This document shows, one piece after another, positions 1 to 64,000 of a DNA stretch of 64,000 nucleotides; position 1 is the first letter of the stretch, and each line of letters begins with the position of its first letter. A model generated the notes under the pieces. The model had not been told where the DNA came from, ran no database searches, and worked only from the letters and a program-made list of their open reading frames with translations. The DNA lies in NCBI GenBank assembly GCA_944323745.1, contig CALUTQ010000002.1, positions 372,001-436,000 on the forward strand, given 5' to 3'. The stretch comes from Candidatus Avelusimicrobium pullarium. GTDB taxonomy: Bacteria; Elusimicrobiota; Elusimicrobia; Elusimicrobiales; Elusimicrobiaceae. The position numbers and the translations under genes are program-made.

Positions 1-196
1 GCACCATACCGGTAAACAAACTGGTCAGCGCCGTAACGCCAAAGGACTCCACCCCGATCGTCACGCTTTGCTGTACAAACTGTTTAAATTCAAAGCGCGA
101 ACGCACCAGCCAAAACCCCACCGAGCGCACCATATTGGCCGCCCCGCCGGTCTGGGTCATCCAGTTCATCATATATTTACCGATTAGCGTAAACAT
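1..196 (-). CDS. mlaE: MlaE-type ABC transporter permease, N-terminal part
   Basis: Only the first 65 codons are in the window; the gene runs off the left edge. The start is ATG at 196, directly after the alr stop codon, so it is the third gene of a dnaB-alr-mlaE transcription unit. The visible protein has an amphipathic N-terminus followed by the sequence VTALTSLFTGMV, which matches the conserved ALTSxFxGMVLA segment of MlaE/YrbE permeases. In that family the protein is the inner-membrane permease of a phospholipid transport complex that maintains outer-membrane lipid asymmetry, which would imply a diderm cell. The partner ATPase and MCE protein would be expected beyond the edge. Confidence 0.75.
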   Translation of the reverse strand, partial: MFTLIGKYMMNWMTQTGGAANMVRSVGFWLVRSRFEFKQFVQQSVTIGVESFGVTALTSLFTGMV

Positions 197-1303
197 TTAT
201 TCTTTGTAAAACCTCGGCACACGCGGCATAAGCAGTGTGGTCAGTTCATAATCTATGGTGCCGGCTTTGTCTGCCAGTTCTTTGGCGCGTATTTCCTGCC
301 CGCCCTGCCGGCCGATAAGCACCACTTCATCGCCTACGCGCGCATCGGGCACGGCGGAAATATCCACCATACTCATATCCATTGTAATATTGCCTAAAAT
401 GCGGCAGCGTATGCCCTTTATCAACACTTCGGCTTTGTTGGAAAGACTGCGCAGATAGCCGTCGCCGTATCCTACGGGGATAGTGGCCACCTTCATCGCG
501 CAAGGTGCAATAAAACTGCGGTTGTAGCTAATGCTGGCGCCGGCGGCTACGTCTTTGGCAAACACAATGCGGCTTTTAAAAGAGAGCACGGGTTCGTAGC
601 CTTCCGAAAGGCCGAATGCAGAATGCCCCGCGCGCACCATATCGCAATAGCTGTCGGGCCGCAGTTCAATAGCCGGCGATGCGGCCATATGGCAAATTTG
701 CACCGGTATTTTGTGCAGGCGCACATTGGTCATCGTATCGCGGAAATAGCCGATTTGTTCTTCGGTATAAGCCGGGTCGCTGTCCACGCTGGAAAGGTGC
801 GTAAACAAGCCTTCCAAAATTACGTTTTCGTCGCCGTTTAATTCGTGGATAATGTGCATTACGCCGCCGCGGCGCGTGCCGATGCGGCCCATTCCGCTGT
901 CCTGCTTAACGTGGCAGCGGGCTTTTTTGCCCAGTTTGCGCGCAATTTGTTTAATGGCTTTGGCCGCTTCCAAACTGGCCACGGCTACCGACAAATCATA
1001 GTTAATGGCATATTCAAACGCTTCAAACGGATAAATACTGCCCAGCACCAAAATAGGCAACTTTACCCCCGCCTGACGCAGCAAAATGCCTTCTTCCACC
1101 GACGCGGCGCCAAAGAATTGACACAAGCCGTGCTTTTGGGCATACAGGCCCAGCTGTTCGGCCCCGTGCCCATAGGCATTGGCTTTCAGCACGCCTAAAA
1201 TCTTTACCTCAGGCCCTACTTTGGCGCGTATTTTTTGCAAATTGCGCCCGTAGGCCCCCAAATCAACGTCTGCCCACGTGGGGCGTAAAAAAGGAATGTT
1301 CAC
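197..1303 (-). CDS. alr: Alanine racemase
   Basis: PLP-dependent racemase that makes D-alanine for peptidoglycan. The 368-residue length is normal for the family. The PLP lysine lies in VLKANAYGHG near residue 40, the second catalytic base is the tyrosine of SISYNRSF near residue 256, and the C-terminal domain carries VGYGDGY. The start is GTG at 1303, only two bases after the dnaB stop, so translation is probably coupled to the helicase gene upstream. The next gene (mlaE) begins immediately after its stop codon. Confidence 0.95.
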   Translation of the reverse strand: MNIPFLRPTWADVDLGAYGRNLQKIRAKVGPEVKILGVLKANAYGHGAEQLGLYAQKHGLCQFFGAASVEEGILLRQAGVKLPILVLGSIYPFEAFEYAINYDLSVAVASLEAAKAIKQIARKLGKKARCHVKQDSGMGRIGTRRGGVMHIIHELNGDENVILEGLFTHLSSVDSDPAYTEEQIGYFRDTMTNVRLHKIPVQICHMAASPAIELRPDSYCDMVRAGHSAFGLSEGYEPVLSFKSRIVFAKDVAAGASISYNRSFIAPCAMKVATIPVGYGDGYLRSLSNKAEVLIKGIRCRILGNITMDMSMVDISAVPDARVGDEVVLIGRQGGQEIRAKELADKAGTIDYELTTLLMPRVPRFYKE

Positions 1304-1305
1304 AA

Positions 1306-2718
1306 TTACTCCGGCAAAATCATTACGCCTTCTTCCGCAGGCCCCATTCCCCCTTGCTGCTCCTCGGGAACAGGGTTGGTGAAAAGCGTATATTCGCTAA
1401 AGAAATTCAGGTTAATATCCCCCACCGGCCCGTTGCGCTGTTTGGCAATAATCAGCGTCGCTTTGCGTTTCAGGCTTTCGTCGTCGCGTTTGTAATACCC
1501 GTCGCGATGGATGAGGGCCACCAAATCGGCGTCCTGTTCAATGGAGCCCGATTCGCGCAAGTCCGAAAGCTGGGGTTTGTTGTCGGCGCGGCTTTTGTCT
1601 TCATTTTTACGGCTTAACTGGGAAAGCGCCAGCACCGGCACGTTTAAGTTGCGGGCCAGTTCTTTAAGCATACGGGAAATTTCAGACACTTCCTGCTGGC
1701 GGCTTTCGGCCCGGCCCGAAGAACGAATTAACTGCAAATAGTCTATAATAATCAACCCCAGCGTTTTGCCCTGTTTGGCCAGTTCGTTGGCCAAGCGGCG
1801 CGAGCGCATACGAATTTCGGTAATGGTAATGCCGGGGGTGTCGTCAATAAACAGCGGTGCGTCGGCCAGTTTGGCCAGCTCGCTGGTAAGCACGGGCCAT
1901 TTTTCCCGCGGGAAAAAGCCGTTTCTTACCATATGCACCTCGGCCATAGCGGCCGAGCAGAGCATACGTTCAAAAATGGAGTGTTTGCCCATTTCCAAAG
2001 AAAAAATAGCCGTAGGAAAGCCGCACTTTACACACGCATTATGGGCAATGTTAAGCGCCAAGGCGGTTTTGCCCTGGCTGGGGCGCGCGCCCAAAATAAT
2101 CAGGTCGGACTTACGGAAACCGCCCGTCTTATAATCAAATTCGCGAAAGCCGGTCGGCACGCCTTTGACGGGGTTTTTGTCCAAATGGGCTTTTTCAATC
2201 ATTTCCATTACTTCTACGGAAAGATCTTTGGAAGAAACAAAGCCTTTTAAGTCTTGCTTTTGGCTGAGTTTAAAAATTTGTTCCTGCGCAATATCAATCA
2301 GTTTTTCGGGCTCGTCTTCTTCTTTATAACATTCCTGCACCAAAGAGGTGGCCGTACGTATTAAATCGCGCACCAGAAACTTTTTATAGACGATATTGGC
2401 ATAGTGTTCCACGTGGGCGGCGGTGGACACTTTGTTAATCAAATCGGTCAAATACAGCTCGCCCCCCACCTGCAAAAGCAGGTTTTGGGTTTTTAGTTCT
2501 TCGGTCAGCGTGACCAAGTCTACCGCCTGGTTTTTATCAACCAGATTTTTCATAGCGGCAAAAATCTTTTTGTGCGCGTCTTTATAAAAATGCTCCGGTT
2601 TTAAAATGTCCAAGGCGCGCTCTACCGCATCGCTTTCCAACAGCATAGAGCCCAGCACGGCCATTTCCGCATCAATGGCTTGAGGCGGTATTTTTTCTTC
2701 CAATAAATTGCTGGCCAT
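1306..2718 (-). CDS. dnaB: Replicative DNA helicase DnaB
   Basis: Hexameric 5'-3' helicase of the replication fork. The protein has 470 residues: an N-terminal helical DnaB domain (about 10-115), a linker, and a RecA-like ATPase with Walker A GARPSQGKTAL (about 208-218), Walker B LIIIDYLQLI, and the downstream QLSDLRESGSIEQDAD segment typical of DnaB. The ATG at 2718 is preceded by AGAGG on the minus strand. It is the first gene of the minus-strand unit dnaB-alr-mlaE. Confidence 0.96.
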   Translation of the reverse strand: MASNLLEEKIPPQAIDAEMAVLGSMLLESDAVERALDILKPEHFYKDAHKKIFAAMKNLVDKNQAVDLVTLTEELKTQNLLLQVGGELYLTDLINKVSTAAHVEHYANIVYKKFLVRDLIRTATSLVQECYKEEDEPEKLIDIAQEQIFKLSQKQDLKGFVSSKDLSVEVMEMIEKAHLDKNPVKGVPTGFREFDYKTGGFRKSDLIILGARPSQGKTALALNIAHNACVKCGFPTAIFSLEMGKHSIFERMLCSAAMAEVHMVRNGFFPREKWPVLTSELAKLADAPLFIDDTPGITITEIRMRSRRLANELAKQGKTLGLIIIDYLQLIRSSGRAESRQQEVSEISRMLKELARNLNVPVLALSQLSRKNEDKSRADNKPQLSDLRESGSIEQDADLVALIHRDGYYKRDDESLKRKATLIIAKQRNGPVGDINLNFFSEYTLFTNPVPEEQQGGMGPAEEGVMILPE

Positions 2719-2896
2719 AAAAACCTCTTTTGGCGAAAATTAACCGGACTCCCGCACAGGCGGGGGCCGTTTTAGTTATTGTAGCAATTTTGGCTGCAGT
2801 ACGGGCCTTTTTTGGCCAGGGGTATACAAGCAGGGCTTGCAGCCTTATTGTGAAGGCTTTGCGCAGAACACTTTTTGCAAAGGCCGCTTAGGATGC

Positions 2897-2924
2897 TTGC
2901 CCAAGTTTTTTTATTTTATATAAT
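2897..2924 (+). promoter_or_regulatory. Promoter of the HIT gene, close to the start codon
   Basis: TTGCCC (2897-2902), 16-nt spacer, TATAAT (2919-2924). The ATG of the HIT gene lies only 6 nt after the -10 hexamer, so transcription should begin at or next to the start codon. Confidence 0.65.
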
Positions 2925-2930
2925 AGGAAA

Positions 2931-3266
2931 ATGAACTGCATATTCTGCTCTATTATCAATGGGGAAGTTAAAAGCCAAATCGTCTATGAAAACGACGATG
3001 TGGTGGCCTTTAAGGACTTAAACCCGCAGGCTCCCACCCACCTTTTGATTATCCCCAAAAAACACATCAGCCGCTTGGACCAAGCCCAAGACGGCGATGC
3101 CGAATTGCTGGGCAAAGTACTGTTGGCCGCCCGCGATTTGGCCAAAAAATATGATTTAAAGGACTTTCGTCTGGTAACCAATAACGGCAAAGGCGCAGGC
3201 CAAAGCGTGGACCACTTGCATTTTCACCTGATGGCCGGACGGCGCTTTTTGTGGCCGGCAGGCTAA
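2931..3266 (+). CDS. HIT family (HinT-like) nucleotide hydrolase
   Basis: A 111-residue histidine-triad protein of the HinT branch; these hydrolyse purine nucleoside phosphoramidates. The N-terminus has CIFCSIINGE, with a CxxC pair seen in many bacterial HinT proteins, and the C-terminus carries the HLHFHLMAG triad. It stands alone, divergent from dnaB, with a hairpin terminator 15 nt after its stop. The -10 hexamer is 6 nt from the ATG, so the message may be leaderless. Confidence 0.9.
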   Translation: MNCIFCSIINGEVKSQIVYENDDVVAFKDLNPQAPTHLLIIPKKHISRLDQAQDGDAELLGKVLLAARDLAKKYDLKDFRLVTNNGKGAGQSVDHLHFHLMAGRRFLWPAG

Positions 3267-3280
3267 GTTTCCTCTGCTGC

Positions 3281-3308
3281 AAACCCGGGTTCGAAGCCCG
3301 GGTTTTTT
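3281..3308 (+). terminator. Rho-independent terminator of the HIT gene
   Basis: CCCGGG stem repeated as an inverted pair around TTCGAAG, followed by six T. Confidence 0.85.
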
Positions 3309-3524
3309 ATTTTATCTGCCGTCAAAAGCTCTTTCGTTCGTTTGCAAAACCGGCTTGTTTTTCCCTTGCGGGGCAAGGCCATACCGCAAAGCGCAGATAG
3401 TCTGCTTTAGCAGGCGGGCTGAAACAATTTCGTCCATTTTAACCGCCTGCAATTCGGCGCAATAAGAAATTCCTCGCAAAACTGTTTTTATGCTTCTGCC
3501 AAAGCCTTCCTTTTGCACTAACAT

Positions 3525-3549
3525 AAAAAACCCCGCCGGACGGCGGGGT
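3525..3549 (-). terminator. Rho-independent terminator of rex
   Basis: CCCCGCCG / CGGCGGGG hairpin followed on the minus strand by TTTTTT, about 80 nt after the rex stop. I see no gene between the HIT terminator and this hairpin. Confidence 0.8.
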
Positions 3550-3628
3550 GCAAATGATTTTAAATTTATTTGCTTTTTAAGTGATAGCACGGGAAAAGTG
3601 CCGACCACAGTAGTTTTTTGGAAGAATT

Positions 3629-4267
3629 TTATTTGCTTTTTAATCGGGCGCACAGTTCCGCCAAGCCGGAGGCTATGTCTTCCTGCTGGACGGCTACGTC
3701 AGCCGGCACGTTCAATTTGACGGGAGCAAAATTCCAAATGGCTTTTATTCCGCACGCCACCAAAGTGTCGGTAATGCCCTGCGCGGCGGCGCCGGGGACG
3801 GTTAAAATGGCAATTTTCAGTTTTTTTTCGTCAATTACGCGCTGCAGCTGGGCCGTGTGATACACGTGCACACCGTGTATTTCGTTGCCGACGCGCTCCG
3901 GATGTGTATCAAATGCCGCCACAATTTCCAACCCGTGGTTTTTAAAGCCGGAAAAACCCAAAAGCGCCGCGCCCAAATGGCCGGCCCCGATTAAGAATGC
4001 CTTATTTAAATTGTCCCAACCCAAAAAATTTTCAATAGCGCTGATGGTGCCTTTAATTTTAAAACCCGCCCGCATTTTGCTGGGCGCGCCCACGGCCTGC
4101 AAGTCTTTTTTAATTACAATGGCCGGAATTTGCGTTTCGTCCGCCAACGCGGTGGAAGAAGCCAATCCGCGGCCGTAAGCGTGCCAGCTGTACAGCACGC
4201 GCAAATATTGGGGCAGACGGCGAATGGTTTGCACGCTGATTTGTTTTTTCTTGGAAAATAGACCCAT
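3629..4267 (-). CDS. rex: Redox-sensing transcriptional repressor Rex
   Basis: Rex senses the NADH/NAD+ ratio and represses fermentation genes. The protein has an N-terminal winged helix (SVQTIRRLPQYLRVL) and a Rossmann domain with LIGAGHLGAAL, then VAAFDTHPERVG. I chose ATG 4267 (MGLFSKKK): the GGAG on the minus strand lies 12 nt before it but directly abuts the alternative ATG at 4279, which would be too close. It is divergent from adhE, a classical Rex target, with about 190 nt of shared regulatory DNA. Confidence 0.92.
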   Translation of the reverse strand: MGLFSKKKQISVQTIRRLPQYLRVLYSWHAYGRGLASSTALADETQIPAIVIKKDLQAVGAPSKMRAGFKIKGTISAIENFLGWDNLNKAFLIGAGHLGAALLGFSGFKNHGLEIVAAFDTHPERVGNEIHGVHVYHTAQLQRVIDEKKLKIAILTVPGAAAQGITDTLVACGIKAIWNFAPVKLNVPADVAVQQEDIASGLAELCARLKSK

Positions 4268-4297
4268 ATAAAAAATCATCTCCGTCTGAAAAAGCTG

Positions 4298-4311
4298 GAT
4301 ATTTCAATATC
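4298..4311. repeat. 14-bp palindrome in the rex/adhE intergenic region
   Basis: GATATTTCAATATC is a perfect inverted repeat with a 2-nt centre, upstream of rex. The sequence AATATCTACA at its right arm (4306-4315) is repeated at 4411-4420 in the adhE leader. Its binding protein is unknown. Confidence 0.4.
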
Positions 4312-4368
4312 TACATCATATCCGTTACAAAAGAGTTTGTCAAGTTTTTTATTTTATTTTACGACGAA

Positions 4369-4399
4369 TGTTGACAGTTTTTTTCAAAACAGGTATCAT
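4369..4399 (+). promoter_or_regulatory. adhE promoter with possible Rex operator
   Basis: A strong promoter: TTGACA (4371-4376), 17-nt spacer, TATCAT (4394-4399). An imperfect inverted repeat, TGTTGA (4369-4374) with TCAAAACA (4384-4391), overlaps the -35 box and spacer. Rex boxes are of the TTGTnA-N-TnACAA kind, so this is a plausible but imperfect match. Confidence 0.6.
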
Positions 4400-4460
4400 A
4401 TGGATATAAAAATATCTACAAGCTCGTTTTATTAAGGATATTTTGAAAAGGAGAAATGTT

Positions 4461-7106
4461 ATGGCGGATAAAAAAACAAAAGCGCCGGCCGTAGCCACCC
4501 CCGAAGAATTGGCCCACTTGGACCAAATTGTGGAAAAGGTGAAAAAAGCCCAGCGTATTTATGCCAATTACACCCAGCAGCAGGTGGATAAAATCTTCCG
4601 CGCGGCAGCCATTGCCGCGGCACAAAACCGCATTCCCTTGGCTAAAATGGCCGTGGAAGAAACCCGTATGGGCGTAATGGAAGACAAGGTAATTAAAAAC
4701 CAGTTTGCTTCCGAATATATTTATAACCAATATAAAGACACAAAAACCTGCGGCGTGTTATCCGACGATGATGCTTTTGGTTACCGCCAAGTGGCCGAGC
4801 CTATCGGCTTAATTGCCGGCATTATTCCGACCACGAACCCGACCTCTACGGCTATTTTTAAAAGCTTGTTGGCTTTAAAAACCCGCAACGGGATTATCTT
4901 TTCTCCGCATCCGCGCGCCAAAGCCTGCACCATTGAAGCGGCCAAAATCGTGCTTAAAGCCGCGGTGGAAGCCGGCGCGCCGGAAGGCATTATCGGTTGG
5001 ATTGACAACCCGACGATGCCCCTTTCCAACGCGCTGATGCACCACAAAGACATCAACCTCATTTTAGCTACCGGCGGCCCGGGTATGGTAAAAGCGGCCT
5101 ATTCTTCCGGCAAGCCGGCCATTGGCGTGGGCGCGGGCAATACGCCGGTCGTCATTGACGCTACCGCCAATATTAAAATGGCCGTCAGCTCTATCATTAT
5201 GAGCAAAACCTTTGATAACGGCACCATCTGCGCCAGCGAACAGTCCGTCATCGTGGAAGACCCCATTTACGAAAAAGTAAAACAGGAATTTATTGACCGC
5301 GGCTGCCATTTTGTAACCGGCAAAGACCGCAAGAAATTGGCCGAAACGATTGTGAAAGACGGCAAACTCAACTCCGCCATTGCCGGTCAAAGCGCTGAAC
5401 AAATTGCCGAGATGGCCGGTATTAAAGTGCCCGCCGGTACCAAAATTTTGATTGCCGAAGCCGAAAAAGTGAGCGACGAAGAACCCTTCGCCCGCGAAAA
5501 ACTTTCCCCGGTGCTGGCTTTCTACCGTGCCAAAGACTTTGACCACGCGGTTACCTTGGCGCGGGACCTGATTTTGTACGGCGGCGCGGGCCACACTTCC
5601 GTGCTTTACACCGATGAAGCCAACGAAGCCCACATTGACGTCTTTAAAGATATGCCCACCGCACGCACCTTAATCAATATGCCGTCTTCTCAGGGTGCTA
5701 TCGGCGACGTATACAACTTTAAACTTGCGCCGTCGCTTACGCTGGGCTGCGGTTCCTGGGGCGGCAACTCGGTCAGCGAAAACATCGGGGTGAAACATCT
5801 TATGAACGTTAAATCCGTCGCGGAACGCCGCGAAAATATGTATTGGTACAAAGTACCTTCCAAAATCTACTTCAAACGCGGCGCCTTGCCGCAGGCCTTG
5901 GCGGAACTGGCCGGCAAACAACGCGCCTATATCATTACCGATAAGACGATGGAACAGCTGGGCCACGTACGCGCGGTGGCAGACGTGCTGGAAAGCATCG
6001 GCATTAAATTCCGCGTATTTTCCAACGTCATCCCCGACCCGAACATTGAAAACGTCACGCAGGCGCTGACCATTGCCAATTCTTGGCAGCCCGATGTAAT
6101 CATCGGTTTGGGCGGCGGCTCTGCTATGGACGAGGCCAAAATGGTGTGGCTGATGTACGAAAACCCCGACACCAGCTTTGAAGATATTGCTATGCGCTTT
6201 ATGGATATCCGCAAACGTATTTATGCGGCTCCTCCGCTGGGCAAAAAAGCGGTAATGGTGGCGATCCCGACCACGTCCGGCACTGGCTCTGAAGTTACGC
6301 CGTTTACCATCATCACCGACGAAAAAACCGGCACCAAATACGCTATTACCGACTATGCCTTAACGCCGGATATGGCCATTATTGACCCGGAATTTGTGCT
6401 CAATATGCCCAAAGGGTTGACGGCTTACAGCGGCTTGGACGTTTTGACCCACGCCATTGAAGCCTACACCTCCGTGTTTGCCACGAACTTTACCGACGGG
6501 CAAGCGCTGGAAGCGATGCGTCTGGTGTTCAAATATTTAAAGAGCTCTTACGACAAAGGCGCACAGGATATTAACGCCCGCGAAAAAATGCACTATGCCG
6601 CCACTATCGCCGGTATGGCTTTTGCCAACGCCTTCTTGGGGCTGAGCCACTCTATGGCACACAAGCTGGGCGCGATGTATCACGTACCGCACGGTTTGGC
6701 CAACGCCTTGTTGCTGACCTACGTCATTGAGTTCAACGCCACGGACAAACCCACCAAACAGGGCTTGTACCCGCAGTACAAATACCCGTTTGTGCGCGGC
6801 CGCTATGCCAAGATTGTGGACTTCCTGCTGCCCAACAACAATATGGGCGACGATAAGGACGCCAAAGTGCAGAAACTTATTGAGATGATTGAACAGCTCA
6901 AAAATGACCTGAACATTCCTAAATCTATTAAGGAATACGGCATCCCCGAACAGGAATTCTTGGCAAACTTGGACAAACTGTCCGAATTGGCCTTTGATGA
7001 CCAGTGCACCGGCGGCAACGCCCGCTATCCGCTGGTAAGCGAAATTAAGGAACTGTACCTGAAAGCTTACTACGGCGAACCGGTCAAACACAAAAGAAGC
7101 AAATAA
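4461..7106 (+). CDS. adhE: Bifunctional aldehyde-alcohol dehydrogenase AdhE
   Basis: Converts acetyl-CoA to acetaldehyde and then ethanol, regenerating NAD+. The 881-residue protein has an N-terminal aldehyde dehydrogenase domain with catalytic Cys in GTICASEQS (about residue 256) and a C-terminal iron-dependent alcohol dehydrogenase with GLGGGSAMDEAK and metal-binding histidines in SHSMAHKLGAMYHVPHG. AGGAG 7 nt before ATG 4461 decides the start; an in-frame TTG at 4443 has no support. The spirosome-forming length is complete. Regulation by the divergent Rex is likely. Confidence 0.96.
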   Translation: MADKKTKAPAVATPEELAHLDQIVEKVKKAQRIYANYTQQQVDKIFRAAAIAAAQNRIPLAKMAVEETRMGVMEDKVIKNQFASEYIYNQYKDTKTCGVLSDDDAFGYRQVAEPIGLIAGIIPTTNPTSTAIFKSLLALKTRNGIIFSPHPRAKACTIEAAKIVLKAAVEAGAPEGIIGWIDNPTMPLSNALMHHKDINLILATGGPGMVKAAYSSGKPAIGVGAGNTPVVIDATANIKMAVSSIIMSKTFDNGTICASEQSVIVEDPIYEKVKQEFIDRGCHFVTGKDRKKLAETIVKDGKLNSAIAGQSAEQIAEMAGIKVPAGTKILIAEAEKVSDEEPFAREKLSPVLAFYRAKDFDHAVTLARDLILYGGAGHTSVLYTDEANEAHIDVFKDMPTARTLINMPSSQGAIGDVYNFKLAPSLTLGCGSWGGNSVSENIGVKHLMNVKSVAERRENMYWYKVPSKIYFKRGALPQALAELAGKQRAYIITDKTMEQLGHVRAVADVLESIGIKFRVFSNVIPDPNIENVTQALTIANSWQPDVIIGLGGGSAMDEAKMVWLMYENPDTSFEDIAMRFMDIRKRIYAAPPLGKKAVMVAIPTTSGTGSEVTPFTIITDEKTGTKYAITDYALTPDMAIIDPEFVLNMPKGLTAYSGLDVLTHAIEAYTSVFATNFTDGQALEAMRLVFKYLKSSYDKGAQDINAREKMHYAATIAGMAFANAFLGLSHSMAHKLGAMYHVPHGLANALLLTYVIEFNATDKPTKQGLYPQYKYPFVRGRYAKIVDFLLPNNNMGDDKDAKVQKLIEMIEQLKNDLNIPKSIKEYGIPEQEFLANLDKLSELAFDDQCTGGNARYPLVSEIKELYLKAYYGEPVKHKRSK

Positions 7107-7121
7107 GTTGTTTTGAAACGA

Positions 7122-7150
7122 AACCCCCCGCTCAAAAGGCGGGGGTTTTT
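7122..7150. terminator. Terminator after adhE, shared with the convergent pilin gene
   Basis: CCCCCGC / GCGGGGG hairpin with five or more T on the plus strand; the pilin stop codon touches its right flank. Confidence 0.8.
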
Positions 7151-7763
7151 ATTTATAAGCAGGATCTATGGATAAAAAATCTCCGCGCGGATAGGCACCG
7201 GGGTCGGCATTCCCTATTAAACAGCCAAAACCGTCCTGATAAAAAATTCGCCCCACCGTTTGATGACCGCATAAAGAAGAACAGGTGTCCCTGGCAAGCC
7301 CCTCCGTTCCTATACAGCCAATCTCAGTGGATAAATTTCCATACGTATGGGAACCGGCCAGCATTTTTATTAGAGAAACTCTTTGCGAACTGTCTGTAAG
7401 TTTAAACTGTATCATAACGGAAGAATAATAAGCGGAGTTAGCCAAAGATACGGTCGGAAAAGAATTTTTATCTTTTTCCAATAAGCTGGGCAAGTCTATA
7501 TCTAAATTGGAAGAAATTTCTTCCAGAGAAGAAGAAGGCGCAGGATAGTTTCCGTTAGCCATAAAATAGCGTTCTTCCGCGTCAGCCCAAGCTTTTAAAA
7601 CTGGTAAATAAGTGCTTACTCTTACTTTAGCTACCGCTTTTTGATACTGCGGCAAAGCCACAGCAGCCAGTATGCCGATAATTAAAACGACGACTAACAA
7701 CTCTATAAGCGTAAAGCCGGCGTTTTTGGCACCGAAGAATGATTTTTGATAAATTTTGCCCAT
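7149..7763 (-). CDS. Type IV pilin-like protein 1
   Basis: A 204-residue protein with a class III signal: a short basic leader ending GAKNAG, then [16 protein letters not shown], the hydrophobic helix with Glu5. PilD-type peptidase would cut before Phe and methylate it. The globular part carries cysteine pairs (CIGTEGLARDTC, CGHQ) as in pilin D-regions. ATG 7763 is preferred over the in-frame TTG at 7769; there is no Shine-Dalgarno, and the -10 box lies 6 nt before the ATG. It is an isolated single gene convergent with adhE. Pilus subunit, minor pilin or other secreted pseudopilin cannot be distinguished. Confidence 0.85.
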   Translation of the reverse strand: MGKIYQKSFFGAKNAGFTLIELLVVVLIIGILAAVALPQYQKAVAKVRVSTYLPVLKAWADAEERYFMANGNYPAPSSSLEEISSNLDIDLPSLLEKDKNSFPTVSLANSAYYSSVMIQFKLTDSSQRVSLIKMLAGSHTYGNLSTEIGCIGTEGLARDTCSSLCGHQTVGRIFYQDGFGCLIGNADPGAYPRGDFLSIDPAYK

Positions 7764-7782
7764 ACGCAAAATTTATCAAAAA
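7743..7782. repeat. 17-bp-arm palindrome over the pilin 1 start codon
   Basis: TTTTTGATAAATTTTGC (7743-7759), 6-nt centre CCATAC, then the exact reverse complement (7766-7782). The start codon is in the centre, the -10 box in the upstream arm, and codons 2-7 in the other arm. The same element recurs at 29481-29520. Confidence 0.85.
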
Positions 7783-7797
7783 AAAAAAATGAGTCAA
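7770..7797 (-). promoter_or_regulatory. Promoter of pilin gene 1
   Basis: On the minus strand TTGACT (7792-7797), 16-nt spacer containing twelve T, TAAATT (7770-7775), 6 nt, ATG. The same geometry precedes pilin 4. Confidence 0.6.
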
Positions 7798-7892
7798 GCT
7801 TTCTTGCCAAAAACAAAACACTGCGTTTGCAAACAGCTTGCCAATCAAACCAGTTTTTGTATAATAAAGTATCTTCGTATTACGGAGCAAAT

Positions 7893-8669
7893 ATGAAAAA
7901 ACTGTTTTATGTTTTTGTCTTTTCTTTTGCGGCGGCCCCGCTGCTGGCGGCCGTTTCTACCTGTGAAACACGCGTGGATAAACATCAGGACGCTTCCACC
8001 TCCGAAAGAGTCAACTATTGTTTGACTGAGGAACCCGCACCGGAAGAAGCACCGGCGACGGAAGTGGTATTGTCGGACGTTTATTCGGTGCAATATCCCA
8101 AACCCAAAACCAAAAAAGCCCAACCGCAAACACAGCAAACTAAAATTTATAACGAAGGCCCTACGTCTATGGAATATTTGGACAGAGACGATTACCCCGC
8201 CTTTCGTAACGACATTATGCCCTCTTTGAGCGAGGACGAAGCCCACGCCGCCGCCATAGAAGCGCTTTCCGGCCAAGACACACAAGAAAACAAGGGCACC
8301 AAAAGCCTGACAAAACCCGGCCGTGTGATGAAGGCCCTGCCGGCTGAAGAAACGGCCACCGTAACGGATACGGCCTCCTATGCCAATTACGACGCGCCTG
8401 CTTATGATCAGGCCGCTTATCCTGCCTATGCCGCGGGGCAAACTGTCCCTCAGTCTTATACGGCGCCGACATACACCGCTCCGACGCAAACGGCAACCCC
8501 GGTGCAAACCCCCGCTGCCGATATACAGCAGGCACAAAACCTGCAAAATGACCCTTTATACCAAAATTACACCGATAACGGCGCGGCGCCGGCCGGTTTT
8601 ACGCAAGGCGGCGTGATGGGCCCCGACGATTTTGGCTATAATGCCACCGATCCGGCCTATCAGCCCTGA
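7893..8669 (+). CDS. Secreted Pro/Gln/Ala-rich hypothetical protein
   Basis: A 258-residue protein with a signal peptide (KKLFYVFVFSFAAAPLLAA) and a likely signal peptidase I site after AAPLLAA; there is no lipobox. The rest is low-complexity: proline-, glutamine- and tyrosine-rich, with repeated PTYTAP/PTQTATP segments near residues 180-210. ATG 7893 follows GGAG by 5 nt, and an extended -10 (TGTATAAT, ending 7865) lies upstream; the longer open frame from 7746 would overlap the pilin start and is not used. I do not recognise a family. Confidence 0.8.
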   Translation: MKKLFYVFVFSFAAAPLLAAVSTCETRVDKHQDASTSERVNYCLTEEPAPEEAPATEVVLSDVYSVQYPKPKTKKAQPQTQQTKIYNEGPTSMEYLDRDDYPAFRNDIMPSLSEDEAHAAAIEALSGQDTQENKGTKSLTKPGRVMKALPAEETATVTDTASYANYDAPAYDQAAYPAYAAGQTVPQSYTAPTYTAPTQTATPVQTPAADIQQAQNLQNDPLYQNYTDNGAAPAGFTQGGVMGPDDFGYNATDPAYQP

Positions 8670-8672
8670 CGG

Positions 8673-8701
8673 TTGACAATTTTCAGTAGGAGAATTACAA
8701 T
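8673..8701 (+). promoter_or_regulatory. Near-consensus promoter ending 6 nt before an ATG
   Basis: TTGACA (8673-8678), 17-nt spacer, TACAAT (8696-8701), then AAAACT and ATG 8708. An AGGAG lies inside the spacer and would not be transcribed. Confidence 0.75.
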
Positions 8702-8707
8702 AAAACT

Positions 8708-9004
8708 ATGACCATACTACACACGCTGTTTATTAAACCGTTTACAGCCAAAGGGTTTTGGTGGGGGCTGACGGATATCGTCGTAAAAATAATTACGGCT
8801 ATTGTCTGGGTGTACTTAATGTGCATTCAGGTATCGCTGGTGTGGCAATCCATTCAGCTGGATTTTAACCCAGTCAATCAATTGTGGTGGTTTTCGTATG
8901 CGTTTTTAATGTTCTTTGGCGGTTCTTTGTTGGCCTACATTCTGTTTTTTGTGCGCGACTATAACGAAGAATATGAAACGCAAGACACCGAAAACGAACA
9001 ATAA
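8708..9004 (+). CDS. Small two-helix membrane protein (DUF4282-like)
   Basis: A 98-residue protein with two predicted membrane helices (about 20-45 and 60-83), a central loop VWQSIQLDFNPVNQLWWF and an acidic C-terminal tail. Length and layout resemble DUF4282 proteins; this is a weak assignment. It has its own near-consensus promoter directly abutting the ATG and its own terminator, so it is a one-gene unit. Confidence 0.75.
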   Translation: MTILHTLFIKPFTAKGFWWGLTDIVVKIITAIVWVYLMCIQVSLVWQSIQLDFNPVNQLWWFSYAFLMFFGGSLLAYILFFVRDYNEEYETQDTENEQ

Positions 9005-9020
9005 GCTTTTATTGTATAGC

Positions 9021-9048
9021 AAAACCCGCCCGAAAGGCGGGTTTTTTA
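9021..9048 (+). terminator. Rho-independent terminator
   Basis: AACCCGCC / GGCGGGTT hairpin with a T run, 16 nt after the preceding stop. Confidence 0.85.
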
Positions 9049-9313
9049 TTGGTTGCAAAACATTTTGTCCGACGGGAACGCGCAGGCCGCACACACCGGC
9101 TGAGAGCTTGCCCCAAAACCGCGGCTCCATACTATTTCTGCGTGCAAAGGCCGATCCGTGCTTTTCAGCAGCCGTACCGCCAAAGATTAAGGGCGCCTTT
9201 CCTGCCTAGCTCACCCGCGGGTTGTTTGTACGTCCCGAACAAACGTTGTGCCGCACGGATAAAATTAACGCTATCCATCAGTCAGATGGCCGATTTAAAA
9301 TTTTTACGCAGCC
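9049..9313. other. Non-coding stretch, no recognised feature
   Basis: Short overlapping open frames exist but none has a start signal or recognisable sequence. A small hairpin CCATC/GATGG lies near 9277-9291. Confidence 0.4.
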
Positions 9314-9341
9314 ATAAAAAAGGCCCCCTTGCGGGGGCCTT
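9314..9341 (-). terminator. Rho-independent terminator of the ywqK/baiN unit
   Basis: On the minus strand GGCCCCC GCAA GGGGGCC followed by TTTTTT. Confidence 0.85.
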
Positions 9342-9356
9342 GTGTGCGTAAGAAAT

Positions 9357-10028
9357 TTAATACACTTTTTTCAGCGTTAAAACGCCGTCTTCAAAGAACC
9401 ATTCCTCAATCAGTTCGCCCGTTTCGCTGAATTTTTTAGTCACCCCGTTGGGGCGCCCGTCTTTATGCGGGGAAATAAGCGCAATGGTGCCGTTGGGATG
9501 ATAAATGATTTTATCGCCGATGATTTTGTCGTTTTTATACGTGCATTCGGAGCGCAAATCCCCGTCTTGCGTATACACGCGGCAAAGGCCGTTTAAATAC
9601 CCTTTTTTATATTCGGAAACTTCCAAAATCTTGCCGGAAGGATAGTACTTGGTTTGGCGGCCTTCCTGACAGTCGTCGACATAGTGCATTTCTTTATGCA
9701 GGCGGCCCGTCGGGTGATATACGCGTACTAAACCTTGCAGCTGGCCGTTTTCATACGATTTTTCAATGCTGATTTTGCCGTTTTCAAAATAAATGCGGCA
9801 TTTACCGTTGCGCACGCCGTTTTTAAACTCGCATTCAAAATACACTTTGCCGTTTTCAAAAAATTCTTTTACCGTTCCGTCGGGCAAAGAACCTTCTTTT
9901 TTAATGATATCCAAGTTCTTGTCCAACGTTTCGCGGTACACTTCTTTGCCGTCTACAAAATACGTCCGCACAAACCCGACGTGAAGCGGGTCGTTCAAGC
10001 TGGTCGTCTTACGCACAATATCTGCCAT
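9357..10028 (-). CDS. MORN-repeat (YwqK-like) protein
   Basis: A 223-residue protein made of about eight MORN_2-type repeats of the form G-x-x-K-x-Y-x-x-N/D-G-x-L (for example KEFFENGKVYFECEFKNGV). YwqK-family proteins are annotated as antitoxins in some genomes, but here no toxin-like partner is adjacent. It starts 3 nt after the stop of the upstream flavoprotein gene, so the two form an operon. No signal peptide is visible. The function is unknown. Confidence 0.85.
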   Translation of the reverse strand: MADIVRKTTSLNDPLHVGFVRTYFVDGKEVYRETLDKNLDIIKKEGSLPDGTVKEFFENGKVYFECEFKNGVRNGKCRIYFENGKISIEKSYENGQLQGLVRVYHPTGRLHKEMHYVDDCQEGRQTKYYPSGKILEVSEYKKGYLNGLCRVYTQDGDLRSECTYKNDKIIGDKIIYHPNGTIALISPHKDGRPNGVTKKFSETGELIEEWFFEDGVLTLKKVY

Positions 10029-10031
10029 AAC

Positions 10032-11258
10032 TCACTCCTCCGGCATAGCCAGAGCGGCGGTATAACCGCAACCCCAGGCAAAATGTAAATTAAATCCTCC
10101 GCTGCGCCCGTCCACATCAAGCAATTCACCCAATATATACAAACCGGGGCAGCACAATGACTCAAGAGTATTATAGTTTATTTCGGCGCAATTTACACCC
10201 CCCGCCGCGGCCATTGCCTCGCTCCAAGGCCGCAAGGCCGTTACCGTAAACGGCCAGGCGCCTATATTTTTTGCCACGGTTTTAAAGGTGTTTTCCGTCC
10301 ACTGGCTGACGGGCAGGTTCTTACGCACACCGGCAAAATCTATCAGCAAATTGGCAATATTTTCGTGCAAGAGGCCGGCAAAAAATTCTTTGGCATTACG
10401 CCCGGGGAAAGCCGCCGCACGCGCACGTACAAATTTTTCTTTATCCGGTATGTCGGCAAAAAAGTCCAATGCTATCGGCACCGCGCCCTTTGCCAAATGC
10501 GGACCTAAAAAACCGCTGACGTTTAACACCGCCGGACCGGAAAGCCCGTAAGCCGTAAACAATACCTCGCCTTCATTGGACACCGCCTTTTGCGTGCCAG
10601 GCCATAGCGTTACCTTTACTTGCGCACGTACCCCTTGCAAACGGGCTACGGCTTTTTCTTTTACGTTTACCGCACACAGGGTTTGAAAAACCGGCGTTAT
10701 GTGGTGCCCCGCCTGACGGGCCAGTTTATAGCCGCTTTCGCTGCCGCCCGCTTGCGGGTAAGCCTTAGAGCCACAAGCCAGCACGCAATATTTGGCTTGC
10801 AGCATTTGTCCATCGGCCAGCGTTACTTTAAAAGTTTTTTTCTTTTCTATTTTAACGGCTTCACTTTCCGTACGCAGCTCCACGCCGGCTTCGGCACAGG
10901 CCAGGCGCAGAGCTTCCGCCACTGCGGTAGATTTGCCCGTACGCGGGAAAATGCGCCCGTTTTCTTCCTCAACGGTAAGCACGCCCAGCTGATGAAAAAA
11001 GTCCAAACATTTTTGAAAAGGAAAGTGCCGCAAAACGGCTTGCGCCAACTGTGTATTGCCGCGATAGTCCGCAGCGCACACGAAGGCATTGGTCAGATTG
11101 CAGCGGCCGTTGCCGCTGACCAGAATTTTACGTCCGCACTGTTTTTCTTTTTCCAGCAAAAGCACTTTTTTGCCGCGGCGGGCCGACTGCAGCGCGCACA
11201 TAAGGCCGCTGGCGCCGGCGCCAATGACAAGCACATCGTAAAAAGGGGTATCGTTCAT
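10032..11258 (-). CDS. BaiN/HI0933-family FAD-dependent oxidoreductase
   Basis: A 408-residue flavoprotein with N-terminal dinucleotide-binding VIGAGASGLMCALQSARRGK, the family motif GRKILVSGNGRCNLTN, and C-terminal GELLDVDGRSGGFNLHFAWGCG. Members include BaiN of bile-acid metabolism, but most have no proven substrate. A TGCTATAGT extended -10 ends 7 nt before ATG 11258 on the minus strand. It is cotranscribed with the MORN-repeat gene. Confidence 0.9.
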   Translation of the reverse strand: MNDTPFYDVLVIGAGASGLMCALQSARRGKKVLLLEKEKQCGRKILVSGNGRCNLTNAFVCAADYRGNTQLAQAVLRHFPFQKCLDFFHQLGVLTVEEENGRIFPRTGKSTAVAEALRLACAEAGVELRTESEAVKIEKKKTFKVTLADGQMLQAKYCVLACGSKAYPQAGGSESGYKLARQAGHHITPVFQTLCAVNVKEKAVARLQGVRAQVKVTLWPGTQKAVSNEGEVLFTAYGLSGPAVLNVSGFLGPHLAKGAVPIALDFFADIPDKEKFVRARAAAFPGRNAKEFFAGLLHENIANLLIDFAGVRKNLPVSQWTENTFKTVAKNIGAWPFTVTALRPWSEAMAAAGGVNCAEINYNTLESLCCPGLYILGELLDVDGRSGGFNLHFAWGCGYTAALAMPEE

Positions 11259-11319
11259 TACTGCTACTATAGCAAATTTTACGACGGACGAAAAACACTT
11301 TTACGCCCCGTCAGGGCAC

Positions 11320-11345
11320 AAAAAAAGCGCCTTGCAGGGCGCTTT
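11320..11345 (-). terminator. Terminator of the tRNA gene
   Basis: On the minus strand AAAGCGCC CTGCA GGCGCTTT followed by a T run, right after the tRNA 3' end. Confidence 0.85.
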
Positions 11346-11350
11346 AAAAG

Positions 11351-11424
11351 TGTCACCGGGTGGGCTCGAACCACCGACCTAGCGCTTATGAAACGCTCGC
11401 TCTAACCAGCTGAGCTACGGTGAC
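11351..11424 (-). tRNA. tRNA with CAT anticodon (elongator Met, possibly Ile2)
   Basis: All arms fold: acceptor GTCACCG/CGGTGAC, D-arm GCTC/GAGC, anticodon stem AGCGT/GCGCT around loop TTCATAA, T-arm GGTGG-TTCGAGC-CCACC, discriminator A. The anticodon is CAT. The paired first base and the lack of three G-C pairs in the anticodon stem exclude initiator tRNA. CCA is not encoded. A modified-C tRNA-Ile cannot be excluded from sequence alone. Confidence 0.93.
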
Positions 11425-11490
11425 GTAAATTGAACATAAATATTATATCAAAAGTTTTCCGTTTCGTGCAATGCTGTTTTGGCGCAAAGC

Positions 11491-12093
11491 TCAGTCTATC
11501 ATAGAGTAATCATTAAGTTTGGCGGGTACTTTGCCGCTGTTGGCCATTTCAAAATCTTTTTGGGCCTCGTCGGTTTTGCCCAGTTTTAAATAGGCCGCCC
11601 CGCGTGCATTGTACACGTCGGCCGCCGGACGCAAAGTCAAAACGCTGGTGTAGTTTGACACCGCCATTTCGTAATTGCCGATCATATAATAAATTCCCCC
11701 GCGGGAGAAAAATATCTCCGGCTTATTGGGGGCCAACACCTCGGCCGAGTTTAACACTTCCAGCGCTTGAGGATAGTCCCCTTGTGCGGCCAGTGCAGAA
11801 CCCAAAGCGCAGTAAGCATCCGCCTCATAGGGGTTGATGGAAAGCACCTTTAAAAAATCTTCCTGCGCGGCGGCATAATCACCCACAAAAAAGTAGGCCG
11901 CCCCGCGTGCGGCATATATTTTTCCGTTATCGGGGTTTAATTGCAACGCTTTGTTATACGCTTTCAGAGCCTGCTGGGTTTTGCCGTCTGCAAAATAGCC
12001 GTCCCCGCGGGCCAGCCATTCCGTTGACGTAGGCAACGTCTGGCAGGCAGAGATTAAAAAAGGAATCAGCAAAAATAAAATTTTTTTCATCAT
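11491..12093 (-). CDS. TPR lipoprotein
   Basis: A 200-residue protein with a lipoprotein signal (lipobox LISAC, Cys17) followed by about four to five tetratricopeptide repeats, the clearest being AYNKALQLNPDNGKIYAARG. GGAGGT precedes ATG 12093. PilF/PgaA-like periplasmic TPR lipoproteins act as assembly factors, but no partner is encoded beside it, so its role is open. Confidence 0.88.
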   Translation of the reverse strand: MMKKILFLLIPFLISACQTLPTSTEWLARGDGYFADGKTQQALKAYNKALQLNPDNGKIYAARGAAYFFVGDYAAAQEDFLKVLSINPYEADAYCALGSALAAQGDYPQALEVLNSAEVLAPNKPEIFFSRGGIYYMIGNYEMAVSNYTSVLTLRPAADVYNARGAAYLKLGKTDEAQKDFEMANSGKVPAKLNDYSMID

Positions 12094-12248
12094 TTACCTC
12101 CGTCTTATAAGTCCCAAAAAATTATAGCACAAAAGGCCCAACCCCTTCTAGGCACAAAAAACACAAGAATTAGGACATAAGGCCCTGTCGGTTTTTTGCG
12201 TGCAAATGTTAGATTATATGTGTCAGCAGGAACAGATTTATCCCCCCA

Positions 12249-12326
12249 AACCGCTGCAGTCCCAAACCCTGCTGCAGCGGTTCCCCTTTTACCCCGGGCG
12301 GCAGAAAGCCCGGGGCTTATTTTTTC
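12249..12326 (+). terminator. Two consecutive stable hairpins upstream of the glycosyltransferase operon
   Basis: Hairpin 1: AACCGCTGCAG/CTGCAGCGGTT (12249-12282), followed by CCCCTTTT. Hairpin 2: CCCCGGGC/GCCCGGGG (12292-12315), followed by CTTATTTTTT. They lie between divergent genes and would end a plus-strand transcript that starts within the preceding 150 nt. Confidence 0.55.
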
Positions 12327-12369
12327 CTTCCGTATGATATGATAAAATGAAATAAATAAGGAGCGTACC

Positions 12370-13128
12370 GTGCCCAACAGAATAAGCCTTTTTATTATTA
12401 CGAAAAACGAAGAAGCCAAAATTGCAAAATGCATTTCCAGCGCCAAAGAACTGGTCAGCGAAGTGATTGTGGTGGATGCTTTCTCCACCGACAGAACCGT
12501 TGAAATCGCCAAAGAAGCAGGCGCCCAGGTATACCAACGGGCCTTTGACGGGTTTACAAACCAAAAAAACTTTGCACTGGCCAAAGTAAGCACGCCGTGG
12601 GCGTTAAATTTGGATGCGGACGAAATACTTTCCCCGCGGTTGCGCCAAGAAATTAAACAAACGCTGGCGGGCACGACTCACGCCGGTTTTGATATTCCTT
12701 TTTCCAACTATTTTTTAGGCAAACAAATGAAGCACAGCGGCCTCAACAAAGAATATCATCTGCGTTTGGTGCGCAAGGAAGGAGCCCGTTACGAAGGCGG
12801 GTTGGTGCACGAAGGGCTAAAAGTAAACGGGACGATTGGCCGCCTGAAGGCCCCCATCTGCCATTATTCTTACGACAGTATAGAGGCGTATTTTAATAAA
12901 TTTAACAAGTATACTACTTTGGCGGCCAGCCAAATGCAAAAAAACGGACGGAAGTTTAACCTGCTTTTTGTATTGGTTACCATTCCGTTTGAATTTATAA
13001 AGCGTTATATATTAAAAGCCGGTATTTTAGACGGAATGCGCGGCTTTTTGTGGGCGTCGTTTTCTTCTTTTTATGTATTTGTCAAATATATGAAGCTGTG
13101 GGCGCTGCAGCGCAAGGACTGCGAATGA
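12370..13128 (+). CDS. Family 2 glycosyltransferase (WaaE/KdtX-like)
   Basis: A 252-residue inverting glycosyltransferase with the GT-A start SLFIITKNEEAKIAKCI, VVVDAFSTDRTVEIA and the metal-binding LNLDADE. The overall order, including YHLRLVRKEGARYEGGLVHE, resembles WaaE/KdtX enzymes that add sugars to LPS core. GTG 12370 is the start, supported by AAGGAG 6 nt upstream. It begins an operon whose next gene overlaps it by ATGA. Confidence 0.88.
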   Translation: MPNRISLFIITKNEEAKIAKCISSAKELVSEVIVVDAFSTDRTVEIAKEAGAQVYQRAFDGFTNQKNFALAKVSTPWALNLDADEILSPRLRQEIKQTLAGTTHAGFDIPFSNYFLGKQMKHSGLNKEYHLRLVRKEGARYEGGLVHEGLKVNGTIGRLKAPICHYSYDSIEAYFNKFNKYTTLAASQMQKNGRKFNLLFVLVTIPFEFIKRYILKAGILDGMRGFLWASFSSFYVFVKYMKLWALQRKDCE

Positions 13129-13898
13129 TTTGGCTGGGGATTGCTATCCTTCTGCTGTTACTGCCTGCCGCGTGGCGCTGGCAGTTTTGGCGGCCGGTGC
13201 GCAAAGGGCTGCTGGTGTTGATGTATCATCATATCGGCCACATTGCGCCTGCAGACGGACAATTCCCTTTTACCGTTACTCCCGAACGTTTTGAAGAACA
13301 ACTGCAAATGTTAAAAAAACACGGCTTTACGCCTATCGGGCTGGACGAAATACAAGCCGCGGCCCGTACAGGACAAAAACTGCCGCCCAAGCCGGTACTG
13401 CTTACTTTTGACGATGGACACGCAGATAATTATGAAAATCTTTTTCCTCTGTTAAAAAAACACAATGTCAAAGCAGTTATTTTTTTAATTACCCGCTACA
13501 TCGGCCAAGAAAAGGGATATATGTCTTGGGATCAAGTGCGCCAAATGCAGCAAAGCGGCTTGGTACAGTTTGGCTCTCACACGTTGGATCACGCCCGTTT
13601 ACGCAAATTGCCGCAGGACGAAATTCTGCGTCAGCTGATTCAAAGTAAAAAAGAAATGGAAGATCATTTGGGCGTCCCCTGTCTGGCATTTTGCTATCCT
13701 TTCGGCTCAGGCGGGTTTGACAAACGGGTACGGCCGCTGGTTTTTCGGGCGGGATATCAGTTTGATTTTAGCACTAAACCGGGTATTAATCCGTGGCCTT
13801 GGAAAGGCAAAAAAACATTATTGCGTGCTTTTCCGCGCGGCGGCGAAACACTGACCGATTTTTACGTGCAAATTACCCGCGGGAAGAGTAAATTCTAA
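13125..13898 (+). CDS. NodB-type polysaccharide deacetylase
   Basis: A 257-residue protein with an N-terminal membrane anchor (WLGIAILLLLLPAAW) and a carbohydrate esterase 4 domain: LLTFDDGHADNYENLF (catalytic Asp and metal Asp), SHTLDH (metal histidines), and CYPFG. It should remove acetyl groups from an envelope polysaccharide on the outer face of the inner membrane. ATG 13125 overlaps the glycosyltransferase stop. Confidence 0.88.
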   Translation: MIWLGIAILLLLLPAAWRWQFWRPVRKGLLVLMYHHIGHIAPADGQFPFTVTPERFEEQLQMLKKHGFTPIGLDEIQAAARTGQKLPPKPVLLTFDDGHADNYENLFPLLKKHNVKAVIFLITRYIGQEKGYMSWDQVRQMQQSGLVQFGSHTLDHARLRKLPQDEILRQLIQSKKEMEDHLGVPCLAFCYPFGSGGFDKRVRPLVFRAGYQFDFSTKPGINPWPWKGKKTLLRAFPRGGETLTDFYVQITRGKSKF

Positions 13899-14665
13899 TG
13901 TCTGGTTTCTTTTTTATTCCGGTTTTTATTATTGCTTTTGCAGCAGTTTGGTTTTTCGCTCCGCTTCTGCACCGCCCAAAGGCGCAGCTGCCTGTGTTAT
14001 TTATCAACAAGGTGGGTCTGCCGCCCGCTTGCAGCAAAGATAAAAGAAATTGGATCTCCCCCAAAAAGCTGGAAAAGCTTTTTCAGACCCTTCAAAAAAA
14101 GAATATGCTCTCGCTGTTGCCCGGTCAAGTTATAAAAGGTCATATTTCCCCAAACGGCATTATGCTGGTTTTTAACGGCGGCTATCAGAGCTTTTATCAA
14201 ATAGTTTTTCCGTTATTGCAAAAATACCGGCTGCAGGCTTCCGTCATTTTGCCGGCCGGACTGATTGGCCAATATGATGCTTGGCAAGCGCCCGAAATCG
14301 GGCCTTGGCAAAACCTCCTGACGCTGGAGCAAATTGAAGAACTTGCCAAAAGCGGTCTGACCGAAATCATATCCACCACCTTGCAGGGCACGCCCCTGTC
14401 GGCCGAGAGCGATGAAACGGCCATTTGGCAATTGCTGGAAAATAAACACCGCCTGCAAACCCTCTGCCATATAAAAACAGATACTGTTTTTTGCCCGCAA
14501 AGGCCGCGGCCCGGCGTAATACAAGCCATCAAAAAACACTTTATGCTGACGGTTGGCCCCTCTTTCGGAAACAATGCCCTGCCTTTAGATTTAAGCCGTC
14601 CTCTGAAAATATGGCCCGTTTTCAGCACCACTTTTCTTTCCCGTTTATTTTGGAAAATACGCTAG
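13898..14665 (+). CDS. Inactive deacetylase-like membrane-anchored protein
   Basis: A 255-residue protein whose start overlaps the previous stop (TAATG). It has the same plan as its neighbour: N-terminal membrane helix, then a deacetylase-like domain. The segment VFNGGYQSFYQIVFPLL aligns with TFDDGHADNYENLFPLL of the neighbour, but the catalytic DD is replaced by NG, and the SHTxxH motif is replaced by STTLQG. I infer a decayed or repurposed duplicate that may bind rather than cut glycans. It overlaps the convergent gene by 44 bp. Confidence 0.75.
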   Translation: MSGFFFIPVFIIAFAAVWFFAPLLHRPKAQLPVLFINKVGLPPACSKDKRNWISPKKLEKLFQTLQKKNMLSLLPGQVIKGHISPNGIMLVFNGGYQSFYQIVFPLLQKYRLQASVILPAGLIGQYDAWQAPEIGPWQNLLTLEQIEELAKSGLTEIISTTLQGTPLSAESDETAIWQLLENKHRLQTLCHIKTDTVFCPQRPRPGVIQAIKKHFMLTVGPSFGNNALPLDLSRPLKIWPVFSTTFLSRLFWKIR

Positions 14666-14966
14666 ACTGCTTTGTTCCGGATAAATGAAAAGCTTTTTTA
14701 ACGGGATACTTTTGGCAGTCTTTTTCTTCTAAAAGAGCCAAAGCCATATATTCGCGGCGTTGCATTTTTATTTCATCTTTCAAAAACAATCGATTCTCCG
14801 TTGCAAAAAACCGGTTATATATTCGTGCCAAATGATGCACAAGGGCAGAACTATTTTTTTGGGAAACGTGCAAACAGCCGTTACGGAAATGTAAGGGTAT
14901 ATTTTCTTTTTGGGCCCAATAAAAAAGATTATTTTCCAGTTCCAGTTTACTCCATTTTTTGTCCAT
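14622..14966 (-). CDS. Small hypothetical protein
   Basis: A 114-residue, lysine-rich soluble protein with no recognised motif. Its 3' end overlaps the convergent deacetylase-like gene by 44 bp. There is no good Shine-Dalgarno. The amino-acid pattern is protein-like but the assignment rests on the open frame only. Confidence 0.4.
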   Translation of the reverse strand: MDKKWSKLELENNLFYWAQKENIPLHFRNGCLHVSQKNSSALVHHLARIYNRFFATENRLFLKDEIKMQRREYMALALLEEKDCQKYPVKKAFHLSGTKQSSVFSKINGKEKWC

Positions 14967-15152
14967 TTTTCTGTATTCTTCTATAGGTTTGCAATATGCT
15001 TAGTTGAAGCAAAAGATTGCGTCCGTTTCAGACGTAGGTCACACGCAAGAAATTGGTGAACGGAATTTTTGGCGGTTTGCTGCTGAAATGAAAGGGAGAG
15101 GCAAAGCCTCTCCCCGCGGTCGCGTTTATTAACTAGGACGCCGACGCGCAAA

Positions 15153-15239
15153 TCAGTCCATATGCCGCCATTCATTTATGCAGCCACAAACCCCCACCAC
15201 CAGCAGAGCACTTAATACCAGACGCACCCAATATTCCAT
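15153..15239 (-). CDS. Possible 28-residue membrane peptide
   Basis: MEYWVRLVLSALLVVGVC followed by GCINEWRHMD: a single hydrophobic segment with a lipobox-like GVCGC. It starts directly beside a 17-bp palindrome. There is no Shine-Dalgarno; the support is the hydrophobic pattern and the adjoining palindrome. It could be chance. Confidence 0.3.
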   Translation of the reverse strand: MEYWVRLVLSALLVVGVCGCINEWRHMD

Positions 15240-15265
15240 AACTTAACCGTTAAGTTAGTAAAGTT
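15240..15265. promoter_or_regulatory. Palindrome and repressor-type half-site
   Basis: AACTTAACCGTTAAGTT (15240-15256) is a perfect palindrome with a single central C. It overlaps GTTAGTAAAGTT (15254-15265), which is present as its exact reverse complement at 15323-15334 and in variant form at 15526-15541. These may be operators of the repressor gene at 15608. The rest of the 14967-15607 gap holds a GGGAGAGGC/GCCTCTCCC hairpin near 15089-15110 and no recognised gene. Confidence 0.5.
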
Positions 15266-15322
15266 TGCAAATATATGCTTCCGGCTTGTCTATACAAATA
15301 CCACGCAAAGCAAAATATTTTT

Positions 15323-15334
15323 AACTTTACTAAC
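15323..15334. promoter_or_regulatory. Inverted copy of the GTTAGTAAAGTT site
   Basis: AACTTTACTAAC, the exact reverse complement of 15254-15265, 57 nt away. Confidence 0.45.
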
Positions 15335-15525
15335 TCAACCTTGTAATTATTTGCTAAAATAAGACCGCATAGATCTGACAGGAAATATGCGGCCGGGACA
15401 GCGGGGAACAACGTATCACAAGGCTATGATACCGAATCGGAGACCCGATTCTTCCCCAAACGGCGCTTCGCCGGCGCCTTTCCGTCCGCAGGAAGCAGAA
15501 CAAACCCGAAGGTTTCTTCTTGTTT

Positions 15526-15541
15526 GTTAGTATAGTAAGTT
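15526..15541. promoter_or_regulatory. Variant repressor-type site before the S24-like gene
   Basis: GTTAGTATAGTAAGTT shares GTTAGTAWAGT with the two upstream copies and lies about 65 nt before the gene. Confidence 0.4.
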
Positions 15542-15607
15542 TTGTAAGCGTTTGTCAAGTGTTTTCTTTTTTCCTGTGTTTTATCTCTATTTGTATAGGA
15601 GAAAAAT

Positions 15608-16285
15608 ATGAATAAATTTGAAAAACAACTTGAAAAATGGAACAACGGCGTCTTAAGAGGGGCACAAGCCAAGTTAGCAAAAATACTGGGCGTTTCTACC
15701 GCCACTACCGCTTTGTGGGCCACCGGCAAAAGACATCCTTCCAAAGGCTATATTGCCCGTATGGCGGAGCTTTTTAATATAGAGGTTTTTGACGTGTTAA
15801 AACTGTTTGATAATACCTCCACAACCTATCCGGACCCCAAACTGTCGCATTTTGCAGGGGCTTTGCGCGATAAAGAAGATGATTACGTCTATAATTTTAA
15901 TGACGAACAAACGGCCAAAGATGCCTCCCCCGTAGGCAACAGCGTTCGTTTGCCCTTTCTTAACACGATACCGGAAAACTATCCGCAATATGATGAAAGC
16001 GAAATCATTGAATGGTGGAGCATTCCCCGCCGCTATGCCCAAGGCGCTAAATATATCGTGCGCTCAAAAACGGCAGGACTGCCTGACGCCGCCGATGAGG
16101 ACGACCTCTGTTTCATCAAACCAGGGGCCGATATTGCAGCCGGCAAAACAGCCCTGCTGGCCGAAAAAAAGAAAACCTACGCCGCACGCATAGTAAAGAA
16201 CAAAGAGAAGCAAAGCATTTTGTACGGAACAAACGTCTATCCGCGCATTTTGGGCACCATTGTACGGCGAATACGCAGCGTGTGA
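15608..16285 (+). CDS. HTH regulator with LexA/S24-like C-terminal domain
   Basis: A 225-residue protein. The N-terminus is a helix-turn-helix (LAKILGVSTATTALWATGKRHPS, about residues 23-45). The C-terminal half follows the S24/LexA pattern (YIVRSK...DEDDLCFIKPGADIAAGKTALLAEKKKTYAARIV), but the usual GDSM serine segment is replaced by SKTAGLPDAA, so self-cleavage is doubtful. AGGAG precedes ATG 15608. Such proteins are typical of phage or integrated elements; no other phage gene is near. The GTTAGTAWAGT sites upstream are candidate operators. Confidence 0.75.
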   Translation: MNKFEKQLEKWNNGVLRGAQAKLAKILGVSTATTALWATGKRHPSKGYIARMAELFNIEVFDVLKLFDNTSTTYPDPKLSHFAGALRDKEDDYVYNFNDEQTAKDASPVGNSVRLPFLNTIPENYPQYDESEIIEWWSIPRRYAQGAKYIVRSKTAGLPDAADEDDLCFIKPGADIAAGKTALLAEKKKTYAARIVKNKEKQSILYGTNVYPRILGTIVRRIRSV

Positions 16286-16290
16286 AACCC

Positions 16291-16318
16291 TTGTTTTTTA
16301 TCAAAAAACACTTATACT
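16291..16318 (+). promoter_or_regulatory. Promoter of the structured RNA
   Basis: TTGTTT (16291-16296), 16-nt spacer, TATACT (16313-16318). The predicted start is at about 16325, the first base of a perfect hairpin. Confidence 0.65.
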
Positions 16319-16324
16319 ATAAAT

Positions 16325-16721
16325 AACCCCGAAGAAGGGGTTTGGGATATGCAGGGCAGAAAATGTATGTATGATGCCAGTTTTACCCGGTGATGTAAAG
16401 CGGCAGCGTATGTATAAACTGGTCGGGTCGCGCCAGCCAGATACCGTGAAGAGCGGTGAAGCATAAGTACGCGGCTTTGAAGCAGAAAATTAAATGTTCC
16501 TTGAAAATGCAGTAAAAGCCCGCAGCACCAAACGGTGCGTACGCTTCGGTTCAGACCGGAATGGAATGGAGTGCGAAGAAGCGCGCCGTGTGTTGTGGCG
16601 GTTTACAAGAAACGTTTCACTGTCTTGTGATCTTATAAGCCAACCCTTCGGGGAAGGAAACCAAATGAAAGAGTGCACCTAGAGTCCTCCGTATTTATGG
16701 AATACGGAGGGCTCTTTTTTT
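16325..16721 (+). ncRNA. Candidate structured RNA of about 400 nt
   Basis: A promoter at 16291-16318 and a 15-bp terminator hairpin at 16681-16715 with a T run bracket about 397 nt without a convincing protein. It opens with AACCCC-GAAGAA-GGGGTT, and internal complementary segments include CCAGTTT/AAACTGG, GCACC-AAAC-GGTGC, CGGT-TCAG-ACCG and CGCTTC/GAAGCG. I looked for hallmarks of RNase P RNA, tmRNA, SRP RNA and group II domain V and did not find them. A 62-codon frame at 16494-16682 and a 5-codon frame with AAGGAA before it (16664-16681) lie inside. The class is unknown. Confidence 0.6.
16681..16721 (+). terminator. Strong terminator of the structured RNA
   Basis: 15-bp stem, one U-G wobble: AGAGTCCTCCGTATT with AATACGGAGGGCTCT, then seven T. 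Confidence 0.9.
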
Positions 16722-16790
16722 ATGCAGAAATCCGCCGCGAAACTGCTTTTCCAAATTGTCTTTTTCCTTCTGAAAACGAAGAAGTAAAAT

Positions 16791-16819
16791 TTGATGATTA
16801 AAGTAAATTTTGATATAAT
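16791..16819 (+). promoter_or_regulatory. Promoter of yggS
   Basis: TTGATG (16791-16796), 17-nt spacer, TATAAT (16814-16819). The predicted start near 16826 excludes the ATG at 16820 as translation start. Confidence 0.7.
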
Positions 16820-16834
16820 ATGTCAAGGGTTTTT

Positions 16835-17527
16835 ATGAATGCGGCAGAGAAAATAACTAAAAATTTGCAGGATGTACAAGCCGCCATTTACAGTGCGTGC
16901 CAGCGGGCCGGGCGTAATGAAAAAGACGTTACTTTAATGGCTGTTACCAAATACGCCGCCGATGAGGATGTGCTGGCTCTGCTGAATACCGGCAAAGTCC
17001 GCCATATTGGCGAAAGCCGCGTGCAGCAGGCCTTTACCCGTTGGACTACTCCTTCTTTTGCAAAATACAACACCGTAAAACACTTCATTGGCCATTTGCA
17101 AAGAAACAAAGCGGCCCAAGCTGCCAAATTGTTTGATTTTATTGATTCTATAGACGACATACGCACAGCACAGGCTTTGGAAGAGCACGCCAAAGCATTG
17201 GCCAAAAAACTGTACGTGCTGGTGCAAATTAAATTGACGGACAGGGAAACCCAGTCCGGCGTTGCGTTAACGGACGCTCCGCGACTGCTTGAACAACTTA
17301 AACAATTGCCGTATTTGTGTCCGTGCGGCTATATGGCTATTGCGCCGCAAACGGACGATCCGCAAACACTCCGTCCGTTATTTAAAGCGGTAAAAACGGC
17401 TTTTGACCGTGATTTTCCGCTTTCCCTGCCCCAAAGATATTTGTCTTTGGGAATGAGCGCCGATTTTGAGGTGGCCGTGGAAGAGGGGTCCACGCTGCCT
17501 AGGGTAGGCAGTAAACTGTTTGCCTGA
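16835..17527 (+). CDS. yggS: YggS-family PLP homeostasis protein
   Basis: A 230-residue PLP-binding barrel protein that buffers pyridoxal phosphate and affects amino-acid pools. The PLP lysine is in LMAVTKYAADE, followed by GESRVQQ, HFIGHLQRNKA and LSLGMSADFEVAVEEGST near the C-terminus. I use ATG 16835, with AAGGG 5 nt before it, because ATG 16820 lies between the -10 box and the expected transcription start. It is followed by yggU after 14 nt. Confidence 0.92.
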   Translation: MNAAEKITKNLQDVQAAIYSACQRAGRNEKDVTLMAVTKYAADEDVLALLNTGKVRHIGESRVQQAFTRWTTPSFAKYNTVKHFIGHLQRNKAAQAAKLFDFIDSIDDIRTAQALEEHAKALAKKLYVLVQIKLTDRETQSGVALTDAPRLLEQLKQLPYLCPCGYMAIAPQTDDPQTLRPLFKAVKTAFDRDFPLSLPQRYLSLGMSADFEVAVEEGSTLPRVGSKLFA

Positions 17528-17541
17528 CATTTGGAGGGAAT

Positions 17542-17808
17542 ATGATTATAAAGGTCCGCGTCATACCTACTTCGGGACGCAACGAAATCATCAGCCGCAT
17601 TGGCAGCGTACTGCGGATGAAAATAAAAAACAAAAAAGTGGACGATGATGCCGCAAATGCCATTATGAAAACTTTTTTGGCCGATTTCTTTGCCGTACGG
17701 GAAGACCAAATCATCATCGTAAAGGGCGCAAAAGGGAAAGAAAAAACAGTGGAAGTACGCGATAAAAGCGAAGAAGAACTGCGCAAAATTATGGACTCTA
17801 TTCCGTAA
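17542..17808 (+). CDS. YggU/DUF167 family protein
   Basis: An 88-residue protein of the DUF167 family: IIKVRVIPTSGRNEI at the N-terminus and EDQIIIVKGAKGKEKTVEV near the C-terminus, where family members carry the GxxSRxK motif. GGAGG precedes the ATG. It often accompanies yggS, as here. Its molecular function is not established. Confidence 0.88.
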   Translation: MIIKVRVIPTSGRNEIISRIGSVLRMKIKNKKVDDDAANAIMKTFLADFFAVREDQIIIVKGAKGKEKTVEVRDKSEEELRKIMDSIP

Positions 17809-17826
17809 TGTTTTTTGTTTTTTTAT

Positions 17827-17852
17827 AAGCCCGCATCCAGCGGGCTTTTTTG
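17827..17852 (+). terminator. Terminator of yggS-yggU
   Basis: AAGCCCGC-ATCCA-GCGGGCTT followed by six T. Confidence 0.85.
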
Positions 17853-17935
17853 TGTCCTTGTTTCTCCAAAGTACTAGGCCTCAATTGGGTCTTTTGACCC
17901 TCGTTTTTCATTCTTGCGCGATATATAATTAAAAT

Positions 17936-19468
17936 ATGAAAACCTATATAGCGGCTGTAATCTTTTCCTCTGTATTGTGTACACTTCCGTCCATAGCGGC
18001 AGCGGTTCCCCACGTTATAGAAGCACAGGACAATACATCCAAAGCATATATTTCTGATTTAATCATCCGCCAAAGCCCTGTCCGTTTTCAAATAAAAAAA
18101 GAAGCCTCCCCCTCTCAAACGGTCGTTTCGGCTGTGTTTGCTTCTTGGTTTCAAAATGTTCTTAACCGTTTAGATCCTTCCAGGGAAGAACAATTGGCCC
18201 CACTGCTGGAAGCTATTCGTTTTGGCGCCCAAACCAAAAATTATGTTTTAACCGATCAACAGCCTGATATCACTTTTTATTTTGACAATCAGGACACCCG
18301 TTCTTCTTGCGGCCGCGGGTCGGGCGGTTGTTTTTTTGCACAGAATATGAAAATTTATGTCAAAACAAACAGCAAAGGCCTCCCTATTTCATCTTACCTG
18401 ACCCACGAAATAGGGCATTCCCTGCGTATGCAAGACTTATATGACGAGGAATTCCGCCCCGACAATACAATGTTCGGAAGCGGGGCCCAGCCCTCCATTA
18501 TGAAGGATGAGCATACCTTGACTTGCGATGATGCAGACGCCGTGGTTAATGCATTGTATATTGCCGCCACAAAGCAACATTTGCCATTGCCGGACATTTC
18601 CTTTTCCTCTTTCTGTTCTGCCCAACGGACGTTTAAAAATGCCAGACAGTTAAACCGCAAGCCCTTTTATATAGATTACAATGACAGCCGCACCGTCTAT
18701 ACTTTTTGTCAGGACGGCACCACGCACAGTATCACCCGCATTACGCCTTCTAACCCGGGGGAAATCTATAAAATTATCCAAGCCCCCGTTGACTGCCCGT
18801 ATATTGCGGAAAATTATTCCCCCTTCCGTCCCGAGAAAAATGCTTCTTATCAAATCAGAAGTTTTACGTCAGATAAGGTATTAGAACAAAAGGAAATTCC
18901 TTCTGCAGCGTCGTCTATTACCTATTTTCCGCTCCCCTCCGGCGGCTTTACATTAGCTCTGCGCGCCAACAACGGCCTCACTAACCTTCCCGGCCAGGTT
19001 TACATTACCGACGAAAACGGAAAACTGGTCTATCTTTTGGCTTACTTACATAACGGCTACAATTTTGTTTATAACTTTTTCCTCAACGGCTCGGACAATT
19101 CAACCCAGGGTTTTATTTTCGTATACGACCGGGAACATCCCGACCAATACTATTCCTACACAAACCCTCAAAAAGCGTATGCTTGCCACGCTGAAGAACA
19201 AAAATGTCGCAAAATGGAAGACATTTTGAACACGTACACTAATCTTTTTATTCAAAAGCTCGGCCTGCGCAAACCGATTTGGGGAGGCTTTTCCGTTAAA
19301 ATGCCGCAAACCTATATCAAAGAAGCTTCCGCTTGGGAAAAGAAACTGCTGCAATTTTACCCCCAAGTAGATTTGGGTCGTATCATCAGAAAGGATATAT
19401 CGGTCCATTTAAAATCTGCAGCAGAAAAGCAAATGACACTCAAAAAACCGAGTTCTTACGTCAAATAG
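17936..19468 (+). CDS. Secreted zinc metalloprotease-like protein
   Basis: A 510-residue protein with a signal peptide (KTYIAAVIFSSVLCTLPSIAAA) and a zinc site HEIGHSLRMQD near residue 156, that is HExxH with a further Asp five residues on, as in some metzincin-like proteases. Upstream, CGRGSGGCFF holds two cysteines. The C-terminal 300 residues (long, Tyr-rich) are not recognised. TATAAT at 17924-17929 ends 6 nt before the ATG, and there is no Shine-Dalgarno. Substrate unknown. Confidence 0.75.
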   Translation: MKTYIAAVIFSSVLCTLPSIAAAVPHVIEAQDNTSKAYISDLIIRQSPVRFQIKKEASPSQTVVSAVFASWFQNVLNRLDPSREEQLAPLLEAIRFGAQTKNYVLTDQQPDITFYFDNQDTRSSCGRGSGGCFFAQNMKIYVKTNSKGLPISSYLTHEIGHSLRMQDLYDEEFRPDNTMFGSGAQPSIMKDEHTLTCDDADAVVNALYIAATKQHLPLPDISFSSFCSAQRTFKNARQLNRKPFYIDYNDSRTVYTFCQDGTTHSITRITPSNPGEIYKIIQAPVDCPYIAENYSPFRPEKNASYQIRSFTSDKVLEQKEIPSAASSITYFPLPSGGFTLALRANNGLTNLPGQVYITDENGKLVYLLAYLHNGYNFVYNFFLNGSDNSTQGFIFVYDREHPDQYYSYTNPQKAYACHAEEQKCRKMEDILNTYTNLFIQKLGLRKPIWGGFSVKMPQTYIKEASAWEKKLLQFYPQVDLGRIIRKDISVHLKSAAEKQMTLKKPSSYVK

Positions 19469-19483
19469 CTATCAGCCATACAT

Positions 19484-19516
19484 AAAAAAACCCCGCGCTT
19501 TAAAACGCGGGGTTTT
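19484..19516. terminator. Bidirectional terminator between the protease gene and thrS
   Basis: AACCCCGCG/CGCGGGGTT with T runs on both strands. Confidence 0.85.
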
Positions 19517-19527
19517 GTGTTTTAAAA

Positions 19528-21279
19528 TTACTTCAGCAGGTTTGTCAGGCTGCGGCTTTCCACCTCTTGCTTCATTTTAGCAATCACGTCAGCCAACGGC
19601 AAACCGTTCAAGTTCTTACCGTCGCGCAAACGCACCGTAACGGCTTTATCCTGCGCTTCCTTGGCGCCAATGACCAGGGAATAGGGAATGCGCTGCATAT
19701 GCGCTTCGCGAATCTTAAGGCCCAGTTTTTCGGGGCGGATATCCAACTGCACGCGCAAACCGGCCGCACGCATTTGTTGAGCCACTTCTTTGGCGTAGGG
19801 AATTTGGTCATCCGTCAGCGTTAAGATTTTAGCCTGCACCGGCGCCAGCCAAAGCGGGAACCAGCCGGCGTAATGCTCAATAATCACGCCGATAAAGCGC
19901 TCAATGCTGCCAAACATCGCGCGGTGCACCATAATGGGGCGTTTGCGTCCTTCGGGTGCCACAAACTCCAGGTCAAAGCGCTCGGGCAGGTTAAAGTCAA
20001 ACTGGATGGTGGACAACTGCCACAAACGGCCGATGGCGTCCATCACCTTAATATCAATTTTCGGCCCGTAGAAAGCGGCTTCCCCCGCGTGGGTGGTGTA
20101 AGGGATGTTGTTGCTGTCCAGCACGTGGCGCAGGGCGTTTTCGGCGCGTTCCCAATCTTCTACCTTGCCGGTAAAATGTTCGGGGTGCTGCGGGTCACGC
20201 GTGGAAAGTTCTACGGCGTATTTTTCAAAGCCGAACGTTTTAAAGATGTGCATTGCAAAGTCAAAGCATTGTTTTACTTCGTCTTCCACCTGTTCAGGCG
20301 TGCAGAAAATGTGCGCATCATCCTGCGTAAAACCGCGCACGCGCAAGAGCCCGTGCAAAGCGCCGGAGCGTTCGTAGCGGTACACGGTGCCCAGCTCGGA
20401 GTAGCGCAGCGGCAAATCGCGGTAGCTGCGCAGGTTAGATTTATAAATTTCTACGTGGAAGGGGCAGTTCATCGGTTTAATCTGATATTTATCCCCGTCC
20501 ACTTCCATCGGGTGGAACATACTGTCGGAATAAAAACCCGCGTGCCCGCTGATTTCAAACAAATGCAGGCGCGCAATATGCGGGCTGTAGACCATATCAT
20601 AGCCGCGTTTAATATTTTCGTCTTTAATCCAGTCTTCGAGCACTTTGCGCAGCATACCGCCCTTGGGGTGCATTAAAATCAGCCCCGGGCCCACATTGTC
20701 GTTAATGCTGAACAGATCCAGCTCCGGCCCCAGTTTGCGGTGGTCGCGTTTGGCGGCTTCTTCCTGCTGTTTGACGTAGGCATTCAGCTCGTTTTTATCG
20801 TTAAAGCACAAGCCGTAAATACGCTGCAGCATAGGGCGTTTTTCGTCCCCGCGCCAATACGCGCCGGCAATAGAGGCCAGTTTAAAATTGTCAATTTTGC
20901 CCGTGTGCTCCACGTGGGGGCCGCGGCACAGGTCGGCATAGTCACCGGTTGTATAGACGGTAATTTCGCCGTCCGGCAAATCTTCCAGCAATTCCAATTT
21001 ATAGGTTTCGCCGCGCTTTTCAAAGAAAGCTTTGGCTTCGGCCTTGCTCATATGTTTGCATTCAAAGGGGATGCGCGCCTTAATGATTTCCTTCATTTTC
21101 GTTTCAATGGTTTTTAAATCTTCAGGCGTGAACGTATGGGGACAGTCAAAATCGTAATAAAAGCCGTTTTCCACGGCCGGACCGATGCCTAGTTTGGTAC
21201 CGGGGAATAACTGCTGTACGGCGGCGGCCATAATATGGGCGCAGGAATGCCGTTTTGTTTCCAGTTCTTTGTTTTCCAT
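19528..21279 (-). CDS. thrS: Threonyl-tRNA synthetase without a TGS domain
   Basis: A 583-residue class II synthetase. The protein starts directly in the editing domain (HSCAH at residues 12-16), so the N-terminal TGS domain of about 60 residues found in longer ThrS is absent. Catalytic-core landmarks include MNCPFHVEIYK (zinc Cys), RVRGFTQDDAHIFC and HRAMFGSIERFIGVIIEH, then the anticodon-binding domain. AAGGA precedes ATG 21279. Without the TGS domain the protein should still charge and edit. Confidence 0.95.
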   Translation of the reverse strand: MENKELETKRHSCAHIMAAAVQQLFPGTKLGIGPAVENGFYYDFDCPHTFTPEDLKTIETKMKEIIKARIPFECKHMSKAEAKAFFEKRGETYKLELLEDLPDGEITVYTTGDYADLCRGPHVEHTGKIDNFKLASIAGAYWRGDEKRPMLQRIYGLCFNDKNELNAYVKQQEEAAKRDHRKLGPELDLFSINDNVGPGLILMHPKGGMLRKVLEDWIKDENIKRGYDMVYSPHIARLHLFEISGHAGFYSDSMFHPMEVDGDKYQIKPMNCPFHVEIYKSNLRSYRDLPLRYSELGTVYRYERSGALHGLLRVRGFTQDDAHIFCTPEQVEDEVKQCFDFAMHIFKTFGFEKYAVELSTRDPQHPEHFTGKVEDWERAENALRHVLDSNNIPYTTHAGEAAFYGPKIDIKVMDAIGRLWQLSTIQFDFNLPERFDLEFVAPEGRKRPIMVHRAMFGSIERFIGVIIEHYAGWFPLWLAPVQAKILTLTDDQIPYAKEVAQQMRAAGLRVQLDIRPEKLGLKIREAHMQRIPYSLVIGAKEAQDKAVTVRLRDGKNLNGLPLADVIAKMKQEVESRSLTNLLK

Positions 21280-21361
21280 AAGTATCCTTCAGCGGGCAAA
21301 CCGCTTTAATTTATATAATTAAGTATATCAAATTAAGGGGTACGCCTGCCTTGGCGCAAAT

Positions 21362-23101
21362 ATGCATTTTCTACGTGATTTATACGCTTCTTTAAAAAAC
21401 AACTATAAACTGTTACTGGTGGCTTCGTTGCCGGCTTTGGCTTTAACCTGTTTTGGGCTGCACCAGCTGGAGGTAGCCTCCCCTGCCGTATGGGGCTGCG
21501 CGCTGACGGCGCGGCTGGCGGTGGAGTTTTGTTTTTTGGGGGCGTGTCTTGCGTTGTTAAACCTAATCGGCATTAAAAACAAATGGATATTGGCGCTGTT
21601 TTTGTACGCCTATTATTTGGCTTGCACGGCCGATATGGTGCTTTTGTGGTATTTTAAAGAACGCTTTGGCGCCAAATATTTAGACACGATGGAAGGCGGC
21701 GACTACGCCTTTTTGACCGACTGGCGCACACTGTCGTATTTAACGGTATTTTTGCTTTTTTGTCTGTTTAGCGTAAAACGCTTTTTTGTGGCGCCTGCAC
21801 GCAAAACGGCCGCCAAACAACTGGCGCTATGTATGATTATTTTGCTGGGTTTGTCTTGGCTTAATCCGCTTGCTTTGCTTTCCAAACCCAACGATTTTTT
21901 GACGGCTTATTTAATGCCCCCCTCTCCCGTTTATACGCTGCGCGCCCTGCTGGCCCCGCAGCTTAAGGCGCAAATCACGCCTGATTTGCCCCCCGACGTG
22001 GCCCAAACGGCCCGCCAATACAATGTGTTTACCGCCCGCAACACGGGCATAGGCAAAGAATACAAACGCGTCATTTTAATTGCCACCGAAAGTCTGTCGG
22101 CCAAATATATGCACCGTTTCAACCCGCTCATTCCGCCGCAGGCCAGCCAAACATATGACCACATTTTTCAGCGCTACCCCTCCGCCACGCTGCACACGGT
22201 AACGCTTTCCACGCTCTATGGGCTGACGGTTATTTTTTCTTCTCATCCCAATGCCAAATTAAATTATGAAAACGGCTACCCCGTTTCGTTTGTAAAAGAA
22301 CTTAAAAAACAGGGGTTTCACACGGCTTTTTTGCGCGGTGCCAACGAAAATTATATGGACGAAAACCTGCTCTTTCATCAGGCGGGGTTTGACGTCGTGC
22401 GCGGACGGAACTTTTTTGATAAGCTGGATGCCTACGAACCCTATATTGAATGGTGGGGCTTGACCGACAGAAAGCTCTATGAATATGCCGCCGAATATTT
22501 GCAGCAGAACAAAGACCAAAAGACCTTTTTGACTCTGCTGACGGTGGACACCCACGTTCCGCTTGGGCGTTTGGACTATTTGGGCCAAGTATATGAAGAA
22601 ATAGACGCCCGCTTTTACGACGTCCCTACAATGCCCCGCGCCTATGCCCGCGCCGGGCAGGACTTGGCCCTTTTCCTGCGTCTGCTGGATGAAAAGGGAC
22701 TGATGGACGAGCAAACGCTGGTGCTGGTAACCGGCGACCACCCGTCCTATTCCAACACGCCTACCAACAAACTCTTTAAGCCCTATAAACGGGTGTTTGA
22801 CCGCATTCCTTTTGCCATTATTACCCGCACCCCGCTAAAAAAACCGCTCACACAGGCAGCCTTGGCCAGCCAGCTGGACATCGCCCCCACGGTAATGGAC
22901 CTGCTAAACCTGCCCCAACCCAAAGGTTTTTTCGGGCACAGCTTGTTTGATTTAGAAGAACAAAGAACCGTTTTTGACGTAAAGGAAGACTATGTGGTAG
23001 TCAGCACGGACGAAGGCTTTAATATTATTGCCCTTAACTCACAAAAGCCGCAGGACCGACCGGTGATAGACCTTATCCGCACGTTTTGGACGGCAAACTG
23101 A
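21362..23101 (+). CDS. Membrane sulfatase-fold transferase (LTA synthase / EptA-like)
   Basis: A 579-residue protein: about five membrane helices in residues 1-190, then an alkaline-phosphatase-superfamily domain. VILIATESLSAKYM holds the metal-binding Glu, a Thr in the following ATLHTVTLSTL segment is the likely nucleophile, and VLVTGDHPSYSN holds the C-terminal metal residues. Family members transfer phosphoethanolamine or phosphoglycerol to lipid A, glycans or LTA in the periplasm. The substrate cannot be told from sequence. No Shine-Dalgarno is obvious. Confidence 0.85.
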   Translation: MHFLRDLYASLKNNYKLLLVASLPALALTCFGLHQLEVASPAVWGCALTARLAVEFCFLGACLALLNLIGIKNKWILALFLYAYYLACTADMVLLWYFKERFGAKYLDTMEGGDYAFLTDWRTLSYLTVFLLFCLFSVKRFFVAPARKTAAKQLALCMIILLGLSWLNPLALLSKPNDFLTAYLMPPSPVYTLRALLAPQLKAQITPDLPPDVAQTARQYNVFTARNTGIGKEYKRVILIATESLSAKYMHRFNPLIPPQASQTYDHIFQRYPSATLHTVTLSTLYGLTVIFSSHPNAKLNYENGYPVSFVKELKKQGFHTAFLRGANENYMDENLLFHQAGFDVVRGRNFFDKLDAYEPYIEWWGLTDRKLYEYAAEYLQQNKDQKTFLTLLTVDTHVPLGRLDYLGQVYEEIDARFYDVPTMPRAYARAGQDLALFLRLLDEKGLMDEQTLVLVTGDHPSYSNTPTNKLFKPYKRVFDRIPFAIITRTPLKKPLTQAALASQLDIAPTVMDLLNLPQPKGFFGHSLFDLEEQRTVFDVKEDYVVVSTDEGFNIIALNSQKPQDRPVIDLIRTFWTAN

Positions 23102-23110
23102 AGACAAACA

Positions 23111-23138
23111 AAAACCGCCGCTTTAAAGCGGCGGTTTT
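23111..23138. terminator. Bidirectional terminator
   Basis: AAAACCGCCGCTTTAAAGCG forms the first part of a symmetric GC-rich hairpin ending GGCGGTTTTAT; it serves the transferase gene and the convergent pilin 2 gene. Confidence 0.85.
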
Positions 23139-23154
23139 ATTGATATCCGTCAAA

Positions 23155-23778
23155 TTACATTTCCCAATTTCGCCAACTGGGGGCGTAAACTCTGTCGGAT
23201 ATTTCCTTCCCGAAATTTTGACACAGGCGAATCCAGCGCGGGGCTTCTTCGGCGCTTTCGTTTACCGTACAAAAACGCCGGCCGTTCCATTGGGAATTTT
23301 GATACTTCGCAAAATACTGCATCCGGGCCGCACCAAAAGGCTCTGCAAAAGTGGATATCGGTCCCGTGCATATTTGTCCGCCGTTCCAGCCGTTGTTGCC
23401 GAAGCACTCTCCGCCGCTGTCCCCCTTGGAGCTCAGCAATTTATAAGAGGAAGGCAACTGAATGTCTAACTCCTCAAATGTAGTGGCATACTCTCCGTTT
23501 GCCATATAATACACTTCTTGGGCTTTTACTATTCCGTCCACCAAAGCCATATATTTGGCATAGTGGCTTTTGTCCACCGCCGTTTGATACTGCGGCAACG
23601 CTATCGCTGCCAAAATGCCAATAATCAGCACCACAACCAGCAATTCAATAAGCGTAAAACCGCCCGCGCCGCGAAGGGAATGGCTTTGGGGAAGCACAAA
23701 GCCCCCCAAAAACTGCTTTAAAATGCCGCCAGAAAAGTTTTGCGCGGCGGGAATCATTTTTAGATACATTTTGCTCAT
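23155..23778 (-). CDS. Type IV pilin-like protein 2
   Basis: A 207-residue protein with an unusually long leader (about 38 residues, [16 protein letters not shown] onward) before [20 protein letters not shown]. The globular part has a [13 protein letters not shown] pair and a C-terminal cysteine pair, consistent with a pilin D-loop. ATG 23778 is used; TAAAAT lies 6 nt upstream of it on the minus strand. It resembles pilin 1 and 4 in its first residues and sits convergent to the upstream operon. Confidence 0.85.
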
Positions 23779-23973
23779 AGGCAAATTTTATCAAAAAAAT
23801 GTGCACCTTTAAAAAACAGTCAACAGGAATTTATGCCAAACAATTCCGCCGCAACGGGTATTTTTGTGTCTGCCGACACAAAACAAAGGACTTCTGCAAA
23901 GGGCCCTGTTCAAATAATTTCCCTGTCGCTCTTATTCGTGTTTGGTGACGGGCCAAGACTTTTCTGCCGCATA

Positions 23974-24005
23974 TAAAAAGGCTCCCTGTCTGCAGACAAG
24001 GAGCC
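23974..24005 (-). terminator. Terminator of pilin gene 3
   Basis: On the minus strand GGCTCCTTGTC-TGCA-GACAGGGAGCC followed by TTTTTAT. Confidence 0.85.
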
Positions 24006-24028
24006 CCTATAAAAGAAAATTTGGCTAT

Positions 24029-24547
24029 TCACTTAAGGCAAGCAGGCAAACCGGCCCTTTCCGTAAAACCTTGGGAACGGCACAAATTTTCGTCTCCGCA
24101 GCACCAAACCTCGGTTTTATTATTCATATATCTCAAAGTAAGCGTAACCGGAGAATTCCAAAAATCAAATTCATCTAAGGAGTAACCTTCGTTTAAATAG
24201 GCTTCTCCGTCCGGTTCATAAATCCAAGAGTTGGTGTACCAGCATCCTCCTTTATAGCCGCCGCCACAGTTTTCATTAAAAGCACCCGGGAATTTAACTC
24301 CGGCATCTTCCAATTGGCACTCCTCCCCTCTTGCCAGACGGCATACGTCCAGCATTTTGGCCGCATCACGCAACAAAAGGACACCCTCCGGCATTTTGGC
24401 ACGACGTACCGTTTTTTGATATTGCGGCAAAGCAATAGCAGACAAAATGCCGATAATCAGTACCACGACCAAAAGTTCTATTAACGTAAAACCTCTGGAC
24501 GGGTGTTTACCATCAACTATTCTATGATTAAAATTAATGTTTAACAT
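24029..24547 (-). CDS. Type IV pilin-like protein 3
   Basis: A 172-residue protein with leader MLNINFNHRIVDGKHPSRG and then [18 protein letters not shown]. The leader differs from the other three pilins, and there is no palindrome at the start. The globular domain is rich in cysteine (CRLARGEEC, CGGGYKGGC, CCGDENLC). It lies tandem to pilin 2 with its own promoter and terminator. Confidence 0.85.
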   Translation of the reverse strand: MLNINFNHRIVDGKHPSRGFTLIELLVVVLIIGILSAIALPQYQKTVRRAKMPEGVLLLRDAAKMLDVCRLARGEECQLEDAGVKFPGAFNENCGGGYKGGCWYTNSWIYEPDGEAYLNEGYSLDEFDFWNSPVTLTLRYMNNKTEVWCCGDENLCRSQGFTERAGLPACLK

Positions 24548-24553
24548 ATAAGT

Positions 24554-24581
24554 ATTATAATAAAAAAAAGTATTTTAACAA
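24554..24581 (-). promoter_or_regulatory. Promoter of pilin gene 3
   Basis: On the minus strand TTGTTA (24576-24581), 16-nt spacer, TATAAT (24554-24559), then 6 nt to the ATG. Confidence 0.7.
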
Positions 24582-24693
24582 GGGCAGAAATTTCTAAAAC
24601 CAGCATAGGAAGCTCCGGCCTGCCCGTATAGAGGCCCAAATATGCTAAAATCTTTACGTATCCGTATATTTACTTTTTAATTATGGAGGCAGC

Positions 24694-25005
24694 ATGAACA
24701 CAGCAGCACAAGCCAGCAGCGGCAACCTGTTTTTTATGCTCATGATTATTATAATTATGGTCATGATTTTCTGGTCCGGCCGCGGGCAAAAGAAACGTGA
24801 GGCCGAAAGACAGGCCAAAGTGGATGCTTTACAAAAGGGGGACGGCGTTATTTTGCCGGGCGGTATTGTAGGCACAGTCGTCGGTTTCAAAGACAACGCC
24901 CTGGAAGTAAAAGTAGCCGAAAATGTAAAACTAACCGTTTTGAAATCGGGCATTGTAGGGTTCCTGACCAATGCAACGCCTGTTAACAAAGGAGGAGCCA
25001 AATAA
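24694..25005 (+). CDS. yajC: Preprotein translocase subunit YajC
   Basis: A 103-residue single-span protein: membrane helix LFFMLMIIIIMVMIFW, then RGQKKREAERQAKVDALQKG and the VILPGGIVGTVV core typical of YajC. It is part of the SecDF-YajC complex. GGAGG precedes the ATG, and its stop overlaps the secD start (TAATG). Confidence 0.94.
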   Translation: MNTAAQASSGNLFFMLMIIIIMVMIFWSGRGQKKREAERQAKVDALQKGDGVILPGGIVGTVVGFKDNALEVKVAENVKLTVLKSGIVGFLTNATPVNKGGAK

Positions 25006-26420
25006 TGTCCAAATCGCTGGCCATTAAATGGATTGTCATTATCGTCGTACTGCTGGGCTCTTTGGCTTTGATTTACCCCAACTATCGCTGGTATTCCAAA
25101 CCGACTGCCGAACGCGAAAAGTTGGAAGCTATGGGAGAACGCCCGCAGCGTATGCTTAACCTGGGTCTGGACTTGCGCGGCGGCAGCAGCCTGCTGCTGG
25201 AGCTGGACGTAAGCAAACTCAGCGACCGCGAACCGCTTAACGAAGCGATGGCGCGCGCCATTGAAATCATCCGCAACCGCATTGACCAATACGGCGTGGG
25301 CGAAACGATGATTACCCGTCAGGGTGATAAATGGATCTTGGTGCAGCTGCCCGGCGTGGCCAACCCCGCCGCGGCCGAAGCCTTGATCGGCAAAACGGCT
25401 ATGCTTGAGTTCCATATCGTCAAAAACGATACCACGGCGGCCGAAAAAGCCATTACCAAATTGGAAAGTATGGAAGAACCGTACGACCAAGACGGCGTTT
25501 TAAAGCCCGAGGTGGCCGAACTGCTGCCCGAAGGCTATACCATTTTCCGCACCAAAGACGGCGGCTATAACGTAGTAGACAAAGTGGCCAAAGTCACCGG
25601 GGCCGATTTGGACGATGCCCACCTGACGATGTACGGCGAAAACGGTTACCCCGAAGTGGCGTTTTCCTTCAATGCAGAAGGTGCCAAAAAATTCGGCGCG
25701 CTGACCGGTTCCAACATTGGCAAACAACTGGCCATTGTGCTGGATAACACCATCCAGTCCGCCCCCGTGGTGCAAAGCCGCATCAGCAAAGAAGGCCGCA
25801 TTTCCGGCACGTTTACGCTGGAAGAAGCCCGCCAGCTGACCATTGTGCTTAAAGCCGGTGCCTTGCCCGCCCCCGTGCGCGTGATTGAAAAACGCACCAT
25901 CGGGCCGACGCTGGGCGAAGACTCCATTAAATCGGGGTTGAGTGCTTCTCTGTACGCGCTGATTGCCATTTTGCTGTTTATGATCATCTACTACAAATGG
26001 GCCGGTTTTATTGCCGATACGGCTTTAATTCTGAACCTTATTTTGATGATGGCCATTATGAGCTATTTCTCCGCCACGCTGACGGTGCCCGGCATTGCCG
26101 GTATCATCTTGTCACTGGCTATGGCCATTGACGCCAACGTGCTTATCATTGAACGTATGAGAGAAGAAAAACTGGCCGGCAAACCCATACCCACCATTAT
26201 TCAGCTGGGTTACGATAAAGCGTGGTCTGCTATTTTTGACTCCAACATCACGACCATCATCGTGGGTTGCTGTCTGCTGCAGTTCGGCACGGGGCCGGTA
26301 AAAGGCTTTGCCGTAACGCTTATTATCGGTTTGACCGTCAGCTTGTTCACGGCCGTGTTTGTCACGCGCGCTATGTATGAACTGATGCTTACGTCTAACC
26401 CCAAGGAGATCAGCTTATGA
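25005..26420 (+). CDS. secD: Protein translocase subunit SecD
   Basis: A 471-residue RND-type membrane protein that uses proton-motive force to aid late steps of protein export. It has an N-terminal helix, the large periplasmic domain with LGLDLRGGSSLLLELD, and a C-terminal block of five to six helices containing AMAIDANVLIIERMREE. Gene order yajC-secD-secF is canonical, with ATGA overlap to secF. Confidence 0.96.
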   Translation: MSKSLAIKWIVIIVVLLGSLALIYPNYRWYSKPTAEREKLEAMGERPQRMLNLGLDLRGGSSLLLELDVSKLSDREPLNEAMARAIEIIRNRIDQYGVGETMITRQGDKWILVQLPGVANPAAAEALIGKTAMLEFHIVKNDTTAAEKAITKLESMEEPYDQDGVLKPEVAELLPEGYTIFRTKDGGYNVVDKVAKVTGADLDDAHLTMYGENGYPEVAFSFNAEGAKKFGALTGSNIGKQLAIVLDNTIQSAPVVQSRISKEGRISGTFTLEEARQLTIVLKAGALPAPVRVIEKRTIGPTLGEDSIKSGLSASLYALIAILLFMIIYYKWAGFIADTALILNLILMMAIMSYFSATLTVPGIAGIILSLAMAIDANVLIIERMREEKLAGKPIPTIIQLGYDKAWSAIFDSNITTIIVGCCLLQFGTGPVKGFAVTLIIGLTVSLFTAVFVTRAMYELMLTSNPKEISL

Positions 26421-27436
26421 TGACTTTTTTCCCGAAAACCAACATTGATTTCCTTAAATACAGGAAAGTATATTTCACCATCTCTGCCCTGATTTTTGTG
26501 GTCGGCATTTTCTTGTTTGCCACCAAAGGGCTGAATATGGGCGTAGATTTTACCGGCGGTACGATGGTGCAGGTAAAGTTTGAACAACCCGTGGAAATGT
26601 CCAAAATCCGCCAAGCCCTGACGCTGACGGGCAGCGAATCTGAACTGCAGTCCTACGGGGACAACACCTACGCCGTGCGCGAAAAAGGCGCCGAAGGCAA
26701 TATTGACGAAGTACAAGCCGGCGTGGAAAAAGCCTTGGATACGCTTAACGTACCGTATGTGGTGCAGCAAACCAACTTTGTAGGCCCCGCCGTGGGGCAG
26801 GATATGACCGAACGCGCCGCGTGGGCCATTATCCTTTCGTTGGTGTTCATCATCATTTACGTGGCGTTCCGCTTCAGCAACATTTTGTGGGGCACCTCGG
26901 GCGTGATTGCCCTGTTCCACGACTTGTTTGTTATGGCGGTGGCGTTTGCCATTACGCAGCGCGAAATTGACCTGGTGGTGGTGGCGGCCTTCCTGACGGT
27001 GGCCGGTTTCTCCATCAACGACACCATCGTCATTTTTGACCGTATCCGCGAAAATATGCGCCTGCATCCGCGTTCTTCGTTAGGGGAACTGATTAACCTC
27101 TCCATTAACGAAACGCTCTCCCGCACGGTCATTACCTCCATTACGGTAGTGGGTGCGTTATTCATTCTGTATTTCTTCGGCGGAGAAGCGCTTAACTCCT
27201 TCTCCTTTGCTATGCTGGTGGGTTGTATCTGCGGTTTCTACACCACCGTTGCGTTGACCACGCCTTTGGTGTATGTGTGGTCGCACGGCGGCGAAAGCAG
27301 AGAAGAAGCCAAACCGGCCCGCAAAATAGAACCGGCCGTAAAAAAGGCCGTTGCCAAAGAAGCCGCTCCGGCGGCGTCTTCCGACGCGGCACCGCATAAA
27401 AAATCCGTGCGCAAAAGCCGCAGAAACAGAAGATAA
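26417..27436 (+). CDS. secF: Protein translocase subunit SecF
   Basis: A 339-residue partner of SecD with GVDFTGGTMVQV, FSINDTIVIFDRIRENMR and the INETLSRTVITS helix. AAGGAG precedes the start, which overlaps the secD stop. A basic, Ala/Lys-rich C-terminal tail of about 45 residues (from EEAKPARKIEP) extends beyond the usual end and may sit at the membrane or the ribosome side. Confidence 0.96.
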   Translation: MMTFFPKTNIDFLKYRKVYFTISALIFVVGIFLFATKGLNMGVDFTGGTMVQVKFEQPVEMSKIRQALTLTGSESELQSYGDNTYAVREKGAEGNIDEVQAGVEKALDTLNVPYVVQQTNFVGPAVGQDMTERAAWAIILSLVFIIIYVAFRFSNILWGTSGVIALFHDLFVMAVAFAITQREIDLVVVAAFLTVAGFSINDTIVIFDRIRENMRLHPRSSLGELINLSINETLSRTVITSITVVGALFILYFFGGEALNSFSFAMLVGCICGFYTTVALTTPLVYVWSHGGESREEAKPARKIEPAVKKAVAKEAAPAASSDAAPHKKSVRKSRRNRR

Positions 27437-27446
27437 AACTTTGTTT

Positions 27447-27479
27447 AAACCGGACGCAGCAACAAGCTGCGTCCGGTTT
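27447..27479 (+). terminator. Stable hairpin after secF
   Basis: 14-bp perfect stem AAACCGGACGCAGC/GCTGCGTCCGGTTT with a 5-nt loop. No T run follows, so it may protect the 3' end or end transcription weakly. Confidence 0.6.
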
Positions 27480-27545
27480 ACAAAAAGCGCTTGTTTTGTG
27501 AACCTTCTTATCCAAGAGGGCTGATAAAAAAAGCGATTTGTAAAA

Positions 27546-28175
27546 ATGAGAAAAATTAAACGTTTTAAAATCAGCACGCGTCAAAAAGAAATTACCCGTA
27601 AAATCTTGCGTATGGGGCTCAATTTGCCCGCCGCCGGTTTAAACGGGGAAATTGAACTAACCCGCTTTGTGCTGGACCTTGCCAAACAGCTGGACCCGGG
27701 CACCGTGTATGAATTTACCGAAAACGCCCTTTGGGACTTTGGCGAACAAATTGTCTCTGCCGAAGGAATGTTTAGCGTCTGCGCCGTTACGCTGGGCCAA
27801 AAAGCGACCGACTATATAGTCCCTTTTGAATCAGCCAAACTGCTGGCGGCACAAACGATATTATTTGAGTTTTTGCGCACCGCCGTATTGTTCGTGGCCG
27901 ATTTGGTCAAAGAACAGGCGGAAAAAGAAGAATGCGAAGCTCTTGAACCGCAATTTGTGTATGTGCCTAAACTGGGGCTGGCGCCGGAACCGAAACTTTT
28001 TAAAGAAGCCCCGCGCCTAAATGCCCAAACGGCAGAAAAGATTTTGCCGCAAATGCTTGCCAGCATTCAGTCTGAAAAAATAGATCTTTCCGTGCAGGAA
28101 GGCGTGCTTTGCCCGCAGGCCAGCGCCGTATTTATTATTCCGTGGCAAAAGAAAAAACGTAAAGGAAAAAAATAA
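27546..28175 (+). CDS. Conserved-looking hypothetical protein
   Basis: A 209-residue soluble protein, basic at both ends. The middle (SVCAVTLGQKATDYI, then a long helix rich in Leu/Ala and EGVLCPQASAVFIIPW near the end) faintly resembles the activation domain of B12-dependent methionine synthase; I treat that only as a hint. Its stop overlaps the ATG of the acyltransferase gene (TAATG), so the two are cotranslated. Confidence 0.7.
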   Translation: MRKIKRFKISTRQKEITRKILRMGLNLPAAGLNGEIELTRFVLDLAKQLDPGTVYEFTENALWDFGEQIVSAEGMFSVCAVTLGQKATDYIVPFESAKLLAAQTILFEFLRTAVLFVADLVKEQAEKEECEALEPQFVYVPKLGLAPEPKLFKEAPRLNAQTAEKILPQMLASIQSEKIDLSVQEGVLCPQASAVFIIPWQKKKRKGKK

Positions 28176-28867
28176 TGCCCAAGCCAACATCTCTGGAAAA
28201 GAAAAAAGTTTCCTGGAAACACGTCTTCGGTTCCGCCGCCATTTATCTTTACACGATATTTTTGGGGTGGACCACCCGCATTTATTGGTTTAAAACAGAA
28301 GAAGCCCTTCAGCTGGAAAAAGAAGGCAAAAACTTTATTTTTGCAGTTTGGCATAATCAACAGCTCTTTTTGCTCTATCCGTACCGCGGCCAGAAAATTT
28401 GTTCGTTAATCAGCCTTAGCGACGACGGCGAATACATTGCCCGCGTGCTGCCCCGCTTTGGGATGAAAGCCGTGCGCGGCAGCACCACCCGCGGCGGAGC
28501 GCGCGCTTTGATTAAACTGATGAATATTGCCCAAGCCGGCTATCACCCGATGCTCACGCCCGACGGCCCGCGCGGGCCGATTTATCAGGTACAGCAAGGT
28601 ATTTTGTTTTTGGCCAAAAAAACGGGGCTGCCTATCATTCCCGTGGGCACGGCACTAAGCCACAAGTTTAAAGCCGGCTCTTGGGACAAAATGCGCGTGC
28701 CGCTTCCGTTTGGCAGCACGGCCTTAAGCTACGGTAAAGCCATTTACGTAACGGAAGAAAGCGATATGCAAGCCGTGGCCAAAGAGCTCAAAAACGAGCT
28801 GGACAAGGCCACCGACCATTCCGAACGCTTTATCAACCACAAACCTTTTGACAACACCAAAGGATAA
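28175..28867 (+). CDS. DUF374 lysophospholipid acyltransferase family protein
   Basis: A 230-residue protein of the DUF374 branch of LPLAT acyltransferases. It has an N-terminal hydrophobic stretch, FAVWHNQQLFLLYPY (HxxxxD-like site), VRGSTTRGGARAL, and LTPDGPRGPIYQVQQGILFLAKKTG, the signature of this group. It probably acylates a lipid A precursor or phospholipid at the inner membrane. Confidence 0.9.
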   Translation: MPKPTSLEKKKVSWKHVFGSAAIYLYTIFLGWTTRIYWFKTEEALQLEKEGKNFIFAVWHNQQLFLLYPYRGQKICSLISLSDDGEYIARVLPRFGMKAVRGSTTRGGARALIKLMNIAQAGYHPMLTPDGPRGPIYQVQQGILFLAKKTGLPIIPVGTALSHKFKAGSWDKMRVPLPFGSTALSYGKAIYVTEESDMQAVAKELKNELDKATDHSERFINHKPFDNTKG

Positions 28868-28890
28868 ATTTTCAGCTCTTTTTCTACGTA

Positions 28891-28920
28891 AAAAGCCCCG
28901 TGCAACGCGGGGCTTTTTCT
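28891..28920. terminator. Bidirectional terminator
   Basis: AAAAGCCCCG-TGCAA-CGCGGGGCTTTTT hairpin between the acyltransferase gene and pilin 4. Confidence 0.85.
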
Positions 28921-28952
28921 TTAGGATAAGCCAACGGCAAACAGACAAACTT

Positions 28953-29501
28953 TCAGTCCATCGGATAACGGCAACCATAAGTGCCACAATTGTCCGGTTC
29001 TCTTCCGGATACGGCTCGGCAAATTTTCTTGGCCAGTTCCCGTGTGGTTTCGTTGGCAGACTCCACATTGCAGTAGTGTTTGCCTATCCAATGGGCTTGG
29101 TGCCCTACATAGGGATACCACTGGTAATATAACCCCGGCAACTTACCCGGCATCTGAAAACGCACGTGGTCTAAAGGAATGCTGCCGCTTCCCGAACCCA
29201 CCACTATAATTTGCAAACTGGAAGTATTCGGTTTGCCAATATCCAGCTCATCCAGCGAAGTAGGCGCCGTTCCGTTTTGCATATAATAGCGCTCAAAGCT
29301 GCGCATAATGGGTTGAGCCGCTACTTGTAATTGGGCAAAACGCGCCTTATATACAGCCATTCTATACTGCGGCAAAGCTACCGCCGCCAAAATGCCGATA
29401 ATCAGCACCACCACCAAAAGTTCTATAAGTGTAAAACCGCCTGTTTTGCCTTTAGTGAGGTTTTTTACGTCGGAAGTGGTTTTTTGATAAATTTTGCTCA
29501 T
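28953..29501 (-). CDS. Type IV pilin-like protein 4
   Basis: A 182-residue protein: leader MSKIYQKTTSDVKNLTKGKTG then [19 protein letters not shown]. The first eight codons match pilin 1 almost exactly because both lie in the same palindrome. The C-terminal part holds CNVESANETTRELAKKIC and DNCGTYGC cysteine pairs. ATG 29501 is used rather than the in-frame TTG at 29507. It is a single-gene unit, convergent with the upstream operon. Confidence 0.85.
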   Translation of the reverse strand: MSKIYQKTTSDVKNLTKGKTGGFTLIELLVVVLIIGILAAVALPQYRMAVYKARFAQLQVAAQPIMRSFERYYMQNGTAPTSLDELDIGKPNTSSLQIIVVGSGSGSIPLDHVRFQMPGKLPGLYYQWYPYVGHQAHWIGKHYCNVESANETTRELAKKICRAVSGREPDNCGTYGCRYPMD

Positions 29502-29520
29502 ACGCAAAATTTATCAAAAA
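29481..29520. repeat. 17-bp-arm palindrome over the pilin 4 start codon
   Basis: TTTTTGATAAATTTTGC (29481-29497), centre TCATAC, exact reverse complement (29504-29520). Identical arms to 7743-7782. A decayed version covers the pilin 2 start around 23763-23793. Confidence 0.85.
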
Positions 29521-29680
29521 AAAAAAACGAGTCAAGGCTATAGGCATCGTCTGCCCGTTTGCAGCTTGTCGCTACACACAAAATACCGAAAAATACCCCG
29601 TCCGAAACGGAGGGGCTATAAACATTTGGCGGGAAGCGCCGCAGCGGCCAAAACAGGCGGCCCGAAAGGGCTAAGACCCC

Positions 29681-30301
29681 TTACTTTTTTAGTGTCAGCA
29701 AAACTAAATCCGCCTGAGCAGATCCGTCTGCATAATACACATATTGCGGCACGGCACCGACCGCTTGGGCGGTATATTCGGCAAAATTCATACGGACCGT
29801 ACCGAACTTTTTGCGATACGTTACCGAACGCGGATACAGCTGCCCCGGCAAATAAAGATATTGCACCTCAAAGGCGCCGCCATAAGTTACGGTGCGGCGG
29901 CCGTCTTTTTCGCGGCAAGACTTATAGGCCGACGGCGGAAAAAGCAGCAAAGTCAAAAAACTGGCGGCCTTTTCCCGCACGAGCGCGGCATCAGCCGGCT
30001 CTGCAATATATTCAAACGTCACGTTTTGCTCCGTCACGCGGGCCTGCAGCAATTTATAACCGCCCGCCGCGGCAAACAAAACGGCCTGATAGGTGTTTTC
30101 GTCCGTCTTTTTAATCTGCAGCAGGGTTTGCAGCTCGCTGCCTTTGGCGTGCAGGGCTACCCGAAAAGCGGCCAAATACTCCCCCCGTTCAAAAAAAGAG
30201 GGGCGCTGCAAATGCTGTGCATCGCAAAAATTTTTCAGTTCCAGTCCGGCACAGCCGCCCATAAAAAACAGCCATACCAATAACAAAAATACTCTTTTCA
30301 T
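29681..30301 (-). CDS. Hypothetical lipoprotein
   Basis: A 206-residue protein with lipobox FMGGC (Cys17). The mature part alternates beta-type segments (FRVALHAKGSELQTLLQIKKTDENTYQAVLFA) in a manner like LolB/DUF3261 lipoproteins, which bind lipids or lipoproteins; this is a structural guess. AGAGG precedes the ATG. It is divergent from the GT4 gene. Confidence 0.75.
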   Translation of the reverse strand: MKRVFLLLVWLFFMGGCAGLELKNFCDAQHLQRPSFFERGEYLAAFRVALHAKGSELQTLLQIKKTDENTYQAVLFAAAGGYKLLQARVTEQNVTFEYIAEPADAALVREKAASFLTLLLFPPSAYKSCREKDGRRTVTYGGAFEVQYLYLPGQLYPRSVTYRKKFGTVRMNFAEYTAQAVGAVPQYVYYADGSAQADLVLLTLKK

Positions 30302-30354
30302 ATGTTCTTTGCCTCTTCTGTGACGGGACGCTTGTAATATTATATTATAAATAT

Positions 30355-31383
30355 ATGGATACCTTATATCTTTACCTGCTTTCCGCTTTGTTAGCTTGTT
30401 TTGTTACGGCAGCCGTGCTGCCTTTGTTGCGCAAATGGCTGGGCAATCGTTTATTGGACGTACCCTGCGGGCTAAAAAAACACGCCGAGCCCGTTCCCTT
30501 GGTGGGCGGCTGTGCCATTTTGGCCGGTTTAGCCGCCAGCCTGCTTTTTATCCGTCTGACGACCGCATTCCCTTCCGGCACTTTACATAGCCTGCGCGGC
30601 ATTTTGTGGGGCGGGTTATTGATTTTTGCGCTGGGGTTGGCGGACGATTTTAAAAAACCCAAAGGGTTGAGCATCACCCTGCGCTTAATAGGCCAAGCCG
30701 CCGCCACGGGCTTGCTGCTTTATTACGGCGTACACATCAGTTTGTTTGACTGTGCGTGGCTTTCGTACCTGTTAACTTTTTTATGGGTCATCGGCATTAC
30801 CAATGCGTTTAACCTGCTGGATATTTCCGACGGGCTTTGCGTCAGCCAAGCGGCCGTATGCGCCTTAGGGCTGGCTGTTATTGCACTGCCGTCCGAATTT
30901 ATTTACGTCAATTTTGGCGCCGCGGCACTGCTGGGTGCCTGCGCCGGCTTTTGGCCTTACAATCACAGCCAGCGCGTGAAAACTTTTCTGGGCGACAGCG
31001 GCAGCACGCTGCTGGGTTTTATAATAGCGGCTCTTTCTATGGGCACGGGCTACAGTGAACATTCCAACTTGGGCTTTTTGGCCCCGCTGCTTATTTTGGC
31101 CGTTGCACTGTTTGATACGGGTTTTGTTGTCCTTATGCGCCTCTGCAAAGGCAAAAACCCCCTCTGTGCCAGCAATGACCACGCCGCTTTGCGCTTGATG
31201 AAAATAGGCTTTTCCAAAAACGAAACCCTGCTTTTATTTACGGGGGCCGGCGTATTTTTTAATATTTTGGCTTTTGCCGTTACCAGAATATCCGCCATTG
31301 CCGCGGCAACGGTGTATTTTGTGGCGTTTTTGATTTTGGGTATGTCGGCCCTGTTCCTTTCGCGTATACGGATGAAAGGATAA
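30355..31383 (+). CDS. GT4-family undecaprenyl-phosphate sugar-phosphate transferase (WecA/TagO-like)
   Basis: A 342-residue polytopic protein (about ten helices). The family sites are LADDFKKPKGLS (Asp pair), NAFNLLDISDGLC, FLGDSGSTLLGFIIA, and NDHAALRLMK in the last cytoplasmic loop. It should start an O-antigen, teichoic-like or enterobacterial-common-antigen type polymer on undecaprenyl phosphate. A TATTAT-like -10 lies 6 nt before the ATG. Confidence 0.9.
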   Translation: MDTLYLYLLSALLACFVTAAVLPLLRKWLGNRLLDVPCGLKKHAEPVPLVGGCAILAGLAASLLFIRLTTAFPSGTLHSLRGILWGGLLIFALGLADDFKKPKGLSITLRLIGQAAATGLLLYYGVHISLFDCAWLSYLLTFLWVIGITNAFNLLDISDGLCVSQAAVCALGLAVIALPSEFIYVNFGAAALLGACAGFWPYNHSQRVKTFLGDSGSTLLGFIIAALSMGTGYSEHSNLGFLAPLLILAVALFDTGFVVLMRLCKGKNPLCASNDHAALRLMKIGFSKNETLLLFTGAGVFFNILAFAVTRISAIAAATVYFVAFLILGMSALFLSRIRMKG

Positions 31384-31413
31384 AAAAGACTGCTTATTGC
31401 TATAATAAAAACT

Positions 31414-32547
31414 ATGAAAGTGCTTGTTTTCGGCGGGAGTTTTGACCCCGTACACAAAGGCCATATTGCCGTGCTAAAAAAGGCCCTGCAAATTATTAAG
31501 CCCGACGCGGCGCACGTCGTGCCGGCTTATCATTCTCCTTTTAAAGCCAAGTCCCCCACGCCGTTTAAACTGCGTATGCAAATGGCCAAGGCCGCGTTTG
31601 CGCCGTTGGGCAAAAATATTATTTTTGACGATTATGAACTGCGCCGCGGCGGCAAGACCTATTCCTATCAGCTGGTGCAATATTTGCGCCAGCGCTATAC
31701 AGAGCCGGAAATTTTTCTGCTCGTCGGCACCGACTGCCTTAACGATTTGCACGAATGGAAAAACCCCGAATATATTTTCCAATACGCCACCGTGGTGGCC
31801 GGAAAGAGAAAGGGCTTTAGCGAACACAAGGCCGATTTCAGACACTTGTTTTTGCCGGGGCAATTTCCCAAAATGTCTTCCACGCGGGTGCGGGCGCATA
31901 TTTTATCCTGCGGGGCCGTGCCGGAAGACAAAGTGGTGCCGGAAGTGGCCCAGATCATTCTTAAAAATGATTTATACGGGCTGGAAGTGCATCGCTGGCT
32001 GAAAGCCCATTTAAAACCAAACCGCTACTTACATTCCATAAAAGTGGCGGAACTGTGCGCTATTTTAAGCGATATTTACGAAGTACCCGTTGAAAAAGCC
32101 GTACAGGCCGGTATTATGCACGACGCGGGGAAAGGGTTCTCCGGTCCGGAGCTGATTGCTTTTTGCAAAGAGCATAAAATTAAAGTGCCTTATTTTGAAG
32201 ACATCTGCCACTTTGAGCCTGCTCTGCTGCATTCTTATGTATCCGCCTGGCTGGCCAAGCACGAGTTCGGTGTAAAAGAAAAGGACGTGCTGGCCGCCAT
32301 TGCCGAACATACGCTGGGCAGCCTGAAAATGACCACACTGAGCAAAATTTTATTTGTGGCGGACATTTCTTCCAAAGACCGCAAATATAAAGATGCGTTT
32401 GTCATTCGCACACTGGCCGCACAGGACTTGGAAAAAGCCCTGCTCTATGCCGCAAACCGTAAATTATGGTTCACCATTGACAGCCAAAAATGGCTCTGCC
32501 CCGTGGGGATAGAACTATGGAATCACCTGGTAAAATGCGCAAAATAA
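31414..32547 (+). CDS. NadD-YqeK fusion: nicotinate-nucleotide adenylyltransferase with HD phosphohydrolase
   Basis: Residues 1-190 are NadD (GGSFDPVHKGH nucleotidyltransferase motif, MSSTRVRAHI near 155), which makes deamido-NAD. Residues 195-377 are a YqeK-type HD domain (HSIKVAELC, GIMHDAGKG, IAEHTLG), a family known to split diadenosine tetraphosphate symmetrically. In many bacteria the two are adjacent genes; here they are one frame. An extended -10 (TGCTATAAT) ends 7 nt before the ATG. The next gene overlaps the 3' end. Confidence 0.92.
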   Translation: MKVLVFGGSFDPVHKGHIAVLKKALQIIKPDAAHVVPAYHSPFKAKSPTPFKLRMQMAKAAFAPLGKNIIFDDYELRRGGKTYSYQLVQYLRQRYTEPEIFLLVGTDCLNDLHEWKNPEYIFQYATVVAGKRKGFSEHKADFRHLFLPGQFPKMSSTRVRAHILSCGAVPEDKVVPEVAQIILKNDLYGLEVHRWLKAHLKPNRYLHSIKVAELCAILSDIYEVPVEKAVQAGIMHDAGKGFSGPELIAFCKEHKIKVPYFEDICHFEPALLHSYVSAWLAKHEFGVKEKDVLAAIAEHTLGSLKMTTLSKILFVADISSKDRKYKDAFVIRTLAAQDLEKALLYAANRKLWFTIDSQKWLCPVGIELWNHLVKCAK

Positions 32548-33434
32548 CAGAAAAATTTTTGCTTGTACTGTTGCTGGCTTTAACAGGCTGGGCGGCTTAT
32601 GTGCAGTTTCATTCCCAAGCGGCCCGCGTACTGGCCCAGCGGCAGGATGAAACCATATACACGGCTATTTTAACCCAGCCGGCGATGGCAGCTTCGTACA
32701 ATCCGGCGACGCGCAAAGTACGCCTGACTACCGTCAACCGCCGCAAACTGCCAAAAGACCCGCTGGAAAATGCCCAAAATTTATTTGACACTGCCGGCAT
32801 AGAAGTACAGCAGGTGCGTTATTTTATCCCCAAGACATTAAAAAAAGACGAATATTGGCGCCGCTTTAAATATACGCTGGAAAACTGGCGCTACAACCCG
32901 CTGCTGGCTTTTGAGGCATTTTGGCAATATGTTGCGGCCTTGCACGACAAACGCACCAACCTGCGGCCGGCGGAGTTTTTATTGTACGCAATGGATTTAA
33001 GCCGTTTGGAAATAACCGATTTTACCGTTCGTACCGCCGGCGAAAAAACCGCTAAAAAGAAACAATCTGCCGTGCCGGAGGACCACATCGCCGAACCGGT
33101 GGAAGACCGTGCCCCTCTGGCAGTAGAAGACCGCCCGCTTATTGTGGAAATTTTAAACGGAGCCGGCAGGAAAGGTGCCGCACTGGAACTAACCCAATAC
33201 CTGCGCGACCAAAGCCAGAAAGGGCTTTTGCAAGTGGATGTACTGCAATATGACAATTACCCCGGCCCGCACCAGCCCAAAACGCGCATTGTAGATTATA
33301 CCGGCCGATTGGCACAAATTAAACAGCTGACCACCGCCATCGGCGTCAACAGCGAAATAGAATCGGAAAAACAAGGCACCGCCATTTGCGATGTGCGCAT
33401 TATCATCGGGGAAGATTTTAAACAACCGTTATAA
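32517..33434 (+). CDS. LytR C-terminal-domain membrane protein
   Basis: A 305-residue protein with one N-terminal membrane helix (FLLVLLLALTGWAAYVQF) and a C-terminal LytR_C domain (IVEILNGAGRKGAALELTQYLR, about 210-300). The middle has no known fold. It overlaps nadD-yqeK by 31 nt; GGGGA precedes ATG 32517, while an alternative ATG 32535 is possible. In related genomes a LytR_C gene often follows nadD. It lacks the catalytic LCP domain. Confidence 0.8.
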   Translation: MESPGKMRKITEKFLLVLLLALTGWAAYVQFHSQAARVLAQRQDETIYTAILTQPAMAASYNPATRKVRLTTVNRRKLPKDPLENAQNLFDTAGIEVQQVRYFIPKTLKKDEYWRRFKYTLENWRYNPLLAFEAFWQYVAALHDKRTNLRPAEFLLYAMDLSRLEITDFTVRTAGEKTAKKKQSAVPEDHIAEPVEDRAPLAVEDRPLIVEILNGAGRKGAALELTQYLRDQSQKGLLQVDVLQYDNYPGPHQPKTRIVDYTGRLAQIKQLTTAIGVNSEIESEKQGTAICDVRIIIGEDFKQPL

Positions 33435-33462
33435 CTCCGTCCTGATAAACACTTTCCGGCAA

Positions 33463-33494
33463 GAAAAACCCCGCTCTTGATAGAGTGGGGTTTT
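33463..33494 (+). terminator. Terminator of the nadD operon
   Basis: ACCCCGCTCTTGATAGAGTG forms most of the hairpin, followed by GGGTTTTAT. Confidence 0.8.
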
Positions 33495-33611
33495 ATCAAA
33501 TAGAAAAGGCTTTACAAATAGCAACCTGCGTCGTTTGTGCCAGATAGGCTTATTGTAAATTTTAACTGTTTCCGCCAATGCCTAAACAGTAACCATCCGT
33601 TTTTACCCAAC

Positions 33612-33643
33612 AAAAAACCCGCCCTAAAAAAGGGCGGGTTTTT
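33612..33643 (-). terminator. Terminator of the histone-like gene
   Basis: AAACCCGCCC-TAAAAA-GGGCGGGTTTTT; T runs on both strands. The 33495-33611 stretch holds nothing else recognisable. Confidence 0.85.
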
Positions 33644-33654
33644 GGGGTACTAAA

Positions 33655-33909
33655 TTATTTTTTCTTTGCTACTTTTTTGGCCGGTTTTTTAACGGCGGCT
33701 TTTTTTACGGCCACTTTTTTGGCCGGTTTTTTGGCAGCGGCTTTTTTTACGGTCGCTTTTTTCACCGTTTTTTTGGCGCAGGCTTTTTTGCAGCAAGCCT
33801 TTTTGGCACAAGCTTTCTTCGCCGGTTTTTTAACGGCGGCTTTTTTTACGGCTACTTTTTTGGCCGGCTTTTTAGCGGCGGCTTTTTTCACGGTTTTTTT
33901 AACAGCCAT
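33655..33909 (-). CDS. Histone H1-like Lys/Ala-rich DNA-binding protein with a Cys cluster
   Basis: An 84-residue protein built almost only of K, A, P and V in AKKPAKKVAVKK repeats, like the C-terminal tail of histone H1 and bacterial H1-like proteins that coat DNA. Residues 33-48 contain five cysteines (ACAKKACCKKACAKK), so it may also bind metal or form disulfides. TAGGAGAG precedes ATG 33909. Two nearly identical repeat blocks flank the Cys cluster, a sign of internal duplication. Confidence 0.88.
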   Translation of the reverse strand: MAVKKTVKKAAAKKPAKKVAVKKAAVKKPAKKACAKKACCKKACAKKTVKKATVKKAAAKKPAKKVAVKKAAVKKPAKKVAKKK

Positions 33910-34154
33910 TTTGCTCTCCTAAGATAATTAGTTTTAACCTCATAAAAATAATACCACAAAAACTTTTAAAAATCAACTTTTTACCGTCTAAAAATAATTT
34001 TTTTCAAAAAATCAAGCCCCCCTCTTTGCCGTCTCAAAAAGCAAACAGACCTTATTTTACGACGGAGAAATGTTTTGTAAACGCAAAAAATATCTTTTGG
34101 TTTTTTTGCGCAAAAAATTTTTTATATTTTTAATTTTTCCGTATTTTTCAAAAT
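33910..34154. other. AT-rich gene-free stretch
   Basis: Holds the promoter side of the histone-like gene; long A and T runs, no open frame with a start signal. Confidence 0.4.
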
Positions 34155-34181
34155 AAAAAAACGCGCCGAAAGCGCGTTTTT
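34155..34181 (-). terminator. Terminator of the CYTH gene
   Basis: On the minus strand AACGCGCT-TTC-GGCGCGTT followed by a T run. Confidence 0.85.
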
Positions 34182-34198
34182 TAAAAAGTTAGGATAGC

Positions 34199-34819
34199 CT
34201 AAATTTGTTTTTTTAACAGTTCTTCTGCCGACGCCACCTTTGATTTTGTGCAGGCCAGCAGTGCGCTTTGAACACTTAACAACTGCACCAAAGAGGCAAA
34301 ATCTTTTTCCGAACCCGACTTAAGCTCCAGTTCTATTTCCCGCTTGGTCTGCCTGCGGCCGGCGGCATAAATGGTGTATCTGTCCAGGGCGGCTTCACAC
34401 ACGGCACGCCGATAAGTTACAAGATAAGTCTTGCGGTTATTTTTTATGACAAACCGCACCGTCAAATGCGCCAAAGGCAAACCTTGCCAGCAAGGCATAG
34501 CCTGCAGTTGTTTAAGAGCCGCCGGAAAATGAAGACAGCCCGCCAGCGGGCGCGTTTCTTCTTGGCGGCAGGCCAAGCCGTTTTGCAGCGCCGTTTTGGT
34601 TTTTAACGTGGCTTCAAAACGGCCGTTTTGACAACGAATGCGCAGTGCTATTTTTTGTTTGGAAAAAGTTTGCGTGGCATCATCCAGATACCGGTCCGTA
34701 ATCAAAAGCCGTTCTTCCTGCGGCAAGGCACCTGTTGCCTTTTGAAGCGCCTGTTCAAAACGTTTAAATGCACCGCGGGCGGTGGCATTCCACTTAAACT
34801 CTTTTTCTATTCCCTGCAT
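34199..34819 (-). CDS. CYTH-domain (triphosphate tunnel) protein
   Basis: A 206-residue protein starting MQGIEKEFKW, the ExExK motif that defines CYTH enzymes, followed by further charged strands (KQKIALRIRCQNGRFEATLKTK; REIELELKSG). Members hydrolyse triphosphates or make cAMP. ATG 34819 is chosen because ExExK must be near the start; a TGCTACACT extended -10 ends 6 nt before it. Substrate unknown. Confidence 0.88.
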   Translation of the reverse strand: MQGIEKEFKWNATARGAFKRFEQALQKATGALPQEERLLITDRYLDDATQTFSKQKIALRIRCQNGRFEATLKTKTALQNGLACRQEETRPLAGCLHFPAALKQLQAMPCWQGLPLAHLTVRFVIKNNRKTYLVTYRRAVCEAALDRYTIYAAGRRQTKREIELELKSGSEKDFASLVQLLSVQSALLACTKSKVASAEELLKKQI

Positions 34820-34901
34820 AATTAAAGTGTAGCAAAAGCCCCGCTTGGGGGCCAAGCGCCGTTTTCCTGCAAAAAGTATAATAAAAGAATAAGGAGAATT
34901 T

Positions 34902-35387
34902 ATGAAAAAACTGCGTCAGCCCACATCATTAAAATGTTTTGCCTGCGGCAGAGAAAACCCGCTCGGCCTGCATCTGGAATGGTTTAACAATTACGACAAA
35001 AATCAGGTGGAGGCCTGCTTTGAACTAAACGACGACTATTGCTCCTACCCCGGGGTTGTACACGGAGGCATCGTCGCCACAATTTTGGATGAAACCTCCG
35101 GACGGGCGGTATTGCTTTCCAACGATTTTAACCGTTTAATGGTAACGCTTAAAATGGAAGTAGTATATAAAAAAGTGACGCCTACCCACACCCCGCTCAA
35201 AGCCATTGGCCGCGTAATCAAAAACGGCACAGGGCGCGCACAGGTGGAAGGGGAAATTATCCTGCCCGACGGAACCGTAAGCGCCAAGTGTACCTCCTTG
35301 CTGTATAAAATGCCGCAGGAAGTAAAAGACAACTGGGGCCCGGAAGCCGAAGAATGGGCACGCACCACCCCCAAATTGGAAGACTAA
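34902..35387 (+). CDS. PaaI-type hotdog thioesterase
   Basis: A 161-residue hotdog-fold protein: CFACGRENPLGLHL (a CxxC-containing start found in a thioesterase subgroup), YPGVVHGGIVATILDETSG with the catalytic-region HGG and Asp/Glu. It should hydrolyse an acyl-CoA or related thioester. AAGGAG precedes the ATG. Confidence 0.88.
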   Translation: MKKLRQPTSLKCFACGRENPLGLHLEWFNNYDKNQVEACFELNDDYCSYPGVVHGGIVATILDETSGRAVLLSNDFNRLMVTLKMEVVYKKVTPTHTPLKAIGRVIKNGTGRAQVEGEIILPDGTVSAKCTSLLYKMPQEVKDNWGPEAEEWARTTPKLED

Positions 35388-35390
35388 TTG

Positions 35391-35418
35391 AAAAGCCGCT
35401 TTAAAAAGCGGCTTTTTT
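35391..35418 (+). terminator. Terminator of the thioesterase gene
   Basis: AAAAGCCGCTTTAAAAAGCG begins the hairpin, which ends GCTTTTTTAT. Confidence 0.85.
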
Positions 35419-35561
35419 ATGCAGTCTAACAGTTTGGCTACATAAAAGCCGTTGGCCTTGCTTTATCGGACGTTGCGCGGGCAAATAAACGTGCGTTGCA
35501 ATGCAACTGTACGCAGCAGGGCAACAAACCGCAAACGGGCCAAAAGTTGCCGAGGCCGTGC

Positions 35562-36929
35562 TTAGCGCATAAACCATTTGAGCATTTTTTTCGTTAATGC
35601 CGAGTAGGGCTGATAGCGCGCGGGAATATCTATCCACGTCTTTTTATCCAAAATACTTTTTTTGTGGGAGAACGTCTCAAACCCGAAAGGCCCGTGATAG
35701 CACCCCATACCGCTTTCCCCTATGCCGCCAAAAGGCAGATAAGGGGTGGCCAAATGCAAAATAACATCATTGATACAGCCGCCGCCATAGCGGCAGCGCT
35801 GCGTAATTTCGGCAATATGCCGTTTATGGCTTGAAAAAACATACAGCGCCAGCGGATGCGGCCGCGCCTGCACTTGGGCGATGGCTTCTTGCGTCGTTTG
35901 ATAAGTTAATACGGGCAGAATGGGGCCGAAAATTTCTTCCTGCATTACCGGATCATTCCAAGACACATTATCCATAAGCGTAGGCTCTATTTTCAGAACT
36001 TCCGACGAGGTTTTGCCCCCCATAATGATTTTGTGTTCGTCCAGCAGGGCTGACAAACGGCGGAAATGTTTTTCATTAATGATTTTGCCGTAATCGGCAT
36101 TGGCCAACGGCTCGGCGCCGAACTGGCGTACCATTTCCGCCCGCAATGCGGCAATCAACTTTTCTTTAATGCTGTGATGACACAAAATGTAATCGGGCGC
36201 TACGCACGTTTGTCCGCAGTTTAGAAATTTGCCGAACACGATTCGGCGTGCAGCAAGAGCTATGTTTGCCGTTTCGTCCACAATACAGGGGCTTTTTCCG
36301 CCCAGCTCCAAAGAAACGGGCGTAAGATTTTCCGCCGCGCGGCGCAATACTTCCCTCCCGACGGAAGCACTGCCCGTGAAGAAAATATAATCAAATTTCA
36401 TAGAAAAAAGCATTTTGTTTTCTTCCCGTCCGCCGCTTACCACGCTGACATATTCGGGCGGAAACACCTCTTGCAGCAGCCGGCGCAGAACCGCGCTGAC
36501 GGCTGCCGAATAAGCGCTGGGTTTAAGCACAACGGTATTTCCGGCCGCCAAGGCGTCTATCAACGGTTCAACGGAAAGCAGAAACGGATAATTCCACGGG
36601 CTGACAATCAGCACGTTCCCCCGCGGAACAAATTTGATGATGCTCTTGGCGTAAAAATTAGCCATAGACGTGGGCACAACGCGGTCTTTGGCTAATTTTT
36701 TCAGGTTTTTGCAGAAATAGGCAATTTCTTCCAGACACAGGCCCAACTCGCACATATAGGCTTCCGTACTGCTTTTGCCCAAATCCTGATACAAAGCCCG
36801 GCAAATATCGTCTTGATAGGCCAGTATGGCTTTTTTAAGTTTTTTCAAATATTCCAAACGGGTGGCCACCGGCCAAGTGGCGCCGCTTTCAAAAAAAGCA
36901 CGCTGTTTTTGTAAGATTTGCTCGTCCAT
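35562..36929 (-). CDS. NAD(P)-dependent aldehyde dehydrogenase
   Basis: A 455-residue class 3-like aldehyde dehydrogenase: VSPWNYPFLLSVEPL (residues near 105), ELGGKSPCIVDE with the catalytic Glu, and FLNCGQTCVAPDY with the nucleophilic Cys, then EEIFGPILPVL. Short length without an N-terminal extension fits YwdH/AldH3 enzymes acting on long-chain or aromatic aldehydes. ATG 36929 is preceded by GGGGGA. Confidence 0.92.
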   Translation of the reverse strand: MDEQILQKQRAFFESGATWPVATRLEYLKKLKKAILAYQDDICRALYQDLGKSSTEAYMCELGLCLEEIAYFCKNLKKLAKDRVVPTSMANFYAKSIIKFVPRGNVLIVSPWNYPFLLSVEPLIDALAAGNTVVLKPSAYSAAVSAVLRRLLQEVFPPEYVSVVSGGREENKMLFSMKFDYIFFTGSASVGREVLRRAAENLTPVSLELGGKSPCIVDETANIALAARRIVFGKFLNCGQTCVAPDYILCHHSIKEKLIAALRAEMVRQFGAEPLANADYGKIINEKHFRRLSALLDEHKIIMGGKTSSEVLKIEPTLMDNVSWNDPVMQEEIFGPILPVLTYQTTQEAIAQVQARPHPLALYVFSSHKRHIAEITQRCRYGGGCINDVILHLATPYLPFGGIGESGMGCYHGPFGFETFSHKKSILDKKTWIDIPARYQPYSALTKKMLKWFMR

Positions 36930-37026
36930 ATTTTCCCCCTTCAGGCCACGCGGCCGTTTTTTATATTATGACATAAAAAACAGAAAGGCTACTTATTAAA
37001 AACGGGAGCTGTTTCTGCCACATATA

Positions 37027-37055
37027 TTGACAATTATAGATATATTTTTTATACT
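37027..37055 (+). promoter_or_regulatory. arsR promoter with operator in the spacer
   Basis: TTGACA (37027-37032), 17-nt spacer, TATACT (37050-37055). The spacer contains ATAGATATATTT (37036-37047), whose exact reverse complement occurs at 37357-37368. Confidence 0.75.
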
Positions 37056-37073
37056 TACATAAAAGGCACAAAT

Positions 37074-37346
37074 ATGCATTACGAGCATACAGCTAAAATC
37101 TTTAAAGCATTGGGCGATTCCAACCGTCTGCAGATTATGGATATTTTAAAAGACGGAGAAAAATGCGCTTGCCAATTATTGGACTTGTTGCACATTGGCC
37201 AGTCTACGCTATCGCATCATATGAAAATCTTATGCGACAGCAACTTGGTTACCGCCCAAAAAGAAGGGAAATGGATGCACTATACCCTTAATAAAACGAC
37301 TTTGCAACAAACCCAAAAAATTATTTTATCTTTAGAAAAGAAATAA
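37074..37346 (+). CDS. ArsR/SmtB-family metalloregulator
   Basis: A 90-residue winged-helix repressor: ALGDSNRLQIMDILKDGEKCACQLLDLLHIGQST. The CAC pair at the start of the recognition region matches the ELCVC-type arsenite site of ArsR, so it probably releases DNA on binding As(III) or a related thiophilic ion. It is followed by a permease gene and carries matching operator sites before both. Confidence 0.9.
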   Translation: MHYEHTAKIFKALGDSNRLQIMDILKDGEKCACQLLDLLHIGQSTLSHHMKILCDSNLVTAQKEGKWMHYTLNKTTLQQTQKIILSLEKK

Positions 37347-37356
37347 TTTTTTTGGT

Positions 37357-37368
37357 AAATATATCTAT
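37357..37368. promoter_or_regulatory. Second ArsR-type site, before the permease gene
   Basis: AAATATATCTAT, the exact reverse complement of 37036-37047. Confidence 0.6.
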
Positions 37369-37405
37369 ACATTTAAATATATGAATAAATAAAGGAGAAA
37401 ACACA

Positions 37406-38389
37406 ATGTTTCAACCATTCACGATGCTGGCAGACTGGACGATAAATATCTTGCACATCCAAGCAAACACCTCTTTGGGGATGGCACTTCATTTTTTTGT
37501 AGAAGACATCAGCAAAATATTCGTGCTCATTTATATATTAATTTTTATCATATCGCTCTTTCGCCGCCAGCTGTCCCCTCAAAAAATTGAACATTATTTA
37601 GCTGGCAAAAAGCGCTGGTACGGTTACTTTTTGGCTGTCTTTTTAGGAGTAGTAACCCCTTTCTGCTCTTGTTCGTCTATACCTCTTTTTTTAGGGTTTT
37701 TGGCGGCAGGCATTCCCTTTGGCATTACGATGGCTTTCCTGATCAGCTCGCCGCTTATCAGCGAGATTGCCACCGTGCTGCTGTTTGGAATGAACGGCGC
37801 AGGTCCGTCGGTAGCAATAATATATGTACTCGTCGGGGCTATTATTGCCGTCATAGGCGGTTATGCAGCCGATATGTTGCATTTGGAAAGATACGTCATC
37901 CCTCTTTCCGAAGAAGAAAAAACAACTTGCAACTGTCATTGTCAATGCGGTTGCAAAAAAACGTTTACACAAAAAGCGCTTGAAAGCTTACAATATGCCC
38001 ATTGGTTTGCTTGGGATACCTTAAAAAGCATCTCCGTTTATGTATTATTGGGGTTAATAGTCGGGGCTGTTATCCACGGTTATGTTCCGGTCGGGTTTTT
38101 GGAAAAATACTTGGGCGCCGGCAATCCGTTTGCCGTTCCCATTGCCTCGGTTGCGGGAGCGCCGATTTACGCCAATCACGTAAGTGTTATTCCTATCATA
38201 CAAGCACTGCTATTAAAAGGAATTCCCGTTGGCACCTCCTTAGTATTGCTGATGAGCATTACGGCTATTTCGCTCCCCGAAATAATGATGCTTAAAAAAG
38301 TACTGTCCTGGAAGCTGATTGGCTTATTTTTGGGCTACTTGATCACGGCATTTACCGTGGTGGGCTATATGCTTAACTGGTTGCTGTAA
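37406..38389 (+). CDS. DUF318/ArsP-type permease
   Basis: A 327-residue membrane permease with about eight helices. TPFCSCSSIPLFLGF is the hallmark TPFCSCSxxP of this family, whose member ArsP exports methyl-arsenicals. A cytoplasmic loop near residue 172 reads TCNCHCQCGCKK, a compact six-cysteine metal-handling segment. AAAGGAG precedes the ATG. With the ArsR gene upstream it forms a metalloid-efflux unit. Confidence 0.9.
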   Translation: MFQPFTMLADWTINILHIQANTSLGMALHFFVEDISKIFVLIYILIFIISLFRRQLSPQKIEHYLAGKKRWYGYFLAVFLGVVTPFCSCSSIPLFLGFLAAGIPFGITMAFLISSPLISEIATVLLFGMNGAGPSVAIIYVLVGAIIAVIGGYAADMLHLERYVIPLSEEEKTTCNCHCQCGCKKTFTQKALESLQYAHWFAWDTLKSISVYVLLGLIVGAVIHGYVPVGFLEKYLGAGNPFAVPIASVAGAPIYANHVSVIPIIQALLLKGIPVGTSLVLLMSITAISLPEIMMLKKVLSWKLIGLFLGYLITAFTVVGYMLNWLL

Positions 38390-38400
38390 CAAACAACACA

Positions 38401-38428
38401 AAAAGCCGCTTTATATAGCGGCTTTTTA
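38401..38428 (+). terminator. Terminator of the ArsR/permease unit
   Basis: AAAAGCCGCTTTATATAGCG begins the hairpin, which ends GCTTTTTAAT. Confidence 0.85.
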
Positions 38429-38861
38429 ATTATATTTCCCCCAAAGCAGCATATTTTATCCGGCAGAGCGGGTATTGCAACGTTACGGTTTCTTGCAGTT
38501 TGCGGGCCGGCAAAACGGACAAAAAATGGGAATAAAACATTTTCTCTTTGTACAAATTTTTGCCGGCGCCATAAAATAGGTTCTAATTTCGCCCGTTTTT
38601 TGCCAATTCCCGTGCATACCCGCCGTGAATTTGGGGCACCTGCCGCAATTACTTACGGCTTAGCTCTTGCCTTGCAAAAACGTTTTAAAATGATTCTGTG
38701 CGTCCTTCATAAATTCCGGTTCTTTATTTTGTACGATCATAGTATGTAATAAAAGCGCTTGAACACACGGGGCAGGGCCCGCATTTCTTGCCGGATATGT
38801 ATTACCCCTCCATAGCGTCAGGCTTATTCTAACTGAATTCAGAAAAAGAGGCCCATTTCCC
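38429..38861. other. Gene-free stretch at the island boundary
   Basis: No gene with a start signal. A minus-strand frame open from 38887 to 38660 lacks any ATG, GTG or TTG near its beginning, and shorter frames follow; this could be remnant DNA from an earlier gene. It separates the housekeeping block from the accessory island. Confidence 0.4.
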
Positions 38862-38874
38862 TTGTCATTTGCTG

Positions 38875-38890
38875 CGACAATATGTTGTCA
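38875..38890. promoter_or_regulatory. WYL-regulon operator 1
   Basis: CGACAATATGTTGTCA, inverted repeat with 6-nt centre. A further TTGTCA (38862-38867) lies just upstream. The centre is about 51 nt before the transcription start predicted from TATAAT at 38922-38927, whose -35 region is poor. Confidence 0.7.
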
Positions 38891-38975
38891 TTTAGCGGTC
38901 GTTTTACATAAGACGAATTAGTATAATTATGGTGGCAGCCCCTCTGCTATTTTAATACGTCCGTAAGGAGAAAAA

Positions 38976-39647
38976 ATGATAGACGAAGCTTTATTTAAAG
39001 GACCGGAAAGAAAAGTGGTTCCTTTATTTGTACTGGCAGATACCTCCGGCAGTATGCACGGAGAAAAAATAGTCACCCTCAACACCGCTTTAAAAAATAT
39101 GCTGGATCGCTTTAAAGAAGTGCAAAGCCCTATGGACCAATTTAAACTTTCCATTGTAACATTCGGGGGCGACCACGCAGAAGTAGAGCTGCCTATGACC
39201 GACATTGATGAGGTGCAACTGCCTACGCTGACCGTATTTGGCAAAACGCCTATGGGGGAAGCGTTTGACCTCGTTTCCGCAATGCTGCAGGATGAAAAGG
39301 TGTGTCCTAAAAACGCAAAAAAACCGTCCCTGTTTTTGATTACCGACGGCATTCCGACTGATAAACAGCCCGATACGGAACCCGCCCAATGGCAGCCCCT
39401 GCAGAACCTGATTCGTCTTTCGCAGGGGGCACAACGCTTTGCTATCGGCATTGGCAATGACCAAAACAATCAACTGTTAGCGGAATTTATTCACTCCCCC
39501 AATATTCCCGTTTGGAATACGCAAGACGTAAGCAAAATACACGATTTTTTTGCTATGGCCACCCAAAGCACCATTTTGCGCACACAGGGGAGAGAGCTTT
39601 TTCAGCAATCGGTGGTGCGGCCTTTCAATCCGTCCGATAAAATTTAA
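38976..39647 (+). CDS. TerY-like von Willebrand A domain protein
   Basis: A 223-residue single vWA domain. The metal-binding MIDAS is complete: DTSGS (Asp22, Ser24, Ser26), Thr91 in FGKTPMGEA, and Asp124 in LITDGIPTD. Its size and the start VPLFVLADTSGSM match TerY proteins, which occur with kinases and phosphatases in Ter-type stress systems. AAGGAG precedes the ATG. It is the first gene of the six-gene operon; the kinase gene follows after 53 nt. Confidence 0.88.
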   Translation: MIDEALFKGPERKVVPLFVLADTSGSMHGEKIVTLNTALKNMLDRFKEVQSPMDQFKLSIVTFGGDHAEVELPMTDIDEVQLPTLTVFGKTPMGEAFDLVSAMLQDEKVCPKNAKKPSLFLITDGIPTDKQPDTEPAQWQPLQNLIRLSQGAQRFAIGIGNDQNNQLLAEFIHSPNIPVWNTQDVSKIHDFFAMATQSTILRTQGRELFQQSVVRPFNPSDKI

Positions 39648-39700
39648 AGCTAACGCCGCTTTTGGCAAACAACCCGTAGGCAAAACAGGAACTGTAACGT

Positions 39701-41173
39701 ATGACTTTGGAAACAAACACGAAATTATATTCCTTATTCCACCGGATATATACGGTGGATAAAAAGCTTGCTGCGGGCGGACAAGGAAGTATTTACTCTT
39801 TAAAAGACAGTCCCAAACAAGTGGCCAAAATATACGCAGCCGAAGATGCAGAAAAACAGCGCAAGCAGTTACAAAAACTTGAAAAAATACAAAATATCCA
39901 ACATACCCTGCCGGAAAATTTTATCCGCATTCAGGACATTTTAACAAAGCCCCAAATAGGCTATATTATGGAAAACGTCTCCGCGCTGCCTTCCGTGCTC
40001 AGCAAAATTTATCCGGCAGGCCCAAATGAGCACAAACCTGCTGATTTTCAGGAATGGAAAATTTGGTTTAACAAATGGGGGCTTGAAAAAAGGCTGCTGC
40101 TGGGCTGGCGGCTGGCCGGGGCTTTCCGTCAGTTGCACCAGCAAAATTTAACGTATGGGGACCTTTCAGCCAGCAATGTACTCATTCGGGAAGTTGACGG
40201 CCAAATCAATGCCGCGGTAATTGATATAGACAATATATACGTAGCGGCTTCCGGCATATTGCCGGTTTTGGGTACGCCCGGCTATATGGCACCGGAAGTG
40301 CTGGAAGGGCAGCCCATTGACCCCGCCGCGGAAGATTGGTCTTTAGCCGTACTGTTATTTCAACTGTTGCGTTTAGGACACCCCTTTAGAGGCAGCACCG
40401 TCATTAACGCCGCTTCCGAACAGCTGGAGGCGGATGCCTTAGCCGGCAAGACGCAATATGTATCCGACGAGGACCCTGCCCTGATGCCGGCCGAATATGT
40501 CTGCACCGAAAAGTTAAAACAGCTTTTTTACAACACGTTTGCCAAATATAAAAACCGCCCGCTGGCCCGCAGCTCTGCTTCTGATTTTGAGCAAGCCTGT
40601 TTAGAAGCCTATTATAACCTGATAGAATGCCCCGTCTGCGGCAATTTTCACTTTCCCTATGTAGTGCCGGATACAAAACACAAACAGGAAACCGGCAAAG
40701 ACAAAAACATCAGCATTTGTCCTTGGTGCCAAAGCCAAGACGGTACCGTACGTTATTTACGCATATTTACGGCGTGTTTGGGGCCGAACGGCGCCATACG
40801 GCAAATCGGCTCTACGTCCCAGCAAATCATCCTTAAAAAAGGGCTGCAGAATATTGACGTACATTTTATTTACCCCTGGAAACACACCGACCAGCCCTTT
40901 TTGCAATTTAATTATACGGCCGATTCCAAAAGATCCGCGGCCGCAAACGTTTGCGTGTTCAACCCGCATAACAGCAATGCGCAACTGTATTTTAATACCC
41001 CCAACGGTTTGCAAAAGACATCCATTCCGGCAGACCGAAGCAAAGCGATTTTGCTGCATTCCGGCAATTTTATTGTGTGCACCGATACGATACAAACGCT
41101 TGCCGTGGAAAACGGCGGCCCCGTTTACACCACTGCCACCATTATCCAGTACGGGAGAACAGAAGTATGTTAA
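39701..41173 (+). CDS. Protein kinase with C-terminal zinc ribbons
   Basis: A 490-residue protein. Kinase domain (about 15-270): glycine loop AAGGQGSIY, Lys43 in VAKIY, catalytic YGDLSASN (Asp154, Asn159), metal Asp175 in VIDIDN in place of DFG, and GTPGYMAPEVLEG, so activity is probable. A zinc ribbon uses CPVCG (about 309) and CPWC (about 339). The C-terminus is beta-rich and unknown. Kinases of this shape accompany TerY vWA proteins, usually with a PP2C phosphatase, which is absent here. It overlaps the helicase gene by 7 nt. Confidence 0.85.
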   Translation: MTLETNTKLYSLFHRIYTVDKKLAAGGQGSIYSLKDSPKQVAKIYAAEDAEKQRKQLQKLEKIQNIQHTLPENFIRIQDILTKPQIGYIMENVSALPSVLSKIYPAGPNEHKPADFQEWKIWFNKWGLEKRLLLGWRLAGAFRQLHQQNLTYGDLSASNVLIREVDGQINAAVIDIDNIYVAASGILPVLGTPGYMAPEVLEGQPIDPAAEDWSLAVLLFQLLRLGHPFRGSTVINAASEQLEADALAGKTQYVSDEDPALMPAEYVCTEKLKQLFYNTFAKYKNRPLARSSASDFEQACLEAYYNLIECPVCGNFHFPYVVPDTKHKQETGKDKNISICPWCQSQDGTVRYLRIFTACLGPNGAIRQIGSTSQQIILKKGLQNIDVHFIYPWKHTDQPFLQFNYTADSKRSAAANVCVFNPHNSNAQLYFNTPNGLQKTSIPADRSKAILLHSGNFIVCTDTIQTLAVENGGPVYTTATIIQYGRTEVC

Positions 41174-44100
41174 ATATAGAAATTTTAAACCAGCTTTCCT
41201 CTGTTACTATGCAGCCGCTGCAGCTGCAAATGGACGCAACCATCTCTGCGCAAACCATACGGGAGTTAAAAGCATCACACTGTTTGATAGAGGCAAAAAA
41301 TCTTTCCGTGGCGCATAATAAAATATTTATAGACAACTTGCCGGGCTATACTTCTTTTATATGTACCAGTTCTGTTCGCGGGCTGGCGCTTTTATCCCAA
41401 ATGCTGGAAGAACAGCAAAAGGGCCAAAGGGGCTATCTGTTTTTTCCTTCGTCGTTCGGCGCGGACGAAGATTTATACGTGCAACCCTATCGCTTTCAGC
41501 AAATTATAAAAAAAGACCGTATCAATTTGTCCTTGGAAAATCCAGACGATGGCAAAATGTTTGAACGCAGTATGCTGTTTAAGGCAGGGTACCAGAAATT
41601 ACTGCTTTACAGAAGAGCCAAAAATGCAAACAACCCCAATCATATTGAACTGCTGATTTACGACAAAAACCGCTTTTGGGCAGTTGAGGCCCACAGCGGC
41701 AAAATAACCGTCAAACAGACGGAAATAGACAAACAGGACGACCGCCTGTGGACGGCTGCCCTTGCGCCGGAAATCGTCTTTTCTTCCCAGCCGGCAACCG
41801 CCCTAGAGGACAATGCTGCCGGCCGGCATACGGAAACGTATCAGCAATTACTGCGCGAATTTCAAAGTTTATTGGATATAGAAAGAAGCGAAAACATACA
41901 AAAATTGGGCCAATTCCACTATACCGACGTACACATTACCCACGATAACGACTACGCCACCTTCTCGTTTACGTTGGCTTCGCCCATAAGCGAAGACTTA
42001 TTTGACGAAGACAGTGCCCGTATTTTTCTGGCCACCGCCTCCAAGCCTTCCATCCGCGTGGGCAGCATCAAAAACATAAGCGGCACCCGTTTGACGACCC
42101 TCCTGCCCGAGCAGGAATTTAACAAAAATTATCTTATAGCCTCCACCGGCATCCTCGTGCTGGACACGATAGGCGAACAAAAAATATCCGACCGCAGATG
42201 GCGGGCCCTGCTGGAATTGCAACAGCCGACCAAAGCCCGCTTTGCCCAAATTATTTTTGACAGCCAAGCCTATAAGGGCGAACCTATTAAAACAGACCAT
42301 AAAATCTATGACAAAAATAACAAACGGGACAAAGAACATCCGTTGGATGCCCGTCAGGAAGATGCCGTTTGGAAAGCCCTCAATACGCCCGATATTGCCA
42401 TTATACAAGGGCCTCCCGGCACAGGCAAGACGACCATCATCCAGCATATTTGCCGCCGTTTTGTGGAACTGTATAAAACTGACAAGGCGTATGAAGCGGC
42501 CCGCAGCGTCTACCCCGTGCCGCGTATTTTAATATCCAGCTTTCAACACGTGGCCGTAGACAACGTGTTAGACAAACTGGCCGAAAACGGTATGCCACCC
42601 TGGAAGCAGGAAAGCGGTTTCCTGCGTCAGCAGCAATATTATAATTCCCTGCAGGCGTGGGCGGACAAAGTGGCTGAAAAAATAGAACAGAAGTTGGCCA
42701 AGGATAGTCCGCTTTTTGCGCCCTGGTACCGTTTTTTGGAAGGGCTTGCCGTATACAAACACAACCCCAGTTATGAAAATGCCGAAAGGCTGGCGCGTCT
42801 CTTGCAAGGCATATCCGAAAAAAATACAGACGACAAGCTCCGCACCCTGATTAAGCAATTTACCGATATGGTCATCCCCCCGACGGGCAAACAAAACCCC
42901 AAATGGGCCGAAATTTTGCCGCGCCAACGCTTGGACCGTGCCCTGTACGATGAAGACGACGGCTGGTGCAATGCAATGGAATTATACCGCTTTTTTGACG
43001 AATTGGAAGACGATATAGAAACCCTTCACGATTACAGTCAGGAAAGGGCTATTCTGCGCCAACTATGCCAAAGCAAAGGCCATACCGCACCGGAAGAAGC
43101 CGTTTTTGCCCAATATAAAGAACTGGTACAAAAACTGCAAAAAGAACATCTTTTTGCCAAACCGGCCGTGCACGATATTGTGGCGCTCTTGGACCAAATA
43201 CAGGCCTGTGCGTACAATCAACTCAAGGACAGCCGGCTGCAGCAAATGATTATACAAAAACAATTTGCCGACGAATTGCGCCTGCAGTATAAATATGTGG
43301 TGCAGCAATACAGCCCTTGGAATGCCGGCACCTGCAATGCCTGCGACAACCTGCGCTGGCAGTACATTCCGTTCCAAGCCAAAACAAAAGCGCGTCCTTT
43401 TGATTTAATTATCATAGACGAAGCCGCCCGCGCCCACCCGTTGGACTTGCTTATTCCGCTTTCTTTGGCAGACGACGGGAACAAGGTTATTTTGGTGGGC
43501 GACCAAAAGCAATTGCCGCATATGCTGGAAACCGACACCAACAAAGAACTGCAGCACAAATTGCAGCCCCGCCTTAAGGAACCGGTCAAACAACTGCTGC
43601 AAAAGAGTCTGTTTCAAATTTTGTTTGACAATTTGCCCGAAAAGCGCATTATGCTTAACGTGCAGCATCGTATGGATAAAGAAATTGCCGATTTCGTCAG
43701 CCGCGAATATTACGAAGACGGCTCGGGTAACCGTCTGGAAACGGCCGCCGGTTTAACCCATCCCCCCATTAAGGGTTTGTATGAAGGCAAAGCGCTGTGC
43801 TGGGCAAACATCGGCAAAGAAAAAGGCGCCGAAGAACGTCTTAACAGCTCTTACGTAAGAACGGCCGAAGTTGAGTTTGTCAAAAAATACGTCAATGAAA
43901 TATTTAAGACCGATCCTACTTGTAGGCTGCAAAACAACAAACCGCAGGCCACAATAGGCGTTATCAGTTTTTATGCGGCCCAAACGGAAGCGTTACAAAA
44001 AGCGCTGCTGGGCACAATGCCCGACGAAAACCGCCAAAAACACATCAAAATAGGCACCGTGGACTCTTTTCAGGGGGAACAGTTTGATTATGTCATTCTC

Positions 44101-44319
44101 TCTTGTGTCAGGTCCAATAACCTTAAAGATGACCCCGACGACCCCTTCTTTAAACGAAGCATCGGCTTTTTAAATTCGCCCACCCGTCAATGCGTTGCGT
44201 TCAGCCGCGCAATCAGGCAGCTGGTGGTATGCGGAGATTATGACACCCTAAAAAAACTGCCCTGCTTTGAGCATCTATACACCCAATGCCGCACCAAAGG
44301 AAGTGCATACAATGAATAA
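41167..44319 (+). CDS. SF1 helicase of the Dna2/Nam7 (UPF1-like) type
   Basis: A 1050-residue protein. The N-terminal 390 residues are unrecognised. The helicase core has Walker A IQGPPGTGKTTI (about 414), DEAA box LIIIDEAARAHP (about 748), ILVGDQKQLPH, NVQHRMDKEI, GTVDSFQGEQFDYVILS and AFSRAIRQLVVCGD, so all motifs are intact. A long helical insertion lies between the two halves. I start at ATG 41167 rather than the upstream in-frame ATG 41077, which is buried in the kinase gene. The stop overlaps the next start by 8 nt. Confidence 0.88.
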   Translation: MLNIEILNQLSSVTMQPLQLQMDATISAQTIRELKASHCLIEAKNLSVAHNKIFIDNLPGYTSFICTSSVRGLALLSQMLEEQQKGQRGYLFFPSSFGADEDLYVQPYRFQQIIKKDRINLSLENPDDGKMFERSMLFKAGYQKLLLYRRAKNANNPNHIELLIYDKNRFWAVEAHSGKITVKQTEIDKQDDRLWTAALAPEIVFSSQPATALEDNAAGRHTETYQQLLREFQSLLDIERSENIQKLGQFHYTDVHITHDNDYATFSFTLASPISEDLFDEDSARIFLATASKPSIRVGSIKNISGTRLTTLLPEQEFNKNYLIASTGILVLDTIGEQKISDRRWRALLELQQPTKARFAQIIFDSQAYKGEPIKTDHKIYDKNNKRDKEHPLDARQEDAVWKALNTPDIAIIQGPPGTGKTTIIQHICRRFVELYKTDKAYEAARSVYPVPRILISSFQHVAVDNVLDKLAENGMPPWKQESGFLRQQQYYNSLQAWADKVAEKIEQKLAKDSPLFAPWYRFLEGLAVYKHNPSYENAERLARLLQGISEKNTDDKLRTLIKQFTDMVIPPTGKQNPKWAEILPRQRLDRALYDEDDGWCNAMELYRFFDELEDDIETLHDYSQERAILRQLCQSKGHTAPEEAVFAQYKELVQKLQKEHLFAKPAVHDIVALLDQIQACAYNQLKDSRLQQMIIQKQFADELRLQYKYVVQQYSPWNAGTCNACDNLRWQYIPFQAKTKARPFDLIIIDEAARAHPLDLLIPLSLADDGNKVILVGDQKQLPHMLETDTNKELQHKLQPRLKEPVKQLLQKSLFQILFDNLPEKRIMLNVQHRMDKEIADFVSREYYEDGSGNRLETAAGLTHPPIKGLYEGKALCWANIGKEKGAEERLNSSYVRTAEVEFVKKYVNEIFKTDPTCRLQNNKPQATIGVISFYAAQTEALQKALLGTMPDENRQKHIKIGTVDSFQGEQFDYVILSCVRSNNLKDDPDDPFFKRSIGFLNSPTRQCVAFSRAIRQLVVCGDYDTLKKLPCFEHLYTQCRTKGSAYNE

Positions 44320-45850
44320 ACATTCTTTTATTTCAATGGGACTATCCTCCCCCAAAGACCCGAAGGCTTCCGTCTGCAAACTTTGGCTGACTGTGGACTG
44401 CTACGAATGCGGCATATATAAAGCCATTCCCTGTTTATATATGGCCGTTTGGAAGCTGCTTAAGGTTCTTCCGCCCGATTTGCGCGGCGTCAATACATTG
44501 CTGCAAATGCTTTGTCTGGGGCCTACCGACCGCGACGTAATAGAAAACATTTTGTATCAGTTGGAAAAAGATGGCAAAATTGCCAAAATAGCCGGCGGAC
44601 ATTGGCAAGTGCAAGCCGCACCGGCCGAAAATGCAAACAACGATATACAAACCATCGGTTATATGTTTGCAGAGCCGCTGTCCGGGCACGTGTTTCCGTA
44701 TTTTCATAACAGTCAGAAAATGCCGAGATATACCCAACCTGCTCCGGAAGACAAATTTTTGCATATCCGCACCCGTCCCGACCGGCTGCAGCCGTCGGGG
44801 TATAAATTTAATGAAGCCTATCAAACCTACATCAAGTTTTTGCTTGAGCAACAGTCGGTTATCGCCAAACAAGACCAGGCACAAGAAACAGCCCCCGCCC
44901 CGTTTGAACAATCGGCCGATCAACCGGAAGAGGACGACTTGCAGGAAACTTGGAGCTTAAAACTTTTGCCGGGCAAAGCCCCCACGCCGCTTTATGTACC
45001 CCTTCAGCTGGAAATATCCGTTACGTATCCGGAGCGCTGGCATATCACGTCGCCCTTTTGGGCCGATACGGCAAAAGAAATGCACGACCTGCTTCTGCAG
45101 CCGGATGCCTATATCGGCACCGCGGCCACCCCTTCGGACGCAGACGTGCCGGCAAGCCAATATTTGGCAAAAGAAACCAACCAATACATTCAGGGCTTAG
45201 AAGCACCGGAACTGGTGGCTAAACTTTCGCCTGAAGAACGGATAAGACAGCTGATTCCGCATTATTATTTATTTGCCCCTAATCAGATGAAAGAAATGAT
45301 TAAAGGCTTTATGTCCTGCAATGACCACGAGGCTCAATTATCCCGCTTTATCAAAGTGGTGGAAAATCTGTTTAACAGACTGCACGATACATCGGAGGTG
45401 TTAAACTCTCCCCAGAGCTTGCAACTGGCATACAGTTTGGATGAAGCACAAATGCAGGCAATATTAAGGCACTATAATCTGACCAAAAACGCCGGCTTGA
45501 AAATTTTTAAATACCCCCGTACTTTGGCGGATATTCTTAAAATAAAAGGCAAAAATCACGGCAATTCCATTGTGGAAAAAGTGGCCGTTTTGCTTGTGTT
45601 AGATTATAACGATATGTCTTCCCCCGAAATAAAACGCTTTTTAAGCAACCTCTCACCGCAATATTTTGACCTCTTAACCGGTCTTAGAAACATACGCAAT
45701 AAAGACGAGCACGGCGGCAATACGGATCCGGACGCCGAAGGCGTAACCGATTACAAAGAAGAATATTGGACGGAATGGGTAAAAGACAAAAAATTGTTTT
45801 TCGTAATGGATAAAATTTTACAAAGCTTTGAGAGAAAGGAGTCAATATGA
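44312..45850 (+). CDS. Island protein with winged-helix-like N-part and HEPN-like C-part
   Basis: A 512-residue protein of no family I recognise. Residues 55-105 (PDLRGVNTLLQMLCLGPTDR onward) look like a winged-helix segment ending EKDGKIAKIAGGHWQV. An acidic linker around 185-212 follows. The C-terminal helical region contains LRNIRNKDEH near residue 460; RNKDEH is the Rx4H pattern of HEPN ribonucleases. If true, this would be the effector of the system. The start ATG 44312 overlaps the helicase stop, and its stop overlaps the next ATG (ATGA). Confidence 0.75.
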   Translation: MNKHSFISMGLSSPKDPKASVCKLWLTVDCYECGIYKAIPCLYMAVWKLLKVLPPDLRGVNTLLQMLCLGPTDRDVIENILYQLEKDGKIAKIAGGHWQVQAAPAENANNDIQTIGYMFAEPLSGHVFPYFHNSQKMPRYTQPAPEDKFLHIRTRPDRLQPSGYKFNEAYQTYIKFLLEQQSVIAKQDQAQETAPAPFEQSADQPEEDDLQETWSLKLLPGKAPTPLYVPLQLEISVTYPERWHITSPFWADTAKEMHDLLLQPDAYIGTAATPSDADVPASQYLAKETNQYIQGLEAPELVAKLSPEERIRQLIPHYYLFAPNQMKEMIKGFMSCNDHEAQLSRFIKVVENLFNRLHDTSEVLNSPQSLQLAYSLDEAQMQAILRHYNLTKNAGLKIFKYPRTLADILKIKGKNHGNSIVEKVAVLLVLDYNDMSSPEIKRFLSNLSPQYFDLLTGLRNIRNKDEHGGNTDPDAEGVTDYKEEYWTEWVKDKKLFFVMDKILQSFERKESI

Positions 45851-48732
45851 GCCTGAAAAACGAGTTGAAAGATTTAAAAAAAGAACTGCAAACCTTCAGT
45901 TTGAACAACCAAACCGACCAGGGACTGCAGGCCTGGGAGGCTTTTTATACGGCTCATATTCTGCCGCAGCTGGACGAGGCTGTTTCCGCCGCCACCGGCA
46001 AACAGTTTGAGTCTTGGCAAGCTTTAAAAAAAGATATTGCAAACAAAACGCAAGAACTGCAACACATTTCCATTGACGCGCTGGTGGAAAAATTAATACA
46101 AACCAACCCCCAGGGAAATACGGAATGGGAAAACTGGCGCCAAAACTATCTGCAGCAGGTGCAGGAAATACAAACGCAGCTCCGCACCCTCTTGCAACAA
46201 ACCAAAATTGAGGACATCGTCCAGGCTTTAAGCAAGGTGGACCCGCAAAATAACGAACAATGGAAAACATACTTGGAAGAATATACGCGCCAATGCACGC
46301 AGCAGCAGCGCCAAGCCCAAACCGCTTTAAGCAAATTAAAACAGGAATTAACCCATTATACCGAACAGGTAGAAGAAATTAAAAAGAAAATAACCGCCCA
46401 GAAATTTTTAAGCTACGTCACTGAGCTCCCGCCCGACCAGAACAACCCCGCTTGGCAAAGCCTGCAGCAACAATGGGAAGATGCTTTAAAACCCATTAAA
46501 GAGCGGACGGAAAGAGAACAAAAGCGCGTAGACGAACTGGCTAAACAAAAAAACATCAAAGACATTGCAGAAGCTTTATCCAAAGTCAACCCCAAAGACA
46601 ATCTGCAATGGGCCGACTACTTGGCCTATTACCGTCAAGAAGCACAAAAACAATGTGCCGAAATAGACGCCCAAATTGCCGCAAAAAAGCTCCAGCTGGA
46701 AAACCCCTGGCAAGACGTTGAAAGACAACTGGTCCAACAAAGCACAGAACTGGAAAACGAAAAGAACCGTCTTCATTTGCAACGGCAAGAATTGATTCGC
46801 CAAAAAGACGAGCTGCGCCAAGAACAGGAAAAACTGGCCGAAATGAAGGCCGAAATAGACGCCCTGCAACGCACTAAGGACAGAGCCCAGCGCTTCCGCG
46901 ACCAATACCACGAACTGGCCGCCAAATACGAAGCACTGCGCAGCAAACAGCCCGAAGGGGAAGCTTATCAAATGCTGCAAGACAAAATCTATGCCCTCAA
47001 CACACAGTTGGAAGAAGCACAAAGACAAGCTAATAAACTGACCGCTATTGAAAACAGATTGGGCGACAGTTTTTCCGTACAAACAACGGCGGACAAAGTG
47101 CTGGAAATTTTTAGAAAAACGGATCTTTTGCAGGCACAGCTCAACCAAAAAGAAGAAGCATTGGACAATCAAAACAGGGATCTTCTCCACCTCAAAGAAG
47201 ACGTCCAGTCCGCCCGCAAAGAGCTGGAAAAAGAAAGAGAACTGCGCGCGCGCGACAAGGCCGAAACAGACCGCTTAAACAACAAACTGCAGGGGCAGGA
47301 ATTGTGCCTCAAAGCAACCTATGCGCTCAACGAACAATTTAAACAAGAACTGGATATGAATGCCCGCGCCTTGGAACAGCACAGCGCAGACCCCTGCAAA
47401 GCCCTTTCCGAGTTAGACGGACAAAATGTATACACTTTTTTTGAACAAAGAAGCGAAAGCACGCGCGGCAAAGCCTTAGCCGCTATTGCCGCCTGCCCCA
47501 CCATTCAAAATTTGCACGAACTGGTAACCTACGTACACGATTATGCCTGCCTGGGGCAAAGCCTTTCCGGCACCGGCAAACCCATCTATTACAAGACGGA
47601 AGACATTCGCGCCTTTGTAGCCGGCTTGGCGGTAAGCAGACTGCTTATTTTGCAGGGGCTTTCCGGCACCGGCAAGTCCAGCCTGCCGCTGATTTTTGCC
47701 GACGCTTTGGGCGGCATTAACGAGCGTATTGCGGTGGAATCTTCCTGGAATGACCGCAACGAACTGTTGGGCTATTATAACGACTTTTATAAAAAGTTTA
47801 ACGCCAAGCCCTTCACGCAGGCTTTATACCGCAGCAATCTGCCCGACTGGCGGCATTTCCCGACTTTAATTACGTTAGATGAAATGAACCTGGCGCGCGT
47901 GGAATATTATTTTGCCGATTTCCTGTCCGTACTGGAAAAGAATGACCCCCGCGAATGGCTGGTTAAACTGATTGCGGACAACTTGCTCGTACTGCCCGAA
48001 AACTTGAGAGATAAAATTGACGACTTATCGGCCGAAACCAAGCGCATCGCCCTTCAATTAGAGCAATATCGCTCCTCCAACGCGTATTTTGCCAAAGAAA
48101 AACCCTCCGATGCCGATATGGAAAAACTCTTTAAAGAATGCGAGGAAAAGCATTTCCTGTTAGGGCCCAAATATCTGGAAAACCGCAACAGCATCCGCAT
48201 TCCCACCAACGTATGGTTTATCGGCACCGTCAACAGGGACGAGTCCACTATGGAAATTACCGATAAAGTGTATGACCGCGCCCAAGTGCTTGAGTTTAAC
48301 GAACCGATATCGCCGCAACGCCCGCTGACGCCCGAAGGGATGTTCGTCCAAAAGCATTTAAGCGCTGCGGGCTTGAATGCTATGCTGCAAAATGCCTCCG
48401 CACGCAAAACAGAGGTATCCTCAAAAGCCGCCGCCGACTTAGGCAACCTCAATAACTGCTTAATGAAGTATTTTGACACGGCTTTCGGCAACCGCATTTT
48501 GGAACATTCCCAAAAATTTACCGAAGTGTATTGCGCCGCCGGCGGGGAATACGAAAGCGCGTTGGACTATCAGATATCCACCAAAATTTTACGCAAGCTC
48601 AACGCCAACACCGATATTGACGCGTGGAAAAAACTCAAAAAAGCAATCAATGAAAATTGCCCCAAATCACACGCTAAAGTGGATAAAAAGATAAAAGAGC
48701 TGGGAGGCGAAGCGGATGCCGCTGCCCAATGA
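45847..48732 (+). CDS. Coiled-coil McrB-like AAA+ protein
   Basis: A 961-residue protein. Residues 1-270 hold five copies of a P-x-x-N-x-x-W unit (Trp at 30, 94, 139, 203, 255) set between helices. Residues 270-510 form a long coiled coil. The AAA+ domain (about 585-850) has Walker A GLSGTGKSS (603), Walker B TLITLDEMNLARVEYY (674) and sensor Asn in FIGTVNRDES (791), matching the McrB/dynein-type clade. McrB proteins drive nucleases on modified DNA. It shares a 17-nt overlap with the following gene, its likely partner. Confidence 0.85.
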   Translation: MSLKNELKDLKKELQTFSLNNQTDQGLQAWEAFYTAHILPQLDEAVSAATGKQFESWQALKKDIANKTQELQHISIDALVEKLIQTNPQGNTEWENWRQNYLQQVQEIQTQLRTLLQQTKIEDIVQALSKVDPQNNEQWKTYLEEYTRQCTQQQRQAQTALSKLKQELTHYTEQVEEIKKKITAQKFLSYVTELPPDQNNPAWQSLQQQWEDALKPIKERTEREQKRVDELAKQKNIKDIAEALSKVNPKDNLQWADYLAYYRQEAQKQCAEIDAQIAAKKLQLENPWQDVERQLVQQSTELENEKNRLHLQRQELIRQKDELRQEQEKLAEMKAEIDALQRTKDRAQRFRDQYHELAAKYEALRSKQPEGEAYQMLQDKIYALNTQLEEAQRQANKLTAIENRLGDSFSVQTTADKVLEIFRKTDLLQAQLNQKEEALDNQNRDLLHLKEDVQSARKELEKERELRARDKAETDRLNNKLQGQELCLKATYALNEQFKQELDMNARALEQHSADPCKALSELDGQNVYTFFEQRSESTRGKALAAIAACPTIQNLHELVTYVHDYACLGQSLSGTGKPIYYKTEDIRAFVAGLAVSRLLILQGLSGTGKSSLPLIFADALGGINERIAVESSWNDRNELLGYYNDFYKKFNAKPFTQALYRSNLPDWRHFPTLITLDEMNLARVEYYFADFLSVLEKNDPREWLVKLIADNLLVLPENLRDKIDDLSAETKRIALQLEQYRSSNAYFAKEKPSDADMEKLFKECEEKHFLLGPKYLENRNSIRIPTNVWFIGTVNRDESTMEITDKVYDRAQVLEFNEPISPQRPLTPEGMFVQKHLSAAGLNAMLQNASARKTEVSSKAAADLGNLNNCLMKYFDTAFGNRILEHSQKFTEVYCAAGGEYESALDYQISTKILRKLNANTDIDAWKKLKKAINENCPKSHAKVDKKIKELGGEADAAAQ

Positions 48733-50683
48733 AGACAAAATAATACCGGAAAGCAAACAGGCCCCGCTTTACCAAAGCTTTCAAGCGCAGCTTGACGAGC
48801 TGGAAAAACAAGCCCCGCAACACAGCGTTTTGCAGCTTGTCGTTCCGGCACGGGAAGGGGCACGTCCGGCAGTGGCTTTATATCCTACCGAATTTGACGC
48901 CGAAAATGTAAAGGAAAAACTGCAGCAGCTTAAACATTTGCAGCAGCTTTTAACGCCGCAATTATTTGTTTCTTTCCGGCGGGTGTGCAACAAACCCCGC
49001 AACGGCCTGAAAACCATCAGTGAGGTTCGCCCCATAGACACCGTCAAACGCATCGGCTACGAGGCCATATCCCATTTGGCGGCCCATCCGGAAAACTGGC
49101 AGGCGCGCCGCGCCAACGGCGTGCTGCCGGCCAGACTGTTTTCCCGCGTCTCCGAGCTGGACTTTGCCATTTATGAAAACCGCTTTGTGTTAATGGTGCT
49201 GGGCAAACTGCTCAAAAACTTGGACAGAAAACGCCAGGAATGGAAAATGATTGACCGTTTAAACGAGCTGCAGCAATTTAAAGGCGGGCAGTTTGCCGTG
49301 CTGAAATACGACCGCGCCTATGAAGAAAGATTAAAAGAAATATTCGGTATTTTAGAGGGGGCCTACCTCCCCCCTTCCGAAAAAGCCTATCAGCAAATCA
49401 GGCACCTTTACAGCCAGTATTATTCGTTGCTTGCCACCCCTTTATACCGTTATACGCACCGCACCAAACGGCTGCCGGACAATAACGTACACGAAACCAA
49501 TATTCTGCTGTTTGATAAGGATTACCGCGCTATTTATCATTTTTGGCGTGCGGCTAAAAAAACGCTCGGCCCCGTGCAGGAAGAAAAAAATGTTCCCATC
49601 CCTACGCAGGCCTATGCCGCCTTTTGCCGCTGCAGCACCTATTTTTCGCTTCATTCACTCGGCTTCAGCGGCAATGACGACTGTTTACAGCGCCACACCG
49701 ACAAATTGCGCGTTTACGTTCAGCAGAACACCCAAGAAGACATACACCGGCTTACCTTGCAGCTTTATCCCGCCCGAAAGCTGCCCCGCGCCTTGTGGAA
49801 ATACATCAACCCCGCCCAAGTAACGGAGCATTTAGAAAAAATTCCGTCTGCAAAAGGCGAATGGGAATTAAGCGATAATTTGTATTGGTGGAAAGTATCC
49901 GACGAACAAATAAGATTGGCCTGCGGCATAGAACCCGGCCTTTGGAACAAGGCGCTTTATGCCCTTCCGCAACCCCGCCAAAGCCAACACCGCAGTTTTA
50001 CCATAGACATATTCCCCTTCAACACGCTGGTGCAGCAACAAATTGCCGGGCAGATTAAAAACGCCCCGACGGACAAGGCAACTGCGCAAAATAATCAACA
50101 AAATACTTTTTCCGCCCTTTGGGACCGCCTTTTCCCCCCGTTGCCGACTAATTACTGCCGTGTGTTTGCTGTGCCGGAGCTGGACGAAGAAGAACTTGCT
50201 AAACCTCACAAACTGCCGCAGCGGTTTTTTGTGCTGGATCCGCAGCCGAATGCCGTGCAGGCAGAATGCTGGGTGAAACTTTCCCTGCTGGACGCCGAAT
50301 ACCGCCGAATGCAGCGCATCCTGTTAGGGGCTATTGCAGTCCTGCAAATTCAGCAGGGGCCCGAAGGGACAGGCGTCTGCCCTTTCTGCGGGCGCCCTAT
50401 GCGCTACGAAGCCAACACCGGCCGCTATGTCTGCGACGCCTGCTGCTTTGTGGCCGGCATTACCGTATGCCGCCATTGCAACACCCGCTATTATTATACC
50501 CAGCTGAAAGACTTGGCCTTCAGAGAGTTAAACCGCCCGCTTTCCGCCGAAGAAAAAGAAACCTTGTTCGCTTTTAGAGATTTGACCGATTACGGCAAGG
50601 ACGCGCAAAACCGCCCTGTTCCGCTCTGTCCGCATCGGGCCGAGCATTTGCGCCCTGCACAAACGGAAAAAGAAAACCCGTAA
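48716..50683 (+). CDS. DUF2357-like protein with C-terminal zinc ribbons
   Basis: A 655-residue protein. The segment SELDFAIYENRFVLMVLGKL near residue 150 matches the yENR signature of DUF2357 proteins, which accompany McrB-like ATPases in the manner of McrC. The C-terminus (about 555-605) has CPFCGRPM, CDACCF and CRHC, two treble-clef or ribbon zinc sites; I do not see a PD-(D/E)xK nuclease after it. The start ATG 48716 overlaps the AAA+ gene. It is the last gene of the operon, 113 nt from the convergent regulator. Confidence 0.7.
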   Translation: MPLPNEDKIIPESKQAPLYQSFQAQLDELEKQAPQHSVLQLVVPAREGARPAVALYPTEFDAENVKEKLQQLKHLQQLLTPQLFVSFRRVCNKPRNGLKTISEVRPIDTVKRIGYEAISHLAAHPENWQARRANGVLPARLFSRVSELDFAIYENRFVLMVLGKLLKNLDRKRQEWKMIDRLNELQQFKGGQFAVLKYDRAYEERLKEIFGILEGAYLPPSEKAYQQIRHLYSQYYSLLATPLYRYTHRTKRLPDNNVHETNILLFDKDYRAIYHFWRAAKKTLGPVQEEKNVPIPTQAYAAFCRCSTYFSLHSLGFSGNDDCLQRHTDKLRVYVQQNTQEDIHRLTLQLYPARKLPRALWKYINPAQVTEHLEKIPSAKGEWELSDNLYWWKVSDEQIRLACGIEPGLWNKALYALPQPRQSQHRSFTIDIFPFNTLVQQQIAGQIKNAPTDKATAQNNQQNTFSALWDRLFPPLPTNYCRVFAVPELDEEELAKPHKLPQRFFVLDPQPNAVQAECWVKLSLLDAEYRRMQRILLGAIAVLQIQQGPEGTGVCPFCGRPMRYEANTGRYVCDACCFVAGITVCRHCNTRYYYTQLKDLAFRELNRPLSAEEKETLFAFRDLTDYGKDAQNRPVPLCPHRAEHLRPAQTEKENP

Positions 50684-50796
50684 AAGCTTTTTCCCGCTTA
50701 GACGGAAACGCTTTTTCGGGCGGACTGTTTTAAAAACCTGCCCCGTTTGGGCGGCAGCTGGAAACATACGGCGTTTTTCGGCAGGTGCGGGCCGTG

Positions 50797-51846
50797 TTAC
50801 GGGTGCGATTGGATATATTCCTGCAGCTCTTGCTTAAATTGTTGGGCTATTTTGGACGGAGCGACGATATAAATATGCGGCAGCCATTTGCGTATGACGG
50901 GGAAAATGCCTTTTTCCAGTTCTAAATTGTCGGAATATTGGCAAGATAGGCGGATCCCTTCGGCTGTTTCCTTCAAAATTTTTTGCTGCGGAAAATAAAA
51001 TTTCTGTTTAAAATAACCCGCTATACTTTTGTCTACAAACAATTCCATTTTTTGCGGAACACTCTGCAGGTTAAACCACATATTTACCGATTTGTTTAAA
51101 ATGTACTCAATGGCCTTTTGAGGGTCCTGCTCTTCGTTATATTCAAAATACCGAACAGGTTTTTTTGCTTCCACATTGACGATATTTTCCAAATGGCATT
51201 TTAACAATTGGCTCTGCTGGTAACCGATTAAATACCAAAACCCCTCGCTGAAACAAATTTTCAGCGGTTTAAAATTTTGCCACACCAGCGGTTTTTTGCC
51301 TTTTAATTGACGGGTAACGTTGACGGCATATTGCTTTTGAATACTGTCCAAAAGTATTTCAAACCCTTTAAACAACTGCAGCGGTTCCGCCAATTGAGGG
51401 AATTTGATAAAAAACGGATTATCCTGCGGGCTTAAGCGCCAATACGCTCTGAAAAATGTGGGCGATATACCTAAACTTTTTGCCAACGGCTCTATCGTAT
51501 CGTGAAAGATTTTTTCCTGCTGGGCATTAGCCAACGTATAGCCTTCGGCAAAGCTGTAATTGCCGTACCCATTCGGCTTAATATACCTAAATTCCGCGTT
51601 TCTTTTGCCTGTTTTCTTTGCCGTTTGGCGGGCTTTTTCTGCTTTCGCTTTTCGCTTTTTATTTGTATCCGTTAAACACAGGCAGTCGTTAAGCAGTTGG
51701 ATATCGCGCTGTATCGTGCGTATATTCACGTTGGCGGCAGCAGCAAACTGCTGTAAATTGATACCCGTCTTGGGTGCCGCGTCAAAACGCAGCAGCAACG
51801 TAATCAGACGTTTTAGTTTTTTGATATCCGCACTGTGATAGGCCAT
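50797..51846 (-). CDS. WYL-domain transcriptional regulator
   Basis: A 349-residue regulator: DeoR-like N-terminal helix-turn-helix (INLQQFAAAANVNIRTIQRDI), a helical middle and a WYL domain with GFWYLIGYQQ near residue 210, then the WCX extension. BrxR and CapW, WYL proteins with this plan, control BREX and CBASS defence. ATG 51846 is used: AGGTG lies 6 nt upstream inside an operator, and ATG 51891 lies too near the -10 box (51894-51899). It is convergent to the six-gene operon and divergent from the TPR operon. Confidence 0.88.
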   Translation of the reverse strand: MAYHSADIKKLKRLITLLLRFDAAPKTGINLQQFAAAANVNIRTIQRDIQLLNDCLCLTDTNKKRKAKAEKARQTAKKTGKRNAEFRYIKPNGYGNYSFAEGYTLANAQQEKIFHDTIEPLAKSLGISPTFFRAYWRLSPQDNPFFIKFPQLAEPLQLFKGFEILLDSIQKQYAVNVTRQLKGKKPLVWQNFKPLKICFSEGFWYLIGYQQSQLLKCHLENIVNVEAKKPVRYFEYNEEQDPQKAIEYILNKSVNMWFNLQSVPQKMELFVDKSIAGYFKQKFYFPQQKILKETAEGIRLSCQYSDNLELEKGIFPVIRKWLPHIYIVAPSKIAQQFKQELQEYIQSHP

Positions 51847-51849
51847 ATA

Positions 51850-51865
51850 TGACACCTGCTTGTCA
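51850..51865. promoter_or_regulatory. WYL-regulon operator 2
   Basis: TGACACCTGCTTGTCA, inverted repeat with 6-nt centre. It lies in the 5' leader of the regulator gene, over its ribosome-binding site, and its centre is about 50 nt upstream of the predicted plus-strand start. Confidence 0.7.
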
Positions 51866-51893
51866 TTTATTCCGTTCCGGTTGCAATGCATTT

Positions 51894-51921
51894 ATTATAC
51901 TACTTTTACGGCAGTACACAA
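51894..51921. promoter_or_regulatory. Overlapping divergent promoters
   Basis: Minus strand: TTGTGT (51916-51921), 16 nt, TATAAT (51894-51899) for the WYL gene. Plus strand: TATACT (51896-51901) for the small membrane protein, with no good -35. Both -10 boxes occupy the same DNA, so they should compete. Confidence 0.55.
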
Positions 51922-51946
51922 ACATTAAACAAAACGAGGTAATCTT

Positions 51947-52168
51947 ATGAATACAGTTAAATTCACACTCAAAACGGCAAGCGGTCTGGCGATTGTTTTT
52001 TCCTCCCCGGCCACCGCTTCTGCAGCAGGAGTTATTTTAGCCTGCACGGTGGTAGCCGCTGGCATAAGTTATGGCGGCTACTGGGCCTATAAACATTACG
52101 CAAACACGGCTTTCAGCAAGGCGTCCCGCTTTACAAAACGCCCGATGGCTTATATTAAGGGGAAATAA
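51947..52168 (+). CDS. Small membrane protein of the TPR operon
   Basis: A 73-residue protein with a hydrophobic stretch near residues 26-45 (SAAGVILACTVVAAGISYGG) and a basic C-terminus (KASRFTKRPMAYIKGK). AGGT lies 6 nt before ATG 51947. It precedes the first TPR gene by one base. The function is unknown; a holin-like or anchoring role is possible but unsupported. Confidence 0.65.
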   Translation: MNTVKFTLKTASGLAIVFSSPATASAAGVILACTVVAAGISYGGYWAYKHYANTAFSKASRFTKRPMAYIKGK

Positions 52169-52169
52169 A

Positions 52170-53405
52170 ATGACACACATTTCCGCTTGTGACCATAGCA
52201 AAGCCATAGCCTGCAAAGAAGCAGGGGACCAATACCTCAGCGAGCAGGACTATGAGCAGGCTATTGAGTATTACGACCGGGCCATTGCCCTGAACCAAAG
52301 CTATGCGCCGGCCTATGATATGCGCGGGGTAGCCAAAGCTTTATCCGGCTGCCCCCGGGCCGCCTTGGCCGACTTTAACCAAGCCATATCTTTGGACGGA
52401 CATTGCGCCGCTTACTATAATAACCGCGGCAATGCCCTGGCCGAGTTGAAAAAACCGGCCGAAGCAATGGCCGATTTCAACAAAGCCCTCTTGCTGGAGC
52501 CGAAAAATGCACTGTTTTTTTACAGCCGCGGCCGCTTGTATGAAGACTTAAAGAGTTATCGGCAGGCCTTGCAGGACTATGATGCGTCCATTATCTTAGA
52601 TCAAACGCACCGTGCTTCTTATTTGCATCGCGAAACGTTGAAACAAAAGCTGCAAGCGCAGGGCCTCCCCGTTGCCGACACCGAAGCAAATTTAGGCCCG
52701 GACGAACATCTTTCCGATGCGTTTTACAATAACCGCGGGGTGGCCAGAAGTTTCTTGCACCTTCATATGCTTGCCATAAAAGATTTCAGCCGGGCCATTG
52801 ACTTAAACCCCGTCTGCGCGGGCCACTATTACAACCGCGGACAGGCACAATGGGCGCTTGGGAATTATGAACAGGCCATTGCCGATTACGAAGAAGGCCT
52901 CCGTCTCAACCCCGTTGCCGGCGGCTATCTTTTTAAAGGGCAAGCCAACCTGGCCCTGCAGCGTTACCGCCAGGCGTTGGCCGATGCCGACAAGGCTGCC
53001 GAACTCAGTCCGTTTGATCCGCAGGCCTATGCACTGCGCGGCAACATTCACTTGTCTATGGAACAGTTCAAACAAGCCGTGGCCGATTTTAACAAGTCGC
53101 TGGAGCTTTTCCCCCAACAGGCCGATGTATTGGAAAACCGCGCAAACGCCCTTTACAACTTAAAAGAATATACGGCCTCATTGGCGGACTTAAACCGGGC
53201 AATGCTGCTTAACCCAAAGCATCCCAACGCCTATTTATTGCGCGCCGGCTGTTACGCGGAGTTAAAACAATTTGCCAAAGCGACAGAAGACTGCCTGACC
53301 GTTTTAAAGTTTGACCCGCACAATCAAGCCGCCGTTCTTTGGCTGGCTCACATAAAAAAAGAGCAAAAAACCCCGCACAAACACCCGAAAGACGAAAACG
53401 TATAA
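52170..53405 (+). CDS. TPR-repeat protein 1
   Basis: A 411-residue protein of about eleven tetratricopeptide repeats of the type YYNRGNALAELKKPAEAMAD. No signal peptide is visible, so it is probably cytoplasmic. I use ATG 52170, one nt after the previous stop, with AAGGGG upstream. TPR arrays are protein-docking platforms. The second TPR gene follows after 11 nt. Confidence 0.85.
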   Translation: MTHISACDHSKAIACKEAGDQYLSEQDYEQAIEYYDRAIALNQSYAPAYDMRGVAKALSGCPRAALADFNQAISLDGHCAAYYNNRGNALAELKKPAEAMADFNKALLLEPKNALFFYSRGRLYEDLKSYRQALQDYDASIILDQTHRASYLHRETLKQKLQAQGLPVADTEANLGPDEHLSDAFYNNRGVARSFLHLHMLAIKDFSRAIDLNPVCAGHYYNRGQAQWALGNYEQAIADYEEGLRLNPVAGGYLFKGQANLALQRYRQALADADKAAELSPFDPQAYALRGNIHLSMEQFKQAVADFNKSLELFPQQADVLENRANALYNLKEYTASLADLNRAMLLNPKHPNAYLLRAGCYAELKQFAKATEDCLTVLKFDPHNQAAVLWLAHIKKEQKTPHKHPKDENV

Positions 53406-53416
53406 GGAGGCTGCCT

Positions 53417-54226
53417 ATGAACAAACAATCTACCCAAACGCCCAACGCCCAAACGGCCTGCCGGCTGGCTTTGCAAGCGCGCCATAAAGCCCTTAACGGC
53501 CATTGGCAAGAAGCCGTGCGGGACTATACCCAAGCTATCGCTTTGGAACCGGCCAATGACGAATATTATTTTTCCCGCGGGCAACTTTATCAGCAAAACA
53601 ATTTGCTGCAGCAAGCGTTTGCCGATTACCGCAAAGCTCTGGCGTTAGACAAAAACTGCGCCCACTATTATTTTAATTGCGGGTTTATCCGTTACGAACA
53701 GCAAAAATGGCAGCAGGCCCGCCGCTACTTTGAAAAAGCCGCCCGCTTGGAGCCGGACAACGTATATGCCCACTTTATGTGTGCCCAAACCTGCCTTTAC
53801 GACAGCCGCTTCCGCCAGGCGCTGGAGCACTATAACATCGCCGTCCGCTTAAATACGTTAGAAGACAAAGCCGAGCTTTACCTTTCGCGTGCTTCGGCCC
53901 TGTTAAACTTAAGCTGCTTTGAACAGGCCCAAGCCGATTTGCAAAAAGCTCTTGCGGCAAACCCCAGTGCCGAACAGCAAGGGGCCATTCACTATTTGCT
54001 GGGGCGGACGGCGCTTTATTTACATCAACCCCAAAAAGCCGAGGCCGCGTTCAGCACCGCCATTAAACTAAACCCCAACGATTTCCGCCCCTATGTCCAG
54101 CGGGCCAAACTGTATAAACGGCAACAGAAAACGCATTTGGCCCTGCAAGACATTAACCGCGCAATGCGGCTGGAACCCGCACTGCAAATGACAGATTTTG
54201 ATTGGGATACCTTATACAAGGCGTAA
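53417..54226 (+). CDS. TPR-repeat protein 2
   Basis: A 269-residue protein of about seven tetratricopeptide repeats (YYFSRGQLYQQNNLLQQAFA and similar), related to the preceding gene and probably a duplicate. AAGGAGG precedes ATG 53417. There is no signal peptide. The last repeat ends close to the C-terminus. A strong hairpin follows at 54311. Confidence 0.85.
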   Translation: MNKQSTQTPNAQTACRLALQARHKALNGHWQEAVRDYTQAIALEPANDEYYFSRGQLYQQNNLLQQAFADYRKALALDKNCAHYYFNCGFIRYEQQKWQQARRYFEKAARLEPDNVYAHFMCAQTCLYDSRFRQALEHYNIAVRLNTLEDKAELYLSRASALLNLSCFEQAQADLQKALAANPSAEQQGAIHYLLGRTALYLHQPQKAEAAFSTAIKLNPNDFRPYVQRAKLYKRQQKTHLALQDINRAMRLEPALQMTDFDWDTLYKA

Positions 54227-54310
54227 CCCCTGGCGCTAACCCAAAACCGGGGTAAGGCTAAACGTTCTTTTACATTTTTCTGCCGTCCCTTATGGCACGG
54301 CACACCCCTG

Positions 54311-54348
54311 CAGAGGAGCAGGTTTAACCTCGGCCTGCTCCTCTGTTT
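54311..54348 (+). terminator. Terminator of the TPR operon
   Basis: 12-bp stem CAGAGGAGCAGG/CCTGCTCCTCTG, then TTTCCC. Confidence 0.7.
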
Positions 54349-54405
54349 CCCTCTCCGCCGGGCCGGAAAGGGCGCGTTTTTTTCGCTGTGATATATACGC
54401 AGGCG

Positions 54406-54421
54406 CGACAATATGCTGTCA
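54406..54421. promoter_or_regulatory. WYL-regulon operator 3
   Basis: CGACAATATGCTGTCA differs from operator 1 by a single base. Its centre is about 40 nt before the start predicted from TATACG (54442-54447). Confidence 0.7.
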
Positions 54422-54481
54422 CGTCTCTGTTATATCCTTTTTATACGGATGATTTCAGATCCTGATTAAGGAGATAGACCT

Positions 54482-55003
54482 ATGAAAAAATATTGTTTCG
54501 TATTGCTGCTGCTTTTGGGCGGCCTGCTGTTTGCCCCAGATGCCCAAGCCGCCAAGCGCTTTACGCTAGACAGCGCCTTAAACGAAGCGGCCGAAAAAAT
54601 TGCCTCCGGCGGGCTTATCCCCGCCAAAGCAAACTTGGCCGTGGTCGGCTTTGTGGAAAGCACCACCCGCAGCCGTCTGCCGCTTAGCAGCGTGCTGGAA
54701 GACGATTTGACTTCCTTTCTTACGGAAAAACGCCCCGGCCACGTGCTGGCCAAAAACCATATTGACACCGTTTTGCGCGAGCTGCGCATCACGCGCGACG
54801 ATCTTTTTGACAGCCGAAACCGCAAACAATTCGGCAAGCTGGCTTCGGCCGATATGATTGTGAGCGGCAATTATTGGCTTAACCGGCAGGAAGTCATCAT
54901 CAACGTGACCGTTGTGGACATTGAAAGCGGTCTGGCGTTGCTGTCGCATCGGGTAAAAGTGCGCAAATCTCAATTTGCCAAATATTTATTAGGTCTTGAT
55001 TAA
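54482..55003 (+). CDS. FlgO/CsgG-like secreted protein
   Basis: A 173-residue protein with a signal peptide ending AQA-AKRF. The fold pattern NLAVVGFVESTTRSRLPLSS, EDDLTSFL and ASADMIVSGNYW follows FlgO/CsgG-type proteins that line the outer membrane or form secretion pores. It lacks a lipobox. AAGGAG precedes the ATG. It begins the envelope operon, whose promoter carries a WYL-regulon operator. Confidence 0.8.
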   Translation: MKKYCFVLLLLLGGLLFAPDAQAAKRFTLDSALNEAAEKIASGGLIPAKANLAVVGFVESTTRSRLPLSSVLEDDLTSFLTEKRPGHVLAKNHIDTVLRELRITRDDLFDSRNRKQFGKLASADMIVSGNYWLNRQEVIINVTVVDIESGLALLSHRVKVRKSQFAKYLLGLD

Positions 55004-55015
55004 AGGAGAAAGTCT

Positions 55016-55672
55016 ATGAACAAACAAATGATGTTAGTCCTGCTCAGTGCAGGCATAGTATTGCTGGGGGCCTGCAGTTCCAAGAACGTAATAAACACCC
55101 CCCAGTTAAGCGTAAAAGTGGTGGAAACGATTCCTGCTTCGGCCGCTCCGAGCTGGGTGGACAGCACGCAGGAGTTTTGGGAAAAAGGCGGTCAGTATTT
55201 TTACCGCGGCACGGCGGAAGGTTTTACCAATCTGGAAGCAGCCAAACGCGCCGCAGCCGCCAATGCCCGGGTAAACCTGGCCGAGCAGGTTAAAAACGTA
55301 GTGCGCAACGAATTTTCCCGCGCATTAGAGGCCGGAGCATATGACGAAAACACCGGCGGATATTTAAAAGACGTTTTCTTCTCGGCGGTGGAAAACATTA
55401 CCTTAAGCGGCGTACAGGTGCGCGAATCGTATTTACAGCGCCTGCTGGAAACCGGCGACATAAACGAGCGTCTTTATTACCGCGCCTATGTGCTTTCTTC
55501 CATCAGCAAAACTGACTACAATAAGCTGGTGCGGGCCGCTTTCAGCGACACCAAAGCGCAAGTGGCCGCCAATAAAAGCGCCAAACAACTGGCACTGGAA
55601 ACGGAAGCGCGGTTTTGGCAACAGCAGCAAGGCGCTTTGCCGGCTGTAGCGCAGACAGAGGCTGTTCAATGA
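55016..55672 (+). CDS. LPP20-like lipoprotein 1
   Basis: A 218-residue lipoprotein (lipobox LLGAC). PSWVDSTQEFWEKGGQYFYR and NLEAAKRAAAANARVNLAEQ match the LPP20 family of surface-exposed outer-membrane proteins. AAAGGAG precedes ATG 55016, 12 nt after the FlgO-like gene. The Gln/Ala-rich C-terminus is less ordered. Confidence 0.82.
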   Translation: MNKQMMLVLLSAGIVLLGACSSKNVINTPQLSVKVVETIPASAAPSWVDSTQEFWEKGGQYFYRGTAEGFTNLEAAKRAAAANARVNLAEQVKNVVRNEFSRALEAGAYDENTGGYLKDVFFSAVENITLSGVQVRESYLQRLLETGDINERLYYRAYVLSSISKTDYNKLVRAAFSDTKAQVAANKSAKQLALETEARFWQQQQGALPAVAQTEAVQ

Positions 55673-56439
55673 AGCTGCTGCCGGTGCTGCTCCTTCTGGC
55701 GTTTTTTGGGGGCGGGTGTGCTTCCGCCCCCAACGTACCTGATTGGGCAGGCAAAAACTGGCAGGAAAAAGAACGGTTGTATTTCAGCGGTATTTCTTCC
55801 TCGTGCAAACATATCGCCTGCGCCCGACAGGAAGCCTATAACAATGCACTGGCCTCTATAGCCGCTTATTTGGGCACGGCGGTATCCGTGCGCACCCAAA
55901 GCACGGTGGACAACAACGGGCAGTTTCTGACGGCTGTTTTCACGTCTTCTTCAAAAGAAACAGCCCTGCGGCAGATTCAGGCAGAAAAATTCGGCATTTC
56001 GTCCTATCAGGGGCATTTAACGGGCTATATACTGCTTTCCATTGAGAAAAGAGAACTGGAACGGGCACGCGCCCAACTTGATTTGCAGGCGCTCCAAAAA
56101 GCCCAACAACGCCGCCAAAGACAAAAGATCGGGCCCGTTGCCATCCGCTCCCCGCGCGCTTGGAAAGATCTGGCCGGAAAACTGAATAATTTTTTAACCA
56201 AAGCCGGCTATTGTGTTGCTTCCGGCGGAAAAACGTTGTATCTGCAGGTGGAAGATTTTACCTGCAGCAAAAGCCATATACAGGACGTATACAGCTGCAC
56301 CCTGCAGGCAAAACTTACTTTTGCGCAGCGGGAACGCGTTTACCTTGCCAAAGGTTTTGGCCGCACGCGGCTGCAGGCACGGCAGGACGCCGTTGACGCG
56401 TGGGTAGCACAAATTCCGCAAGAGGTGTTGGAAAAATGA
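55669..56439 (+). CDS. LPP20-like lipoprotein 2
   Basis: A 256-residue lipoprotein (lipobox FGGGC) with PDWAGKNWQEKERLYFSGIS and ARQEAYNNALASIAAYLGTA, again LPP20-like, followed by a basic helix and a second domain (about 160-256) with four cysteines. ATG 55669 overlaps the previous stop. A divergent duplicate of its neighbour is likely. Confidence 0.8.
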   Translation: MKLLPVLLLLAFFGGGCASAPNVPDWAGKNWQEKERLYFSGISSSCKHIACARQEAYNNALASIAAYLGTAVSVRTQSTVDNNGQFLTAVFTSSSKETALRQIQAEKFGISSYQGHLTGYILLSIEKRELERARAQLDLQALQKAQQRRQRQKIGPVAIRSPRAWKDLAGKLNNFLTKAGYCVASGGKTLYLQVEDFTCSKSHIQDVYSCTLQAKLTFAQRERVYLAKGFGRTRLQARQDAVDAWVAQIPQEVLEK

Positions 56440-58508
56440 TAAAAAAGTTTTTATTTTCGTGTTTTGCGCTCCTGTGGGCGCTTTCCCCCCTGCAGGCGCA
56501 GCAAAAGCAAATAATGAATAATACGTGGGGCTACAGTTATAACCACAGTATTGATTTGACGCATTTGTCCTATCAGGATATTTTGGCGACCAATGTTACA
56601 AACGCCGTTTTCGTTTACGGTTCGTATATCAATTTTGACGACGTGGACTTTAAAAACAATACCAGCAGTGCCTTATATATCCACTCCGCGGCGGACCATA
56701 TTACGTTAAATAACGTATATTTCTACCATAACACCAGCGGCGGTCTACTTTTGGGCAACCGCGAACAAAGCATATCCAATGCCCGTTTTGAAAACAACTC
56801 ATCTGAGAGTAACGGGGGCGGCGTATACGTTTTTAACAAAAACACGCTGCAGGCAAACAATGCGGTTTTTTCCGGCAACAGTGCCTCTAAAGGCGGGGCC
56901 GTTTATGCTGCTACCGATTTTACGTTGCGCGGCGGCAACATCACTTTTTCCAACAATACGGCCGCACAAGGCGGCGGCATTTACGCCGCAAACAATTTAA
57001 CTTTACTGGCCGAAAACGGAGACATTACCTTTACCCATAATACGGGCGGAGGCATTTATATAGGCTCAACCACGGCCAAGCTGTCTTTATTGCCTAGCGC
57101 CGGCGGAAACATTATTTTTAACGACGACATTCTCTCCCCCGCGCTTACCCAAATAGACATTGCGGGCACCCAAGGCGGGGAAGTGCATTTTAATCAGGCG
57201 CTAAGCAATGCACAGGTAAACCTCAAATCCGGCGGGGTCTACCTGAACCCTTCCGTCAACTGGTACAACACCCCCCTGCAAGCCCAAGGCGGCCGTTTAG
57301 TGCTGGCCGACGGCCTTACCCGTCAGCTGCATTTAGGCCGCGTTCAGTTAAACGATGCGTTGCATATAACGCCGGAGGTGGACTTGCAAAACGCAACGAT
57401 GGACACCCTGCATATAGACGATGTTTCCGGCCCGGGAAGCATTCAGGTGGACGGGTTTCATTTGCTCAGCGAAACAAAACAGCAAGAGCAAGTGCTGGAC
57501 TTTATGACGGGAAACGGAAAAGACACCGTCCGCGTCCCAAGCACTTTATACGGCAATTTATACGCCTACAGCGTAACGTATAACCCCGATACGGGGCAGC
57601 TTACGTTCGCCCCCAAAGCGCCGCAAAGCAGTGACGGCTTTGCCCCCGGGGTTTTGCTGCAGCCGCTGCGGTCCTATTGGGCATTGCAGATGCTGAGCCA
57701 AAGCCTGGCCCCGCTGCGCCACCGCAGAGAAAGCCGCTTTTTAAATTATGACATTGTATCCTCCTCTTTTTATCTCATTCCCCATATGAGTGGCGGCAAA
57801 GTGGAGTTTACCAACGGCCTCTCTGCCGATACGGCTTCCTCCGGTCTGCAGGCCGGCTGGCATAGCGCCGACTGGGGCTTGGCCGAACGTTTTGCCGTTA
57901 CCGGCGGCTTTAATGCGGGCTATCAAACCGGCACGGGCGAATATGGCCCCGTTTCGCTGGATATGCAGCTTATTCAGAGCGGAGCAAATGTGGACATTTA
58001 CGGCGAACGATTCTATATGGGCCTGACGATGCAGGCCGCCAGCTTCTCTTCCGAAGCGATGAATGACAAACAAAGCCAATGGGCGGCTTGGGGCGAAGCG
58101 GAAATAGGCTGGCATATTCCGTTAAGCGACAATGGCTGGTTTTTGTTCCCTTCCGCGTTGGCCGGTTATGGCTTTGTCAACAAAGCAGGGGACATACCGT
58201 ATAACGGCAACACCCTGTACGGAAAAAACTTTTCCCTCTGGCAGGCTAAAGGCGGGCTGGAAATTATAAAATCTTATAATGATGTTTGGCACTGGTACCT
58301 CAATGCGGCTTACGTAAAGCAAGGCTCGTCGCAAGAGGCATTTCAAGCGGCCGAGCAAACCTTGCCCGTTTTTGAGACGGACCCTTTTATACAGACCCAA
58401 GCCGGTTTTCAAACCGAAACAGACGGGCGTTTTGCCTTGGGCGCGGCCGTCAATGCCGCCTTTGGCAGCGTGCAGCAAATCGGTGCACAGATAACTTTGC
58501 AATTTTAA
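56436..58508 (+). CDS. Pmp-like autotransporter
   Basis: A 690-residue protein: signal peptide (FLFSCFALLWALSPLQA), a right-handed beta-helix passenger (about 50-400) with chlamydial Pmp-type units (GGGVYVFNKN, FSGNSASKGGAVYA, FSNNTAAQGGGIYA), and a C-terminal autotransporter barrel (about 430-690) ending in Phe. The passenger would be displayed on the surface. ATG 56436 overlaps the LPP20-like 2 stop. The LPP20-like and FlgO-like genes may help it assemble. Confidence 0.88.
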   Translation: MIKKFLFSCFALLWALSPLQAQQKQIMNNTWGYSYNHSIDLTHLSYQDILATNVTNAVFVYGSYINFDDVDFKNNTSSALYIHSAADHITLNNVYFYHNTSGGLLLGNREQSISNARFENNSSESNGGGVYVFNKNTLQANNAVFSGNSASKGGAVYAATDFTLRGGNITFSNNTAAQGGGIYAANNLTLLAENGDITFTHNTGGGIYIGSTTAKLSLLPSAGGNIIFNDDILSPALTQIDIAGTQGGEVHFNQALSNAQVNLKSGGVYLNPSVNWYNTPLQAQGGRLVLADGLTRQLHLGRVQLNDALHITPEVDLQNATMDTLHIDDVSGPGSIQVDGFHLLSETKQQEQVLDFMTGNGKDTVRVPSTLYGNLYAYSVTYNPDTGQLTFAPKAPQSSDGFAPGVLLQPLRSYWALQMLSQSLAPLRHRRESRFLNYDIVSSSFYLIPHMSGGKVEFTNGLSADTASSGLQAGWHSADWGLAERFAVTGGFNAGYQTGTGEYGPVSLDMQLIQSGANVDIYGERFYMGLTMQAASFSSEAMNDKQSQWAAWGEAEIGWHIPLSDNGWFLFPSALAGYGFVNKAGDIPYNGNTLYGKNFSLWQAKGGLEIIKSYNDVWHWYLNAAYVKQGSSQEAFQAAEQTLPVFETDPFIQTQAGFQTETDGRFALGAAVNAAFGSVQQIGAQITLQF

Positions 58509-58532
58509 ACAGATTTCAACAAAGGAGAAAAT

Positions 58533-59765
58533 ATGGCAGAAATCAAATGTCCGCATTGCGGTAAATTTTTTCAGGTGGATGAAAGCGGCTATGCAGAAAT
58601 AGTCAGCCAGGTGCGTACCGCCGAGTTTAACAAAGAGCTGCAGGAACAGAAACAGCTGGCCCTGCGGGAAAAGGAGGCGGAATTTAAACTGATGTCTGCG
58701 CAGGCATTGGCAGAACAGGAAAAGAAGAATGCCGAGCTCAAACAAAAAATAGAAGCGCTTAAGGCCCAGTTGGCCGTCAGCGATAAAGACAAAATATTGG
58801 CCGTTAAAGAAGCGGAAGACAAACAAAAAGACCAATTAAACGAAAAGGACAAGCAGATTCTTACCCTGCAAAACCAACTGAAAGGGGCCGAGCAGGACAG
58901 AGAGCTGCAGCTGAAAAATATGGCTGACAGATACGCCGTAGAACTCAGAGGCAAAGAAGAGCAAATCGCCTATTACAAAGACCTTAAAGCCCGTATGTCT
59001 ACCAAAATGGTGGGCGAAACGCTGGAAAAACATTGCGAAAACTTGTTTAACCAATTGCGTATGACCGCTTTTCCGCACGCATATTTTGAAAAAGATAACG
59101 ACGCCAGCAGCGGCAGCAAAGGCGACTACATTTTCCGCGAGCACAGCGCCGACGGCATAGAATTTCTTTCCATTATGTTTGAAATGAAAAACGAAAACGA
59201 CACCACCGCCACCAAACATAAAAACGAAGACTTTTTTGAAAAGCTGGATAAAGACCGCCGCCAAAAAGGCTGCGAATACGCCGTGCTGGTGTCTTTGCTG
59301 GAAACTGACAGCGAGCTGTATAACACGGGTATTGTGGACGTGTCGTACAAATACCCCAAAATGTACGTCATCCGCCCGCAGTTTTTTATTCCGATGATTA
59401 CGCTGCTGCGCAACGCCGCCGTCAATTCCATCGCCTATCAGCGCCAGCTGACAGAAATGCGCCAGCAGAATATTGACATCACGCATTTTGAAGACGATTT
59501 AAATGCCTTCAAGGTTAAATTTGGCAACAATTACCGGCTGGCCAGCGAAAAATTCGGCAAAGCCATTGAAGAAATAGACAAGACCATAGAACACCTGCAA
59601 AAAACAAAAGACGCTTTGCTCTCGTCCGAAAAGAATTTGCGCCTGGCCAATGAAAAAGCCGAAAAACTGACGGTAAAAAGCCTGACCCGCAAAAACCCGA
59701 CAATGGCCAAAAAATTTGCAGAACTGGCACAGCCGGCAGCTTTGCAACAGCAAACGGAAATGTAA
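58533..59765 (+). CDS. DUF2130 coiled-coil nuclease-like protein
   Basis: A 410-residue DUF2130 protein: N-terminal CPHC zinc knuckle, coiled coil (about 25-155), then a domain with KGDYIFRE and [10 protein letters not shown] that fits the D-ExK arrangement of PD-(D/E)xK nucleases, and a C-terminal helix bundle. AAAGGAG precedes the ATG, 24 nt after the autotransporter gene, so it may belong to the same transcript. Some relatives sit in defence islands. Confidence 0.85.
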
Positions 59766-59779
59766 ATTGCCGCAAAAAA

Positions 59780-59807
59780 CTCCGGCGGACATCTTTGCCC
59801 GCCGGAG
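59780..59807 (+). terminator. Hairpin after the DUF2130 gene
   Basis: CTCCGGCGG/CCGCCGGAG with a 10-nt loop; no T run follows. Confidence 0.4.
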
Positions 59808-59894
59808 CCAAAACAGCTTTTAAAGCTACGGCCCAACCCGTCAAACGACTCTAATGCCGCCCAACGCCCGCTGCCTTCTGCGCAAGCAAGGCCT

Positions 59895-60755
59895 TTACTG
59901 GCAGTTGTAGCCGTTTGCAATGGTATTTAAACAGCGCTTCCAGTATTCTTCCCGATGGATAATGATGTTTTTGTCGCAATATTTGCCGAAGAATTCCAAG
60001 AGAGTAAACGTAAAATATTGTTCAAAATACGCCCGACCTTTTTCTTTATGCAATTCAATTAATTTTTTATTGATTCCCTCTTTATAGGCGAAATAGTCCC
60101 CCCACCTTTTTCTTATTCCGCCCTCTCCATAGGCAGAGCCGATATATAGCTTGCCGGTATGGGTATCGGTTAAACAATATACGCCCGAAATCTGCGCCAA
60201 AGCTTCCCCATAGGAAGGCATAATTTTTCCGCTGAAAATTTCTTCCAGTTGTTTATAAGTCAAAAACACCTGATCGTAGCCTTTGAACTTTTCGCCGCTG
60301 TACAGGCAGGACAAAACCTCTTTTACGCGGGCCCGCTCAATATATGTTTTCAAGTTAAAAGCATAACGTCCCATCGCCGCCCCTTTATGGCATTGCAACA
60401 CCAATTTGCCGAAGAACGGAGCAAAACGCTGCAATATGCGCACCGTGGCCCAAGCGTTTGGCGGAGTTTGCAGAATTTCCGCCGCCGAGACAAAAAGCCA
60501 CTCGTCCGGCCCCAGCCTGACAAAGCTGAAAACCCATTGTCCCGGGCGAACGTTACGCCCCTTTGACGAATACCAACCCCAAAAGGAGCAATCCCAATTT
60601 TCACCATAACCGGCTTCCTTTTCTTGGGCACTGCGCCGAAGCCATCTGTCCAAAAAAGACTCTCCGCCGGGGCCGGCCTTCATATTAAATTCTATTTTGC
60701 TGTTTGCTATTTCCTGGTCGGAAAGATGAAACAAGGTGTTTAACTTAATGTCCAT
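59895..60755 (-). CDS. GIY-YIG nuclease family protein
   Basis: A 286-residue protein. The C-terminal half has the GIY-YIG fold: GVYCLTDTHTGKLYIGSAYG, IRKRWGDY with the catalytic Arg, and a late IHREEYWKR with the metal-binding Glu. The N-terminal half (about 1-165) is a separate unknown domain. It may be a stand-alone endonuclease or part of the neighbouring restriction locus. Confidence 0.85.
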   Translation of the reverse strand: MDIKLNTLFHLSDQEIANSKIEFNMKAGPGGESFLDRWLRRSAQEKEAGYGENWDCSFWGWYSSKGRNVRPGQWVFSFVRLGPDEWLFVSAAEILQTPPNAWATVRILQRFAPFFGKLVLQCHKGAAMGRYAFNLKTYIERARVKEVLSCLYSGEKFKGYDQVFLTYKQLEEIFSGKIMPSYGEALAQISGVYCLTDTHTGKLYIGSAYGEGGIRKRWGDYFAYKEGINKKLIELHKEKGRAYFEQYFTFTLLEFFGKYCDKNIIIHREEYWKRCLNTIANGYNCQ

Positions 60756-61593
60756 AAAGCCTCCTGTCAGTCCGATTTTTTATTTTATCATACTTGCCCA
60801 GTATTGAGGACCCAAAACCGCACGCCGGCTTGCCCGTCAAACACCGCACGGCAACCGCTTAACTGTCGGGAACAATAGACAGAGCTATGCTTTTGGGCCT
60901 TGACGGTTGGGCTTTACAAGCTCGGCAAACGTCCAAACGGGGGAGTTTAAAATAATTTTTCGATTGCTTAGCAGTGCGGAAAACGAAAACGGCATCATAT
61001 CCCCTACGGGCTGAGGCGAAGTCGGAATGGGCCTACTCTCCCTGAAAATGCCCAGCCCCGTATCGGCCACGCCGGCAGTGTGAATAGGACGTTTGAACGT
61101 ATGGCACCCCGTTGTGCCTGCCGCACCATTTATGCGTATATCCGAATCAATCGCAAAGGCACCGGATACAAATACGTATTCAACGCAAGCGAGCCGCAAG
61201 AAACAATTCCTTTCGCTGCAGGTAGGATAGGGTTGCTTTATATAAGATTCATCCAACATATCCTCCCCGACTGGAAATATTATAACCTTCGTGCTGCTAA
61301 GGCCGCTTATCTGCCGTGTGCACTCCGGCCAGCACAGAAGACTTATACGCAGCTTGCTTTTGCAAGATAAACGGCCTTTCTTTGGCGACGGTTTGCGGCA
61401 GGTTCCGGCTTGTCACTTACAAACTAGGCTGAAAAATAAGACAATGTTATATCCAAATCAAAATTGTTAAAATATAAGCCAAAGAACAAATAGCAGCGGA
61501 AAACACACTCTTGACGCATTTTACTGCTGGCACACAGGCAGCCCGTAAAGCGGTAGTTTTGTGGTATTTTTGTTCAGGTTATAGGACATCCCG
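60756..61593. other. 840-nt stretch without a confident gene
   Basis: Two overlapping frames on opposite strands (60885-61259 minus, 61080-61370 plus) have no recognisable motif. AT-rich sequence near 61440-61490 probably holds the promoter of the methyltransferase gene. Confidence 0.4.
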
Positions 61594-63450
61594 ATGCGCT
61601 ACATTGGCAACAAAACCAAATTATTGCAGGAAATAGACAATTTGCTGGCAGAAAAGCACCTCAAAAAACAGGGTGCCGTATTTTGCGACTTGTTTTCCGG
61701 CACGGCTACCGTCGGCGGCCATTACAGCGGTTTATACCAAATAATTGCCAATGACATACTTGATTTTTCTTATGAGGTTTCCCGAGGGGTTTTATTAGGC
61801 CATAAACCCGAATTTAAAAAATTGGGTTTTGATCCGTTTGAATGGTTTGCCTCGCGCGACACGACTTGCTACACAAAAGGTTTCTGCTACAATACCTTTT
61901 CTCCAAAAGCAAAAAGACAGTATTTCAGCAAGGAAAACGCCAAATACATTGATTACATCCGAGATACGGTTGACAGTTGGTTTGCGCAGAAAAAAATAAC
62001 GGCTGCGGAAAAGTCCTACCTGATTATGTGTCTTTTGGAAGCCGTCAGCAAGGTAGCCAATGTAGCGGGTGTGTATAGCGCCTGCCTTAAAATTTGGGAT
62101 CCGCGAGCCGTAAAAAAAATGGTCTTTGCACCGGTTGCCATTAACAACAGCCCGTATCAGAACAAAATTTATTGTAAAGACGCCAACGAACTGCTGCCGG
62201 CCATTAAAGGAGACATTTTGTATTTAGACCCCCCCTATACGCCCACCCAATATAACTCTCAATATCACGTTTTGGAAACGATTGCCCGCAACGATCGCCC
62301 CGCCGTTCACGGGGTGGGGGCACATCGGGATAATGACCGGCTTTCCAAATGGTGTAAAAAAGGCGAAGTGGAGTATGAATTTGAAAAATTAATCAAAAAT
62401 GCCAATTTTAAGCATATTATTTTTTCCTATTCGGACAAAGGCATTATGTCGGCCCGATTTATTGAATGCGTTTTAAAGCGCTATGCAAAACCCGGTTCCT
62501 ATGTGTTTAAAAAAATCTCTTTTGTTAAATACAAGTCATCCCGAAGCGTAGACAGAGAGAACAAATCCCACACTAAACACACCCCGCACTACGAATATTT
62601 GTTCTACATAGAAAAGGCGGATAAAGCTAAGTATGTTTCCCCTCTAAATTACATCGGGGGAAAGTTTGAAACGCTGGATTTAATTTTAAACAATCTGCCT
62701 GCCGGCATAACAACCTGTTACGATTTATTCGGCGGCGGCGCCACGGTAAGCCTCAATATGCCGGCCCGGAAAATAATCTATAACGACATTAATCACTACG
62801 TCGCAGAGTTGCTTAAATATTTAAGCGAAACTTCGCCCGTTTCGGTCTATAAAGAAATACAAAAATATCAACGCAAATACGGTCTGCAAAAAGCCGCAAA
62901 AAAAGCCTATTATTCGTTAAGGGATCAATACAACAAGACCCCGTCTCCGCTGCTTCTTTACCTGTTGATTTGTTACGGTTTTGAACATCAGATTCGCTTT
63001 AATTCCAAGCACGAGTTTAACAACCCGTGCGGCAATTCCGGTTTTAATGACGAAATGTACGAAAAACTCATTTCGTTTTACCTTTGTACGCAAGATAAAA
63101 AAATTGATTTTTTGACAGGAGATTTCTTTTCCTATTTGGACGTAATTCAAACGAGCGACTTTGTCTATTTAGACCCCCCTTATTTGGGCAACGACGGCGT
63201 CTATCAGGACGGGAAAAGAGGTTTTAAAGGGTGGGATAAAGCGCAGGAGCGGCAGCTTTACCGCTTTATGGAAGAACTGCATTCCCGCGGCATTCGCTTT
63301 ATGCTGTCAAATTACGCGCAACATTCGGCCGGCAAAAACACGGGGCTTCTTTCCTGGGCTAAAAAACACAAATTTAAAGTGGTGGAAGACCTTAAAACAA
63401 CCAAAAGAAACAGAACCCGCCGCAAAGAAATTGTGATAGTAAATTATTAA
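61594..63450 (+). CDS. Double-domain D12-class adenine-N6 DNA methyltransferase
   Basis: A 618-residue fusion of two Dam-like (D12) methyltransferases. Domain 1: FCDLFSGTATVGGHY and YLDPPYTPTQY. Domain 2 (from about residue 345): CYDLFGGGATVSLNM and YLDPPYLGNDG. Both AdoMet and DPPY motifs are intact. M.FokI has the same two-domain form and methylates the two strands of an asymmetric site, so this is probably a type IIS modification enzyme. A second restriction-type gene follows. Confidence 0.9.
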   Translation: MRYIGNKTKLLQEIDNLLAEKHLKKQGAVFCDLFSGTATVGGHYSGLYQIIANDILDFSYEVSRGVLLGHKPEFKKLGFDPFEWFASRDTTCYTKGFCYNTFSPKAKRQYFSKENAKYIDYIRDTVDSWFAQKKITAAEKSYLIMCLLEAVSKVANVAGVYSACLKIWDPRAVKKMVFAPVAINNSPYQNKIYCKDANELLPAIKGDILYLDPPYTPTQYNSQYHVLETIARNDRPAVHGVGAHRDNDRLSKWCKKGEVEYEFEKLIKNANFKHIIFSYSDKGIMSARFIECVLKRYAKPGSYVFKKISFVKYKSSRSVDRENKSHTKHTPHYEYLFYIEKADKAKYVSPLNYIGGKFETLDLILNNLPAGITTCYDLFGGGATVSLNMPARKIIYNDINHYVAELLKYLSETSPVSVYKEIQKYQRKYGLQKAAKKAYYSLRDQYNKTPSPLLLYLLICYGFEHQIRFNSKHEFNNPCGNSGFNDEMYEKLISFYLCTQDKKIDFLTGDFFSYLDVIQTSDFVYLDPPYLGNDGVYQDGKRGFKGWDKAQERQLYRFMEELHSRGIRFMLSNYAQHSAGKNTGLLSWAKKHKFKVVEDLKTTKRNRTRRKEIVIVNY

Positions 63451-63462
63451 CGGACCGGCAAT

Positions 63463-64000
63463 ATGAACATAACAGTTAAAATATACAGCTGCTACCAACT
63501 CACCTATACACGTGTATACAAAAGGATACTCCGTCTCCTCTACGGCCCCGCTTTGGATGTGTCGCAGGTAAAGTTGGAAATTGAAAACACCTCGTCTGGA
63601 CATAACAATATACAATCGCAACGTCGGGTTACCGACTCCAGCATCTACCGAGGAAGAATCATCCGCGTGTATGAAGACGGCACTCTGGCCCATATTGTAG
63701 GTCTTACCAATACAAACTATGATGAAGACAGAAAATACGAATTTGAACAAGGCAATTCCAAGAAGGAAAAATCTTTATACGGTGTGGACGCTTATCACGC
63801 AAACACGTATTTGACGCAGGGAATCAATCAAATTTTCCAATATTATTTTGAACATAAAGACACTGCCAAATTATCTTTTTATCTCTTGGATACAGACAGC
63901 AAATATAATTATCCGAACAATCTATACAATATCCTTTCTTACAGAGAGTTGGAAACGATTGGTTTTAAAATTTTAAATATCGGCGATATTGATTTTTCCA
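63463..64000 (+). CDS. Probable cognate restriction enzyme, 5' part
   Basis: Starts with ATG 63463, 12 nt after the methyltransferase stop, and is open to the right edge (179 codons). No family is recognised in the part seen (GRIIRVYEDGTLAHIVG; NIGDIDF at the edge). Position behind a double-domain methyltransferase suggests the endonuclease of a type IIS system. Confidence 0.6.
   Translation, partial: MNITVKIYSCYQLTYTRVYKRILRLLYGPALDVSQVKLEIENTSSGHNNIQSQRRVTDSSIYRGRIIRVYEDGTLAHIVGLTNTNYDEDRKYEFEQGNSKKEKSLYGVDAYHANTYLTQGINQIFQYYFEHKDTAKLSFYLLDTDSKYNYPNNLYNILSYRELETIGFKILNIGDIDFS

Follow-up and report, generated by a model that had tools for sequence, protein, structure and literature searches.

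We found that a 64,000-nt stretch of contig CALUTQ010000002.1 from Candidatus Avelusimicrobium pullarium (hereafter, the window) almost certainly harbors a self-contained gene for a structured RNA, RNA1, at positions 16325–16722. The gene signals, structure, conservation, conserved ORF frame and locus context of RNA1 are shown by the data below; no expression data are available and transcription in vivo is inferred. RNA1 is conserved in most of the examined species of a genus known here solely from metagenome assemblies. An unusual element is built into it: a mini-ORF, always five or six codons long, that is kept translatable while its peptide changes freely. If this mini-ORF gates RNA1, it would represent a novel mode of RNA control by translation. 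The locus further led us to another new structured RNA and to a T7-like virion gene cluster found across the genus. The features of the RNA1 gene are as follows, with helix numbers referring to A2, an alignment of 15 clade-A RNA1 sequences.

16291–16318, + strand: promoter, with −35 TTGTTT (16291–16296), a 16-nt spacer and −10 TATACT (16313–16318)
16325–16722, + strand: RNA1, structured RNA of ∼398 nt; transcription start inferred ∼7 nt past the −10 element
16325–16342, + strand: perfect 5′ hairpin AACCCC-gaagaa-GGGGTT, from the sequence; helix 1
16327–16653, + strand: closing helix P1, from the MFE folds of the window and relatives
16327–16334 with 16646–16653, + strand: outer part of P1, CCCCGAAG with CTTCGGGG, in single-sequence folds only
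16351–16359 with 16620–16628, + strand: inner part of P1, GCAGGGCAG with CTGTCTTGT; helix 2
16366–16416, + strand: hairpin P2; helices 3 and 4
16419–16485, + strand: arm P3, pairing 16419–16432 with 16470–16485, with near-invariant blocks; helices 5 and 6
16444–16456, + strand: inner hairpin of P3, CCGT-GAAGA-GCGG
16494–16615, + strand: P4, pairing 16494–16500 with 16609–16615; helix 7
16654–16658, + strand: ribosome-binding motif AAGGA of the mini-ORF, 6 nt before the ATG (whole element, 16654–16682)
16665–16682, + strand: mini-ORF ATG AAA GAG TGC ACC TAG (M-K-E-C-T-stop), following the folded domain and preceding the terminator
16681–16722, + strand: intrinsic terminator, the stem of which starts inside the mini-ORF stop codon

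A generic consensus scan did not pick up the RNA1 promoter because of its poor −35 element, which matches the consensus at 3 of 6 positions. We nevertheless accepted this promoter because the −35 TTG and the −10 TATACT (rarely TATAAT) are invariant or nearly so in ∼60 homologous loci. At the other end of the gene, a terminator tool identified a stem at 16681–16715 comprising 16 pairs, 7 of them G-C, with a loop of 3 nt and followed by T7. This stem corresponds to helix 12 of A2 and is preserved by compensatory changes. The region contains no conserved long ORF. We rejected its reading as a protein gene, as no ORF beyond the mini-ORF keeps its start, stop and frame. Separately, the promoter spacer (16297–16312) is an A/T-tract palindrome in several species, GTTTTTT-ATC-AAAAAAC in the window, and might conceivably serve as an operator.

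An earlier note, made from the sequence alone, had described an orphan structured RNA of ∼400 nt at 16325–16721, starting with a perfect hairpin, containing several more paired segments and lying in a gene-poor stretch behind a repressor gene, with its own promoter and a 15-bp terminator. These claims held, with the 3′ end now at 16722, one more pair in the terminator stem, 12 helices in A2 and, upstream, a helix-turn-helix (HTH) repressor gene. The gene-poor description held for long ORFs; the mini-ORF had been overlooked.

To evaluate the structure, we compared the RNA1 region with dinucleotide shuffles and analyzed compensatory change in two alignments. The + strand folded with an MFE of −149.7 kcal/mol (z = −5.9). 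An RNA from the antisense strand was rejected: its fold was weaker (z = −3.0), and the promoter, terminator and ORF are all oriented oppositely. In A2, the consensus structure comprised 81 pairs in 12 helices, with 95.9% of cells paired. Two-sided changes occurred in 35 pairs as compared to 16.0 ± 2.5 in shuffled alignments, and the covariation score was 0.350 versus 0.236 ± 0.009 for shuffled alignments and at most 0.117 with slid partners. The second alignment, of the P4 domain in 24 clade-B/C species, shares no species with the clade-A set. Its covariation score was 0.505, versus 0.288 when shuffled and at most 0.133 when slid. Thus, RNA1 passed the structured-RNA test, with compensatory changes exceeding both the shuffled and the slid controls in both alignments. 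The structures tested had been derived by consensus folding of these alignments themselves, a circumstance that biases the slid control in their favour. This bias is probably a minor concern because the gap in scores is large and the two clades agree.

The fold is a multi-branched domain of ∼325 nt, consisting of the 5′ hairpin, P1–P4 and an inner domain, followed by a tail with the mini-ORF. The 5′ hairpin, in which two pairs of A2 carry two-sided changes, is conserved among homologues in position, not in exact sequence. The inner part of P1 is paired in 99.2% of the A2 cells, with exchange of A-U and G-C pairs. Bases 16327–16330 take part in both the 5′ hairpin and outer P1, so these two helices are mutually exclusive, any switching between them being hypothetical. 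In P2, 9 of 14 pairs had two-sided changes and at least 98% of cells were paired. Directly 3′ of P3 lies the AAAA of a CAGAAAA block. P4 encloses the inner domain, which contains at least three more stacked helices. Its pairing is maintained by clade-specific sequences, of the AAATGTT/AAACGTT type in clade A and AAGAGTT/AATTCTT in clades B and C. In one genome, G030, P4 is re-paired as CAAAAATC/GGTTTTTG.

RNA1 did not correspond to any known RNA in our searches. With Rfam 15 (4227 models) at the gathering threshold, there was no match at RNA1, and the single match in the window was a tRNA. Permissive scans (E ≤ 10) of the RNA1 region and 20 homologous loci returned chance-level matches, none of them common to these loci. 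Neither RNase P RNA (RF00010) nor tmRNA (RF00023 or ARAGORN) was detected at the RNA1 locus, and ARAGORN found no tmRNA within the window. Both genes occur elsewhere in the same genome, at C2:630996–631333 (207.7 bits) and C1:642888–643233 (131.1 bits), respectively. On these grounds, we rejected the identity of RNA1 with a known RNA. 6S RNA (RF00013) had no match genome-wide (E ≤ 0.001), although a very divergent 6S RNA would still escape a model search. As a side observation, this genome (G000) also yielded no small SRP RNA (RF00169) at the same threshold of E ≤ 0.001, in a search that left out the large SRP model.

RNA1 resembles RNase P RNA and tmRNA in length, and tmRNA also in combining structure with a short ORF. 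GOLLD, ROOL and OLE are large ornate bacterial RNAs (Rfam; PMC12286853). Like them, RNA1 is hundreds of nucleotides long, has many helices and its own gene, and is of unknown or unclear function. GOLLD and ROOL are often linked to phages. By contrast to these three, RNA1 matched no covariance model, is restricted to one genus and ends with a conserved ORF of 5–6 codons. RNA1 is thus likely an undescribed class, akin in kind to the large ornate RNAs while matching no model of them. In our literature search, we found no report of a structured RNA or a gene transfer agent from Elusimicrobia. The earlier note had found the length similar to RNase P RNA or tmRNA without identity to either, which held. 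Of the checks it suggested, the covariance-model search matched no Rfam family and the covariation analysis revealed strong compensatory changes in two independent alignments. It was incomplete in missing the mini-ORF, the second structured RNA across the repressor gene and the link to a phage-derived cluster.

The mini-ORF, consisting of AUG, four or five further sense codons and a stop, was present in 46 of 47 loci in the repressor tree, the exception being G030 (L095), and genomes beyond these loci followed the same pattern. Only two lengths occurred among the 46 loci: 5 codons (18 loci) and 6 codons (28 loci). The stop was TAG in 21 loci, TGA in 22 and TAA in 3. On the repressor tree, its identity changed at least six times with a stop preserved each time; outside G030, none was lost. 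Examples include MEESTR followed by TGA, TAA or TAG with the neighbouring bases unchanged (L071/L072/L086) and MKEST followed by TAA or TAG (L062/L063). Of the nine possible single changes to a stop codon, only one or two give another stop. In some clades, small indels beside the terminator shift the frame and the stop is retained. Translation of the mini-ORF in vivo is inferred from this sequence conservation. We consider it likely because six or more stop-preserving changes are hard to explain otherwise. The peptide is unconserved (MEESTR, MNMSAN, MNKPVK, MKECT, MEKAIS and MKASV, among others), so selection probably acts on the act of translation rather than on the peptide.

The mini-ORF is about one ribosome footprint long. 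Its upstream motif touches the P1 base, and its stop the terminator stem. A good ribosome-binding site, AAGGA, precedes the mini-ORF in clade A only; the other clades mostly have AAGAGAG or AAGUGAG. Over all loci, a median of 24% of the other positions in these G-rich RNAs pair equally well with the anti-SD sequence, for which the standard sequence was assumed.

Approximately 60 related loci have RNA1 directly behind the same repressor gene. A DNA-level search with the RNA1 region matched 14 of 37 genomes of the genus, and most remaining homologues were recovered by anchoring on the upstream repressor gene. All were in gut assemblies of Elusimicrobiaceae, including Ca. Avelusimicrobium excrementipullorum. 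From clades B and C, we also built R1, a covariance model for the P4 domain. Of 295 genomes in the phylum, R1 matched 41, all within this genus, and at least 41 genomes therefore carry RNA1, as the model misses most of clade A. A weak R1 match at 29529–29690 of the window (E 0.1) was dismissed as noise. R1 found no RNA1 in the sister genus, for which three genomes were listed; the repressor relatives there are of the prophage type and lack RNA1. Viral contigs contained no match to the RNA1 and RNA2-promoter motifs and no repressor. Similarly, R1 matched neither the related rumen phages nor the 42 loci searched of 80 with TerL relatives (TerL identity ≤60%). With the motif and repressor searches of viral material empty, as well as the R1 search on 42 of those 80 loci, we rejected the presence of RNA1 in phages.

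The features surrounding RNA1 are the following.

14622–14966, − strand: small protein of ∼114 aa and unknown function, on the RNA2 side
15363–15558, − strand: RNA2, a second structured RNA with a multi-hairpin body, divergent from the repressor gene
15558→15529, − strand: RNA2 promoter TTGACA...TATACT, near-invariant across the genus
15394→15363, − strand: RNA2 3′ hairpin, followed by a conserved AGCAAATAA without a clean T-run
15608–16285, + strand: HTH repressor gene, 225 aa, with an XRE-type N-terminus and a CI/LexA-like C-terminal fold

The N-terminal 60 residues of the repressor are nearly invariant (alignment A1). Its Pfam HTH_3 match was below the cut-off, and its PHROG match was to transcriptional repressors. 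AlphaFold and Foldseek placed the C-terminal domain with lambda CI and LexA at weak TM, and the S24 catalytic (Ser/Lys) signature was unrecognisable in the alignment. The protein is thus likely phage-CI-like, on the basis of a model-predicted fold and weak similarity. Related proteins, both in this genus and in its sister genus, are repressors of the prophage type. The small protein, which had no Pfam match, was kept in 46 of 50 loci according to ORF clustering. Downstream of RNA1, the gene depends on the clade: yggS in 15 loci, an ABC transporter gene on the opposite strand in ∼18 and a DksA-like gene in 5. In the window, yggS has its own promoter-like site at 16791–16819.

In 24 genomes, TerL was located 1–5 kb from RNA1, always divergent; in a few of these, the position of the repressor was used in place of that of RNA1. 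In one genome, G015 (L136/L137), this TerL stands at the head of a compact run encoding TerS, TerL, portal, protease, major head protein, tail tubular proteins A and B, internal virion protein, fibre and endolysin, in which no integrase or replication gene was seen. The genome of the window has the same run at C2:300675–317414 (L153), ∼73 kb away. In this genome, the cluster adjoins type IV pilus-type genes. TerL was present in 59 of 66 genomes of the genus and was not found in three genomes of the sister genus. Possibly, the virion cluster is domesticated; it is gene-transfer-agent-like in appearance.

The association of RNA1 with this cluster is itself inferred, and any functional tie is probably loose because G107 (L122) has TerL, as well as the repressor and RNA2, without RNA1, and G147 (L155) has an intact RNA1 with its ORF where the repressor, RNA2 and TerL were not found. 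These two genomes led us to reject strict co-occurrence of RNA1 and TerL. G030 has RNA1 without the mini-ORF, the folded domain being kept, and lacks TerL (L156). The absences in G107 and G147 rest on draft assemblies and each is somewhat doubtful.

We propose that RNA1 is a phage-derived, translation-coupled regulatory RNA that is gated by a ribosome. In this model, a single ribosome on the mini-ORF would fill the whole RNA1 tail. Because the motif and stop of the mini-ORF touch the P1 base and the terminator stem, respectively, ribosome loading and release would compete with the former on one side and the latter on the other. This competition would control the folding, 3′-end formation or stability of RNA1, which would act in trans or on itself without a downstream-gene target. 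RNA1 would have arisen in the regulatory region of a T7-like phage that became domesticated. The gating, the trans action and the phage link are all inferred, and we regard the full explanation as no better supported than its negation. Gating in particular rests on geometry and conservation, with no data that ribosome binding alters RNA1. Against it, the canonical ribosome-binding motif is found in clade A only, and G030 retains the structure without the mini-ORF. The inferred phage origin of the locus is backed by the prophage-type paralogues of the repressor, its LexA/CI fold and the nearby TerL in 24 genomes; it hints at an ancestral regulatory role for RNA1 there. A bolder and unlikely reading is that RNA1 represents a new class of ribosome-gated RNA, its activity set by one ribosome cycling on the built-in ORF. 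In this reading, RNA1, RNA2 and the repressor would all be domesticated parts of a phage immunity region, and RNA1 would help control a genus-wide, gene-transfer-agent-like T7-type particle.

The alternative that survives best, and remains possible, is a trans-acting structured RNA that binds protein or base-pairs through its folded domain, the mini-ORF being minor or recruiting a ribosome that stabilizes the 3′ end. Consistent with this alternative, the folded domain has the strongest conservation and covariation, G030 kept the domain, including the re-paired P4, after losing the mini-ORF, and the genes downstream of RNA1 vary. However, the mini-ORF is itself under selection, as shown by its stop switching and constant length across 46 of 47 loci.

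The remaining alternatives are very unlikely. In an arbitrium-like system, RNA1 would be a regulated mRNA whose 5–6-residue peptide is sensed by a receptor, either the adjacent repressor or a different protein, on the pattern of AimP/AimR/AimX of Bacillus phages. The order of regulator gene and RNA gene, the similar length of the mature peptide, the species-specific peptides and the adjacent phage-type repressor fit this alternative. However, the mini-ORF encodes no secreted precursor, signal sequence or processing site, and its unprocessed peptide begins with the initiator Met. Moreover, no receptor of the AimR or another type was seen, the 325-nt folded leader is left unexplained and G147 keeps the ORF where no repressor was found.

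As a 5′ leader or attenuator, RNA1 would be subject to ribosome stalling on the mini-ORF, blocking the terminator and allowing read-through into the downstream gene. A short ORF just before an intrinsic terminator, with its stop overlapping the stem, is the classical geometry of amino-acid operon leaders. By contrast to these leaders, the ORF in RNA1 lies 3′ of a 325-nt folded domain and has no regulatory codon run, its codons being unconserved. The downstream gene is also unconserved and often convergent, and in the window yggS has its own promoter-like site. We rejected a cis-attenuator as there is no conserved downstream gene behind the RNA1 terminator.

A minigene toxin would be a strongly expressed 5–6-codon ORF that causes peptidyl-tRNA drop-off, as with the bar minigenes of phage lambda, and is switched by the repressor. 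The very short ORF does adjoin a phage-type repressor. However, bar minigenes have two codons and need no 325-nt folded RNA, and the codons of the mini-ORF are not limited to drop-off-prone ones. Finally, RNA1 could serve the domesticated phage cluster as a virion or packaging RNA, with a function like that of phi29 pRNA. This alternative is suggested by the proximity of TerL and TerS (1–5 kb in 24 genomes) and opposed by G107, by G147 and by the lack of an R1 match in related rumen phages.

RNA2 is supported by two-sided changes at its consensus pairs in two clades (26 of 42 pairs in one, 25 of 49 in the other). Base pairing between RNA1 and RNA2 was rejected, as cognate duplex energies were no better than non-cognate ones (mean rank 0.45). 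The 6S RNA of phage lambda is transcribed from the late promoter (pR′–tR′). RNA2, and not RNA1, resembles this RNA in being a leader of ∼190 nt from a strong promoter that, in clade C, faces virion genes. It differs in that no Q-type antiterminator was seen and in having its own conserved multi-hairpin fold. At four prophage-type CI repressor loci (L130, L131, L132 and L134), the divergent upstream stretch recalls RNA2 in its terminator-like hairpins and long inverted repeats. To the left of RNA2, at ∼15205–15345 of the window, most clades have a conserved inverted repeat, GTTAGTAAAGTTA ... TAACTTTACTAAC, with arms ∼75 nt apart, which could be an operator pair or an extra leader structure.
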